From NCBI RefSeq assembly GCF_001887355.1, contig NZ_MPIN01000019.1, positions 10,167 through 50,711 on the forward strand: DNA of 40,545 nucleotides, read 5' to 3'. The notes beneath the pieces are model-generated. The model did not search any database and had not been told where the DNA came from. It saw only the letters and a list, made by a program, of their open reading frames with translations. Positions 1 through 40,545 of the stretch are shown piece by piece (within the stretch, counting starts at the first letter, position 1; the number at the start of each line of letters is the position of its first letter). Origin of the DNA: Cystobacter ferrugineus. GTDB lineage: Bacteria; Myxococcota; Myxococcia; Myxococcales; Myxococcaceae. A program made the position numbers and the translations under genes.

Positions 1-795
1 CTGCACAACGTGGGCAACGTGCTCACCAGCGCCGTCGTCAACATGGAGATGATGAGCAAGGCCGTGGGCGCCCTGCGCGTGGGCCGGGTGAGGCAGGCCG
101 GAGCCCTGCTGCTGGAGCACCGCCAGGACATGGTGGACTTCCTGACGAAGGATCCGCGCGGAGGCCAGCTACCGGACTACCTGGTGGCGCTGGGCGACGA
201 GATGATGCGCGAGCAGGCGCGCCTGGTGGAGGACATGGCGGCGATGAACCGGCACATCGAGCACATCCGCGCCATCGTCCAGGTGCAACAGACGTATGCG
301 CGCAACGCGCTGATGACGGAGGAGTGCGACCTGGCCCAGCTCATCGACGACGCGCTGCGCATCCAGATGGAGTCGCTGCGGCGTCACGGCGTCACCGTCC
401 ACCGGGAGCTGTCGGAGGTGCCCCGGGTGAAGGTGGACAAGCACAAGGTGCTGCAAATCCTCATCAACCTGCTGAGCAACGCCAAACACGCGCTGGACGG
501 AGTGCCCGAGGGCCGGCGCAACCTCTGGGTGAGGCTGACGGCGGTGGGGAACGTGGCGCGCATCCAGGTGGCGGATGATGGGGTAGGCATCGCGCCGGAG
601 CTGATGGACAGCCTGTTCGCCCACGGCTTCACCACGCGCAAGGACGGCCATGGCTTCGGACTGCACTCGAGCGCACTGGCGGCGCAGATGCTCAAGGGCC
701 GTCTCACCCTGGAGAGCGCGGGCCTGGGCCAGGGCGCCGTGGCCAGGCTGGAGCTTCCGCTCACCCCCGAAGGGAGTCCTCGCGCGTCGTCGTGA
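1..795 (+). CDS. Sensor histidine kinase, C-terminal part (gene starts before the window)
   Basis: The reading frame is open from base 1 to TGA at 793-795, so this is the 3' end of a longer gene. It encodes the dimerisation/phosphoacceptor helix (LHNVGNVLTS at the window edge), an N box (NLLSNAKHALD), a G box (DDGVGIAPE) and a GFTTRKDGHGFGLH segment, which together form a histidine kinase core. The 265 residues align without gaps to the C-terminus of the next gene (5560-6354). By analogy the missing N-terminus is probably a Ser/Thr kinase-ATPase-GAF array, but this cannot be seen here. The kinase core itself is clear. Its signal and its response regulator are unknown, and no partner regulator is adjacent. 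Confidence 0.9.
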   Translation: MHNVGNVLTSAVVNMEMMSKAVGALRVGRVRQAGALLLEHRQDMVDFLTKDPRGGQLPDYLVALGDEMMREQARLVEDMAAMNRHIEHIRAIVQVQQTYARNALMTEECDLAQLIDDALRIQMESLRRHGVTVHRELSEVPRVKVDKHKVLQILINLLSNAKHALDGVPEGRRNLWVRLTAVGNVARIQVADDGVGIAPELMDSLFAHGFTTRKDGHGFGLHSSALAAQMLKGRLTLESAGLGQGAVARLELPLTPEGSPRASS

Positions 796-813
796 GTAGG
801 GTGGCCTTCCAAT
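1..813 (+). repeat. Direct repeat, copy 1 (kinase 3' end)
   Basis: Bases 1-795 match 5560-6354 at a constant offset of 5559 with no indels and only scattered substitutions. Bases about 336-573 are identical even at synonymous sites. Homology continues past the stop codon to about 813 (shared GGCCTTCCAAT) and then ends abruptly. Confidence 0.9.
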
Positions 814-851
814 CCGAGGGCCCGCCCAGCGGTCCCGCCAGTCCATCCGCG

Positions 852-979
852 CGGCATACGCTCATGCGGTCCCGTCATCCCAAGCCGTGCCCGGTACCAC
901 GACGAGCATGCGCCCGGGAAGCACCCACGAGCGAGAGCACTTCTATTCGCCGCGCCCCTCCTGGAACGGCATACGCTCA
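852..979 (+). repeat. Pair of 13-bp direct repeats upstream of the giant kinase
   Basis: CGGCATACGCTCA occurs at 852-864 and again at 967-979 in the non-coding gap before the kinase gene. Possible regulator sites. The second copy overlaps a weak GG-N10-GC pattern (963-976) resembling a -24/-12 promoter with a poor -12 half. No function can be assigned. Confidence 0.3.
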
Positions 980-1032
980 GGACCGCTGGCGCCATGCGTC
1001 CCCGAGGAGCTGGCCCACGAGGACACGTCTTC

Positions 1033-4000
1033 ATGTTGGACATCCCAGGCTACAGAGTCCTTGGCACCCTCCGGGCCACGGGCTCGAACGTGCTGTTCCA
1101 CGCCGTGCGCGAGGCCGATGACGTCCCCGTCATCCTCAAGACGCCGATGGCCCCCGCTCCCGGCGCCAGCGAGAACGAGCGCTACCGGCGGGAGTTCGCC
1201 ATCCTGCAGCGGCTCCAGGACGTGCGCGGGGTGACCCACGTCTATTCCTGTGAGCGCATCCACGAGCGGCCCGTGCTGCTCCTGGAGTGGGGGCGGGGCG
1301 AAACCCTGTCCGAGGCCACGGGCCAGCCGATGGAGGTTTCCCGGTTCCTCCCCCTCGCCCTCTCGCTGGTCTCCGCCCTGGCCGAGGTCCACCATCGCGA
1401 CATCATCCACAAGGACATCAAGCCCTCCAACATCCTCCTGGAGCCGTCCGGCGAGGCGCGGCTCATCGACTTCGGCCTGGCGACGCTGCAACGGGTGGAG
1501 TACCTGGAGGCGGCGCCCGCACATCTCATCGAGGGCACGCTGGCGTACATGTCCCCCGAGCAGACCGGGCGGATGAACCGCGCGCTGGACCACCGCACGG
1601 ACTTCTACTCGCTGGGCGTCACCTTCTACGAGCTGCTCACGGGGCGCCGGCCCTTCCAGGCCCGGGACGCGCTCGAGTGGTTTCACGCGCACCTGGCACA
1701 GAAACCGAAGCCCCCCCACGAGCTGAATCCCCAGGTGCCGCCCGCCTTGTCCGCGCTCGTCATGAAGCTGCTGGCCAAGGTGGCCGAGGAGCGCTACCAG
1801 AGCGCCGAGGGATTGAAGGCCGACCTGGAGCGCTGCCGCGAGGCGCTCGACCAGGGCGCGCGGGAGGTGTTCCCCCTGGGGACCCGGGACACGCCCCAGC
1901 GCTTCCAACTGCCGCAACGGCTCTATGGGCGTGAGGCGCAGGTGAAGGCCCTGCTCGAGGGCTTCGAGCGCGTGACGCGCACGGGCCGGCCGGAGCTGCT
2001 GCTGCTCAGCGGCTACTCGGGCATCGGCAAGTCCTCGCTGGTGCACGAGCTGTACAAGCCCGTGGTGCGGCGGCGCGGCTTCTTCCTGAGCGGCAAGTTC
2101 GACCAGTTCCAGCGGGACATCCCCTACGCCACCCTGGCCCAGACCCTGCGCGGGCTGGTCCGGCAACTGCTCGCCGGGAGCGAGGAGGAACTCGCCCGGT
2201 GGCGCGAGCAGGTGAATCAAGCGTGGGATGGCCAGGGCCAGGTGCTCGTGGACCTGGTGCCCCAGCTCGAAGTGCTCGTGGGCCGGCAACCCGCGCTCCA
2301 GGAGTTGCCCGCCAGCGAGGCGCAGCAGCGCTTCTTCCGGGTGGTGCGCCAGTTCGCGTCGGTGTTCTCCACCCAGGAGCACCCGGCGGTGGTGTTCCTG
2401 GATGACCTGCAGTGGGCGGGCCCCGCCAGCCTGTGGCTCCTCGAGCAGATGCTGTCACAGCCGGGGACTCCTCCCGTGTTGTGGCTCGGCGCCTACCGGG
2501 ACAACGAGGTGGGCCCCACGCACCCGCTGATGGCCATGCTGGAGAAGGTGCGCGAGGCAGGGGCTCGCCGCACGGACATCCGGCTGGAGCCGCTGTGCGT
2601 GGAGCAGGTGGAGGAGTTGGTGGGCGACATGCTCCCGGGAGCAAGCCGGGAGGTGGTTTCTCCCCTGGCCGCCCTGGTGCACGAGAAGACGGGAGGCAAC
2701 CCCTTCTTCCTGCTGCAACTGCTGGTGACTCTCCATCAGGAGGGCCTGCTCGTGCGCCTGCCGAAAGGCGGCTGGCGGTGGGATGCCGAGGGGGTGCGCA
2801 CCCGGGACTACTCGGAGAACATCGTCGACTTCATGGTGGGCAAGCTGCGCCTGCTCCCCCCGGGCACCCAGCACCTGCTGCAACTGGCGGCGTGCGCGGG
2901 CACCGTCTTCTCGCTCCAGATGTTGGGCACCCTCGCGGGACTCTCCGAGGTGGAGAAGGTGGAGCAAGGCCTCGAGCCCGCGCTGCGCGAAGGACTGCTG
3001 GGGCGCGTGGGTCCGGAGACGTACCGCTTCCTGCACGATCGCATCCAGCAGGCGGCCCACGCGCTCAGCTCCGAGGAGCAGCGCCAGCAGGTGCACCTGC
3101 GCATCGGCCGGTTGATGCTCCAGGGCCTGTCCCCGGAGCAGGTGCGCGAGTCACTCTTCGAGGTGGTGAGCCAGCTCAACGCCGGGGTGGCGCGGATGGA
3201 GGATCCCACCGAGCGCCACCACCTCGCGCGCCTCAACGCCGAGGCGGGCAGGAAGGCCCAGACCGCGCTCGCGCTCCAGCCCGCCCACGCCTACTTCGCG
3301 GCGGCCTTCGCGCTCATTCCCGGGGACCCCTGGGAGACGGACCACGCCCTGGCCTTCCAGGTGCGGCTGGCCCAGGCACGCACGGGGCTCATGAGCGGCG
3401 ACCCCTTCGCGGCACAACGGCTCGCCGAGCCACTGCGCTCCCAGGCACGCTCCCGCGCGGACACCGTGGCCGTCCACGTCCTGCTCCAGGATGTCCACCT
3501 GGGCACGGGGAAGTTCCAGGAGCGCATGGACTCCATGCTGGAGTGCCTGGCGCTGCTGGGCATGCCCGTCTCGCGGCAACCCACCTGGGAAGAGGCCGTG
3601 GCCGCCCACGAGGAGGTGTGGACCCTGCTGGGGCAGCGCCCCATCGAGAGCCTCCTCGAGCTGCCCCTCATGACCGACCCGGACATGAAGATGGCCGTCG
3701 TCGCCCTCTTCAAGCTCTTCCCCGGCGCCTACTCCAGCAACCCCCACCTGCTCATCATCATCCTGAGCCGGATTGTCTCCCTCACCCTGCACCACGGCAT
3801 CGTGGACGGCGCCGTGTCCGGGTATGCCTGGTTCGGCGTCATCACCGGCGCGTTCTTCAAGCGCTACCGGCAAGGCCATGCCTTCGCACGGCTCGCCCTC
3901 GGCTTCGTCGAGAGGTACCACCTGTCCGCCTACCGGGGTGCCGTGCTGCTCGGCATGCAGTTCAGCAGCTACTGGGTCCAACCCCTCCCCCGAGCGCAGG

Positions 4001-6354
4001 AGATCCTCCTCAACGGCCTGCGGCATGCGCTTCAAGTGGGCGACATCGCCCCCGCCTGCTACTGCACCGTCTTTCTCTTCGCCAACCGCCTGGCCATGGG
4101 GCACTCCCTGGACGAGGTCCACCAGGAGTCGCTCGTGCGCGACGAGTACCTGCGCAAGACGGGCTTCGTGGAGCCCCAGGACTGGTTCCTGGTGATTCAG
4201 CGCTACGTGCAACAACTGCGCGGCTATTCCCTGTCGTTCTCCACCCTGAGCGGAGAGGGTTTCGATGAACAGGCCTACGAAGCGCGGATGAAGCCCGAGC
4301 GCACGAGCGGCTCGCAGTGCAACTACTGGGTCATCAAGATGCAGTCGCGCTTCATGTGCGGCGCCTACGGGGAAGCCCGTGAAGCGGCGGACCAGGCGGC
4401 CGGATTGTCGTGGGCCAGCCCTGGCAACCTCAATTCCCGCGAAGGCCACTTCTACCGCGCCCTGACCCTGGCCGCGTGCTTCGCGGAGGCCTCGCCCGAG
4501 CAGCAGCGGGAGTGGCTCGTGGCCATCGAGCATCACCACCAGCAGCTCGCGGAATGGGCGGAGAATTGTCCCGAGAACTTCCGCGCGCTCGAGCGGCTCG
4601 TCTTCGCGGAGCGGGCCCGGCTCGTGGGGCGCGCGGAGGAGGCGACGCGGGCGTACGAGCAGGCCATCCGCTCGGCCCGGGAGAACGGGGCCACCCAGTA
4701 CGTGGGGCTGGCCAGTGAGCTCGCGGCGAACTTCTGGCGCACGCGCGAGGCACCCCTCGTCGCCCACGCCTTCGCGCGCGAGGCCCGGGCGGCCTATCAG
4801 CGGTGGGGAGCCCGGGCCAAGGTTGAGCACCTGGAGTCCCTGTGGCCGGAGCTCGCGTCCACCCAGTCTCCCCAGGACGCGCTGAGCACCAGCAGCACGG
4901 ACTCCACCCGCATCGACGCGCTCACGGTGGTCAAGGCGCAGCAGGCCGTTTCGGGTGAGATAGAGCTGGAGCGTCTGGTGACGGCGCTGATGAAGGCGGC
5001 GATGGAGAACGCGGGTGCCCAGCGCGGCGCCCTGCTGCTACCCGAGGGAAACGCGCTCGCGGTGGCGGCCCTCTTCCAGACCTCGCCGGAGGGCGCCCTG
5101 ATGGCCTTGGACGAAGCACACCACCAGGAGCTGCCGTGGACGCTCTTCGCCTATGTCCGGCGCACGCGCGAACACGTGCTCATCGGAGATGCCTGCCAGC
5201 CCCATGCGTTCTCCTCCGACGCCTGGCTGGCGCGCGGCGGAGCCCGCTCGGTGCTGTGCCTGCCCCTGATGAGGCAGGAGCAATTCTCCGGAGCCCTGTA
5301 CCTGGAGAACGACCTGGCCACCAACGCCTTCAGCCCCGCGCGACTGGCTCTGCTGGGACACCTCGCCTCCCAGGCGGCCATCTCCATCGAGAACGCCCGG
5401 CTGTACGCGGACGTGCAGCGCGCCCGGACGGAGCTGCGCCGGGCGAATGAGGAGTTGGAGCGGAGAGTGGAGGAGCGCACGCGCGAGCTCAAGCAGGCCC
5501 AGGCGCGCCTGGTGGACACCGCGCGCGAGGTGGGCATGGCGGAGGTGGCCTCCAACGTGCTGCACAACGTGGGCAACGTGCTCACCAGCGCCGTCGTCAA
5601 CATGGAGATGATGAGCAAGGCCGTGGGCGCCCTGCGCGTGGGCCGGGTGAGGCAGGCCGGAGCCCTGCTGCTGGAGCACCGCCAGGACATGGCGGACTTC
5701 CTGAAGGAGGATCCGCGCGGAGGCCAGCTACCGGACTACCTGGTGGCGCTGGGCGACGAGATGATGCGCGAGCAGACTCGCTTGATGGAGGACATGGAGG
5801 TGATGAATCGGCACATCGAGCACATCCGCGCCATCGTCCAGGTGCAACAGACGTATGCGCGCAACGCGCTGATGACGGAGGAGTGCGAGCTGTCCCAGCT
5901 CATCGACGACGCGCTGCGCATCCAGATGGAGTCGCTGCGGCGTCACGGCGTCACCGTCCACCGGGAGCTGTCGGAGGTGCCCCGGGTGAAGGTGGACAAG
6001 CACAAGGTGCTGCAAATCCTCATCAACCTGCTGAGCAACGCCAAACACGCGCTGGACGGAGTGCCCGAGGGCCGGCGCAACCTCTGGGTGAGGCTGACGG
6101 CGGTGGGGAACGTGGCGCGCATCCAGGTGGCGGACGATGGGGTGGGCATCGCGCCGGAGCTGATGGAGAGCCTGTTCGCCCACGGCTTCACCACGCGCAA
6201 GGACGGCCACGGCTTCGGGCTGCACTCGAGCGCACTGGCGGCGCAGTTGCTCAAGGGCCGCCTCTCCCTGGAGAGCGCGGGCCTGGGCCAGGGCGCCGTG
6301 GCCACGCTGGAACTTCCGCTCACCTCCGAAGGGCGTCCCCACGCGTCGTCGTGA
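1033..6354 (+). CDS. Giant fused Ser/Thr kinase - AAA ATPase - GAF - histidine kinase
   Basis: Protein of 1773 aa. Domains in order: Ser/Thr kinase (residues about 1-265; HKDIKPSNIL near 125, DFG near 146, activation segment GTLAYMSPEQ); AAA/STAND-like ATPase (Walker A GYSGIGKSS near 327, Walker B VVFLDDLQW near 453); a long helical, probably TPR-like region (about 670-1280); GAF (about 1295-1460); coiled coil; and a histidine kinase core with LHNVGN near 1510, an N box near 1665 and DDGVGI near 1700. I chose ATG 1033 because AGGA lies 9 bases upstream and the kinase fold begins at once; an in-frame ATG at 994 would add 13 residues. This architecture is known in myxobacteria and cyanobacteria as trifunctional kinases; their signals are mostly undefined. 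No signal peptide or membrane segment, so cytoplasmic. It is the tandem paralogue of the truncated gene at the window start. Confidence 0.93.
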   Translation: MLDIPGYRVLGTLRATGSNVLFHAVREADDVPVILKTPMAPAPGASENERYRREFAILQRLQDVRGVTHVYSCERIHERPVLLLEWGRGETLSEATGQPMEVSRFLPLALSLVSALAEVHHRDIIHKDIKPSNILLEPSGEARLIDFGLATLQRVEYLEAAPAHLIEGTLAYMSPEQTGRMNRALDHRTDFYSLGVTFYELLTGRRPFQARDALEWFHAHLAQKPKPPHELNPQVPPALSALVMKLLAKVAEERYQSAEGLKADLERCREALDQGAREVFPLGTRDTPQRFQLPQRLYGREAQVKALLEGFERVTRTGRPELLLLSGYSGIGKSSLVHELYKPVVRRRGFFLSGKFDQFQRDIPYATLAQTLRGLVRQLLAGSEEELARWREQVNQAWDGQGQVLVDLVPQLEVLVGRQPALQELPASEAQQRFFRVVRQFASVFSTQEHPAVVFLDDLQWAGPASLWLLEQMLSQPGTPPVLWLGAYRDNEVGPTHPLMAMLEKVREAGARRTDIRLEPLCVEQVEELVGDMLPGASREVVSPLAALVHEKTGGNPFFLLQLLVTLHQEGLLVRLPKGGWRWDAEGVRTRDYSENIVDFMVGKLRLLPPGTQHLLQLAACAGTVFSLQMLGTLAGLSEVEKVEQGLEPALREGLLGRVGPETYRFLHDRIQQAAHALSSEEQRQQVHLRIGRLMLQGLSPEQVRESLFEVVSQLNAGVARMEDPTERHHLARLNAEAGRKAQTALALQPAHAYFAAAFALIPGDPWETDHALAFQVRLAQARTGLMSGDPFAAQRLAEPLRSQARSRADTVAVHVLLQDVHLGTGKFQERMDSMLECLALLGMPVSRQPTWEEAVAAHEEVWTLLGQRPIESLLELPLMTDPDMKMAVVALFKLFPGAYSSNPHLLIIILSRIVSLTLHHGIVDGAVSGYAWFGVITGAFFKRYRQGHAFARLALGFVERYHLSAYRGAVLLGMQFSSYWVQPLPRAQEILLNGLRHALQVGDIAPACYCTVFLFANRLAMGHSLDEVHQESLVRDEYLRKTGFVEPQDWFLVIQRYVQQLRGYSLSFSTLSGEGFDEQAYEARMKPERTSGSQCNYWVIKMQSRFMCGAYGEAREAADQAAGLSWASPGNLNSREGHFYRALTLAACFAEASPEQQREWLVAIEHHHQQLAEWAENCPENFRALERLVFAERARLVGRAEEATRAYEQAIRSARENGATQYVGLASELAANFWRTREAPLVAHAFAREARAAYQRWGARAKVEHLESLWPELASTQSPQDALSTSSTDSTRIDALTVVKAQQAVSGEIELERLVTALMKAAMENAGAQRGALLLPEGNALAVAALFQTSPEGALMALDEAHHQELPWTLFAYVRRTREHVLIGDACQPHAFSSDAWLARGGARSVLCLPLMRQEQFSGALYLENDLATNAFSPARLALLGHLASQAAISIENARLYADVQRARTELRRANEELERRVEERTRELKQAQARLVDTAREVGMAEVASNVLHNVGNVLTSAVVNMEMMSKAVGALRVGRVRQAGALLLEHRQDMADFLKEDPRGGQLPDYLVALGDEMMREQTRLMEDMEVMNRHIEHIRAIVQVQQTYARNALMTEECELSQLIDDALRIQMESLRRHGVTVHRELSEVPRVKVDKHKVLQILINLLSNAKHALDGVPEGRRNLWVRLTAVGNVARIQVADDGVGIAPELMESLFAHGFTTRKDGHGFGLHSSALAAQLLKGRLSLESAGLGQGAVATLELPLTSEGRPHASS

Positions 6355-6372
6355 GCAGCGCGGCCTTCCAAT
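5560..6372 (+). repeat. Direct repeat, copy 2 (kinase 3' end)
   Basis: Second copy of the 1-813 repeat. It covers the histidine kinase core and the first bases past the stop codon. The downstream part also encodes the C-terminus of the convergent DUF6881 gene, which is intact here and lost after copy 1. Confidence 0.9.
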
Positions 6373-6652
6373 ACGCTCCCCCCGCCCGGCGCTGCTCCCA
6401 GAACCGCTCGAACTCCGCCTGGGAGATCTCCAGCGGCGCGGAGTCCGTCTCGGCGGCGATCTCCTCCAGGCCTGGCATCGGCACCAGCGCCAGTTCCGCG
6501 TCCCGCTCCTCGTGCGCATCCGCGAAACCCACCCGGCCATCCCGGTAGACGTCGATCTTCCGCTGTTCCCACCCCCCACCGTCGTACTCGCCAAGACGCA
6601 GGACCGGGTACTCCGGATCCGAATGAACCCACCGCACCGCGAGGTACTTCAT
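6320..6652 (-). CDS. DUF6881-like small protein
   Basis: Protein of 110 aa beginning MKYLAVRWVHSDPEYPVLRL, with a later VYRDGRVGFA strand and an ISQAEFERFWEQRR helix. This is the layout of DUF6881-type cytosolic proteins of unknown function, some of which occur as immunity-like proteins; that role is not shown here. The start is supported by GGGAGG about five bases upstream; longer in-frame extensions have no family-like sequence. Its last 35 bp overlap the end of the kinase gene on the opposite strand. A degenerate remnant of its C-terminus (reading WKATLLTTTRE) follows the upstream kinase copy at about 780-813, so kinase and small gene were duplicated together. It is divergent from the TraB-like gene across a 147-bp gap. 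Confidence 0.72.
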   Translation of the reverse strand: MKYLAVRWVHSDPEYPVLRLGEYDGGGWEQRKIDVYRDGRVGFADAHEERDAELALVPMPGLEEIAAETDSAPLEISQAEFERFWEQRRAGGAYWKAALLTTTRGDALRR

Positions 6653-6799
6653 CGGGCCTCCCTGGTTGGAGAATGTCCGTGCTCCTAGCAAAACACGATT
6701 TTCCCTGGAGGCAAGCCCGATGACGCGGTGAAGCGTTCCCGCTCCGGCGGAAGCCCGCCCCCTCCCCGTCGCGGAGCATGGCAGGCTCCGTGCCCACCC

Positions 6800-7726
6800 A
6801 TGCGTCCCCTCCGACTCCCGCTGCTCCTCGTCGCCCTGCTCGCCACCGCTTGCGCCACCACCTCCGCGCAAGCCCCCGCCGTCGTGGCGCGGCCCCCGGC
6901 CTTCCTCTGGGAAGTGACGCGGCCGGGCGCCCCGGACAAGCCACTCTACCTCACCGGCTCCATCCACCTGGGCTTGCCAGGCCAGTTCACCTTCCCGCCC
7001 TCCCTGGAGGCCGCGCTCGCGCGCTCCCAGGCGCTGGTGGTGGAGTTGGACCCCGACAAGGCCGTCGCCCACGCCCAGGAGACCCAGAAGCTGGTGCTGC
7101 GCCTGGGTACCTATGCCCCTCCGGATGGACTCGATGCGCACCTGAGCGAGGAGACCCGGACCCGCCTGCCCGAGCTCCTCGCGCAGGTGGGACTCCCTCC
7201 CGCGGCCGTCCAGCGCATGCGGCCCTGGTTGCTCTACCTCACCCTCTCCGTCCTGGAGCTGCAACGCGCGGGCTACTCGGAAGCGGGGGGAATCGATCGG
7301 CTGTTGTTGACCAGGGCCCGTGGCACCAAGCGCATCGTGGAGCTGGAGACGATGGAGGGGCAGATGAGCATGCTCGCGAACCTCCCGGACCCGGTGCAGG
7401 AGCTCATGCTGCGCGAGCTGATCGAGCAGTCGCCCCTGGCGGCGGTCAACATGGCGCGGATGAGCACCGCCTGGGAGGGGGGCAATCCCAACGTCCTCGC
7501 GGACCTGCTCTTCACGCAGGCGAAGGACCCCGCCTACCAGCCCTTCTACGAGGCCCTCTTCTACGTCCGCAACCGGCGGATGGCCGACAAGCTGGCCGGG
7601 ATGGTCGACGCGCCGGAGACGCACTTCGTGGTGGTGGGCGCCGGGCACCTGGTGGGGCCGGAGGGACTGCTCGCCCTGCTCGAGCGCGCGGGCTTCCAGG
7701 TGCGCCAGCTTCCCCGCGAGCCCTGA
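6800..7726 (+). CDS. TraB/GumN-like lipoprotein
   Basis: Protein of 308 aa. ATG 6800 gives a lipoprotein signal (MRPLRLPLLLVALLATAC, lipobox at the Cys), so it should be anchored in an envelope membrane facing outward. The mature part has the TraB/GumN/Tiki hallmarks: an N-terminal GSIHLG (GxxH) motif after a LYLT strand, SQALVVELD, GGIDRLLL, and a C-terminal HFVVVGAGHLVGPEG-type motif with a second His. Family members are proposed metalloproteases, but the bacterial ones are mostly uncharacterised. An upstream in-frame start at 6728 would add a proline/arginine-rich leader and bury the signal, so I reject it. The next gene starts 22 bp downstream. Confidence 0.85.
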   Translation: MRPLRLPLLLVALLATACATTSAQAPAVVARPPAFLWEVTRPGAPDKPLYLTGSIHLGLPGQFTFPPSLEAALARSQALVVELDPDKAVAHAQETQKLVLRLGTYAPPDGLDAHLSEETRTRLPELLAQVGLPPAAVQRMRPWLLYLTLSVLELQRAGYSEAGGIDRLLLTRARGTKRIVELETMEGQMSMLANLPDPVQELMLRELIEQSPLAAVNMARMSTAWEGGNPNVLADLLFTQAKDPAYQPFYEALFYVRNRRMADKLAGMVDAPETHFVVVGAGHLVGPEGLLALLERAGFQVRQLPREP

Positions 7727-7734
7727 GCGTGGCC

Positions 7735-7740
7735 TACACT
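7735..7740 (+). promoter_or_regulatory. Candidate -10 box for a leaderless LytTR transcript
   Basis: TACACT ends 8 bases before the GTG start at 7749 and there is no Shine-Dalgarno sequence, so transcription could begin at or next to the start codon. No convincing -35 box is visible. The same layout recurs before several other genes in the window. Confidence 0.3.
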
Positions 7741-7748
7741 GCGCGTCC

Positions 7749-8495
7749 GTGAGCCCTCCCCTGCGTATCCTCATCGCGGACGACGAGCTGGTCGCACGCA
7801 AGCGCCTCGCGCGTCTGCTGGCGGCCCTGCCCGGCACCACCGTGTGTGGCGAGGTCTCCGACGCGGAGGCCGTGCTCGACACGGTGCGCGCCGGGGGTGT
7901 GGACGTGGTGCTGCTCGACATCCACATGCCCGGGCTCAGTGGCCTGGACGCGCTCGCCCTGCTCCCCGAGGGCGGCCCCCAGGTCATCCTCATCACCGCC
8001 CACCCCGACCACGCCGTGGAGGCCTTCGAGCACGGTGCCGTGGACTACGTGCTCAAGCCCGTGGAGGCCTCGCGCCTGCAGAAGGCCCTGGACCGGGCGC
8101 GCGCCCGCTTCGCGCCGTCCCCCCAGGAGCCCATCCGCCTGGATCGGCTGCCCATCCCCACCCGCCAGGGCATCGTCCTGGTGGCGCCAGAGACCATCTC
8201 CCACGCCACGCTCGAGGACGAGCTCGTCACCATCTTCACCACCCAGGGCGACTACCTCACCGACTTCAGCCTACAGGAGCTGGTGGACCGGCTGCCCACC
8301 GAGGGCTTCTACCGGGTGCACCGCCGCGCCCTGCTCAACCTCGCCCAGGTCACGCGCCTGGAGCCCCTGGAGACGGGGGGCTACCTGGCACGCACCGCCC
8401 GCGGCCACACGGTGGAGGTGAGCCGCCAGTCCGCCCGCGAGCTGCGCCGGCGGCTCGGCCTGCGGCGCGGCGGCGAGGAGGAGCCCGGGGCGTGA
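7749..8495 (+). CDS. LytTR-family response regulator
   Basis: Protein of 248 aa. Residues 5-120 are a receiver: acidic pair D11/D12, phosphoacceptor D57 in VVLLDIHMPG, switch Thr in LITAHPDHAVEAF, and Lys in YVLKPVEA. Residues about 150-245 are a LytTR DNA-binding domain (DELVTIFTTQGDYLTDFS, FYRVHRRALLNL, VEVSRQSARELRRRL). Family knowledge: such regulators bind direct repeats upstream of their targets and are usually paired with a membrane histidine kinase of the His_kinase/5TM type. No such kinase is adjacent, so this is an orphan or signals at a distance. GTG start; the preceding TACACT suggests a leaderless message. Confidence 0.93.
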   Translation: MSPPLRILIADDELVARKRLARLLAALPGTTVCGEVSDAEAVLDTVRAGGVDVVLLDIHMPGLSGLDALALLPEGGPQVILITAHPDHAVEAFEHGAVDYVLKPVEASRLQKALDRARARFAPSPQEPIRLDRLPIPTRQGIVLVAPETISHATLEDELVTIFTTQGDYLTDFSLQELVDRLPTEGFYRVHRRALLNLAQVTRLEPLETGGYLARTARGHTVEVSRQSARELRRRLGLRRGGEEEPGA

Positions 8496-8539
8496 GCCCT
8501 TGAGTGGAGAACCGCCGCGCTGCGAACATGGTGGGGCCC

Positions 8540-9148
8540 ATGTCCGAGCCCGAGATCTCCGCTCCCCAGCGCTCCGGCGCCTTCTGTGCCCAGCATGCCG
8601 ATCAGCTCGCCGCCACCTTGTGCAACCGGTGCGGCAACTACGCCTGTGAGCAGTGCTTCCGGGTCGCGTACGATCGGCAGGACTACTGCACGGCGTGCCT
8701 GCCTCGCATCCAACCTCCCCTCGCCGGACGCGGTGCCCGCTTCGCCGCGGTCGCCGTGGACCAGGTCGCCCTGATCGCGCCGATCTTCGTGTGCATGCTC
8801 CTCGGCATCCTGCTGTCGAACGGCACCGGCACCGGCCTGACCATGCTCGGGTTGGGCATGCTGGGCGCCCTGGGCGTCGTGGGCTACCAGCTCTATCTGC
8901 TCGCCACCGTGGGACAGAGCCTGGGCAAGCGCACGATGGGCATCAAGGTGGTGCGTACCGACGGCACCCCCGTGGACCTCGCCCGGCTCATCTTCCTGCG
9001 CAACGTGGTGCCGGCGATCATCGGCATGTTCACCTGGAACCTCTTCAACCTCGTCGACACGCTCTGCATCTTCACCGAGCAGCGCCGCTGCCTTCACGAC
9101 CACATCGCGGACACCCAGGTGATCGTCGTGAACGAGTCCGGCACCTGA
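8540..9148 (+). CDS. RDD-family membrane protein with N-terminal zinc finger
   Basis: Protein of 202 aa from ATG 8540, chosen because GGTGGGG lies just upstream; GTG 8504 and ATG 8528 are alternatives. The N-terminus carries a B-box-like cluster of eight Cys/His ligands (FCAQH, LCNRCGNYACEQC, YCTACL), so zinc binding is likely. Then follows an RDD domain: RGARFAAVAVDQ, hydrophobic segments around VALIAPIFVCMLLGILL and LGLGMLGALGVVGYQLYLLA, the conserved GQSLGKRTMGIKVV stretch and a C-terminal RRCLHDHIADTQV. RDD proteins are integral membrane proteins of largely unknown function; zinc-finger fusions of this type are common in myxobacteria. It converges on the hydrolase gene with a 19-bp gap. 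Confidence 0.85.
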   Translation: MSEPEISAPQRSGAFCAQHADQLAATLCNRCGNYACEQCFRVAYDRQDYCTACLPRIQPPLAGRGARFAAVAVDQVALIAPIFVCMLLGILLSNGTGTGLTMLGLGMLGALGVVGYQLYLLATVGQSLGKRTMGIKVVRTDGTPVDLARLIFLRNVVPAIIGMFTWNLFNLVDTLCIFTEQRRCLHDHIADTQVIVVNESGT

Positions 9149-9149
9149 G

Positions 9150-9178
9150 CGGCGCCGGCCCCGCGACTCACGGCGCCG
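9150..9178. terminator. Candidate bidirectional terminator between convergent genes
   Basis: CGGCGCCG at 9150-9157 and again at 9171-9178 is self-complementary and can form an 8-bp stem with a 13-base loop. It sits between the stops of the RDD gene (+) and the hydrolase gene (-), and its right arm lies inside the hydrolase 3' end. There is no T tract, as is common in GC-rich genomes. Confidence 0.4.
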
Positions 9179-10085
9179 GGACGAGGGTGCGCTGGAAGAA
9201 CTCCACCACGGCCCGCCGCGACTCCCGGGCCGACCCGGGCGAGGGCGCGATGTCCACCAGCCCTCCCTGACCCTGGTGCGCGTAGGGATCGCTCACCTGG
9301 ATGGCCGACTCCAGCCGATCCCACCCGTGCGTGGCCCCCTCGTACATCTTCAAGGACAGGCTCGCGCGGTCCATGGGCGACAGGCTCTCGAGCAGCGTCT
9401 GGCACGAGTCGGGCGCGTCGTACACGTCGGCCGTGCCCGCCTGGAGGAAGACGGGCGCGCCGGTGAGGTCACCAAACTCGTAGCCGGGCACGCGGTTGTA
9501 GACCCAGCACACCGGATAGAGGGGTGCATGGGCCACGAAGCGCTGTCCCGGCTCGGCCCCCGCGGCGTACTTCCGGGTCGCCGTCAGCATGGACATCACC
9601 CCGCCCCAGGAGAACCCCATGATGCCGATGCGCGCGCCATCGATGGCCGGATGCGCGGACAGGAAGCGCAGGGCGCCGTGGGCATCGGGCAGCGTCTCGG
9701 AGACGGCCCGGGGCCTGCCCTCCGCGCCACCGGAGAGGCCTCGGGCGGACCACATGTCGATCTCCAACGTGGCGATGCCCGCCTCGTTCAGCGCCCGCGC
9801 GTAATAGCTCCCCCGGCTGTCCACCCCGCCCGAGCCGTGGGCAATCACCACCGCGGGCAGCTTCCCCGAGGCGCTCCGGGGCAGGCGCAACTGGCCCGCC
9901 ACCTGGAGCGGAGCCGGCGTGCCGAGCGCCGGAAAGGAGACGTAAGCCGACGTGGCCACCGGCGTCTGGATGGCCTCGTCCGTGGGAGAGGGATCCAGCT
10001 CCGGCGCGGGCGGCGCGCAGCCGCACACGAAGAGCGCGAGCGACAGCCGCACGGCCCACGGCCTCACGACGGGCATCTTCATCAT
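9168..10085 (-). CDS. Alpha/beta-hydrolase lipoprotein (dienelactone hydrolase-like)
   Basis: Protein of 305 aa. The start at 10085 gives a lipoprotein signal (MMKMPVVRPWAVRLSLALF, then VCGC with the lipobox Cys) and has GGGAG about seven bases upstream. The mature part is an alpha/beta-hydrolase: oxyanion region VVIAHGSGGVDSRG, nucleophile elbow GFSWGG, an acid-bearing AGTADVYDAPDSC segment and catalytic His in YEGATHGWDRLES. This matches the dienelactone hydrolase-like group (PF01738 type), secreted or outer-envelope esterases of unknown substrate. A start at 10169 would place 28 extra residues before the signal and is unlikely. It lies 100 bp downstream of the receiver-GGDEF gene on the same strand and may be co-transcribed. 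Confidence 0.87.
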   Translation of the reverse strand: MMKMPVVRPWAVRLSLALFVCGCAPPAPELDPSPTDEAIQTPVATSAYVSFPALGTPAPLQVAGQLRLPRSASGKLPAVVIAHGSGGVDSRGSYYARALNEAGIATLEIDMWSARGLSGGAEGRPRAVSETLPDAHGALRFLSAHPAIDGARIGIMGFSWGGVMSMLTATRKYAAGAEPGQRFVAHAPLYPVCWVYNRVPGYEFGDLTGAPVFLQAGTADVYDAPDSCQTLLESLSPMDRASLSLKMYEGATHGWDRLESAIQVSDPYAHQGQGGLVDIAPSPGSARESRRAVVEFFQRTLVPAP

Positions 10086-10185
10086 CTGGGGCTCCCGGGG
10101 AGTAGGGAGCGGGACATTGAGTACGCCCTCCCCGGGCGACAACCGTGCTCCCCCCGGCCGTGTCGACAACCGGGCGGAGCGGCCT

Positions 10186-11280
10186 TCAGCCCTGGGTGGC
10201 GATGACCACCCGGTTGGGGCCCACCAGCTTGGAGGCGCGCAGCGCCTTCTCCGCGAAGGAGATGAGATCCTGCTCGGAGCGGGCCGGATCCGGGAAGACG
10301 GAGATGGCGGCGCTCACCGTCACCTCGCCCTGCCCGCCGCCCGTGCCCTCCGGGAAGTCGAGCTCCTCCACCGCCTTGCGCAGCTTCTCCGCGTAGGTGC
10401 GCGCCCGCTCCACGTCCGCGTTGCACAGCACCACGCCGAACACGTCCCAGTCGTAGCGGGCGGCGATCTCCGAGGAGTTGTCGCTGCGCGCGTGGGTGAC
10501 GGGGTCCTCCATCAGCTCCGTCACCAACTGGGCCACGCGGCGCAGCAGCTTGTCGCCCTCGGCGTAGCCGCGCGAGAGGTTGAAGCGCCGGAAGCCGTCG
10601 ATGTCGACGAGCACCAGCATCAACTTCTGCTCGCGGCGCCGCGCGCTCAACAGGCCCGCGCTCAGCGCCTCCTGGAAGTAGCGGTGGTTGTAGAGCCCCG
10701 TGAGGCCATCGCGGAAGGCGAGCCGCTCGCTCTCCGGGATGAGCGACTGGTTGGCGCCCCCCCGGGCATCCGGCGCGCGCGGCTCCACCGTCTTGATGCG
10801 GGTGCTCGACGGGGGCGAGCGTCCCGCCGCGGGCTTGGCCGGGCGCAGACCGAGCTGCTCCTTGAGCTCCTGCACCATCTTGTCGCGGATGGCCACCAGC
10901 GCGGCGTTGTGCACCGCCTGGCCCACGGTGTTCTTCAGTTCCTGCTCGGTGAAGGGCTTGGTGAGGAAGTGGTTCACCCGCGCTTCATTGATGGCCTTCT
11001 GGGCGTCCTCCAGCTTCTGGGATGCCGTCACCAGGATGCGTGCGGCATGGGGTTGGAGCTCGGAGACCCGCTTGAGGAGGTCCACTCCCATCAAGCCGTC
11101 CCCAAGGTTTTGATCCGATACGACCGCGTGCAGTTGCTCCCGCTGAAGCACTTCGAGTGCTTCTTCAGCGGACCTGGCGAGGAAGACCGTGAAGTCCTTG
11201 CTCAGGTAGTACTGCATCAGGGCCAGCATGGTTCGATTGTCCTCGACAACGAGGACCTTCGCGGCAACAGGCTCACTCAC
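10186..11280 (-). CDS. Response regulator with degenerate GGDEF domain
   Basis: Protein of 364 aa from GTG 11280, which gives VSEPVAAKVLVVEDN; ATG 11331 would add 17 unlike residues. The N-terminal receiver (about 1-125) has VVEDN, phosphoacceptor Asp in VVSDQNLGDG, and Lys in FLTKPFTE. After a short helix and Pro/Ser linker comes a GGDEF domain: FRDGLTGLYNHRYF, the metal-binding VDIDGFRRFN and AEGDKLLRRVA are kept. The signature loop reads RYDWDVFGVVL instead of RYGGDEFxVVL. Loss of both glycines and the glutamate makes cyclic-di-GMP synthesis unlikely, so it may act as a nucleotide sensor or protein-interaction output. No kinase is adjacent. Confidence 0.9.
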   Translation of the reverse strand: MSEPVAAKVLVVEDNRTMLALMQYYLSKDFTVFLARSAEEALEVLQREQLHAVVSDQNLGDGLMGVDLLKRVSELQPHAARILVTASQKLEDAQKAINEARVNHFLTKPFTEQELKNTVGQAVHNAALVAIRDKMVQELKEQLGLRPAKPAAGRSPPSSTRIKTVEPRAPDARGGANQSLIPESERLAFRDGLTGLYNHRYFQEALSAGLLSARRREQKLMLVLVDIDGFRRFNLSRGYAEGDKLLRRVAQLVTELMEDPVTHARSDNSSEIAARYDWDVFGVVLCNADVERARTYAEKLRKAVEELDFPEGTGGGQGEVTVSAAISVFPDPARSEQDLISFAEKALRASKLVGPNRVVIATQG

Positions 11281-11376
11281 CAGGGCAGACCAACGAAACG
11301 AGGGGCATGCAAGAGGGTTGGAGCGTCGCAAAGGTCAGGCCCTCGTCGCAAGCGCGGAAGCGCCCCCCTCCACTTT

Positions 11377-12864
11377 TCACGCCCCCGGCCACTCGTGGAC
11401 CGGCCTGCCGGACGCCGCGTGGGTCAAATAACGCTCCAACAAGGCCCCCAGGGCATCGGGTCGGGGCATGTGTGCTTCCAGGTAGGCCAACATCTTCCGT
11501 TGCCAACGTGCCCCCGTACACCCGGCGCTCACCCGGGCCTGGATGATGCCCAGGAGCGCGTCGGCCTCGTCGGGGTCCACGCCCGCGCCCACCAGCCCCT
11601 CGCGAGCCACGGGCAGCAGCCGCTGCACCAGGGCGGTGGCGGGCCAGGCCCGGGGAGCGTGGCCGGGGCGCTCGGGCCACAGGAGCACCGAGTCCAGGCC
11701 GTGGCGCGCGGCGCGCAGGAAGTTGTCCTGGGCATAGGCGAAGGGCATGGAGGGCAGCAGCCGCTCCACCTCGCCACCCAGCCCCAGCGTGAGGCCCAGG
11801 AGCAGCGCCCCGTTGGCCAGCATGTCCTCCACCGTGGGGCCCGCGGGCAGCGCGCGCATCTCGATGCGCAGGTGGCCCCCGTCGGCGGGGTCGTAGATGG
11901 CGCGGTTCCAGCTCCACACCGTGCCCTGGTGCAGGCGCAGCTCCTCGAGCCGCGGCAGGCCGTCCTCCGTCAGGTGCTCCCGGGGGGAGGCCGGCGCCAG
12001 CACCGGCAGCAGCGGCGGGTGCAGCGCCACCGACTCGGCGAACAGCTCCCACGCGCCCTCGCGCACCCAGCCGTGACCGAAGCTGACGCGCCCGGGCCGG
12101 GGCGCCTCGCGCGAGACCTCGCCCCGGTCATCCACCGCCTGGCGGAAGAGCGCCACGCGCGTCTCGTCCCACAGCCGCCGGCCCAGGAGGAAGGGCGAGT
12201 TGCCGCTCACCGCCAGCACCGGCGCCGTGGCGAGCTGGCACGCGTTGTACAGGCGCGCGAAGTCCGCCGGGAGCACCCGCAGGTGGTACTGCAACGAGGT
12301 GTTGGCCCCCTCGAGCGTCACGTCGTCCCACTCCAGGGAGAGCGGATCCTCGCCCTGGATGACCACGCGGAAGGGCACCTCGCCCCGGCTGCGGCGGATG
12401 GAGGTGGACATGGCGCGGTAGCGCGGCATCGCCGTGAGCGAGCCCGGCCGCAGGTCCGCCTCGCGCAGCGTGGGGAGGATGCCCATCACCGCCACGCGCG
12501 CGCCCTGCGTGGCCGCCGCGCGCGCCACCTCCGACAGCGCGCTCTCGAACTCCGCGCGCATCGCCGAGAAGGGACGCCCCGCCAGGGGTCCCGGCCGCAG
12601 GTTGCACTCGATGTTGAAGCGGTTGAGCTCCACCGTCACCCGTGGGTCCTCGGTCTGGCCCAGCACCTGCCGGTTCACCGGAAGGGGCCGGCCGTGGACG
12701 TCCACGAGGAACATCTCCAGCTCGGCGCCGAGCGACGGCGGGCCCTCGCCGAAGCCCGGCCGCGCCAGCACGGCGCGCAATACCTGGAGGCTCTCGGTGA
12801 GCCGCTCGCTGAAGGCCTCGTATTCCTGGGTCTCGAACGTCTCGCAGTCGATTTGCAGGCCCAT
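11377..12864 (-). CDS. GCS2-type carboxylate-amine ligase (glutamate-cysteine ligase-like)
   Basis: Protein of 495 aa. It has the features of the GCS2 family: LGAELEMFLVD near the N-terminus (an ExE metal-binding strand), a VELNRFNIECN segment, a GANTSLQYHLRV segment, AVSGNSPFLLGRRLWDETR, GHLRIEMRALPAGPT and a helical C-terminus. Family members couple glutamate to an amine, often cysteine, at the cost of ATP; the true acceptor here is unknown. GAGGAG lies 14 bases before the ATG, rather far. The gene starts 18 bp after the flavoprotein gene on the same strand, so the two form an operon. Possible products include gamma-glutamylcysteine or another gamma-glutamyl compound; this is inference. Confidence 0.85.
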   Translation of the reverse strand: MGLQIDCETFETQEYEAFSERLTESLQVLRAVLARPGFGEGPPSLGAELEMFLVDVHGRPLPVNRQVLGQTEDPRVTVELNRFNIECNLRPGPLAGRPFSAMRAEFESALSEVARAAATQGARVAVMGILPTLREADLRPGSLTAMPRYRAMSTSIRRSRGEVPFRVVIQGEDPLSLEWDDVTLEGANTSLQYHLRVLPADFARLYNACQLATAPVLAVSGNSPFLLGRRLWDETRVALFRQAVDDRGEVSREAPRPGRVSFGHGWVREGAWELFAESVALHPPLLPVLAPASPREHLTEDGLPRLEELRLHQGTVWSWNRAIYDPADGGHLRIEMRALPAGPTVEDMLANGALLLGLTLGLGGEVERLLPSMPFAYAQDNFLRAARHGLDSVLLWPERPGHAPRAWPATALVQRLLPVAREGLVGAGVDPDEADALLGIIQARVSAGCTGARWQRKMLAYLEAHMPRPDALGALLERYLTHAASGRPVHEWPGA

Positions 12865-12882
12865 GGGGAAGAAGAAGTCTCC

Positions 12883-14301
12883 TCACGACAAGGGATGGAC
12901 ATCACGGGAAGCGAACGCATCCGGGCGCACGGCGAGCTCCCGCCGCAGCCGCCAGGCCAACGCGGCGGCCTGGTCGCGAATCTCCGGCACCGCCGTGCTC
13001 TCCCACAGCTCGCCCCGGCGCAGGGGCCCGAGGGTGAAGAGCACCGCGGAGGCCCGGCCCTGCTCGTCGAGCAGCGCGCCCCCTTCGTCCGTGGAGAGCC
13101 CGAACCCCAGGGCATCGCGCCGGGCGAGCCCGGACTCCAGCAGGGAGCGCAGCAGGGGATGGCTCCGGGCGAAGGAGCAGTCGGGGCCGGTGCAGTTGAT
13201 GACGTGCTGGACGCGGAAGGTGGCCTCGAACACCACCCCGCGAGGCCGCGCGCGGGCCTCCACCCAGCCCTCGTCCAGCATCCGGAAGCCGCGCAGCCGC
13301 CCCGCGTGGACGTGCAGCACCCCGGCGCGCCGTAGCTGCGCGAGGGTGTCCGCCACCGAGGCGGCCATGCGGTGACGGTGCACGTCCCACAGGGTCCTCA
13401 GATGACGCAGGAAGCGGCGCTGGGCCGGCACGGGCAGGCCGCGCCAGAGCGAGGCCGTCACCGGCCGCAGCCCATCCACCACGCACCGCCAGTCGCTCCC
13501 CTCGGGCAGGCCCTCGATTTCGCGGCGCAGCGCGTGGAAGAGCGCGCGCACGCTGCGAGGCTCGGAGAAGCGCGGCGGCGGACGCGGCTGGACGCCGGGA
13601 CGGTGGACCTGGGGCAGCAGGCCATGCCGGGACAGGGCGTGGATGCGCCCCTCGTGGTTGCGCTCGGCCAGCGAGAGCACCGTGTCCACCATCGTCAGGC
13701 CCGTGCCCACGAGCAACACCGAGTGGTGGGGCTCGATGTGCTCCAGGGCCCTCGGGGCCCAGGGCGAGCGCACATAGTTCACGCTCTCGAAGAGTCCGCC
13801 CCCGTCCACGGGCAGGTCGGCGGGCGGGGCATTGCCCAGGGCCAGCACCACCGCGCGCGCCTCGAGCGACGGCCCCTGGGCGAGCGCCACCCGGACGATG
13901 CCATCCTCCTCGGAGAGCGCCGAGACCTCGCCCCGGATCAGCTCCAGGACGACGCCCGGCGCCGCGGCGCGCCGGCTCTCCCGGAGGAGGGCCTCGAGGT
14001 ACTGGCCATAGCGCTGGCGGGGAACGAAGTCGCCCGGGGCCGTGCCGGGTTCGACCCGGCGCATCCAGCGCAGGAAGTGCTCGGGGTCATCCGCGAAGGC
14101 GCTCATCCGCGCCACCGGGACATTGAGCAGATGACTCGAATGCGCCGTGGAGTAGGCCAGCCCCGGTCCCGTCCGGGCCTCCCGCTCCACCAGCGCCACC
14201 CTCAACGGGCCGGGTGCATTTCGCAGGAGCTGGACCACCAACAACGTCCCACTCGCACCGCCCCCCACCACCAGGACGTCCCACCGCCGCTCGATTTTCA
14301 C
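12883..14301 (-). CDS. FAD/NAD(P)-binding oxidoreductase (NAD_binding_9 type)
   Basis: Protein of 472 aa starting at a GTG. An N-terminal Rossmann motif (VLVVGGGASGTLLVVQLL) is followed by VEREARTGPGLAYSTAHSSH, typical of the FAD-NAD(P)-binding group PF13454. A second dinucleotide fold appears at SVLLVGTGLTMVDTVLSL, and a late HVINCTGPDCSFAR segment closes the flavin fold. No signal peptide, so cytosolic. Such proteins are flavin monooxygenase-like or thiol-redox-like enzymes without firm functions. It is the first gene of an operon with the GCS2-type ligase (18-bp gap), which suggests one pathway, possibly making or oxidising a gamma-glutamyl compound. Confidence 0.82.
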   Translation of the reverse strand: MKIERRWDVLVVGGGASGTLLVVQLLRNAPGPLRVALVEREARTGPGLAYSTAHSSHLLNVPVARMSAFADDPEHFLRWMRRVEPGTAPGDFVPRQRYGQYLEALLRESRRAAAPGVVLELIRGEVSALSEEDGIVRVALAQGPSLEARAVVLALGNAPPADLPVDGGGLFESVNYVRSPWAPRALEHIEPHHSVLLVGTGLTMVDTVLSLAERNHEGRIHALSRHGLLPQVHRPGVQPRPPPRFSEPRSVRALFHALRREIEGLPEGSDWRCVVDGLRPVTASLWRGLPVPAQRRFLRHLRTLWDVHRHRMAASVADTLAQLRRAGVLHVHAGRLRGFRMLDEGWVEARARPRGVVFEATFRVQHVINCTGPDCSFARSHPLLRSLLESGLARRDALGFGLSTDEGGALLDEQGRASAVLFTLGPLRRGELWESTAVPEIRDQAAALAWRLRRELAVRPDAFASRDVHPLS

Positions 14302-14510
14302 CGTGGAAATTTAAGTCCCCACGGCAGGTCTCACATCCCCCCAGGGCATTCGCGCCAGGACAGCCTTCCGCTCGCCAACAAAACACCCCCCCCCCGGTAC
14401 CCGGTTCCCGTCCTCCGGCGGCAGGGCCCGGACCGGAGGAACGGCGCCCGCCCGCTCGTCTGTTCCCGCCACCCCCTCGTCCAGGACCGGGGTGTGTTAT
14501 CCGTCTGACG

Positions 14511-15599
14511 ATGGATGCCTCCCCCGCCCTTCCCCTGGTCAACCTGTACGACCTGCCACGCGCCGCCCTGGGCGAGCTGCTGGGCAGTTGGGGCTACAGC
14601 GCCTACTACCGGGACCTGCTCTGGACGGCGCTCTACCGGCAGCAGGTGGAGTCCTTCGATGCCCTCACCGGGCTGAAGCCGGAGCTGGTGGCGACGCTGC
14701 GCGAGCGCACGAGCCTGGAGCGGCCCACCACCCACCATGAGGTGTTCAGCTCGGACGGCTACACCCGGAAGCTGCTGCTGCGGCTGCGCGACGGGCAGAC
14801 GGTGGAGACGGTCCTCATGCGCTTCAAGGGCCGGGCCACGGTGTGCCTGAGCACGCAGGCGGGGTGCGCCATGGGCTGCGTGTTCTGCGCCACGGGGCAG
14901 ATGGGCTTCGTGCGCCACCTGTCGCCCGGGGAGATCATCGGCCAGGTGCTGCACGTCACGCGGCTGTTGCGCGAGACGAACGAGAGCTTGCGCAACGTGG
15001 TGCTCATGGGAATGGGCGAGCCCCTGCACAACTACGAGGGCACGCTCGCGGCGGTGGACATCCTGGTGGACGCGCTGGGGATGGCGCTCGGGCCGCGCTT
15101 CATCACCCTGAGCACCGTGGGCGTGGTGCCGGGCATCCGCCGGCTCGCGGACGAGGACCGGCCGGTGCAGCTCGCCGTGAGCCTGCATGGTGCCACGGAC
15201 GCGGAGCGGGGCGCGCTGGTGCCCGCGGCGCGCAAGTGGCCACTCACCGAGCTGATGGACGCCTGCCGCTACTACACGCACAAGCGCAAGCGCCGCATCT
15301 TCTATGAGTGGGCGCTCATCTCCGGGCGCAACGACACGCCCGAGCAGGCCCACGCGCTGGGCGCGCTGCTCGAGGGCATGGACGCGCACGTCAACCTCAT
15401 CCCCCTCAACCCCACGGTGGGCTACGCCGAGCAGCCCAGCGGCCCCGACTCCGTGCGGGCCTTCCAGGACATCCTCGCGGGCTACGGCCTGCCGAGCACC
15501 GTGCGCCAGCGCCGCGGCATCGACATCGACGCGGGCTGCGGCCAGCTCAAGGCCGCCGTGGAGCGCCCGCGCCCCCCGCGCCAGCCCGTCGCCTCCTGA
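14511..15599 (+). CDS. rlmN: 23S rRNA (adenine-C2)-methyltransferase RlmN
   Basis: Protein of 362 aa, a normal RlmN length. It is the radical-SAM enzyme that methylates C2 of A2503 in 23S rRNA and of A37 in some tRNAs. Seen directly: the cluster-binding CAMGCVFC motif (C119, C123, C126), MGMGEPLHNYE, LSTVGVVPGIRRLA, LAVSLHGATDAER, and the C-terminal GIDIDAGCGQL containing the methyl-carrying Cys. The N-terminal accessory domain (LPRAALGELLGSWGYSAYYR) is present. ATG 14511 begins the family-like sequence; in-frame starts further upstream give only low-complexity residues. No Shine-Dalgarno is visible. No operon partner: it stands alone between the divergent flavoprotein gene and the activator gene. 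Confidence 0.97.
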   Translation: MDASPALPLVNLYDLPRAALGELLGSWGYSAYYRDLLWTALYRQQVESFDALTGLKPELVATLRERTSLERPTTHHEVFSSDGYTRKLLLRLRDGQTVETVLMRFKGRATVCLSTQAGCAMGCVFCATGQMGFVRHLSPGEIIGQVLHVTRLLRETNESLRNVVLMGMGEPLHNYEGTLAAVDILVDALGMALGPRFITLSTVGVVPGIRRLADEDRPVQLAVSLHGATDAERGALVPAARKWPLTELMDACRYYTHKRKRRIFYEWALISGRNDTPEQAHALGALLEGMDAHVNLIPLNPTVGYAEQPSGPDSVRAFQDILAGYGLPSTVRQRRGIDIDAGCGQLKAAVERPRPPRQPVAS

Positions 15600-15618
15600 G
15601 ATGGGCTCGGCGGGAGGG

Positions 15619-15635
15619 CCCGAGAGGGCCTCGGG
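15619..15635 (+). terminator. Weak hairpin after rlmN
   Basis: CCCGAG (15619-15624) and CTCGGG (15630-15635) can pair around a five-base loop, 20 bases after the rlmN stop. It has no T tract, so terminator function is uncertain. Confidence 0.25.
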
Positions 15636-15755
15636 ATGCCCGGGCCACCTCGAGTGGCTACATCACAAGACAGCGGCGATCTGGAGGGCCTTCGCCCTGG
15701 TCGGACGTCGGGGTGCCATCCTGGCTTTCCCCAGGAAGGGGAGTGATGGACCACC

Positions 15756-17114
<1,359 letters not shown>

Positions 17115-17160
17115 AATCCAGACTCAAAATCTTGGAAACCGAGCCTGGGTCCACCCTCTG

Positions 17161-17178
17161 GGTCGAGTAAATTCGACC
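17161..17178. promoter_or_regulatory. Inverted repeat upstream of cheA
   Basis: GGTCGA (17161-17166) and TCGACC (17173-17178) form a 6-bp inverted repeat with a six-base spacer, 20 bp before the -24 element. CTGGGTC also occurs twice (17145-17151, 17158-17164). This could be the activator's binding site, though such sites usually lie further upstream. Confidence 0.3.
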
Positions 17179-17198
17179 AATTGTGAACAAAAGAATCC

Positions 17199-17214
17199 TG
17201 GCGCGCGGATTGCT
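17199..17214 (+). promoter_or_regulatory. Candidate sigma-54 (-24/-12) promoter of the chemosensory operon
   Basis: TGGCGCG-CGGA-TTGCT fits the consensus TGGCACG-N4-TTGCW at all but one position, with GG and GC exactly 10 bases apart. The expected start of transcription, about 17225, is only some 6 bases before the cheA ATG at 17231, so the message would be nearly leaderless. The gene just upstream encodes a sigma-54 activator. Confidence 0.45.
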
Positions 17215-17230
17215 GTTGCATTCGGACCCC

Positions 17231-18862
17231 ATGACTCCCGAGCTGGAGAAGATTCACGCCCTCTTCCTCGCCGAGGCCGAAGAGCAACTCGCCACGCTGG
17301 AGCAGGGCCTGTTAGCGCTCGAACGCACGTCCGGCCCCCAATCACTCTCCTCCCTGCTGTGCACGCTGCACACGCTCAAGGGGGGAGCGGGCGCGGTGGG
17401 CCTCACCGAGACGGTGGAGCTGGCGCACCTGCTGGAGGACCTGCTCACGCGGGTGGAGGCCCAGGCCATCGTCCTGCACGCCGGGCTGGGCTCGCTGCTG
17501 TTGCAGGCCGTGGACGTGCTGCGTGAGCAGGTGGGCCTCGCGCCCGCGAGCGAGCCCGCCCAGCGTCTGCCGGCCCTGGAGGTGCGGCGGCTCTTGGAGA
17601 GCACGCTCAAGGCCGCCCGTCCCGTCCCCTCGCGCGCGGCGGTGCCGGAGCGGTCCGCGTCCTCGTCCGAGCCCACCGTGCTCCGGGAGCACACCCTGCG
17701 CGTGGGGCTGGGACGGCTGGACCGGATGTTGGATCTCACCGGGGAGATCTCCATCGCGCGCGGACGGCTCGCGGAGATGCTCGCGCAGGCACACCGCTAC
17801 ACGCCTCAACAACTGCTGGAGGCCCACCGCGACGGGGACCGGCTCTACCTGGACCTGCAGGAGCTGGTGATGAAGGTGCGGATGGTGCCCATCGGGCGCA
17901 CCTTCCAGCCCTTCGTGCGCACGGTGCGCGACCTGGGCCTCGCCATGGGCAAGCAGGTGCGCTGCGAGCTGAGCGGCGAGGACGTGGAGGTGGACACGAC
18001 GATCGCCGAGCTCATCCGGGATCCACTCACCCACCTGGTGCGCAACGCCATGGACCACGGGCTGGAGACGCCCGAGGTGCGCCAGGCACGCGGCAAGGAG
18101 CCCACCGGGAGCCTGAGCCTGCGGGCCTTCCACGACGCGGGCACGCTCGTCATCCAGGTGGTGGACGACGGCGCCGGCCTGGACCGCGAGCGCATCACCG
18201 CGCGCGCCCGGGCCCTGGGCCTGCTGGGGCCGGAGGAAACGCCGGACGACGGCGCGCTGCTGCGGCTCATCCTCGCGCCCGGCTTCTCCACCGCCGAGCG
18301 CATCACCGAGCTGTCCGGCCGCGGCGTGGGCATGGACGTGGTGAAGCGCAACGTGGAATCCCTCCGGGGCACCGTGTCCGTGGACAGCACCCCGGGCCAG
18401 GGCACCACCTTCAGCCTGCGCCTGCCACTCACCCTCTCCATCATCGAGGGCTTCAACGTCGCGGTGGGGAATGAGACGTACGTCATTCCCCTGCAGAACG
18501 TGCTGGAGTGCGTGGAGCTGCCCGCGGCGGAGAGCCGCCCCGGCCGCACCGGCTTCTTCAGCCTGCGCGGCGCGGCGCTGCCCTACCTGCGCCTGCGCGA
18601 GCACTTCGGCCTGGGCGGCAGCACGCCCGCCCGGGAAAACCTCGTCGTCATCGGCCACGAGCGCGGCCTCGCGGGCCTCGCCGTGGACACCCTGCTCGGC
18701 CAGGGCCAGACGGTCATCAAACCCCTGGGCAGGTTCTGCCAGGGACTGCCCGGACTCTCGGGCTCCACCCTGCTCGGGGACGGCAGGGTCGCCCTCATCC
18801 TCGATGTCCCCGCACTCCTTCAGCAGGTGCTCCAGGCGGCCCCTCCCGCCGCCCTCGCCTGA
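17231..18862 (+). CDS. cheA: Chemosensory histidine kinase CheA
   Basis: Protein of 543 aa. P1 Hpt domain (residues about 1-110) has phosphoacceptor H47 in [13 protein letters not shown] short Pro/Ser/Ala linker (about 130-155) takes the place of the usual P2 domain that docks CheY and CheB. P3 dimerisation domain starts near [16 protein letters not shown]4 ATPase has [21 protein letters not shown] and [14 protein letters not shown]5 CheW-like domain begins near [22 protein letters not shown] 17231 gives the typical Hpt start; ATG 17183 lies upstream of the predicted promoter. It passes phosphate from receptor arrays to response regulators; no CheY is encoded nearby. First gene of the cheA-mcp-cheW-cheR operon. 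Confidence 0.94.
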
Positions 18863-18890
18863 GCCTCCCTACCCCGAAGCCCCCCGTTCC

Positions 18891-20597
18891 ATGACCTGGT
18901 TCTACAACCTGAAGATCTCCAACAAGCTGCTCCTTTCCTTCCTCGGCCTGAGCGCGCTCAACGTCGTGCTGGGTCTCTTCGCCACCCAGCAGCTCAGCAA
19001 GATGAATGACGCGACGGACTCGGTGACCGACGTCTCGATGCCCAGCGTCAGACGCGTGTCGGCCGTGAACACCGACACCTCGGATTTCCTCATCCTCGAG
19101 ATGAAGCACGTCCTGACGAGCGATCCCGCGAAGATGGCCGAATACGAGCGGGGCATGAAGAGCGAGCTGGAATCCATCCAGGACAGCCTCGAGAAGTACG
19201 AGCCGCTCATCGCCTCCGAGGAGGAGCGGCGCCTGTACCAGGAGTTCACCCGGCTCTGGGCGAACTTCCTGGAGGAGCACGAGCGCCTCATCGTGCAGTC
19301 TCGCGCCAACCCCACTCAGGAGCAGGACCAGGACATCAACCAGAGCCGCGCACAACAGCTCTACGACATCGCCAACAACAAGCTGGAGGAGCTGCTGTCG
19401 GCCATCAGAAATGCCTCGCTCAAGGCGGCGGAAAACACGGACAACATCTACGCCATCGCACGGGGGTGGATCACCTCCGTCGTGGTGGTCAGCCTGATCA
19501 TCGGCGTGCTGCTGAGCATCCTCATCGCGCGGATCATCTCCCGGCCGCTCACCGAGGCCCTGCGCGTGGCGGATCGCATCGCCGATGGCGACCTGAGCGT
19601 GCGGGTCATGGCGGAAACCCAGGACGAGACGGGCCGGCTGCTCGCGGCCATGCAGCGCATGGTGCTCAAGCTCTCCCAGGTCATCAGCGAGGTGCGCGAG
19701 GGCGCCGGCACGCTCGCCTCCGCGTCGGCCCAGGTGTCCTCCTCCTCGCAGAGCCTGTCGCATGGCACCAACGAGCAGGCCACCAGTGTGGAGGAGACGA
19801 CCGCGAGCCTGGAGCAGATGACGTCCACCATCACCCAGAACCGGGACCACAGCCGGCAGATGGAGCAGATGGCCCTTCAGGGCGCCCGGGACGCGGAGGA
19901 GAGCGGCAAGGCCGTGAAGGAGACGGTGGAGGCCATGGGCTCCATCGCGGAGAAGATCACCATCATCGAGGAGATCGCCTACCAGACGAACCTGCTGGCG
20001 CTCAACGCGGCCATCGAGGCGGCGCGCGCGGGAGCCCACGGCAAGGGCTTCGCGGTGGTGGCCACCGAGGTGCGCAAGCTGGCCGAGCGCAGCCAGACGG
20101 CGGCGCGGGAGATCGGCGGGCTGGCCTCCAGCAGCGTGAAGGTGGCGTCGCGCTCGGGGCAGTTGCTCTCGGAGCTGGTGCCCTCCATCCGCAAGACGGC
20201 GGACCTGGTGCAGGAGGTGGTGGCCGCCTCGGCCGAACAGGCCACCGGCGTCACCCAGATGAACAAGGCCATGCTGCACGTGGACCAGGTCACGCAGCGC
20301 AACGCCTCGGCCTCCGAGGAGCTCGCCTCCACCGCCGAGGAGCTGTCCGCCCAGGCGGAGGCGCTGCAACAGCTCGTGTCCTTCTTCCACATCACCGAGG
20401 GCGCCGAGCGCTCCGAGCGCTCCGAGCGCGGCACGCGTCCCCCGGCCGTCCACCGCCCGCAGGCGCACTCTCCCGCCGCGGGGCTGAAGGCCGCCGCGAG
20501 CGGACTCGGCGCTGGAGCGGCCAAGCCACCCTCACGAGCCACTGCCCCTGCCCCCCATCCCGATGAGGATCGGGACTTCAAGCGCTTCCAGGTGTGA
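18891..20597 (+). CDS. Methyl-accepting chemotaxis protein
   Basis: Protein of 568 aa. A first membrane segment (residues about 10-31) is followed by a four-helix-bundle-like sensor domain of about 160 residues (rich in E/K/Q, no PAS or Cache motifs), a second membrane segment (about 192-213, [18 protein letters not shown]), a HAMP domain, and the cytoplasmic signalling domain with the conserved hairpin tip [20 protein letters not shown] and [15 protein letters not shown]. The tail is Pro/Ala-rich with a small ERSERSERG repeat and lacks an NWETF-like tether for CheR/CheB. It senses a periplasmic signal and controls CheA. The ATG lies 28 bp after cheA. The ligand cannot be read from the sequence. 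Confidence 0.95.
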
Positions 20598-21139
20598 TGA
20601 TGAGTGACATGAGCGAGGAGACTTCCGCCGCCACGCAGTACCTCAGCTTCATCCTCGCCGGAGAGGAGTACGCGCTCGGCATCCTGAGGGTGAAGGAGAT
20701 CATCGAGTACGACACCGTCACCCGCGTTCCCGGAGCCCCGGTGTGGGTGCGCGGCGTGTTCAACCTGCGGGGCAGCGTGGTGCCGGTGGTGGACCTGACG
20801 GTGAAGCTGGGCCTGCCGCCCATCCAGCTCACGCGCCGCAGTTGCATCGTGGTGGTGGAGGTGAAGCAGGGCAACGAGGACATCGTCCTGGGTCTGCTCG
20901 CCGATGCCATCGGCCAGGTCATCGAGCTGGGGCCCGAGGACGTGGCGCCCCCGCCCGCCTTCGGCACGCCGGTGCACGTGGACTACCTGCTGGGCATGGG
21001 CCGCGTCGGCACGGCGCGTAAGTTCATCCTGCTGCTGGACATCGACAAGGTGCTCAGCGGCCAGGAAGTGCTGTCGGCCACGGCGCTGCGGGCTCCGCCC
21101 GGAGAGGAGACCGAGCGCCCCACCGGGAAGGTCGCATGA
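20597..21139 (+). CDS. cheW: Chemosensory coupling protein CheW
   Basis: Protein of 180 aa, a single CheW domain: YLSFILAGEEYALGILRVKEII, the VPGAPVWVRGVFNLRGSVVPVVDL core and a C-terminal LLLDIDKVLS strand. It links the MCP to CheA in the array. ATG 20597 overlaps the mcp stop by one base (TGATG) and has CCAGGTG just upstream; ATG 20600 is an equal alternative. The stop overlaps the cheR start by four bases (ATGA), so translation of the three genes is probably coupled. Confidence 0.95.
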   Translation: MMSDMSEETSAATQYLSFILAGEEYALGILRVKEIIEYDTVTRVPGAPVWVRGVFNLRGSVVPVVDLTVKLGLPPIQLTRRSCIVVVEVKQGNEDIVLGLLADAIGQVIELGPEDVAPPPAFGTPVHVDYLLGMGRVGTARKFILLLDIDKVLSGQEVLSATALRAPPGEETERPTGKVA

Positions 21140-22014
21140 AACCCGTGCTCCGGGAGGAGTCCGGGGCAACACTGGCCCCCGAGCCCCCAGCCCTGTCCGA
21201 GCGGGAGTTCACCGGCATCCAGCAGTTCGTCTACCGCGAGGCGGGCATCTGGCTGTCGCCCGCGAAGAAGGCGCTGGTGGTGGGGAGGCTGTCGCGCCGG
21301 TTGCGCGAGCTGGGCTGCCCCTCCTTCAGTGCCTATCTGCGGCGGGCGGAGGAGGACAGCGCCGAGCGCGTGCGGCTGTTGGACGCGCTGTGCACACACG
21401 AGACCCACTTCTTCCGCGAGCCCCGGCACTTCGACTTCCTGGCGAACGAGGTGCTGCCGCGCTGGCGCGGCCAGGGGGACACCGGGAGCGGCGAGGGCAA
21501 GCGGGTACGGGTGTGGAGCGCGGGGTGCTCGACGGGCGAGGAGCCCTTCTCCCTGGCCATGGTGCTGCGCCACCACCTGCCGGCCGAGGAGGGCTGGGAG
21601 ATCGACATCCTCGCGACGGATCTCTCCACGCGCATCCTCGAGCAGGCCCGGCAGGCGCGCTGGCCGGTGGAGAAGGCGGCGCAGATTCCCAAGCCCTACC
21701 TGCGCGCCTACATGCTGCGCGGCGTGGGCAGCCAGGAGGCGTGGATGAAGGCGGACGCCACCCTGCGCGCGCTGGTGCGCTTCCAGCGGGTGAACCTGAA
21801 TGACGACAACGGGGTGGTGGGTCGCTTCGACCTGGTCTTCTGCCGCAACGTCCTCATCTACTTCGACCCGGCCTCGAGGGCCCGGGCCGTGGAGCGGCTG
21901 CTCACCCATCTGTACCCGCAGGGAATGCTCTTCCTCGGCCACTCCGAGAGCCTGCTGGGTCTGGGCACGCGCGTGCGCGCGCTGATGCCCACCGTCTACG
22001 CGCCGCGCGCCTAG
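21136..22014 (+). CDS. cheR: Chemoreceptor glutamate methyltransferase CheR
   Basis: Protein of 292 aa, normal for a TPR-less CheR. It methylates glutamates of MCPs using S-adenosylmethionine. Seen directly: the N-terminal helical domain (YREAGIWLSPAKKALVVGRL), the THETHFFRE signature, the SAM-binding WSAGCSTGEEPFSLAM loop, ILATDLSTRILEQAR, FDLVFCRNVLIYFD, and a C-terminal LFLGHSESL. It overlaps cheW by four bases and closes the operon. No cheB methylesterase follows, so demethylation must come from elsewhere or not occur. Confidence 0.96.
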   Translation: MKPVLREESGATLAPEPPALSEREFTGIQQFVYREAGIWLSPAKKALVVGRLSRRLRELGCPSFSAYLRRAEEDSAERVRLLDALCTHETHFFREPRHFDFLANEVLPRWRGQGDTGSGEGKRVRVWSAGCSTGEEPFSLAMVLRHHLPAEEGWEIDILATDLSTRILEQARQARWPVEKAAQIPKPYLRAYMLRGVGSQEAWMKADATLRALVRFQRVNLNDDNGVVGRFDLVFCRNVLIYFDPASRARAVERLLTHLYPQGMLFLGHSESLLGLGTRVRALMPTVYAPRA

Positions 22015-22040
22015 CCAGAGCGTAGTAAAGAGGGCGCCCC

Positions 22041-23246
22041 ATGCCCTGCCGTGCCTCCGCCCCCCACATCGTCATCGTCGGAGCAGGACCCGCGGGCTCA
22101 TCGGCCGCCACCTTCCTCGCGCAGCAGGGCGCCCGGGTGACGTTGCTGGAGCGCGGCCATTTTCCCCGCGACAAGACGTGTGGGGATGGCTGCACGCCAC
22201 GAACGCTGTGGATGTTGGAGCGCCTGGGGCTCGGCTCGCTGGCGAACACCGACGGGACGCCCGTGGACTCGGTGCACGCCGTCTCCCCGGGCGGCGTGGT
22301 GTGGGACGCCGCCATTCCGGCCCGCCTCTTCGGCGGCAAGGCCAGCATCATCCCCCGGGAGGTGCTCGACGAGCGGCTCGCGCACAGGGCCGTCCAGGCC
22401 GGCGCCACCCTGCGCGAGGGCGTGCGGGTGGTGGGCCTGGAGCGCGAGGGCGACGTGCTGCGGCTGCGCTGCCTCGCGGGCGAGTCGCTGCTCGCCGACG
22501 TGGTGCTCGGGTGCGACGGCTCGCCCTCGGTGATCCGCGGCGCGCTCGGAGTTCCCGACTTTCCCGCGCACGGGTCCGCCTTCGCGATCCGCGCCTATTA
22601 CGAGAACGTGCGCCTGTCACACCCCCGGAGCCTGGGCTTCTTCTGGGACGAGGCGCTGCTGCCCGCCTATGGGTGGATCTTCCCGCTGCCCGGAGGCCGG
22701 GCCAACGTGGGCCTGGGTATGCGCGCGGACCAGCTCGCCGCGACCAGCGCACGGCTGCCCGAGTTGCTCGAGCGCTTCTGCGCGAGCCCCCACGTGGCGG
22801 CGGAGCTCGCCGGGGGCCAGCGCCTGGGGCGGCCGAAGGGACACCACCTGCCCTTCGGCTCCTCGGCCCGGCACACCACCTTCGATCAGGCACTGCTGCT
22901 GGGGGACGCGGCCGGCTTCGTCAACCCGCTCACCGGAGAGGGCATCGAGTTCGCCCTGGAGTCCGGCGCCTTCGCCGCCGAGGCGGTGGCCGAGGCGGTG
23001 AACGCGGGAGACCTGTCGGCCCGGGGGCTCGGCGGCTACGCGCGGCGCTGGCGCACGCGCTTTCGCACCGCGTTCCGGCTCAACCGCCGGCTCATGTGGG
23101 CCTTCGAGCGGCCATGGCTGTTGGATCGCGTCTTCCGCACGGCGTGCCGTGACGAGCGCACCCGCGACGAGCTCATCGACGTGATCAGCGGCGAGGCCAC
23201 CCGGCTCTCGTGGCGCTTCCTCGCGTCGGTGGCGCTCGGACGGTGA
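22041..23246 (+). CDS. FAD-dependent oxidoreductase, geranylgeranyl reductase-like
   Basis: Protein of 401 aa. An N-terminal FAD motif (IVIVGAGPAGSSAATFLAQQG), then ERGHFPRDKTCGDGCTPRTL, which is the PxxKxCGxG signature of geranylgeranyl reductase-like flavoproteins; later VVLGCDGSPSVIR and LLLGDAAGFVNPLTGEGIEFA, the second FAD contact. Such enzymes reduce polyprenyl chains or hydroxylate aromatics; the substrate is not evident. The C-terminus contains basic and hydrophobic helices that may touch the membrane. It starts 26 bp after cheR, but a TAGTAA box (22023-22028) 12 bases before the ATG suggests its own promoter. No Shine-Dalgarno. Confidence 0.88.
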   Translation: MPCRASAPHIVIVGAGPAGSSAATFLAQQGARVTLLERGHFPRDKTCGDGCTPRTLWMLERLGLGSLANTDGTPVDSVHAVSPGGVVWDAAIPARLFGGKASIIPREVLDERLAHRAVQAGATLREGVRVVGLEREGDVLRLRCLAGESLLADVVLGCDGSPSVIRGALGVPDFPAHGSAFAIRAYYENVRLSHPRSLGFFWDEALLPAYGWIFPLPGGRANVGLGMRADQLAATSARLPELLERFCASPHVAAELAGGQRLGRPKGHHLPFGSSARHTTFDQALLLGDAAGFVNPLTGEGIEFALESGAFAAEAVAEAVNAGDLSARGLGGYARRWRTRFRTAFRLNRRLMWAFERPWLLDRVFRTACRDERTRDELIDVISGEATRLSWRFLASVALGR

Positions 23247-23428
23247 GGGACAGGACGCACCACCAGTCCTTCCCCGTGCCCGACACCGCGCACCGCGTCA
23301 GTGACGAGTGGTTGACGTGTGGAGGACGCACGGGAGAACTCACCGCCAGAAGCGCGCCCCGCCCCCTTGCACCCCCTCGGAGCTGGGCACATTCTCGATC
23401 GCGAACGGCCACGACAGGAGGTGGGGGA

Positions 23429-23806
23429 ATGCTTTCCATCCATGAGCATGCGAGTCTGGAAGAGGCGAGCGTCGAGCTGTTGGAGTTCGCCCTGGCTCCA
23501 TCCAACTGGACGGCGGCCCTGGCGAACGGGGCGGCGGTGGTGCCCGCGCAGGACGTGCAGAACCAACGGCGTGTCGGGCCGCTGCGCATCTACGCCGTCG
23601 TGGAGGTGACGCCCTCGCTGGAGGTCTTCCTGCGCGTCGCCTTCCGCGCGCCGGGCCTCACGCCGGTGAAGGCCGCGGACCACCTGGAGCTCTTCCTCGA
23701 GCAGCGCCTGCCGCTCACGCCCAACACCGAGTGGCAGGTGGAAGTGGATGAGCGCCGGTGGATCCACTTCGTGCGGCGCTACGCCTCGCCTCGTCTTCAG
23801 GCATGA
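23429..23806 (+). CDS. Conserved-looking hypothetical protein
   Basis: Protein of 125 aa, no family recognised. The start is well supported: AGGAGGT lies about seven bases before the ATG. The sequence looks like a compact cytosolic alpha/beta domain (IYAVVEVTPSLEVFLRVAFR, DHLELFLEQRLPL, WQVEVDERRWIHFVRRY). GC3 bias is typical of a real gene. A TTGACG box at 23312-23317 with AGAACT 17 bases later could be its promoter, weak at -10. Its last 10 bp overlap the 3' end of the convergent metallophosphoesterase gene. The 182-bp gap upstream holds nothing else I can support. Confidence 0.7.
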   Translation: MLSIHEHASLEEASVELLEFALAPSNWTAALANGAAVVPAQDVQNQRRVGPLRIYAVVEVTPSLEVFLRVAFRAPGLTPVKAADHLELFLEQRLPLTPNTEWQVEVDERRWIHFVRRYASPRLQA

Positions 23807-24681
23807 GCCTCGGCGGCGGGCGTGCGCGGCTCTCCGGGCACGTGCTGGTGCCCGCCCACCACCAGGCCATCGTTCACCTCGATGATCCAGTAGCCCTCGC
23901 GTCCGGCCTGCGTGGACGAGCCCGCGCAGAAGACATGCGGCCGCTCGGCCGTGGCCGGCAGGTGGTAGCGGTGATGGATGTGGCCGTGCAGCACCGCGAA
24001 GCGCGGGCCTCGCAGCAGACGGATGAGCGCCTTCGCGTCCCGCAGCCGATGCAGGGGACGATCCGCGCCGCCCGTGGGCGTGAAGGGCGCGTGGTGCACC
24101 ACCACCAGCAGGGCCCGGCCCTCCAGCCGGGGATCCGCCACCACCGCCGCGAGCCCCTCCAACTGCTCCGCGCCGACGAGACCGGAGGCGATCCCGGGCA
24201 CCACGGGAACCCGCGCGGACAGCAGGCCCACCACCGCGGCGTCCCGTCCCACCAGCCGCACGAAGGGGAAGGCCCCCTCGCGCTGGTGCTCGGGCAGATC
24301 GCTGTGCAGGAGCTGGCCGAAGTGCCGCGCGAAGCGGCCCGAGCGGTGGCTGCCCGGCGTGAAGACATCGTGGTTGCCGGGGATGATGGTGCACCGGCCC
24401 GGGTCCTCGGCCAGCTCGCCCAGGGACTGGCGCGCGAGCACGAACTCGGGCTCCAGCGCGTACTGGGTGACGTCACCGGAGAGGATGAAGTGATCCACGC
24501 CCCAGCGCCGCGCGTCGTCCGCGATGGTGGCGAGTGTCCCGGGCGCCCGCGCGTAGGCCTTGCGGCGCCCGCCCACGGTCTGCTCGAACATGGCGAGACA
24601 CCGCCTCCAACCCAGGCGGCGCATGGGCAGCGACGGGTAGTCCGCCGTCATGTGGACATCGGAGCAGTGAAGAAAGCGCAT
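23797..24681 (-). CDS. Calcineurin-like metallophosphoesterase
   Basis: Protein of 294 aa beginning MRFLHCSDVHMTADYP. The full set of metal-ligand motifs is present in order: CSDVH, LSGDVTQ, PGNHDVF, a VVVHHAPF strand, and LHGHIHHRY. This matches the class III cyclase/phosphodiesterase-like group, so hydrolysis of a phosphodiester (cyclic nucleotide or lipid head group) is plausible, but the substrate is unknown. GGATGGA about 8 bases upstream supports the start; the 28-residue extension to 24765 has no family-like sequence. No signal peptide. Divergent from gluQ, convergent with the hypothetical gene. Confidence 0.9.
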   Translation of the reverse strand: MRFLHCSDVHMTADYPSLPMRRLGWRRCLAMFEQTVGGRRKAYARAPGTLATIADDARRWGVDHFILSGDVTQYALEPEFVLARQSLGELAEDPGRCTIIPGNHDVFTPGSHRSGRFARHFGQLLHSDLPEHQREGAFPFVRLVGRDAAVVGLLSARVPVVPGIASGLVGAEQLEGLAAVVADPRLEGRALLVVVHHAPFTPTGGADRPLHRLRDAKALIRLLRGPRFAVLHGHIHHRYHLPATAERPHVFCAGSSTQAGREGYWIIEVNDGLVVGGHQHVPGEPRTPAAEAHA

Positions 24682-24826
24682 CGGGTTCCATCCAGGGCAC
24701 ACCGGGTGTCGCGGGCACGCATGCTCGCCCGCCTGAAGACGCATGCTCCCCCATCGGAGGGGCACGGCGGGTGAAAACTGCGCACGCCTCCCGGGGAGGC
24801 CAAGCTAGTCTGGCTGCCACCACGTC

Positions 24827-25771
24827 ATGAGTCTTCGCGGACGCTTCGCGCCCAGCCCCACCGGGCGCATCCACCTTGGCAATGCCCGCAGCGCGCTGCT
24901 CGGCTGGCTCCAGGCCCGCGCGGCGGAAGGCCGCTTCCTCTTGCGCATCGAGGACCTGGACCGGGCGCGCTGCCGGCCCGCCTTCCTGGATGACTTGTAT
25001 CGGGACCTGACGTGGCTGGGCCTGGACTGGGACGAGCCACCCCTCGTGCAGAGCGAGCGCGGGGAGGTGTACCAGGCGGCCCTGGAGACACTGGAGCGGG
25101 CGGGCCGGGTCTACCCATGCTTCTGCACGCGCGCGGAGATCGCCCGGGCGGCGAGCGCCCCCCATGGCCTGGGAGAGGAGGGACCCCGCTACCCCGGCAC
25201 GTGCGCGGCCCTGACGCCCGAGGCCCGCGCGGCCCGGGCCGCCACGCGCCCTCCCGCCTGGCGCTTCCAGGCCATCCCCGGGGAGTGGTGCTTCGAGGAC
25301 GGGCTGCACGGCCGCTACTGCCAGGACGTGGCCGCGGCGGTGGGAGACTTCGTGGTGCGCCGCAACGATGGCGTGGCGAGCTACCAGCTCGCCGTGGTGG
25401 TGGACGACGCGGCGAGCGGCATCACCGACGTGCTGCGCGGAGATGATCTGCTGTCCTCCACGCCCCGGCAGCTCCAGCTCTACGATGCACTGGGCGTGCG
25501 GCCTCCCCGCTTCTGGCACGTGCCCCTGGTGCTGGGCGAGGACGGCAAGCGGCTGGCCAAGCGAGAGGGCGCCTTCGCGGTGGCCGAGCTGCGCGAGCGC
25601 GGCATCGCCGTCGAGCGGGTACTGGGGCTGCTCGCGGCCTGGAGCGGGCTGGGGGATGGCACGCCCGTGACGCTCGAGGAGCTGATCCACCGCTTCCGCC
25701 CCGAGCTTCTGCCCCGGACGCCGGTGGTGGCGCACGAAACGCTCTTGAAGGAGGCCCTGGGTTTGGGCTGA
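24827..25771 (+). CDS. gluQ: Glutamyl-Q tRNA(Asp) synthetase
   Basis: Protein of 314 aa. It is a glutamyl-tRNA synthetase paralogue that attaches glutamate to queuosine at position 34 of tRNA(Asp). Seen: GRFAPSPTGRIHLGNARSAL (HIGH-type motif HLGN), RIEDLDRAR, zinc ligands CFC and Tyr/Cys in YPGTC, DFVVRRNDGVASYQLAVVVDD, TDVLRGDDLL and the KMSKS-type KRLAKR. The anticodon-binding half of a true GluRS is absent, and the length matches the GluQ-RS family. A TAGTCT box (24806-24811) lies 15 bases before the ATG; no Shine-Dalgarno. Confidence 0.95.
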   Translation: MSLRGRFAPSPTGRIHLGNARSALLGWLQARAAEGRFLLRIEDLDRARCRPAFLDDLYRDLTWLGLDWDEPPLVQSERGEVYQAALETLERAGRVYPCFCTRAEIARAASAPHGLGEEGPRYPGTCAALTPEARAARAATRPPAWRFQAIPGEWCFEDGLHGRYCQDVAAAVGDFVVRRNDGVASYQLAVVVDDAASGITDVLRGDDLLSSTPRQLQLYDALGVRPPRFWHVPLVLGEDGKRLAKREGAFAVAELRERGIAVERVLGLLAAWSGLGDGTPVTLEELIHRFRPELLPRTPVVAHETLLKEALGLG

Positions 25772-25791
25772 AAATTTCCACCTGCTACACT
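25763..25791 (+). promoter_or_regulatory. Candidate sigma-70-type promoter before the GNAT gene
   Basis: TTGGGC (25763-25768), a 17-base spacer, then TACACT (25786-25791). A small hairpin TCCCGC-GAA-GCGGGA follows at 25802-25816 in what would be the leader. A second possible -10, TATGGT at 25843-25848, lies closer to the gene. Confidence 0.3.
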
Positions 25792-25867
25792 CCGCTCGGG
25801 ATCCCGCGAAGCGGGAGGCTCTTGAAAAACCGGGCGGGGCGGTATGGTGTACTCCCTCGCACGCCAC

Positions 25868-26704
25868 ATGTCCGTGACCGTTCAACAGCTCGCTGCCCGG
25901 GACGCCGAAGCGCTGCGAGCGCTGCTCGCCCGGGATCCGTCCCACAACCTCTACCTGCTGGGACTGCTGGAGGAGTTCGGCCTGAACTCCGCCGAGGGGC
26001 AGGGCGGCTTCTCCTATTGGGGACGTTTCGATGGGCAGACGCTCACCGCGGCCGTGTTCGTGGGCGGCGCGGGAGGGCTGCTGGTGCCCTCGGCGAGCGA
26101 CGGCACGGCCACGGGGATGATCGCGGACGCGCTCGCCGATCGCGTGAGGCTCCGGGGCGCGGTGGGCGACAAGCCCGCGGTGGACGCGCTGGTGCGCAGC
26201 CTGTGCGTGGGCCGGCCGAAGCTGTCACGCACGTACCGGCTCTTCGCCGTCTCGGCGGATGACCTGGGCCCCTTCACCAACCCGCTGCTGCGGCTGGCGC
26301 GCGAGGAGGATCTGCCCCGCCTGATGCCGCTGGCGGCGGGGGCGATCCAGGAGCTGCACGAGCGGGACGCGCTCGCGGAGGATCCACACTTCGAGGCGCG
26401 GGTGGCACAGCGCGTGCGGGCGCGGCGCACCTACGTGCTGGAGGAGAACGGCGAGCTGGTGTTCAAGGTGGACATCGGCAGCCGCTCGCAATACGGCGCG
26501 GAGCTGGAGAACCTCTACACGCTGCCGTCGCAGCGCAAGAAGGGCCACGCCACGCTGTGCCTGGGGCAGATCTCCCGCTTCCTCCTCTCGTCGCTGCCGC
26601 GCCTGACCTTGCGCGTGGAGGAGAAGGACGAGTCCCTCGCGCGCATCGCCCGCCGGGTGGGCTACCACGCCGGCCGCACCCAGCGCGTGGTGCTGGTGGA
26701 TTAG
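25868..26704 (+). CDS. GNAT-family N-acetyltransferase
   Basis: Protein of 278 aa. The N-terminal half is a degenerate GNAT-like module (LLARDPSHNLYLLGLLEEFG, a signature seen in many such two-domain proteins). The C-terminal half has the catalytic GNAT layout: RLAREEDLPRLMPLA, VFKVDIGSRSQYGAELENLYT, then the acetyl-CoA loop region QRKKGHATLCLGQISRFLL and VGYHAGRTQRVVLV. Substrate unknown. ATG 25868 is preferred because TATGGT upstream looks like a -10 box; ATG 25844 would add eight residues and have GGGCGGGG nearby. It stands alone between gluQ and the low-GC island. Confidence 0.85.
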   Translation: MSVTVQQLAARDAEALRALLARDPSHNLYLLGLLEEFGLNSAEGQGGFSYWGRFDGQTLTAAVFVGGAGGLLVPSASDGTATGMIADALADRVRLRGAVGDKPAVDALVRSLCVGRPKLSRTYRLFAVSADDLGPFTNPLLRLAREEDLPRLMPLAAGAIQELHERDALAEDPHFEARVAQRVRARRTYVLEENGELVFKVDIGSRSQYGAELENLYTLPSQRKKGHATLCLGQISRFLLSSLPRLTLRVEEKDESLARIARRVGYHAGRTQRVVLVD

Positions 26705-26715
26705 CGCGAGGCCGC

Positions 26716-26907
26716 TTGTCGCCTGGGGTCTTCGACTGGAAAATCACCGATGACGTCCCCCGCGCCGAGCCAGTCATGCCCGTGCCACTCGACGCGACCA
26801 ACCCCGAGCAGGTGACGGAGGAGTTCCTCCGGCGATTCGAGAAGGACCGCCAGAAGTTCGAGCCAGCCTTCCTGGACACGCTCAACGACAGGGTTCACGT
26901 CCCCTGA
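26716..26907 (+). CDS. Possible small protein or gene remnant
   Basis: From a TTG at 26716 the frame runs 63 codons with good GC3 bias, ending in TGA at 26905-26907. It includes DATNPEQVTEEFLRRFEKD and FEPAFLDTLNDRVHVP, an acidic amphipathic helix pattern. ATG 26776 would give 43 residues. No family recognised. It may be the 3' end of a gene cut when the neighbouring island inserted, or a real small protein. Confidence 0.28.
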   Translation: MSPGVFDWKITDDVPRAEPVMPVPLDATNPEQVTEEFLRRFEKDRQKFEPAFLDTLNDRVHVP

Positions 26908-26927
26908 AGGGGGCAGTGGGATTGGCC

Positions 26928-26950
26928 GTCCAGGTCTCGAGACCTCGGAC
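26928..26950. promoter_or_regulatory. Near-perfect palindrome upstream of the TcmP cassette
   Basis: A perfect 14-bp palindrome AGGTCTCGAGACCT (26932-26945) extends to 23 bases with GTCC/GGAC arms and one bulged base. It lies about 135 bp before the first cassette gene and could be an operator or a hairpin terminator for the upstream remnant. The remaining gap up to 27084 shows nothing else I can support. Confidence 0.45.
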
Positions 26951-27084
26951 ATCTCTGCTGGACTCTGCCACTGCCGGAGAGCAGGCCCACCAGGCAGGCA
27001 CACCTTCATTCGGTGGAGGCCACGAAGTTGGAACGCTACTGCAGCGTCAGTGAGGCATGACATGCTGGCGAGCCAGGTGAGGAT

Positions 27085-27933
27085 GTGAGCGACCATTCCA
27101 AGATCGAGTGGACGGATGCGACGTGGAACCCGGTAAGGGGCTGCACGAAGATCAGTCCAGGCTGCAAACACTGTTACGCGGAGACGTTCGCCGAGCGATT
27201 CCGAGGAGTGCCCGGGCACCCCTATGAGCAGGGCTTCGACTTGCGGTTGGTGCCCGAAAAACTGGCGGAGCCCCTTCGCTGGAGGTCGCCGAAGTGCATC
27301 TTCGTCAATTCGATGAGCGACCTCTTCCACACGGACATTCCTGTTGACTACATCGTCGCGGTGGCGCGAGTGATGGCGCTGGCGAACTGGCACACCTACC
27401 AGGTACTGACGAAGCGCTCCGAACGGATGAGGGAACTGCTGCGTGGCGAATTGGCGTTCGCCGCCCAGTTGCCACATATCTGGTGGGGCGTCAGCGTAGA
27501 GGATCGCCGCTACGGAGTACCCCGCATTGAGCACCTGCGTGAAGCACCCGCTCGGGTCCGGTTCCTCTCGGTAGAGCCTCTGCTCGATGATCTGGGCCTG
27601 CTGGATCTGTCCGGCATCCACTGGGTCATCGTGGGTGGCGAAAGCGGCGCAGGAGCGAGACCCCTGCACAGGGAGTGGGTCGCATCTCTCCGGGATCAAT
27701 GCGCTGAGGCCGGAGTGGCGTTCTTTTTCAAGCAATGGGGTGGTGTGCGCAAGAGCAAGACGGGCCGTCTACTCGATGGACTGACACATGATGAGCTTCC
27801 TCATCGAGTCGTCATGCCGAGCCCTCTCGAAGCACAGCGGCAACAAGCACTGGCGCAAGCAGAAGCTCTCTCACAAGCGTGGCAGGCGCGGCTCCAAAAC
27901 CTCCAAGAGGATGCTCGGACCGCGCAGGCATGA
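27085..27933 (+). CDS. Three-Cys-motif protein, phage Gp37/Gp68 (DUF5131) family
   Basis: Protein of 282 aa beginning with GTG; AGGTGAGG sits just upstream. The family signature is clear: IEWTDATWNPVRGC followed by C27 and C30 in SPGCKHCYAE, giving C20-X6-C27-X2-C30, a radical-SAM-like iron-sulfur motif with unusual spacing. Further family blocks: IFVNSMSDLFH, YQVLTKRSERM, WWGVSVED, RFLSVEPLL, WVIVGGESGAGARP and FFFKQWGG. Found in phages, plasmids and bacterial islands. Chemistry and substrate are unknown. The partner tcmP starts 40 bp downstream. The gene is visibly less GC-rich than its neighbours, which suggests transfer. The C-terminal tail (about 250-282) is Gln/Ala-rich and likely helical. 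Confidence 0.92.
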   Translation: MSDHSKIEWTDATWNPVRGCTKISPGCKHCYAETFAERFRGVPGHPYEQGFDLRLVPEKLAEPLRWRSPKCIFVNSMSDLFHTDIPVDYIVAVARVMALANWHTYQVLTKRSERMRELLRGELAFAAQLPHIWWGVSVEDRRYGVPRIEHLREAPARVRFLSVEPLLDDLGLLDLSGIHWVIVGGESGAGARPLHREWVASLRDQCAEAGVAFFFKQWGGVRKSKTGRLLDGLTHDELPHRVVMPSPLEAQRQQALAQAEALSQAWQARLQNLQEDARTAQA

Positions 27934-27973
27934 CGCGGCATGTGATGGCTGAATAGAGTCGAGGGAGGGGGGG

Positions 27974-29305
27974 ATGATGATTCCCAGAGAGTACAAAGGG
28001 CGTGAGCAGACCTATCTGAAGCACAGGGTTCTTTCGGAATATCTGGCTTCATGGGCCCAGAAAATAGCATCAACAGTCCGACAAGGGCAGTCTGTCAAGC
28101 TCTGGTACGTCGACTGCTTCGCGGGTCCCTGGCAGGCCAGGGATGAAGCACTTGATGACACTTCCGTCGCCATCGGGCTCAATGTCTTGGAGCAGACGGC
28201 TGAAACCTGGAGGAAAAAGGGCTTCCGCATCGAACTCGCGGCCATCTTCGTCGAAAAAGACAAGAAATCGTTCAGTCATCTGGTCGAGTTCCTTGACGGG
28301 AGAGAAGGAAAGCACGTTGAAGTCACAGCGCTTCATGGTGAATTTGGAAGCTTCGTCGACGAAATCAATCGCCTCATTCAGGGCGATCCCGCCTTCTTGT
28401 TCGTGGATCCAACAGGATGGAAGGGAGTGGGAATGAGGAATATCGCGCCGCTCGCCAGCATGCGAAGGCGTGACGTTCTCATCAATGTCATGTTCAACCA
28501 CCTCAACCGGTTCAAGGATGACAGGCGGTCCTTCCTGCGAGACCAGATGAGAGACTTCTTTGGATTGAGCGACAGCGACATTCCACCCGCGCTACCAGAA
28601 GATGAACTTTTCGCCCTCTATCGTCAGCAACTCCAGCAGAAGGGGGGCGTTCGGTTCGCGGCGGACTTGATCATTCCTCACGCCGAGCACGAACGAACCT
28701 GGTTTCGGCTGGTCATTGGCGGGCATCATCCGGCAGTCGTGGAGCTATTTCGAGACGTAGAGAAGCGGATCTGTGGTGCGGAAGCTGGAGAAGTACGCGA
28801 TGAAGCGCGAGGCCGTGGCCAGTTCAAATTGGAACTGGGTTTGAACCACGTCGACTCGACGTATGCACGGCGCCATGATGCGGATCTCCAAGCCGCGCCT
28901 GATGACTTGCTGAAGTTGCTGGAACGAAGCCCACCTCAATCCTTCAGGGAGTTGTGGCCACGAATTCTGGCTACGCGACACATCACCAAGGCCGATTTGA
29001 GCAAGGAGGTGTGGAAACTCCATGCCCAATCCAAGTTGGTGCTCCACAACCTCGAGAAGGGACAGCGAACCGCCAGGGATGAAAATATACTCAGTCTGCC
29101 GGCAGAGCGCCTCTCCCAAGGAGCAACACCTCTGGCCCTGTGCCGATGCGGACGGGGGACGACGGAACACTTGAGGACGAACAGCCGAGCGTGTCTGCCC
29201 TGGGTGGACACCCAGGCGAACGTGAAGCACATCCACCCGCTCGCCCGCCCCGACGGGATGCAGGAGTACGACCTGTCGAGGCAGCCAACATCCCAAGGGA
29301 GATGA
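27974..29305 (+). CDS. tcmP: Three-Cys-motif partner protein TcmP
   Basis: Protein of 443 aa. It matches the TcmP family, named for its constant pairing with Gp37/Gp68-type proteins. A methyltransferase-like fold is suggested by WYVDCFAGPW (about residue 45) and AIFVEKDKKSF, then FLFVDPTGWKGVGM (about 145) and INVMFNHLNRF. The usual GFAGPG reads CFAGPW here. After a central helical region, a winged-helix-like segment (ITKADLSKEVWKLHAQSKLVLH) follows. GAGGGAGGGGGG just before the ATG is a strong ribosome site. The last 60 residues are Arg/Thr/Pro-rich and unlike the rest, possibly a readthrough caused by a late frameshift. Low GC like its partner. Function unknown; a DNA- or RNA-directed role in defence or mobile elements is inference. 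Confidence 0.9.
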   Translation: MMIPREYKGREQTYLKHRVLSEYLASWAQKIASTVRQGQSVKLWYVDCFAGPWQARDEALDDTSVAIGLNVLEQTAETWRKKGFRIELAAIFVEKDKKSFSHLVEFLDGREGKHVEVTALHGEFGSFVDEINRLIQGDPAFLFVDPTGWKGVGMRNIAPLASMRRRDVLINVMFNHLNRFKDDRRSFLRDQMRDFFGLSDSDIPPALPEDELFALYRQQLQQKGGVRFAADLIIPHAEHERTWFRLVIGGHHPAVVELFRDVEKRICGAEAGEVRDEARGRGQFKLELGLNHVDSTYARRHDADLQAAPDDLLKLLERSPPQSFRELWPRILATRHITKADLSKEVWKLHAQSKLVLHNLEKGQRTARDENILSLPAERLSQGATPLALCRCGRGTTEHLRTNSRACLPWVDTQANVKHIHPLARPDGMQEYDLSRQPTSQGR

Positions 29306-29326
29306 CCCGGAGCGCGCCTGGAGGTC

Positions 29327-29352
29327 GGCCCGCCCAGGAACCAGGGTGGGCC
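29327..29352. terminator. Terminator-like hairpin after tcmP
   Basis: GGCCCGCCC (29327-29335) pairs with GGGTGGGCC (29344-29352), nine pairs including one G-U, with an eight-base loop, 22 bases past the tcmP stop. No T tract. It marks the right edge of the low-GC stretch. Confidence 0.45.
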
Positions 29353-29438
29353 TCCCGTCGCACCGCCCCCGCTGTACCGCGGACAGAGGCGTGGTCAAGG
29401 TCGAAGGGGAGAACCCTTTCAACCCGAGGGAGGCGCAT

Positions 29439-29963
29439 ATGGCGGACACCAATCAGAGCGGGATGGACATCAACCCGGAGTCGCAGAGCACGGAGGAGCC
29501 GGGTGAGACGCGACGCGCCTCGGGAGTCGACCTACAAGCCCGGCGCGAGCAGCGCCGGGAAACCAGGCGCAACCAGACCTACAAGGCCTTCCTGCGCAAC
29601 CTCATGGTCATCGGGTCGATGAACGAGGAAGACGCGGAGCGCGCCGCGATCTCGGTGCTCTGCGTGCTGGAGCAGCGGCTCTTCGGCGAGGAGGCGGCCC
29701 ACCTGGAAGCCCAGCTCCCCGGCAAGCTTCAGGAGCTGCTGATCCGCTGCGAGCGGCACATGGGCAAGCCCGCCACCAAGTTCGGCAAGGACGGCTTCAT
29801 CCAGATGGTGGCGCAGGACCTGGACGTGGAACCCCTGGAGGCCGAGCGGAAGATCCGCGCCGTCTTCTCCGCGGTGAGGGATCAGGTCTCCGAGGGAGAG
29901 ATCGACGACGTCATCGGCCAGCTCCCCTCCGACCTGCGCGAGCTGTGGCACCTCACCATGTGA
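29439..29963 (+). CDS. DUF2267 domain protein
   Basis: Protein of 174 aa. The start is fixed by GGGAGG about six bases before ATG 29439. An acidic, disordered N-terminus (residues 1-45) leads into a DUF2267-type helical domain: AERAAISVLCVLEQRLFGEEAAHLEAQLPG, a second repeat-like half and a final VIGQLPSDLRELW. DUF2267 proteins have two such halves and are of unknown function; stress association is suspected for some. High GC is restored here, so it probably belongs to the host backbone. Convergent with the phosphatase gene, 31-bp gap. Confidence 0.83.
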   Translation: MADTNQSGMDINPESQSTEEPGETRRASGVDLQARREQRRETRRNQTYKAFLRNLMVIGSMNEEDAERAAISVLCVLEQRLFGEEAAHLEAQLPGKLQELLIRCERHMGKPATKFGKDGFIQMVAQDLDVEPLEAERKIRAVFSAVRDQVSEGEIDDVIGQLPSDLRELWHLTM

Positions 29964-29994
29964 CGTGCGCCGAGACCCGCCCTCCTCCGCGCCG

Positions 29995-30516
29995 TCAATC
30001 GCGCCCTTCCGAGGTGCGGCCGCGTGGGGGTTCGTTGGGCTTGAAGAGGGAGCGCCCCGGGGTCGCCATCCACGCCAGCGAGAAGTGCTTGCCCTGGGGG
30101 TGGAGCGCCAGCACGGCCCCCTTGCGCAGCTTGCCGGGCAGCTCCTCCTGCTCCAGGGCGCGCGCCCCCGCGACGGCGAGCGAGGGGTTGTGCCCCACGA
30201 GCATCCAGCCCGGGCCCAGCTCGCGCGCCATGTGGAGGATGCGCTTGGGCGCCTGGGGACGGGGCCGCAGCTCGGGGAGGACCTCCACGTGCGCGAGCCC
30301 GAAGGCCTCGGCGAGGATCTCCGCGGTCTGGATGGCGCGCACCAGGGGGCTCGTGGCGATCCCCACCATGGGCGTGAGGCGTGCGAGCTTGCGCGCGTGG
30401 GCACGGAAGGTGGCCCTGCCCTCGAGCGTCAGGGGACGGCTCTCGTCGCCCAGGCGGTGGTCACCCTCGGCCTCGGCGTGGCGGACGAACATCACGGGCA
30501 TCTGGTGGGAAGACAT
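29995..30516 (-). CDS. sixA: SixA-like phosphohistidine phosphatase
   Basis: Protein of 173 aa of the histidine phosphatase (phosphoglycerate mutase-like) superfamily. The catalytic MFVRHAEAEGD motif near the N-terminus, the second-Arg region ATSPLVRAIQTAEILAEAF and the second catalytic His in WMLVGHNPSLA are all present. SixA removes phosphate from histidine of Hpt domains or PtsH-like proteins; size and motifs fit, but the substrate is unproven. I chose ATG 30516; ATG 30501 is possible and 30555 unlikely. Divergent from miaE. Confidence 0.85.
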   Translation of the reverse strand: MSSHQMPVMFVRHAEAEGDHRLGDESRPLTLEGRATFRAHARKLARLTPMVGIATSPLVRAIQTAEILAEAFGLAHVEVLPELRPRPQAPKRILHMARELGPGWMLVGHNPSLAVAGARALEQEELPGKLRKGAVLALHPQGKHFSLAWMATPGRSLFKPNEPPRGRTSEGRD

Positions 30517-30644
30517 GGCGGGAGTGTCCCTAAAGCCCCGAAGGCCCAGGGACAAGCAACGTTCCCGCGTCGGGACCCCCGGGGTGGCGCGACACGATCG
30601 TGACGGTGGAACCCCGCGTCCGGCGGGCGGTAGAGTCCGCGCCC

Positions 30645-31268
30645 ATGTCCCGTCTCACGCCTGACCGCCGTCCCCTCTCGGGTGAGGGTCCCGTCATCCT
30701 CCGGGTGCCCAGTGATCCGCGCTGGCTGCCCCTCGCGCTCGAGCGCTTCGACGAGGTGCTGGTGGACCACGCCCACTGCGAGAAGAAGGCCGCGGCCAAC
30801 GCGCTCTCGATGATCCAGGTGTACCCGGATCTGCCGGGCCTGCCCGCGCAGATGGCGCGGCTGGCGCGCGAGGAGAGCGCGCACCTGGCGCGGGTGCTGG
30901 AGCTGATGGCCGCCCGCGGCCTGACCTTGAACCGGGACGCGGGTGACCCCTACGCCCAGGGACTGCAGAAGGCCGTGCGCACCTCGCACGAGGGCCGCAA
31001 GGTGGACCGGCTGCTCGTGGCCGCCGTCATCGAGGCCCGCTCCTGCGAGCGCCTGTCGCTGCTCGCCGAGGGACTCGAGGAGGAATCGCTGCGCCGCTTC
31101 TACGCGGAGCTCGCCCAGTCCGAGGATGGCCACCAGTCGCTCTTCTACCGGCTGGCCGTCACGGCGGCGGGAGGCGACGAGACCGCGGTGCGCACCCGCC
31201 TGGAGGAGCTGCTCGTCCTCGAGGCCGAGGTGCTCCAGCGCATCGGCGTGCGCGCCGCCATCCACTGA
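30645..31268 (+). CDS. miaE: tRNA-(ms2io6A37) hydroxylase MiaE
   Basis: Protein of 207 aa. It is a di-iron monooxygenase that hydroxylates the isopentenyl group of ms2i6A at tRNA position 37. The iron ligands fall in the usual helices: DHAHCEKKAAANAL, REESAHLARVL, VIEARSCERLSLL and SEDGHQSLF. The length is normal. ATG 30645 begins the family-like sequence. TAGAGT at 30631-30636 ends eight bases before it with no Shine-Dalgarno, so the message may be leaderless. A weak hairpin (GGCCG/CGGCC) lies shortly after the stop. Confidence 0.95.
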   Translation: MSRLTPDRRPLSGEGPVILRVPSDPRWLPLALERFDEVLVDHAHCEKKAAANALSMIQVYPDLPGLPAQMARLAREESAHLARVLELMAARGLTLNRDAGDPYAQGLQKAVRTSHEGRKVDRLLVAAVIEARSCERLSLLAEGLEEESLRRFYAELAQSEDGHQSLFYRLAVTAAGGDETAVRTRLEELLVLEAEVLQRIGVRAAIH

Positions 31269-31340
31269 GCGGGCAGGACGCCCTCCGAGGCGGCCGGCCC
31301 GGCCAATCCCAGACACGGCCCCTCGGCAAAATGAGACAAC

Positions 31341-31388
31341 GGTGGATGCCTTCATCCAGCGAACCCGGGCGCCGAGCCCCTCATCAAC
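31341..31388 (+). pseudogene. Scar of a GH44 gene
   Basis: Bases 31341-31370 are identical to 34422-34451 inside the GH44 gene (codons for VDAFIQRTRA). Then a seven-base deletion, at a short CGGGC repeat, shifts the frame and a further 18 or so bases match well. No other GH44 sequence remains. This is a deletion scar of a second GH44 copy lying just beyond the 3' end of RCC1 gene A. Confidence 0.75.
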
Positions 31389-31393
31389 GACAA

Positions 31394-33631
31394 CTACCGG
31401 GAGTAGCCCGCGGACACGGACACCCCTCCGCTCGGCCACAGAAGCTGAATCGGAGCCAGGTGGTTGCTATCAGTGCCATCCCCCAACTGGCCGTAGTAGT
31501 TGTCGCCCCAGGCCCACATGGTACCGTCGGAGCGCACTGCCAGCGAATGGTTGCGGCCTCCCCACACGGCCCTCCATCCGCTCAACCCTTGCAGTTGCAC
31601 TGGCACCAGGCGTTTGCTCGTGGTGCCATCCCCCAACTGGCCGTAGGAGTTGTCGCCCCAGGCCCACACGGTACCGTCCGAGCGCACCGCCAGCGAATGG
31701 GATTTGCCCGCCTCCACGGCCACCACCCCGCTCAACCCCTGCACCCGCACCGGAGTCAATTGGTTGATGAGCGTGCCATCGCTACCCCAGGCCCATACGG
31801 TGCCGTCGGAGCGTATCGCCAGCACATGGAAGTCGCCCGCCGCCACGGACACCACTCCGCTCAGCCCCTGTACCTGCCCCGGCACCGGGCGGTCGATCTT
31901 GGTTCCATCCCCCAGTCTGCCAGAGTAGTTGGCGCCCCAGGCCCATACGGTGCCGTCAGAACGTAAGCCCAGTGAATAGCAGTAGCCCGCCGCCACAGTC
32001 ACCACCCCGCTCAACCCTTGCAGTTGCACCGGCACCAGGCGGTCGGTCGTGGTGCCATCCCCCAGTTGGCCATTGTAGTTGTCGCCCCAGGCCCACACGG
32101 TTCCGTCCGAGCGCACCGCCAGCGAATGGTAGTCGCCCGCCGCCACGGCCACCACTTCGTTCAGCCCCTGCACCTGCCTCGGCGCCGAGCGACTGGTCGT
32201 GGTGCCATCCCCTAGTTGACCGAAGGAGTTGTTACCCCAGCCCCAGACGGTGCCGTCGGAGCGCACCGCCAGCGAATGGTAGTCGCCCGCCGCCACGGAC
32301 ACCGCTCCGCTCAGCCCCTGCACCTGCCTTGGCTCCGAACTGGCGCCCCTGACGTCATCCCCCCGTTGACCGGCGGAGTTGTAGCCCCAGGCCCACACGG
32401 TGCCGTCGGAGTGCACCGCCAGCGAGTGCAAGGCGCCCGCCGCCGCGGCCACGACGCTGTTCATTCCATTCACTCCCTGCAACCACACCGACACCCGAAA
32501 CAATCGGTGGAGAGTCGTGCCATCCCCCAGTTGGCCATTGTAGTTGGCGCCCCAGGCCCACACGGTGCCATCGGAGCGCACCGCCAGCGAATGGGCGTAG
32601 CCCGCCGCCACGGCCACCCCTCCGCTCAGCCCCTGCACGTGCACCGGCACCGAAGTGTCCGTCTTGGTGCCGTCCCCCAGTTGGCCGTATCCGTTGTAGC
32701 CCAAGGCCCACACGGTGCCGTTCTTCTTCAGGGCCAGTGAGTGGCCGTAGCCCGCTGCCACGGACACCACGTCGCTCAGCCCCGGCACCTGAAGCGGGTC
32801 ATGGCCCCCCGTGTCATTCCCCAGCTGGCCGTAGGAGTTGTCGCCCCAAGCCCAGAGGGTGCCATCGGAGCGCACCGCCAGCCAGTGCCAGGGGCCCGCG
32901 GCGATGGCCACCACCCCGCTCAACCCCTGCACCTGCACCAGATTGTCGCCGTGGTTCCAGACCCACACGGTACCGTCGGAGCGCAAAGCCAGCGGAGAGT
33001 AGTAGCCCGCCGCCACGGCCACCACCCCGCTCAACCCCTGCACCTGCACTGGCACCGAATGGCCGGTCGTGGAGCCATCCCCCGGTTGGCCGATGGAGAT
33101 GTCGCCCCAGCACCAGACGGTGCCATCGTCGCGCAGCGCCACCGAGAATTCACCCCCCGCGGCTACGGCCAGCATCCCACTCAACCCCTGCACCTGCACC
33201 GGAACCAGGCGGTCGCTCAGGGTGCCATCCCCCAACTGACCGAGACGGTTTCTACCCCAGGCCCACACGGTGCCGTCGGAGCGTACCGCCAGCGAATGGT
33301 ATAACCCCCCAGCCAGGGACACCACGCCACTCAGCCCCTGCACCTGCACGGGTACCGAGCGGTTGCTCGTGGTGCCATCCCCGAGCTGGCCCGAGTCGTT
33401 GGCGCCTGTTGCCCAGACGGTGCCATCTGGGAGTCCCACCAGCGAATGAGACTCGCCCGCGGCCACGACCACTCCTCCGCCCAGCCCCGGCACCTGCACG
33501 GGTGTCGAGCGGCTGCTCGTGGCGCCATCCCCTGCCCTTCCTGAATCCTCGGGCTGACCACACCCCACCACCAGCACCGCGAGCCAGACTCCCAGCAGTC
33601 TGGTCATCCATCGTCCTGCATTGATTTGCAT
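31394..33631 (-). CDS. RCC1-repeat lipoprotein A, 14 blades
   Basis: Protein of 745 aa. The N-terminus (MQINAGRWMTRLLGVWLAVL, then VVGC) is a lipoprotein signal with the lipobox Cys at 24, so it should be anchored at the cell surface or periplasm. The rest is a tandem array of 14 RCC1 repeats of about 49 residues with consensus VVAVAAGxxHSLAVRSDGTV followed by WAWGxNxxGQLGDGT and VPVQVQGLSG; repeat 4 is shortened. Fourteen blades would fit two seven-bladed propellers. It ends ten residues into a further repeat. GGAG seven bases before the ATG. Surface binding is plausible but unproven. Paralogue of RCC1 protein B. Confidence 0.92.
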   Translation of the reverse strand: MQINAGRWMTRLLGVWLAVLVVGCGQPEDSGRAGDGATSSRSTPVQVPGLGGGVVVAAGESHSLVGLPDGTVWATGANDSGQLGDGTTSNRSVPVQVQGLSGVVSLAGGLYHSLAVRSDGTVWAWGRNRLGQLGDGTLSDRLVPVQVQGLSGMLAVAAGGEFSVALRDDGTVWCWGDISIGQPGDGSTTGHSVPVQVQGLSGVVAVAAGYYSPLALRSDGTVWVWNHGDNLVQVQGLSGVVAIAAGPWHWLAVRSDGTLWAWGDNSYGQLGNDTGGHDPLQVPGLSDVVSVAAGYGHSLALKKNGTVWALGYNGYGQLGDGTKTDTSVPVHVQGLSGGVAVAAGYAHSLAVRSDGTVWAWGANYNGQLGDGTTLHRLFRVSVWLQGVNGMNSVVAAAAGALHSLAVHSDGTVWAWGYNSAGQRGDDVRGASSEPRQVQGLSGAVSVAAGDYHSLAVRSDGTVWGWGNNSFGQLGDGTTTSRSAPRQVQGLNEVVAVAAGDYHSLAVRSDGTVWAWGDNYNGQLGDGTTTDRLVPVQLQGLSGVVTVAAGYCYSLGLRSDGTVWAWGANYSGRLGDGTKIDRPVPGQVQGLSGVVSVAAGDFHVLAIRSDGTVWAWGSDGTLINQLTPVRVQGLSGVVAVEAGKSHSLAVRSDGTVWAWGDNSYGQLGDGTTSKRLVPVQLQGLSGWRAVWGGRNHSLAVRSDGTMWAWGDNYYGQLGDGTDSNHLAPIQLLWPSGGVSVSAGYSR
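31427..33475 (-). repeat. Tandem RCC1 repeats in gene A (14 units)
   Basis: Fourteen imperfect units, mostly 147-153 bp, in coding phase; unit 4 is about 111 bp. Diversity is concentrated at the NxxG loop and at the DGT to PVQV loop, while HSLAVRSDGTVWAWG is nearly constant. Confidence 0.9.
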
Positions 33632-34077
33632 GGCTCAACTCCAGGCAAGAGAGAAGCGGGCATCCGAGGCCGTGCGTCTTCGAGGAGTCCGCATGGGGGT
33701 GCCCTCCTGACAGTACCCCATGCAACACTCCAGGTGAACACAGGGCAGCGGAACGACCCGTCTCGGGCAGCCCCCGCGAATTCACAGAGAAGACACAGGA
33801 CGAGTTGCCAGATCGCACCGTGGTGGGCGGACCTCGAACGTCAACCGCGCGGACAAGCACCTGCCCCTCCCCGAGGGGAGGGGTCAATGCCCTGAATCCA
33901 TCATGGCGGGCGTAACCTGCTCAATCCCAGACAGCCCATTCTCCCTCGAGACGACGTGAGCTTCTGGTGCGAGTATTTCCACCCAGGCCGGGTTGCTGTT
34001 GACCTCACGCGTGTTCAAGGTTCGCCCCGGTTTTCAGGCGCATGGGTGGGTCCACGCGAGCGGCGGGGGGCAAACGA
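33632..34077. other. Leader region A between divergent RCC1-A and GH44 genes
   Basis: This 446-bp non-coding stretch carries the RCC1-A ribosome site (GGAG, complement strand) and the GH44 ribosome site (GCGGGGGG). Bases 33632 to about 33799, about 33920-33960 and about 34060-34080 match leader B (38721-38960) closely; the two parts between are missing from B. No further gene is seen here. Confidence 0.8.
33864..33883. repeat. Perfect 9-bp inverted repeat in leader A
   Basis: CCCCTCCCC (33864-33872) and GGGGAGGGG (33875-33883) are separated by GA. The hairpin lies in the part of leader A that leader B lacks. It could end transcription from either side or act as a regulatory hairpin. Confidence 0.5.
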
Positions 34078-36288
34078 ATGCAAGGGCGTCGGCAACGCGG
34101 CGGAACCGGGGTGGGAAGCAAGAGGAGAAGTGGGGGCATCTGGCTCCTGGGCCTGCTCGTCGGCATGGCCTCGCCAGCGCTGGCCCAGAATCCAGCCACG
34201 TCGGTGGACATCGACGTGAGCGCCGGGCGGCATCCCATCAATCCCTTCATCTATGGCGTCGCCCATGCCACCCGGGCGCAGTTGGATGATCTCAACGCCA
34301 CCGTCAACCGCTGGGGGGGCAACGCCACCAGCCGCTACAACTGGCGATTGAACGCCGCCAACCGCGCCAACGACTACTACTTCGAGAGCCTGCCCTACCC
34401 GAGCGCGGAACCAGGCGGCGAGGTGGATGCCTTCATCCAGCGAACCCGGGCAGCGGGCGCCGAACCCCTCGTCACCATTCCCATCCTCGGCTGGGTGGCG
34501 AACCTGGGGCCGGACCGCTCCAGGATGTGCAGCTATTCCATCGCCAAATATGGCGCGCAGGAGGACAGCGATCCGTACTACCCGGACGCCGGCAATGGGG
34601 TGCTCCTCTCGGGGAAGGAAGTGACCAACGATCCCCGGGACGCCAACGTGCCGGTGGACGCGCGCTTCCAGAAGGGCTGGGTGGAGCACCTGCGCCGGAC
34701 CTGGGGCACGGCCGCGCGTGGGGGTGTGCGCCACTATGTCATGGATAACGAGCCGAGCCTCTGGCACCAGACGCACCGGGACGTGCAGCCCACGGGTGCC
34801 ACCATGCGGGAGCTGCGCGACAAGTTCCTCGCGCACGCCGCCGCGGTGAAGGACGCGGAGCCGGACGCGCTCATCCTGGGCCCCGAGGAGTGGGGCTGGA
34901 GCGGCTACTTCTACAGCGGCTATGACCACCAGTACGCTCCGCAGACGGACTACACCCGCTTCCCGGACCGGGAGGCCAACGGGAACTGGGACTACCTGCC
35001 CTGGCTGCTGGACCAACTGCGCGCGAACGAGCGGGCCACGGGCCGGCGGCTGCTGGACGTCTTCACCGTCCACTACTACCCCCAGGGCGGCGAGTTCAGT
35101 GGCAACACCACCCAGAAGATGCAACTGCGGCGCAACCGCTCCACGCGCTCGTTGTGGGATCCGGACTACGTCGACGAGACGTGGATCAACGACACCGTCA
35201 GGCTGGTGCCTCGCCTGAAGGACTGGGTGCGCACCTGGTACCCGGGCACGAAGGTGGGCCTCACCGAGTACAACTGGGGCGCGGAGGCGCACATCAATGG
35301 CGCCACCGCCCAGGCCGACCTGCTCGGCATCTTCGGCCGCGAGGGGCTGGATTACGCCACCCGCTGGGAGACGCCGGCCGCGGCCACGCCCACCTACAAG
35401 GCGATGAAGCTCTACCGCAATTATGACGGACACAAGTCCACCTTCGGGGACGTGAGCGTGGCCTGCTCCGTGCCCAACCCAGACCACCTGTCCGCGTTCG
35501 CCGCCCAGCGCACGAGCGATGGAGCCCTCACCGTCATGGTCGTCAACAAGGTGCTCGAGGGTCCCACCCCCCTCACCTTGAACGTGTCCGGCCTCAGAGC
35601 GGGATGGATGGCGCAGGTCTGGCAGCTCACCGCCGCCAATACCATCACCCGCCTGAGGGATGTGTCCGTGTCCGCGGGCACCTTGCGCACCGTCGTCCCC
35701 AGCCAGAGCATCACCCTGTTCGTCATCCCCTCGGGCGCGCACCCCAGCAACCAGCTTCCGGTGGCGAAACTCACGGCGACGCCCACCTCGGGCAACGCCC
35801 CCCTCACGGTGGCCTTCAGCGGCGCGGGCTCCACGGACCCCGATGGCACCCTCGTCACGTATGCCTGGGACTTCGGGGATGGACAGCAGGCCACCGGCGC
35901 CACGGCGAGCCATACCTATACGCAAGGGGGCGCCTTCACCGCCACGCTCACCGTGAAGGACAACAAGGGCGCCACCGCCACCACCTCCGTACCCATCCAG
36001 GTGACCTCCACCACCCTGGAGGCTCCGAGCAACTTCTACACCCAACTCGCGGGCTCGGACGTGACGCTGCGCTGGATGGACAACTCCCGGACGGAGGAAG
36101 GCTTCATCATCCAGCGCGGTCGCCAGGTCTCGCCCATCACCTTCCAGGAGATCGCCCGGGTGAGCGCCAACACCAGGACGTTCGTGGACTCGCGGGTGGC
36201 CCCGGGCAAGTACTACTACCGGGTCATCGCCTTCGCTGGCGCGCTCCAGTCCGCTCCGTCGAACATGGATGGCGCGAGGATTCCCTGA
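34078..36288 (+). CDS. Secreted GH44 endoglucanase with PKD and fibronectin-III domains
   Basis: Protein of 736 aa. A signal peptide with a long basic n-region ends near residue 36 (GLLVGMASPALAQ). The catalytic part (about 37-520) matches glycoside hydrolase family 44: NPFIYGVAHATRAQL, VNRWGGNATSRYNW, acid/base E225 in DNEPSLW, nucleophile E397 in LTEYNWGAEAH, and a C-terminal beta domain. It is followed by a PKD domain (about 562-645, YAWDFGDGQQATG) and a fibronectin-III-like domain to the end. GH44 enzymes cut cellulose, xyloglucan or mixed glucans. ATG 34078 is chosen for the G-rich ribosome site eight bases upstream; ATG 34042 is less likely. It lies between two RCC1 genes and is followed by a strong hairpin. 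Confidence 0.93.
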   Translation: MQGRRQRGGTGVGSKRRSGGIWLLGLLVGMASPALAQNPATSVDIDVSAGRHPINPFIYGVAHATRAQLDDLNATVNRWGGNATSRYNWRLNAANRANDYYFESLPYPSAEPGGEVDAFIQRTRAAGAEPLVTIPILGWVANLGPDRSRMCSYSIAKYGAQEDSDPYYPDAGNGVLLSGKEVTNDPRDANVPVDARFQKGWVEHLRRTWGTAARGGVRHYVMDNEPSLWHQTHRDVQPTGATMRELRDKFLAHAAAVKDAEPDALILGPEEWGWSGYFYSGYDHQYAPQTDYTRFPDREANGNWDYLPWLLDQLRANERATGRRLLDVFTVHYYPQGGEFSGNTTQKMQLRRNRSTRSLWDPDYVDETWINDTVRLVPRLKDWVRTWYPGTKVGLTEYNWGAEAHINGATAQADLLGIFGREGLDYATRWETPAAATPTYKAMKLYRNYDGHKSTFGDVSVACSVPNPDHLSAFAAQRTSDGALTVMVVNKVLEGPTPLTLNVSGLRAGWMAQVWQLTAANTITRLRDVSVSAGTLRTVVPSQSITLFVIPSGAHPSNQLPVAKLTATPTSGNAPLTVAFSGAGSTDPDGTLVTYAWDFGDGQQATGATASHTYTQGGAFTATLTVKDNKGATATTSVPIQVTSTTLEAPSNFYTQLAGSDVTLRWMDNSRTEEGFIIQRGRQVSPITFQEIARVSANTRTFVDSRVAPGKYYYRVIAFAGALQSAPSNMDGARIP

Positions 36289-36358
36289 CCCGACGCGACG
36301 GTGGTGGAACTGCTGCACCCACTGACGGCGCGCACGGGCGTGGTCACCCTGAGCGACG

Positions 36359-36390
36359 GCCCCAGGTGCCAGCCACCAGGCACCTGGGGC
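36359..36390. terminator. Strong hairpin between GH44 and RCC1-B
   Basis: GCCCCAGGTGCC (36359-36370) and GGCACCTGGGGC (36379-36390) are perfect complements, a 12-bp stem with an eight-base loop. It lies between convergent genes, so it is likely a bidirectional terminator; no T tract. Confidence 0.6.
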
Positions 36391-36455
36391 CAGGGGATGC
36401 ATACCCCCCAGGCACCGCACTCAATACAGCAAGGAGCGAATGGCCGTGGTTGTGT

Positions 36456-38720
36456 TCACGGGGCCATGGCCTCACCAGCCAACGGACACCACTCCGCGCT
36501 CGGCCCCTGCACATGCACCGGCGCCGAACGGGGGCTCGAAGTGCCCTCCCCCAACTGACCGGGGATGTTAAAGCCCCAAGACCACATGGAGTTGTCGGAG
36601 CGCACCGCCAGCGAATGGGCGTAGCCCGCCGCCACGAACACCATTCCGCTCGGCCCCTGCACCTGCACCGGAACCAAACGGGGGCTCGAAGAGCCATCCC
36701 CCAACGAGCCGTAGGCATTGTAGCCCCAGGCCCACAGGGTACCGTCAGAGCGCATCGCTAGCGAATGGTAGTATCCGGCTGCCACGGCCACCACCCCGCT
36801 CAACCCCTGCACCTGCATCGGAACCAATCGTTTGACATTCGTAGTCGTGCCATCCCCCAACGCGCCGTAGCGGTTGTCGCCCCAGGCCCACACGGTGCCG
36901 TCCGAGCGCACCGCCAGCGAGTGGGTTTCGCCCGCGGCCACGGCCACCACTTCGCTCAGCACCTGCACCGGAACCAATTGGTTGCTCGTCGTGCCATCCC
37001 CCAACTGACCGTAGACGTTGTAGCCCCAGGCCCACAGGGTACCGTCAGAGCGCACCGCCAGCGAATGGGAGTACCCAGCGGCCACGGCCACCACCCCACT
37101 CAACCCCTGCACCTGCACCGGAACCAATCGTTCGCTCGTGGTGCCATCCCCCAGTCGGCCATAGGAGTTGGCCCCCCAAGCCCACACGGTGCCGTCGGAG
37201 CGCACCGCCAGCGAATGGGAGGAGCCCGCCTCCACGGCCACCACTTCGCTCAATCCCTGCACCTGCACCGGAAGCCATCGGTCGTTCCAGCTCGTGCCGT
37301 CCCCCAGTTGGCCGGAGAGGTTGGCACCCCAGGCCCACACGGTGCCATCGGAGCGCACCGCCAGCGAATGGCGTTCGCCCGCCGCCACGGCCACCACTCC
37401 GCTCAGCCCCTGCACCTGCACCGGAATCAATCGGTTTTTGGCCGTGCCATCTCCCAACTGGCCGTAGACGGTGTTGTGACCCGAGGCCCAGACGGTGCCG
37501 TCGGAGCGCACCGCCAGCGAATGGGCGTAACCCGCCGCCACGGCCACCACGCTGTTCAGTCCCTGCGTTCCCACCCGCACGGGCAGCGTACGGTCGGCCG
37601 TGGTGAGGTCCCCCAGTTGACCATTGGAGTTGGCGCCCCAGACCCAGACGGTGCCGTCGGAGAGCACCGCCAGCGAATGGGCGTAGCCCGCCGCCACGGC
37701 CACCACTCCGCGCAGCACGCGCACCTGCCCTGTCACCGAACGGTTGGTGGTGGTGTTATCCCCCAACTGGCCGAACTCGTTGTAGCCCAAGGCCCACACG
37801 GTACCGTCGTTCTTCAGGGCCAGTGAGTGGCCGTAGCCCGCTGCCACGGACACCACTCCGCTCAGCCCCCGCACCTGAACCATGTTTCGGCTCCCGGTGT
37901 CATTCCCCAGTTGGCCGTAGGTGTTGTCGCCCCAGGCCCACACGGTGCCATCGGAGCGCACCGCCAGCACGTGATCGGGGCCCGCGGCCACGGCCACCAC
38001 CCCGCTCAGCACCTGCGCCTGCACCGGACGGTTGCCACCACCGCCCCAGGTCCACACGGTGCCGTCGGTGCGCAACGCCACCGGATAGGAGCGGCCCGTG
38101 GCCACGGCCACCACCCCGCTCACCCCCTGCACCTGCACTGGCACCGAGCGGTCGGTCCGGGTGCCGTCCCCCAGTTGGCCGCTGGAGTTGTCACCCCAGG
38201 CCCACACGGTGCCATCGTCACGCAGGGCCAACGAGTAGTCACCGCCCGCGGCTACGGCCAGCATCCCACTCAACCCCTGCACCTGCACCGGCACCGAGCT
38301 GTTGCTCGTGGTGCCATCCCCCAACTGGCCATGGGAGTTGGAGCCCCAGGCCCACACGGTGCCGTCGGAGCGTACCGCCAGCGAATGGAACAACCCCCCA
38401 GACAGGGACACCGCTCCACTCAGCCCCTGCACCCGCACGGGCACCGAGCGGTTGCTCGTGGTGCCATCCCCGAGCTGGCCCGAGCCGTTGGCGCCTGTTG
38501 CCCAGACGGTGCCATCCGGGCGCCCTACCAGCGAATGAGACTCGCCCGAAGCCACGACCACTCCTCCGGCCTGCCCCGGCACCTGCACGGGTGCCGAGCG
38601 GTTGCTCGTGGCGCCATCCCCTGCCCTTCCTGAATCCTCGATGGGCTGACCACACCCCACCACCAGCACCGCGATGACTCCCAGCAGTCTGCTCATCCAT
38701 CGTTCCGCATTGATTTGCAT
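36456..38720 (-). CDS. RCC1-repeat lipoprotein B, 14 blades
   Basis: Protein of 754 aa, paralogue of RCC1 protein A. Lipoprotein signal MQINAERWMSRLLGVIAVLV, then VGC with the Cys at 23. Fourteen RCC1 repeats in the same register as A: the short repeat 4, the ALGYN repeat 6 and the NDTG repeat 5 match one to one, so the copies arose by whole-gene duplication and then diverged. The last 13 residues (EWCPLAGEAMAP) differ from the repeat; removing one C would restore GVVSVG for a few residues before a stop. The C-terminus is therefore slightly frameshifted but ends at the same place as in A. GGAG before the ATG, as in A. Confidence 0.92.
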   Translation of the reverse strand: MQINAERWMSRLLGVIAVLVVGCGQPIEDSGRAGDGATSNRSAPVQVPGQAGGVVVASGESHSLVGRPDGTVWATGANGSGQLGDGTTSNRSVPVRVQGLSGAVSLSGGLFHSLAVRSDGTVWAWGSNSHGQLGDGTTSNSSVPVQVQGLSGMLAVAAGGDYSLALRDDGTVWAWGDNSSGQLGDGTRTDRSVPVQVQGVSGVVAVATGRSYPVALRTDGTVWTWGGGGNRPVQAQVLSGVVAVAAGPDHVLAVRSDGTVWAWGDNTYGQLGNDTGSRNMVQVRGLSGVVSVAAGYGHSLALKNDGTVWALGYNEFGQLGDNTTTNRSVTGQVRVLRGVVAVAAGYAHSLAVLSDGTVWVWGANSNGQLGDLTTADRTLPVRVGTQGLNSVVAVAAGYAHSLAVRSDGTVWASGHNTVYGQLGDGTAKNRLIPVQVQGLSGVVAVAAGERHSLAVRSDGTVWAWGANLSGQLGDGTSWNDRWLPVQVQGLSEVVAVEAGSSHSLAVRSDGTVWAWGANSYGRLGDGTTSERLVPVQVQGLSGVVAVAAGYSHSLAVRSDGTLWAWGYNVYGQLGDGTTSNQLVPVQVLSEVVAVAAGETHSLAVRSDGTVWAWGDNRYGALGDGTTTNVKRLVPMQVQGLSGVVAVAAGYYHSLAMRSDGTLWAWGYNAYGSLGDGSSSPRLVPVQVQGPSGMVFVAAGYAHSLAVRSDNSMWSWGFNIPGQLGEGTSSPRSAPVHVQGPSAEWCPLAGEAMAP
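36498..38564 (-). repeat. Tandem RCC1 repeats in gene B (14 units)
   Basis: Fourteen units in coding phase. Units 1-8 correspond one to one with those of gene A. Long stretches of near-identical DNA within and between the arrays make recombination likely. Confidence 0.9.
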
Positions 38721-38960
38721 GGCTCAACTCCAGGCAAGAGAGAGAAGCGGGCATCCGAGACCATGAGTCTTCGAGGAGTCCGCATGGGGATGCCCTCCTG
38801 ACAGTACCCCACGCAACACTCCAGGTGAACACAGGGCAGCGGAACGAACCGTCTCGGGCAGCCCTCGCGAATTCACAGAGAGGACACAACCAATCCCAGA
38901 CAGCCCATTGTCCCTCGCGACGACGTGAGCGAGCGGCGGGGGGGGTAAACGAATGCATGG
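38721..38960. other. Leader region B, shortened copy of leader A
   Basis: It repeats leader A from the RCC1 start outward, then jumps to the AATCCCAGACAGCCCATT block (about 38891) and, after GACGACGTGAGC, to the G-rich site and AACGAATGCA that in leader A is the GH44 start. After that the match ends. A GH44 copy was therefore once placed here or the break lies exactly at its start. Confidence 0.75.
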
Positions 38961-38998
38961 CACGGTGGTTCCATGGGCGCGTATACATCGCACCGCCC

Positions 38999-40258
38999 AT
39001 GAGCGCCCCGACCGCGTCCTACCCCCCCGCCCCGCCCCGCCCGCTCCTCCTCGCCCTCGCCTACCTGGCCTTCGTGAGCCTCGGGCTGCCCGACGCCGTG
39101 CTCGGCGTCTCCTGGCCCTCCATCCGCCACACCTTCGCGCTGCCCCAGGCGGGCATGGGCATCATCCTCGCCGCGTCGGCGGCGTCCTACTTCGTCTCGG
39201 GCCTGTTCGTGGGCCGGCTCATGCGCGCCCTCGGGGTCGGCATGCTGCTGGTGGCCAGCACCGTGCTCGTCACGCTCGGCATCACCGGCTACGCCACCCT
39301 TCCCCACTTCGCCCTGTTCCTGATGGCCGCCTGTGTCATCGGCTTCGGCTCGGGCGCCATCGACGCCGGGCTCAACACCTACGCCGCCCAGCACTTCGGC
39401 GCACGCCACATGAACTGGCTGCACGCGGCCTACAGCACCGGCGCGGCCCTGGGTCCCGTGCTCACCACGGCGCTGCTCGCGCGCGACGCGGGGTGGCGCG
39501 CGGGCTACGCCGTCATCGCCGCGCTGCTGGGCACCCTCGCGCTGTCCTTCGTGCTGATGCGCCGGCAATGGGACGGAGCCCCCGGGGCCTCCGCATCCAC
39601 GGAGTCAGGTGGGGCGGGTGACGTGACCCCCACGGTGGGAGCCCTCGAGGCCCTGCGCCGCCCCGCGGTGTGGTTGCAGCTCCTCATCTTCTTCGTCTAC
39701 ACGGGCATCGAGGTCAGCGCGGGCCAGTGGAGCTACACGATCCTCACCGAGGAGCGCGGCCTGGGCACGGCGGAGGCGGGCACCTGGGTCAGCATCTTCT
39801 GGGGATGCCTGCTCGCCGGACGCATCTCGCTCGGCTTCGTCATCGAGCGCATCGGCCCCGTGCGGCTGCTGCGGCTGAGCACCGCGCTGGCCGTCGTGGG
39901 CGCGCTCCTCTTCGCCCTTCCCTCGTTGCCTCCCGCGCTCGGGTTGGGCCTGCTGGGGTTCTCGATCTCCTCCATTTTTCCAGCCCTCATGTCCGAGACC
40001 CCTCGGAGGGTGGGCAAGGACGTGGCCGCTCACGCGGTGGGCTTCCAGGTGAGCGCCGCGACGCTGGGGATCGCCCTCCTGCCGAGCCTCGCGGGCCTGC
40101 TCGGCGAGCGCTTCGGCCTGTGGGTCATCGGGTGGCAGATCCTCGGGTGCACGGTGCTGCTGACGGTGCTCCACGAGGTACTTTCCGCCCTGGCTGATCG
40201 AGCCCCCGCGCCCGCTTCACGCGAAGTGATGGCGCCGCCCGTGGCCCGAGAGAAGTAG
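38999..40258 (+). CDS. MFS transporter (fucose permease-like)
   Basis: Protein of 419 aa with 12 predicted membrane segments (for example LLLALAYLAFVSLGLPDAVL, MGIILAASAASYFVSGLFVG, LLIFFVYTGIEVSAGQWSY). The order and the GLPDAVLGVSWPSIR start resemble the FucP/NMT-type major facilitator group; the substrate is unknown. A long linker after segment 6 (EGAP/GGAGD region) is normal. ATG 38999 gives the family-like N-terminus; a TATACA box at 38982-38987 lies 11 bases upstream and no Shine-Dalgarno is visible. ATG 38957 and GTG/ATG codons further up belong to leader B and are unlikely. Base use is typical of the host. Confidence 0.88.
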   Translation: MSAPTASYPPAPPRPLLLALAYLAFVSLGLPDAVLGVSWPSIRHTFALPQAGMGIILAASAASYFVSGLFVGRLMRALGVGMLLVASTVLVTLGITGYATLPHFALFLMAACVIGFGSGAIDAGLNTYAAQHFGARHMNWLHAAYSTGAALGPVLTTALLARDAGWRAGYAVIAALLGTLALSFVLMRRQWDGAPGASASTESGGAGDVTPTVGALEALRRPAVWLQLLIFFVYTGIEVSAGQWSYTILTEERGLGTAEAGTWVSIFWGCLLAGRISLGFVIERIGPVRLLRLSTALAVVGALLFALPSLPPALGLGLLGFSISSIFPALMSETPRRVGKDVAAHAVGFQVSAATLGIALLPSLAGLLGERFGLWVIGWQILGCTVLLTVLHEVLSALADRAPAPASREVMAPPVAREK

Positions 40259-40317
40259 GGGCGCGCGCGTGTTCTTCGCGTTAGCGTGCGGGCCGTTGTC
40301 TTCCGAATGGAGCAGCA

Positions 40318-40545
40318 ATGACGGACCCGAAGAACACCTCTCCGGACGCCCCCGCGATTCCGGAGACCCCCACCTCCGAAAGCACGGAGGGAGCCACCCG
40401 CCGGGAGTTCATCGCCACCGCTACTGTTACCGTCGGCGGAGCCCTGTTGCTGGATGCCTGCAGCCACACGCCTCCCTCCCCCGACGTCCCCACCCCTCCC
40501 GGTACCCCTTCCTCGCCCCCGGCCACCGGTGACGTGGAGGTGTCC
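40318..40545 (+). CDS. Tat-exported protein, N-terminus only
   Basis: The first 76 codons of a gene that continues past the window. GGAG six bases before the ATG supports the start. A hydrophilic 28-residue leader is followed by a twin-arginine motif (TRREFIATATVTVGGALLL) and DAC, a possible lipobox. A Pro/Ser-rich linker and GDVEVS follow. Such a layout precedes, for example, small iron-sulfur subunits of periplasmic molybdenum hydroxylases, but the catalytic part is not visible, so no function is assigned. Confidence 0.75.
   Translation, partial: MTDPKNTSPDAPAIPETPTSESTEGATRREFIATATVTVGGALLLDACSHTPPSPDVPTPPGTPSSPPATGDVEVS

Follow-up and report, generated by a model that had tools for sequence, protein, structure and literature searches.

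A DUF5131–TcmP gene pair of a mobile family in Cystobacter ferrugineus combines a predicted radical-SAM-like barrel with a remote relative of the rRNA methyltransferase RlmJ

The window, the whole 40,545-nucleotide stretch of Cystobacter ferrugineus DNA analysed here, contains a variable island that harbours the genes of a DUF5131 protein and of its neighbour TcmP. The genes at the locus are as follows.

25844–26704, plus strand: GNAT-like gene (weak GNAT matches below cut-offs); the variable island is bounded on the left by its stop codon
26736–26913, plus strand: remnant nucleoside hydrolase gene, of which mostly the 3' end is left; sister genome G032 has the gene intact
27085–27933, plus strand: DUF5131 (phage Gp37/Gp68 family) gene, 282 aa, GTG start
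27974–29305, plus strand: TcmP (three-Cys-motif partner) gene, 443 aa
29439–29963, plus strand: DUF2267 gene (PF10025, E 3e-33), right neighbour of the pair, in the part of the island common to G032 and G033
29995–30555, minus strand: gene of a SixA-like histidine phosphatase that scores below the SixA cut-off, also in the shared part of the island
30600–31268, plus strand: MiaE-like gene (PF06175, E 1.6e-41), right edge of the island

Open reading frames and family profiles confirm the two-gene cassette with 40-bp spacing that a preliminary description had read from the DNA. The upstream product belongs to DUF5131 (PF07505, E 4.8e-99, 331.2 bits against a cut-off of 28.9). The downstream product scores 161.9 bits with the TcmP profile TIGR04474 (cut-off 53), a family defined by an adjacent three-Cys-motif protein, here DUF5131 40 bp upstream. 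The motifs named in that description, C20-X6-C27-X2-C30, CFAGPW and FVDPTG, are all present. Its claim of strong ribosome sites holds by eye for TcmP, whose start is preceded by a GAGGGAGG stretch; the site of DUF5131 appears weaker. The low-GC island is likewise real, with a GC content of 0.55–0.61 in the pair against about 0.70–0.73 in both flanks. GC3 is 0.71 for DUF5131 and 0.63 for TcmP (to position 29128), compared with 0.83–0.97 for 26 other window genes. Scored against the codon usage of the window, these 26 genes range from +0.22 to +0.65 and the pair alone is negative. Foreign codon use is thus confined to DUF5131 and TcmP among the 28 genes scored, namely the pair and 26 of the 28 others (the first gene, which is cut, and a reading frame of 110 aa were excluded).

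The cysteine motif of DUF5131 lies near its N-terminus:

27142–27174, plus strand: CX6CX2C motif (Cys20-Cys27-Cys30), presumed [4Fe-4S] ligands

The motif is kept in 106 of 106 aligned rows, made up of the window protein and 105 of 120 non-redundant relatives, and the three cysteines presumably bind an iron-sulfur cluster. The AlphaFold2 model (pLDDT 94.9) suggests a radical-SAM-like TIM barrel with an N-terminal cysteine cluster. Spore photoproduct lyase heads the list of similar structures (Z 12.2, 194 aligned residues, 3.0 Å), followed by a viperin-like structure (Z 11.6), and rows 1–37 are radical SAM enzymes, some of them identified by their titles. At the level of the fold, the earlier view of the first protein as radical-SAM-like is borne out. 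DUF5131 shares with spore photoproduct lyase and viperin both the barrel and an N-terminal three-Cys motif, its CX6CX2C spacing differing from the usual CX3CX2C of radical SAM enzymes. Sequence searches gave no such match: Radical_SAM (PF04055) was absent from the window proteins at E 0.1, NCBIfam models of the spore photoproduct lyase family gave nothing with DUF5131 at E 0.1, and its profile matched no PDB sequence at E 10. Foldseek returned nothing at E 0.001, the best row being a dehydroquinate dehydratase. Common ancestry with spore photoproduct lyase is not supported by hhalign (probability 1.6), where the comparison used seven Myxococcaceae proteins of that family and both alignments are low in diversity. 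DUF5131 also matches TIGR04471 (radical SAM mobile pair protein A), a family whose name likewise denotes one member of a mobile radical SAM pair, over residues 15–217 (E 1.2e-19); its score of 70.7 bits lies below the cut-off of 355, so it is not a member.

TcmP is a remote relative of RlmJ, the 23S rRNA m6A2030 methyltransferase (PF04378), by fold, profile and a conserved lysine and aspartate. The features of TcmP referred to below are:

28019–28021, plus strand: Lys16 codon, proposed counterpart of the catalytic RlmJ Lys18
28112–28126, plus strand: motif I, D47-C-F-A-G51, the AdoMet-site motif
28406–28417, plus strand: motif IV, D145-P-T-G148, in place of the RlmJ DPPY
28874–29041, plus strand: winged-helix-turn-helix (wHTH)-like part, residues 301–356 (PF22560 at 24.9 bits, below the cut-off of 27; helices modelled confidently)
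29135–29302, plus strand: disordered tail, residues 388–443, partly encoded by resident locus DNA (29189–29265)

Superposition of the predicted fold of TcmP, that of a class I methyltransferase, on RlmJ gives a Z of 16.7 over 212 aligned residues at 3.3 Å. An hhalign comparison with the RlmJ family reaches a probability of 96.3 (E 1.8e-9), and RlmJ ranks first when the TcmP profile is searched against PDB sequences (E 3e-4), even though PF04378 itself is absent from the window TcmP at E 0.1. Fold and sequence profile together bear out the preliminary view of the second protein as methyltransferase-like. In RlmJ, K18 and D164 are essential (PMC3814359). The putatively corresponding positions of TcmP are almost invariant, K16 in 108 of 109 rows and D145 in all 109, Lys16 being equated with Lys18 by context, outside the hhalign and PDB-profile alignments. 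Motif I (D47 in 108 and G51 in 105 of 109 rows) aligns with RlmJ YLDTHAGAG in the PDB profile search, and the Asp-Pro of motif IV aligns with that of the RlmJ family in both searches. G148 is kept in 101 of 109 rows and motif IV, of the D[PQ]xG type, reads DPYG (24), DPFG (23), DPTG (16), DPKG (11), DQYG (10) or other variants. Since it is DPPY in none of the 109, N6-adenine methylation by TcmP is not assured. TcmP further differs from RlmJ in its added C-terminal wHTH-like part, its radical-SAM-like partner, its high divergence and its mobility.

Residues 1 to about 387 of TcmP are confidently folded, and residues 388–443 have a pLDDT below 50 (AlphaFold2). Only one of ten other aligned TcmPs (L065) reaches as far C-terminally. 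Positions 29189–29265 share 82% identity with DNA of the island in G032, and positions 29189–29246 share 76% with that in G033; neither genome has this TcmP. The tail is probably a read-through into resident DNA.

Homology to four outgroup genomes, in which MiaE directly follows GNAT, stops at the GNAT stop codon and resumes at MiaE. The island between them is a mosaic, with the nucleoside hydrolase remnant on the left of the pair and resident DNA on the right. The remnants are 87–93% identical in DNA to pieces 8009–8039, 8687–8776, 9000–9069, 11096–11149 and 11373–11460 of locus L052; the intact gene matches IU_nuc_hydro at E 1.2e-63. Sister genomes carry other cargo where the window has its pair. 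In G032 a DUF5131 95% identical to the window copy occupies the same site, intact (dN/dS 0.095 against the window copy) with its TcmP deleted, and a second cassette there is an AHH-nuclease/Imm11 couple. Gain of DUF5131 in the window lineage alone is therefore rejected, and the gene was at this site before the two species diverged. The shared site is also what favours plain vertical descent, with host genes of locally biased composition and no transfer. That reading is already contradicted and hardly credible: G033, G034, G002, G003 and G006 have no pair at the site (G033, G034, G002 and G006 carry pairs elsewhere), the codon scores of both genes fall outside the range of the 26 other window genes, and at 85 of 93 loci the pair has a lower GC content than its flanks. 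The window pair is accessory. For the window pair, neither direct repeats nor an empty site turned up. The stretch behind TcmP was rejected as a repeated cassette boundary, as it occurs at this locus only (three of four genomes of the genus).

Related DUF5131–TcmP pairs insert as bare two-gene units. Genome G005 carries a 2.09-kb insert with only TcmP and DUF5131, flanked by a 58-bp duplication of a gene 3' end, and the relative G002 retains the empty site. So clean an insertion suggests that the two genes are transferred on their own and may therefore be all that their function needs. For the second pair of G032, the GNAT end is single in the window and in G033, with other cargo behind it. 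Flanking repeats were present at 6 of 88 pairs, compared with 6 among 880 control spans, 1 among 36 viral pairs and none among nine solo DUF5131 genes. Terminal inverted repeats were rejected for four inserts (longest exact matches 6–9 bp). Foreign codons, differing contents of the site in sisters and the clean empty site of a related pair agree with the preliminary proposal of a transferred module; the pair is not syntenic in all relatives, its codons are not host-like, and the family has links to mobile and defence genes. Speculatively, DUF5131–TcmP may be a minimal mobile element of 1.9–2.5 kb with two genes only and no recognisable recombinase, which inserts behind host genes, leaves a 58–344-bp duplication of the gene 3' end and has no terminal inverted repeats. 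Its insertion could be promoted by the two enzymes or by an integrase borrowed in trans, as in a satellite. The enzymes might earn their keep by modifying the nucleic acid of invaders, their specificity lying in a methyltransferase-like subunit that diverges fast and can be exchanged.

The two genes remain neighbours whatever their order or strand, yet which DUF5131 goes with which TcmP is widely reshuffled. Among 195 Myxococcota genomes, of which 30 have TcmP, DUF5131 lies within 1.5 kb at 30 of 34 scored TcmP places, in both orders and divergently (36 rows, two second pieces merged). Pairing was seen at 67 of the best 80 loci in genome contigs and at 41 of the best 80 viral loci. By reading-frame ends, 60 of 65 same-strand genome pairs overlap or lie at most 30 bp apart. 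Locus L191 encodes a DUF5131–TcmP fusion and L307 a TcmP–Radical_SAM fusion (PF04055, E 4e-10), whose fused domain also matches PF07505 weakly. DUF5131 stands without TcmP at 43 of 73 Myxococcota places; 14 of 16 genomes of genus g6 belong here, and the DUF5131 of G016 likewise has no adjoining TcmP.

Such tight coupling in a small mobile two-gene unit, together with the AHH-nuclease/Imm11 couple at the same site, could point to a toxin–antitoxin-like addiction pair kept by mobile elements, where one enzyme would damage a host RNA or nucleotide and the other reverse it. We regard this as improbable, because both proteins resemble AdoMet enzymes and not a toxin with its antitoxin, DUF5131 persists intact after the loss of TcmP in G032, and a single-chain fusion exists.

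Mean identity is 0.22 for TcmP and 0.58 for DUF5131, and the nearest neighbour is the same for both genes in 17 of 88 pairs. TcmP subtypes change 33 times on the DUF5131 tree, compared with 38–50 times in 200 shufflings and 6 times on TcmP's own tree (75 of 88 rows, the 13 that belong to subtypes with fewer than three rows being omitted). Strict co-divergence is thus rejected. The rank correlation between the two proteins, 0.046, overstates their independence because TcmP identities of 0.15–0.2 are near the alignment floor, and a Mantel r of 0.175, reached by 0 of 999 shuffles, indicates that some co-inheritance remains. These data also bear on a role in nucleic-acid repair or housekeeping RNA modification unrelated to phages, in which DUF5131 would act on DNA damage like spore photoproduct lyase and TcmP like an rRNA methyltransferase. 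Such a role fits the best structural neighbours, one an enzyme that repairs DNA lesions and the other a methyltransferase of rRNA, and also the occurrence of DUF5131 on its own, widespread in genus g6 and without adjoining TcmP in G016. It is nevertheless unlikely, given the patchy distribution (TcmP in 30 of 195 genomes), mobility, foreign codons and re-assorting partners; an unchanging substrate such as an rRNA or a lesion would not favour so divergent a TcmP.

The preliminary suggestion of defence or counter-defence finds no direct support in this strain. A defence island at the window locus is rejected, as the annotated neighbours (GluQRS, GNAT-like, DUF2267, SixA-like and MiaE) include no defence gene. 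The link to defence comes from neighbourhoods elsewhere and from candidate systems listed in PADLOC. When neighbourhoods were checked for defence genes as that description advised, 128 genes near Myxococcota pairs matched 191 PADLOC models and 127 control genes matched 39; these are counts of models, several per protein, and some control genes matched too. On plasmid p74 of Leptospira biflexa the pair lies beside a type ISP restriction enzyme, and at L147 and L162 beside what by eye are hsdS-like pieces; its place in a Gordonia phage, described below, counts on the same side. The window pair resembles the PADLOC candidates PDC-M30 (A, TcmP; B, DUF5131) and PDC-M41 in its two components. DUF5131 matches their models strongly (PDC-M41B, 5.2e-103; PDC-M30B, 3.5e-102) and the window TcmP weakly (M30A, E 1.4e-13; M41A, 4.3e-6), its relation to M30A being distant. 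Among 100 P. aeruginosa strains, 32 had a predicted PDC-M30, and 68.8% of these 32 were phage-resistant, a correlation only (PMC10855318). In the available part of the literature, PDC systems are unvalidated predictions whose folds and bare-unit mobility are not described. Among the literature matches listed, none was an experiment on phage protection by the pair, and we found no known reaction for DUF5131 or TcmP.

Phages and plasmids might instead use the pair for counter-defence, modifying their own nucleic acid against host nucleases, with the window copy a relic. In favour of such self-protection, DUF5131 occurs in 127 records of phages and 321 of plasmids (E 1e-20), and 41 of the best 80 viral loci are paired. 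Other DNA methyltransferases also lie near unpaired viral DUF5131 genes, one PHROG family of this kind being matched by at most 5 of 78 neighbours (2 of 82 for paired loci). In a Gordonia phage, however, the pair lies between the integrase and the immunity repressor and not in a base-hypermodification cluster (one phage record). Repressors and integrases occur beside paired viral loci, but no single family accounts for more than 3 of 82 neighbours. The nearest contig among genomes (78%) and that among viruses (75%) lie at a similar distance, so neither stands out as the source of the window pair. We consider self-protection possible but doubtful.

In our leading explanation, whose chances we judge to be about even, DUF5131 and TcmP form a mobile two-gene cassette whose enzymes together modify nucleic acid, most likely as an anti-phage or anti-mobile-element system. 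Both proteins would act on one shared target. TcmP, the fast-evolving partner, would bind the target nucleic acid through its RlmJ-like pocket and wHTH, and present or methylate a base, probably an adenine or a base next to it. The conserved partner DUF5131 would cleave AdoMet at its iron-sulfur cluster and perform radical chemistry on that base. The phage may be blocked by modification of its own nucleic acid, or of host RNA on infection. The pair would be retained because it pays, and would spread by insertion behind host genes.

New here are the kinship of TcmP with RlmJ, the predicted radical-SAM fold of DUF5131, the re-assortment of partners and the movement as a bare unit. DUF5131 is widespread, as its phage and plasmid records attest. 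Movement of the unit without its own recombinase, if it occurs, would be a further puzzle. Placement beside RlmJ and radical SAM enzymes turns the pair into a concrete question about the base, the AdoMet chemistry and the need for Lys16 and Asp145 of TcmP. Viperin is a single-gene defence, whereas DUF5131–TcmP is a pair; should it serve defence, immunity through radical SAM enzymes would have a form apart from the viperins, with an exchangeable partner.

The preliminary description of the window (G000:C19:10167-50711, in a genome of 12.05 Mb) as carrying a two-gene cassette is upheld by profile searches. The two genes, DUF5131 (PF07505, the Gp37/Gp68 three-Cys protein) and TcmP (TIGR04474, the three-Cys-motif partner), are separated by 40 bp.

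27085-27933, + strand, DUF5131, profile score above the curated cut-off
27974-29305, + strand, TcmP, profile score above the curated cut-off

The low GC content noted for the pair is evident in GC3, which is 0.71 in DUF5131 and 0.63 in TcmP versus 0.83–0.97 in 26 of the 28 other genes called in the window. Host-like codon use had been named as an argument against transfer; scored against window usage, both pair genes are negative, whereas the same 26 genes range from +0.22 to +0.65. Two large lipoprotein-like genes at 31394-33631 and 36459-38696 (− strand), with RCC1-like repeats as judged by eye, have a GC3 of 0.83, below other host genes. Beyond the window, reduced GC is a general trait of DUF5131-TcmP pairs: among loci with enough flank, pair GC lies below flank GC in 25 of 27 from Myxococcota and 60 of 66 others. 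Since TcmP residues 388-443 are predicted to be disordered in the AlphaFold model and the tail DNA at 29189-29265 matches resident island DNA, this tail is most likely read-through.

The pair had been suggested to join a radical-SAM-like enzyme to a methyltransferase-like partner. For TcmP (AlphaFold pLDDT 86.2), fold and sequence profile both point to RlmJ, the 23S rRNA m6A methyltransferase (PF04378). The ten best structural matches are all RlmJ family (Z 16.1–16.7; next match 13.8), the first six matches of an HMM of 109 TcmPs to PDB sequences are RlmJ-family chains (E 3e-4 to 0.022), and hhalign against nine RlmJ-family proteins gives a probability of 96.3 (E 1.8e-9). Excerpts of the RlmJ study name Y4, H6, K18 and D164 as needed by the enzyme (PMC3814359). 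We propose that TcmP Lys16 (108 of 109 sequences) and Asp145 (109 of 109) are counterparts of RlmJ K18 and D164. TcmP differs from RlmJ in motif IV, which is mostly D[PQ]xG, with the RlmJ DPPY in none of the 109 sequences. However, the activity of TcmP need not vanish without this Tyr, because in RlmJ it is described in the same excerpts as not stacking on the base (PMC3814359).

For DUF5131 (pLDDT 94.9), Foldseek alone gave no significant match (best, dehydroquinate dehydratase, E 4.5e-3). VIA-align, which re-examined 1000 Foldseek chains, placed spore photoproduct lyase on top (six rows, Z 11.9–12.2), followed by viperins; rows 1–37 are radical SAM enzymes and the first other row has a Z of 8.6. 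The likeness to the lyase is one of predicted fold; sequence profiles gave no link between the two. At locus L307, TcmP (hhalign probability 99.5) is fused to a domain matching Radical_SAM (PF04055, E 4e-10), which itself matches DUF5131 weakly (E 1.1e-4, below cut-off; hhalign probability 43). This domain may form a bridge from DUF5131 to the radical SAM superfamily.

Profile searches of 195 Myxococcota genomes found TIGR04474 in 30 and PF07505 in 62. DUF5131 lies within 1.5 kb of 30 of the 34 TcmP places (36 rows with two second pieces merged), the other four being three located at the edge of a contig and one whose match falls below cut-off; conversely, 30 of 73 DUF5131 rows (88 less 15 fragments or weak rows) are paired. 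A TcmP-like neighbour within 1.5 kb occurs at 67 of 80 genome-contig loci (best 80 of 583 confirmed DUF5131 matches; DUF5131 first in 47, TcmP first in 18, opposite strands in 2), including one fusion with both profiles in a single ORF (L191), and at 41 of 80 viral loci (best 80 of 592 confirmed; 13, 16 and 12, respectively). Viral DUF5131 ORFs lacking TcmP (loci L212-L291) are often longer, many of 300–420 aa, and some have genes for other DNA methyltransferases nearby, with at most 5 of 78 neighbours in any one family. In genus g6, 14 of 16 genomes have a solo DUF5131 that is 70–74% identical to that of the window; the one in G016 (L070, 7892-8755) has no TcmP beside it. One pair (G068:C2:59621-61552) is carried by the second contig (147 kb) of a genome that has two, and this contig may be a myxobacterial plasmid.

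The two proteins differ in how similar they are among pairs, with mean identities over 88 pairs of 0.58 for DUF5131 and 0.22 for TcmP. The TcmPs closest to that of the window (L160, L303 and L185; 49–52%) have partner DUF5131s of 63–65%, and the six closest DUF5131s (73–77%) have partner TcmPs of 18–29%. On the DUF5131 tree, TcmP requires a minimum of 33 changes of subtype, versus 38–50 if shuffled and 6 on the tree of TcmP itself, in a sample that is uneven, as pairs were collected by DUF5131 similarity. Partner exchange is frequent, but non-random.

The window pair lies in a variable island between a GNAT-like and a MiaE-like gene. As to an empty site in sister genomes, MiaE directly follows GNAT in four outgroups (G034, G006, G003 and G002), whereas the relatives G032 and G033 hold other cargo between GNAT and DUF2267. 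The island from the GNAT stop onward, with DUF2267 and a SixA-like gene, is common to the window, G032 and G033. In G033, the place of the pair is taken by a gene matching the G032 Imm11 gene (92% DNA identity). In G032, GNAT is followed by a different DUF5131-TcmP pair, a nucleoside hydrolase, an AHH-nuclease/Imm11 couple and a window-type DUF5131, 95% identical to that of the window, with TcmP missing except for tail DNA. This DUF5131 was therefore at the site before the window/G032 split; either G032 lost TcmP or the window lineage acquired it afterwards. The orphan has a dN/dS of 0.095 to the window copy, a value that merges selection before and after any TcmP loss. The G032 couple is another cassette of two genes, unrelated to DUF5131-TcmP, and is flanked by a roughly 99% identical duplication of about 347 bp from the 3' end of the nucleoside hydrolase gene (L052, 8723-9069 and 11096-11442), a copy of the kind also found around DUF5131-TcmP pairs. 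The G033 interval (L053) has an Imm11-like gene without an AHH gene, possibly orphan immunity, beside a 40-bp nucleoside hydrolase 3'-end remnant.

Around the second G032 pair, the GNAT 3' end including the stop is itself present twice, as a 76-bp duplication (95%). In a test of 88 pairs on chromosomes or contigs whose flanks were usable, direct repeats (blastn) flank 7, versus 0 of 88 single random spans (p 0.007); at ≥40 bp and ≥85%, they flank 6 of 88 versus 6 of 880 random spans at the same loci (Fisher p 2.8e-4). The genes whose 3' ends are duplicated differ widely from one another.

Direct repeats flanking pairs, named by eye from sequence
L052, GNAT 3' end
L164, beta-propeller protein gene 3' end, 344 bp
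L187, proA 3' end, 97 bp
L293, inositol-monophosphatase-like gene 3' end, 58 bp
L147 and L162, hsdS-like pieces
L186 (seventh), only 27 bp

The clearest insertion case is L293 of genome G005, whose site is empty in its relative G002 (locus L378, 95% identical). L293 5363-6899 aligns with L378 1-1537 and L293 8990-10099 with L378 1479-2588, so a target of 58–59 bp, present once in G002, is doubled around a 2,091-bp insert in G005. Counting ATG ORFs of ≥50 aa and setting aside those largely contained in another, this insert encodes only TcmP (311 aa) and DUF5131 (252 aa). The case gives direct evidence that the two genes of a pair from this family have inserted on their own as a unit. The proposal of a transferred module is supported by foreign codon use in the window itself, by the different contents of the site in sister genomes, and by an empty site with target duplication for the related G005 pair. 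Four inserts have a GC of 0.52–0.59 versus 0.63–0.70 in their flanks, and none has terminal inverted repeats. The unit may have moved through att-like recombination with an integrase supplied in trans or as a circle integrating by a single crossover, or a larger element may have decayed until the pair alone was left. On plasmid pCAR1, the pair comes immediately after a site-specific integrase. In five Acidobacteria loci (L132, L137, L139, L144 and L171), TcmP-DUF5131 follows a gene of about 516 aa, which would fit five carboxyl transferase matches; their upstream flanks are shared, reflecting either one old insertion or a recurrent site.

In PADLOC, the components figure as the candidates PDC-M30/M41, which the pair resembles. 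The suggested role in defence draws on neighbourhoods elsewhere: a set of 128 genes around 27 Myxococcota pairs, taken in order of closeness within a residue limit and with none above 1600 aa, has matches to 191 PADLOC models at E 1e-15, versus 39 for 127 control genes drawn from eight such genomes (20 other stretches). This excess is a trend, not a rate, because many models may be matched by one protein and no model is matched by more than 3 proteins. The 25 of 191 matches listed comprise type I restriction-modification, MADS and a type II methyltransferase; control matches include PD-T4-6, mad6, BrxHI and DpdF models. In other phyla, 139 genes beside pairs, a set with no control of its own, match 78 models, the 25 listed including MADS, restriction, AriA, IetA, BrxA, AbiEii and two further PDC-M30A, i.e. 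TcmP-like. Gordonia phage Fairfaxidum, which has a serine integrase, carries the pair between integrase and immunity repressor. In S. meliloti, the TcmP gene SMa2243 shares an expression table with the phage-defence gene hna (SMa2245) in an excerpt of PMC12445080. This may be compared with L372, a conjugative element on P. aeruginosa plasmid NZ_CP124633.1 that has two TcmP genes close together near a DEAD/DEAH helicase and DUF6094; DUF5131 is absent from its gene table, which is incomplete. Among the matches listed in a search of literature other than preprints, no experimental study of the DUF5131-TcmP pair was found.

The window pair is thus confirmed as a foreign, accessory combination of a radical-SAM-like protein and an RlmJ-like methyltransferase, and defence is its most likely, though unproven, function. 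It is of an already known candidate kind, resembling PDC-M30/M41. New are the likely enzymatic identity of TcmP, the exchange of partners between DUF5131 and TcmP, and the direct evidence for insertion of a pair of this family as a two-gene unit.
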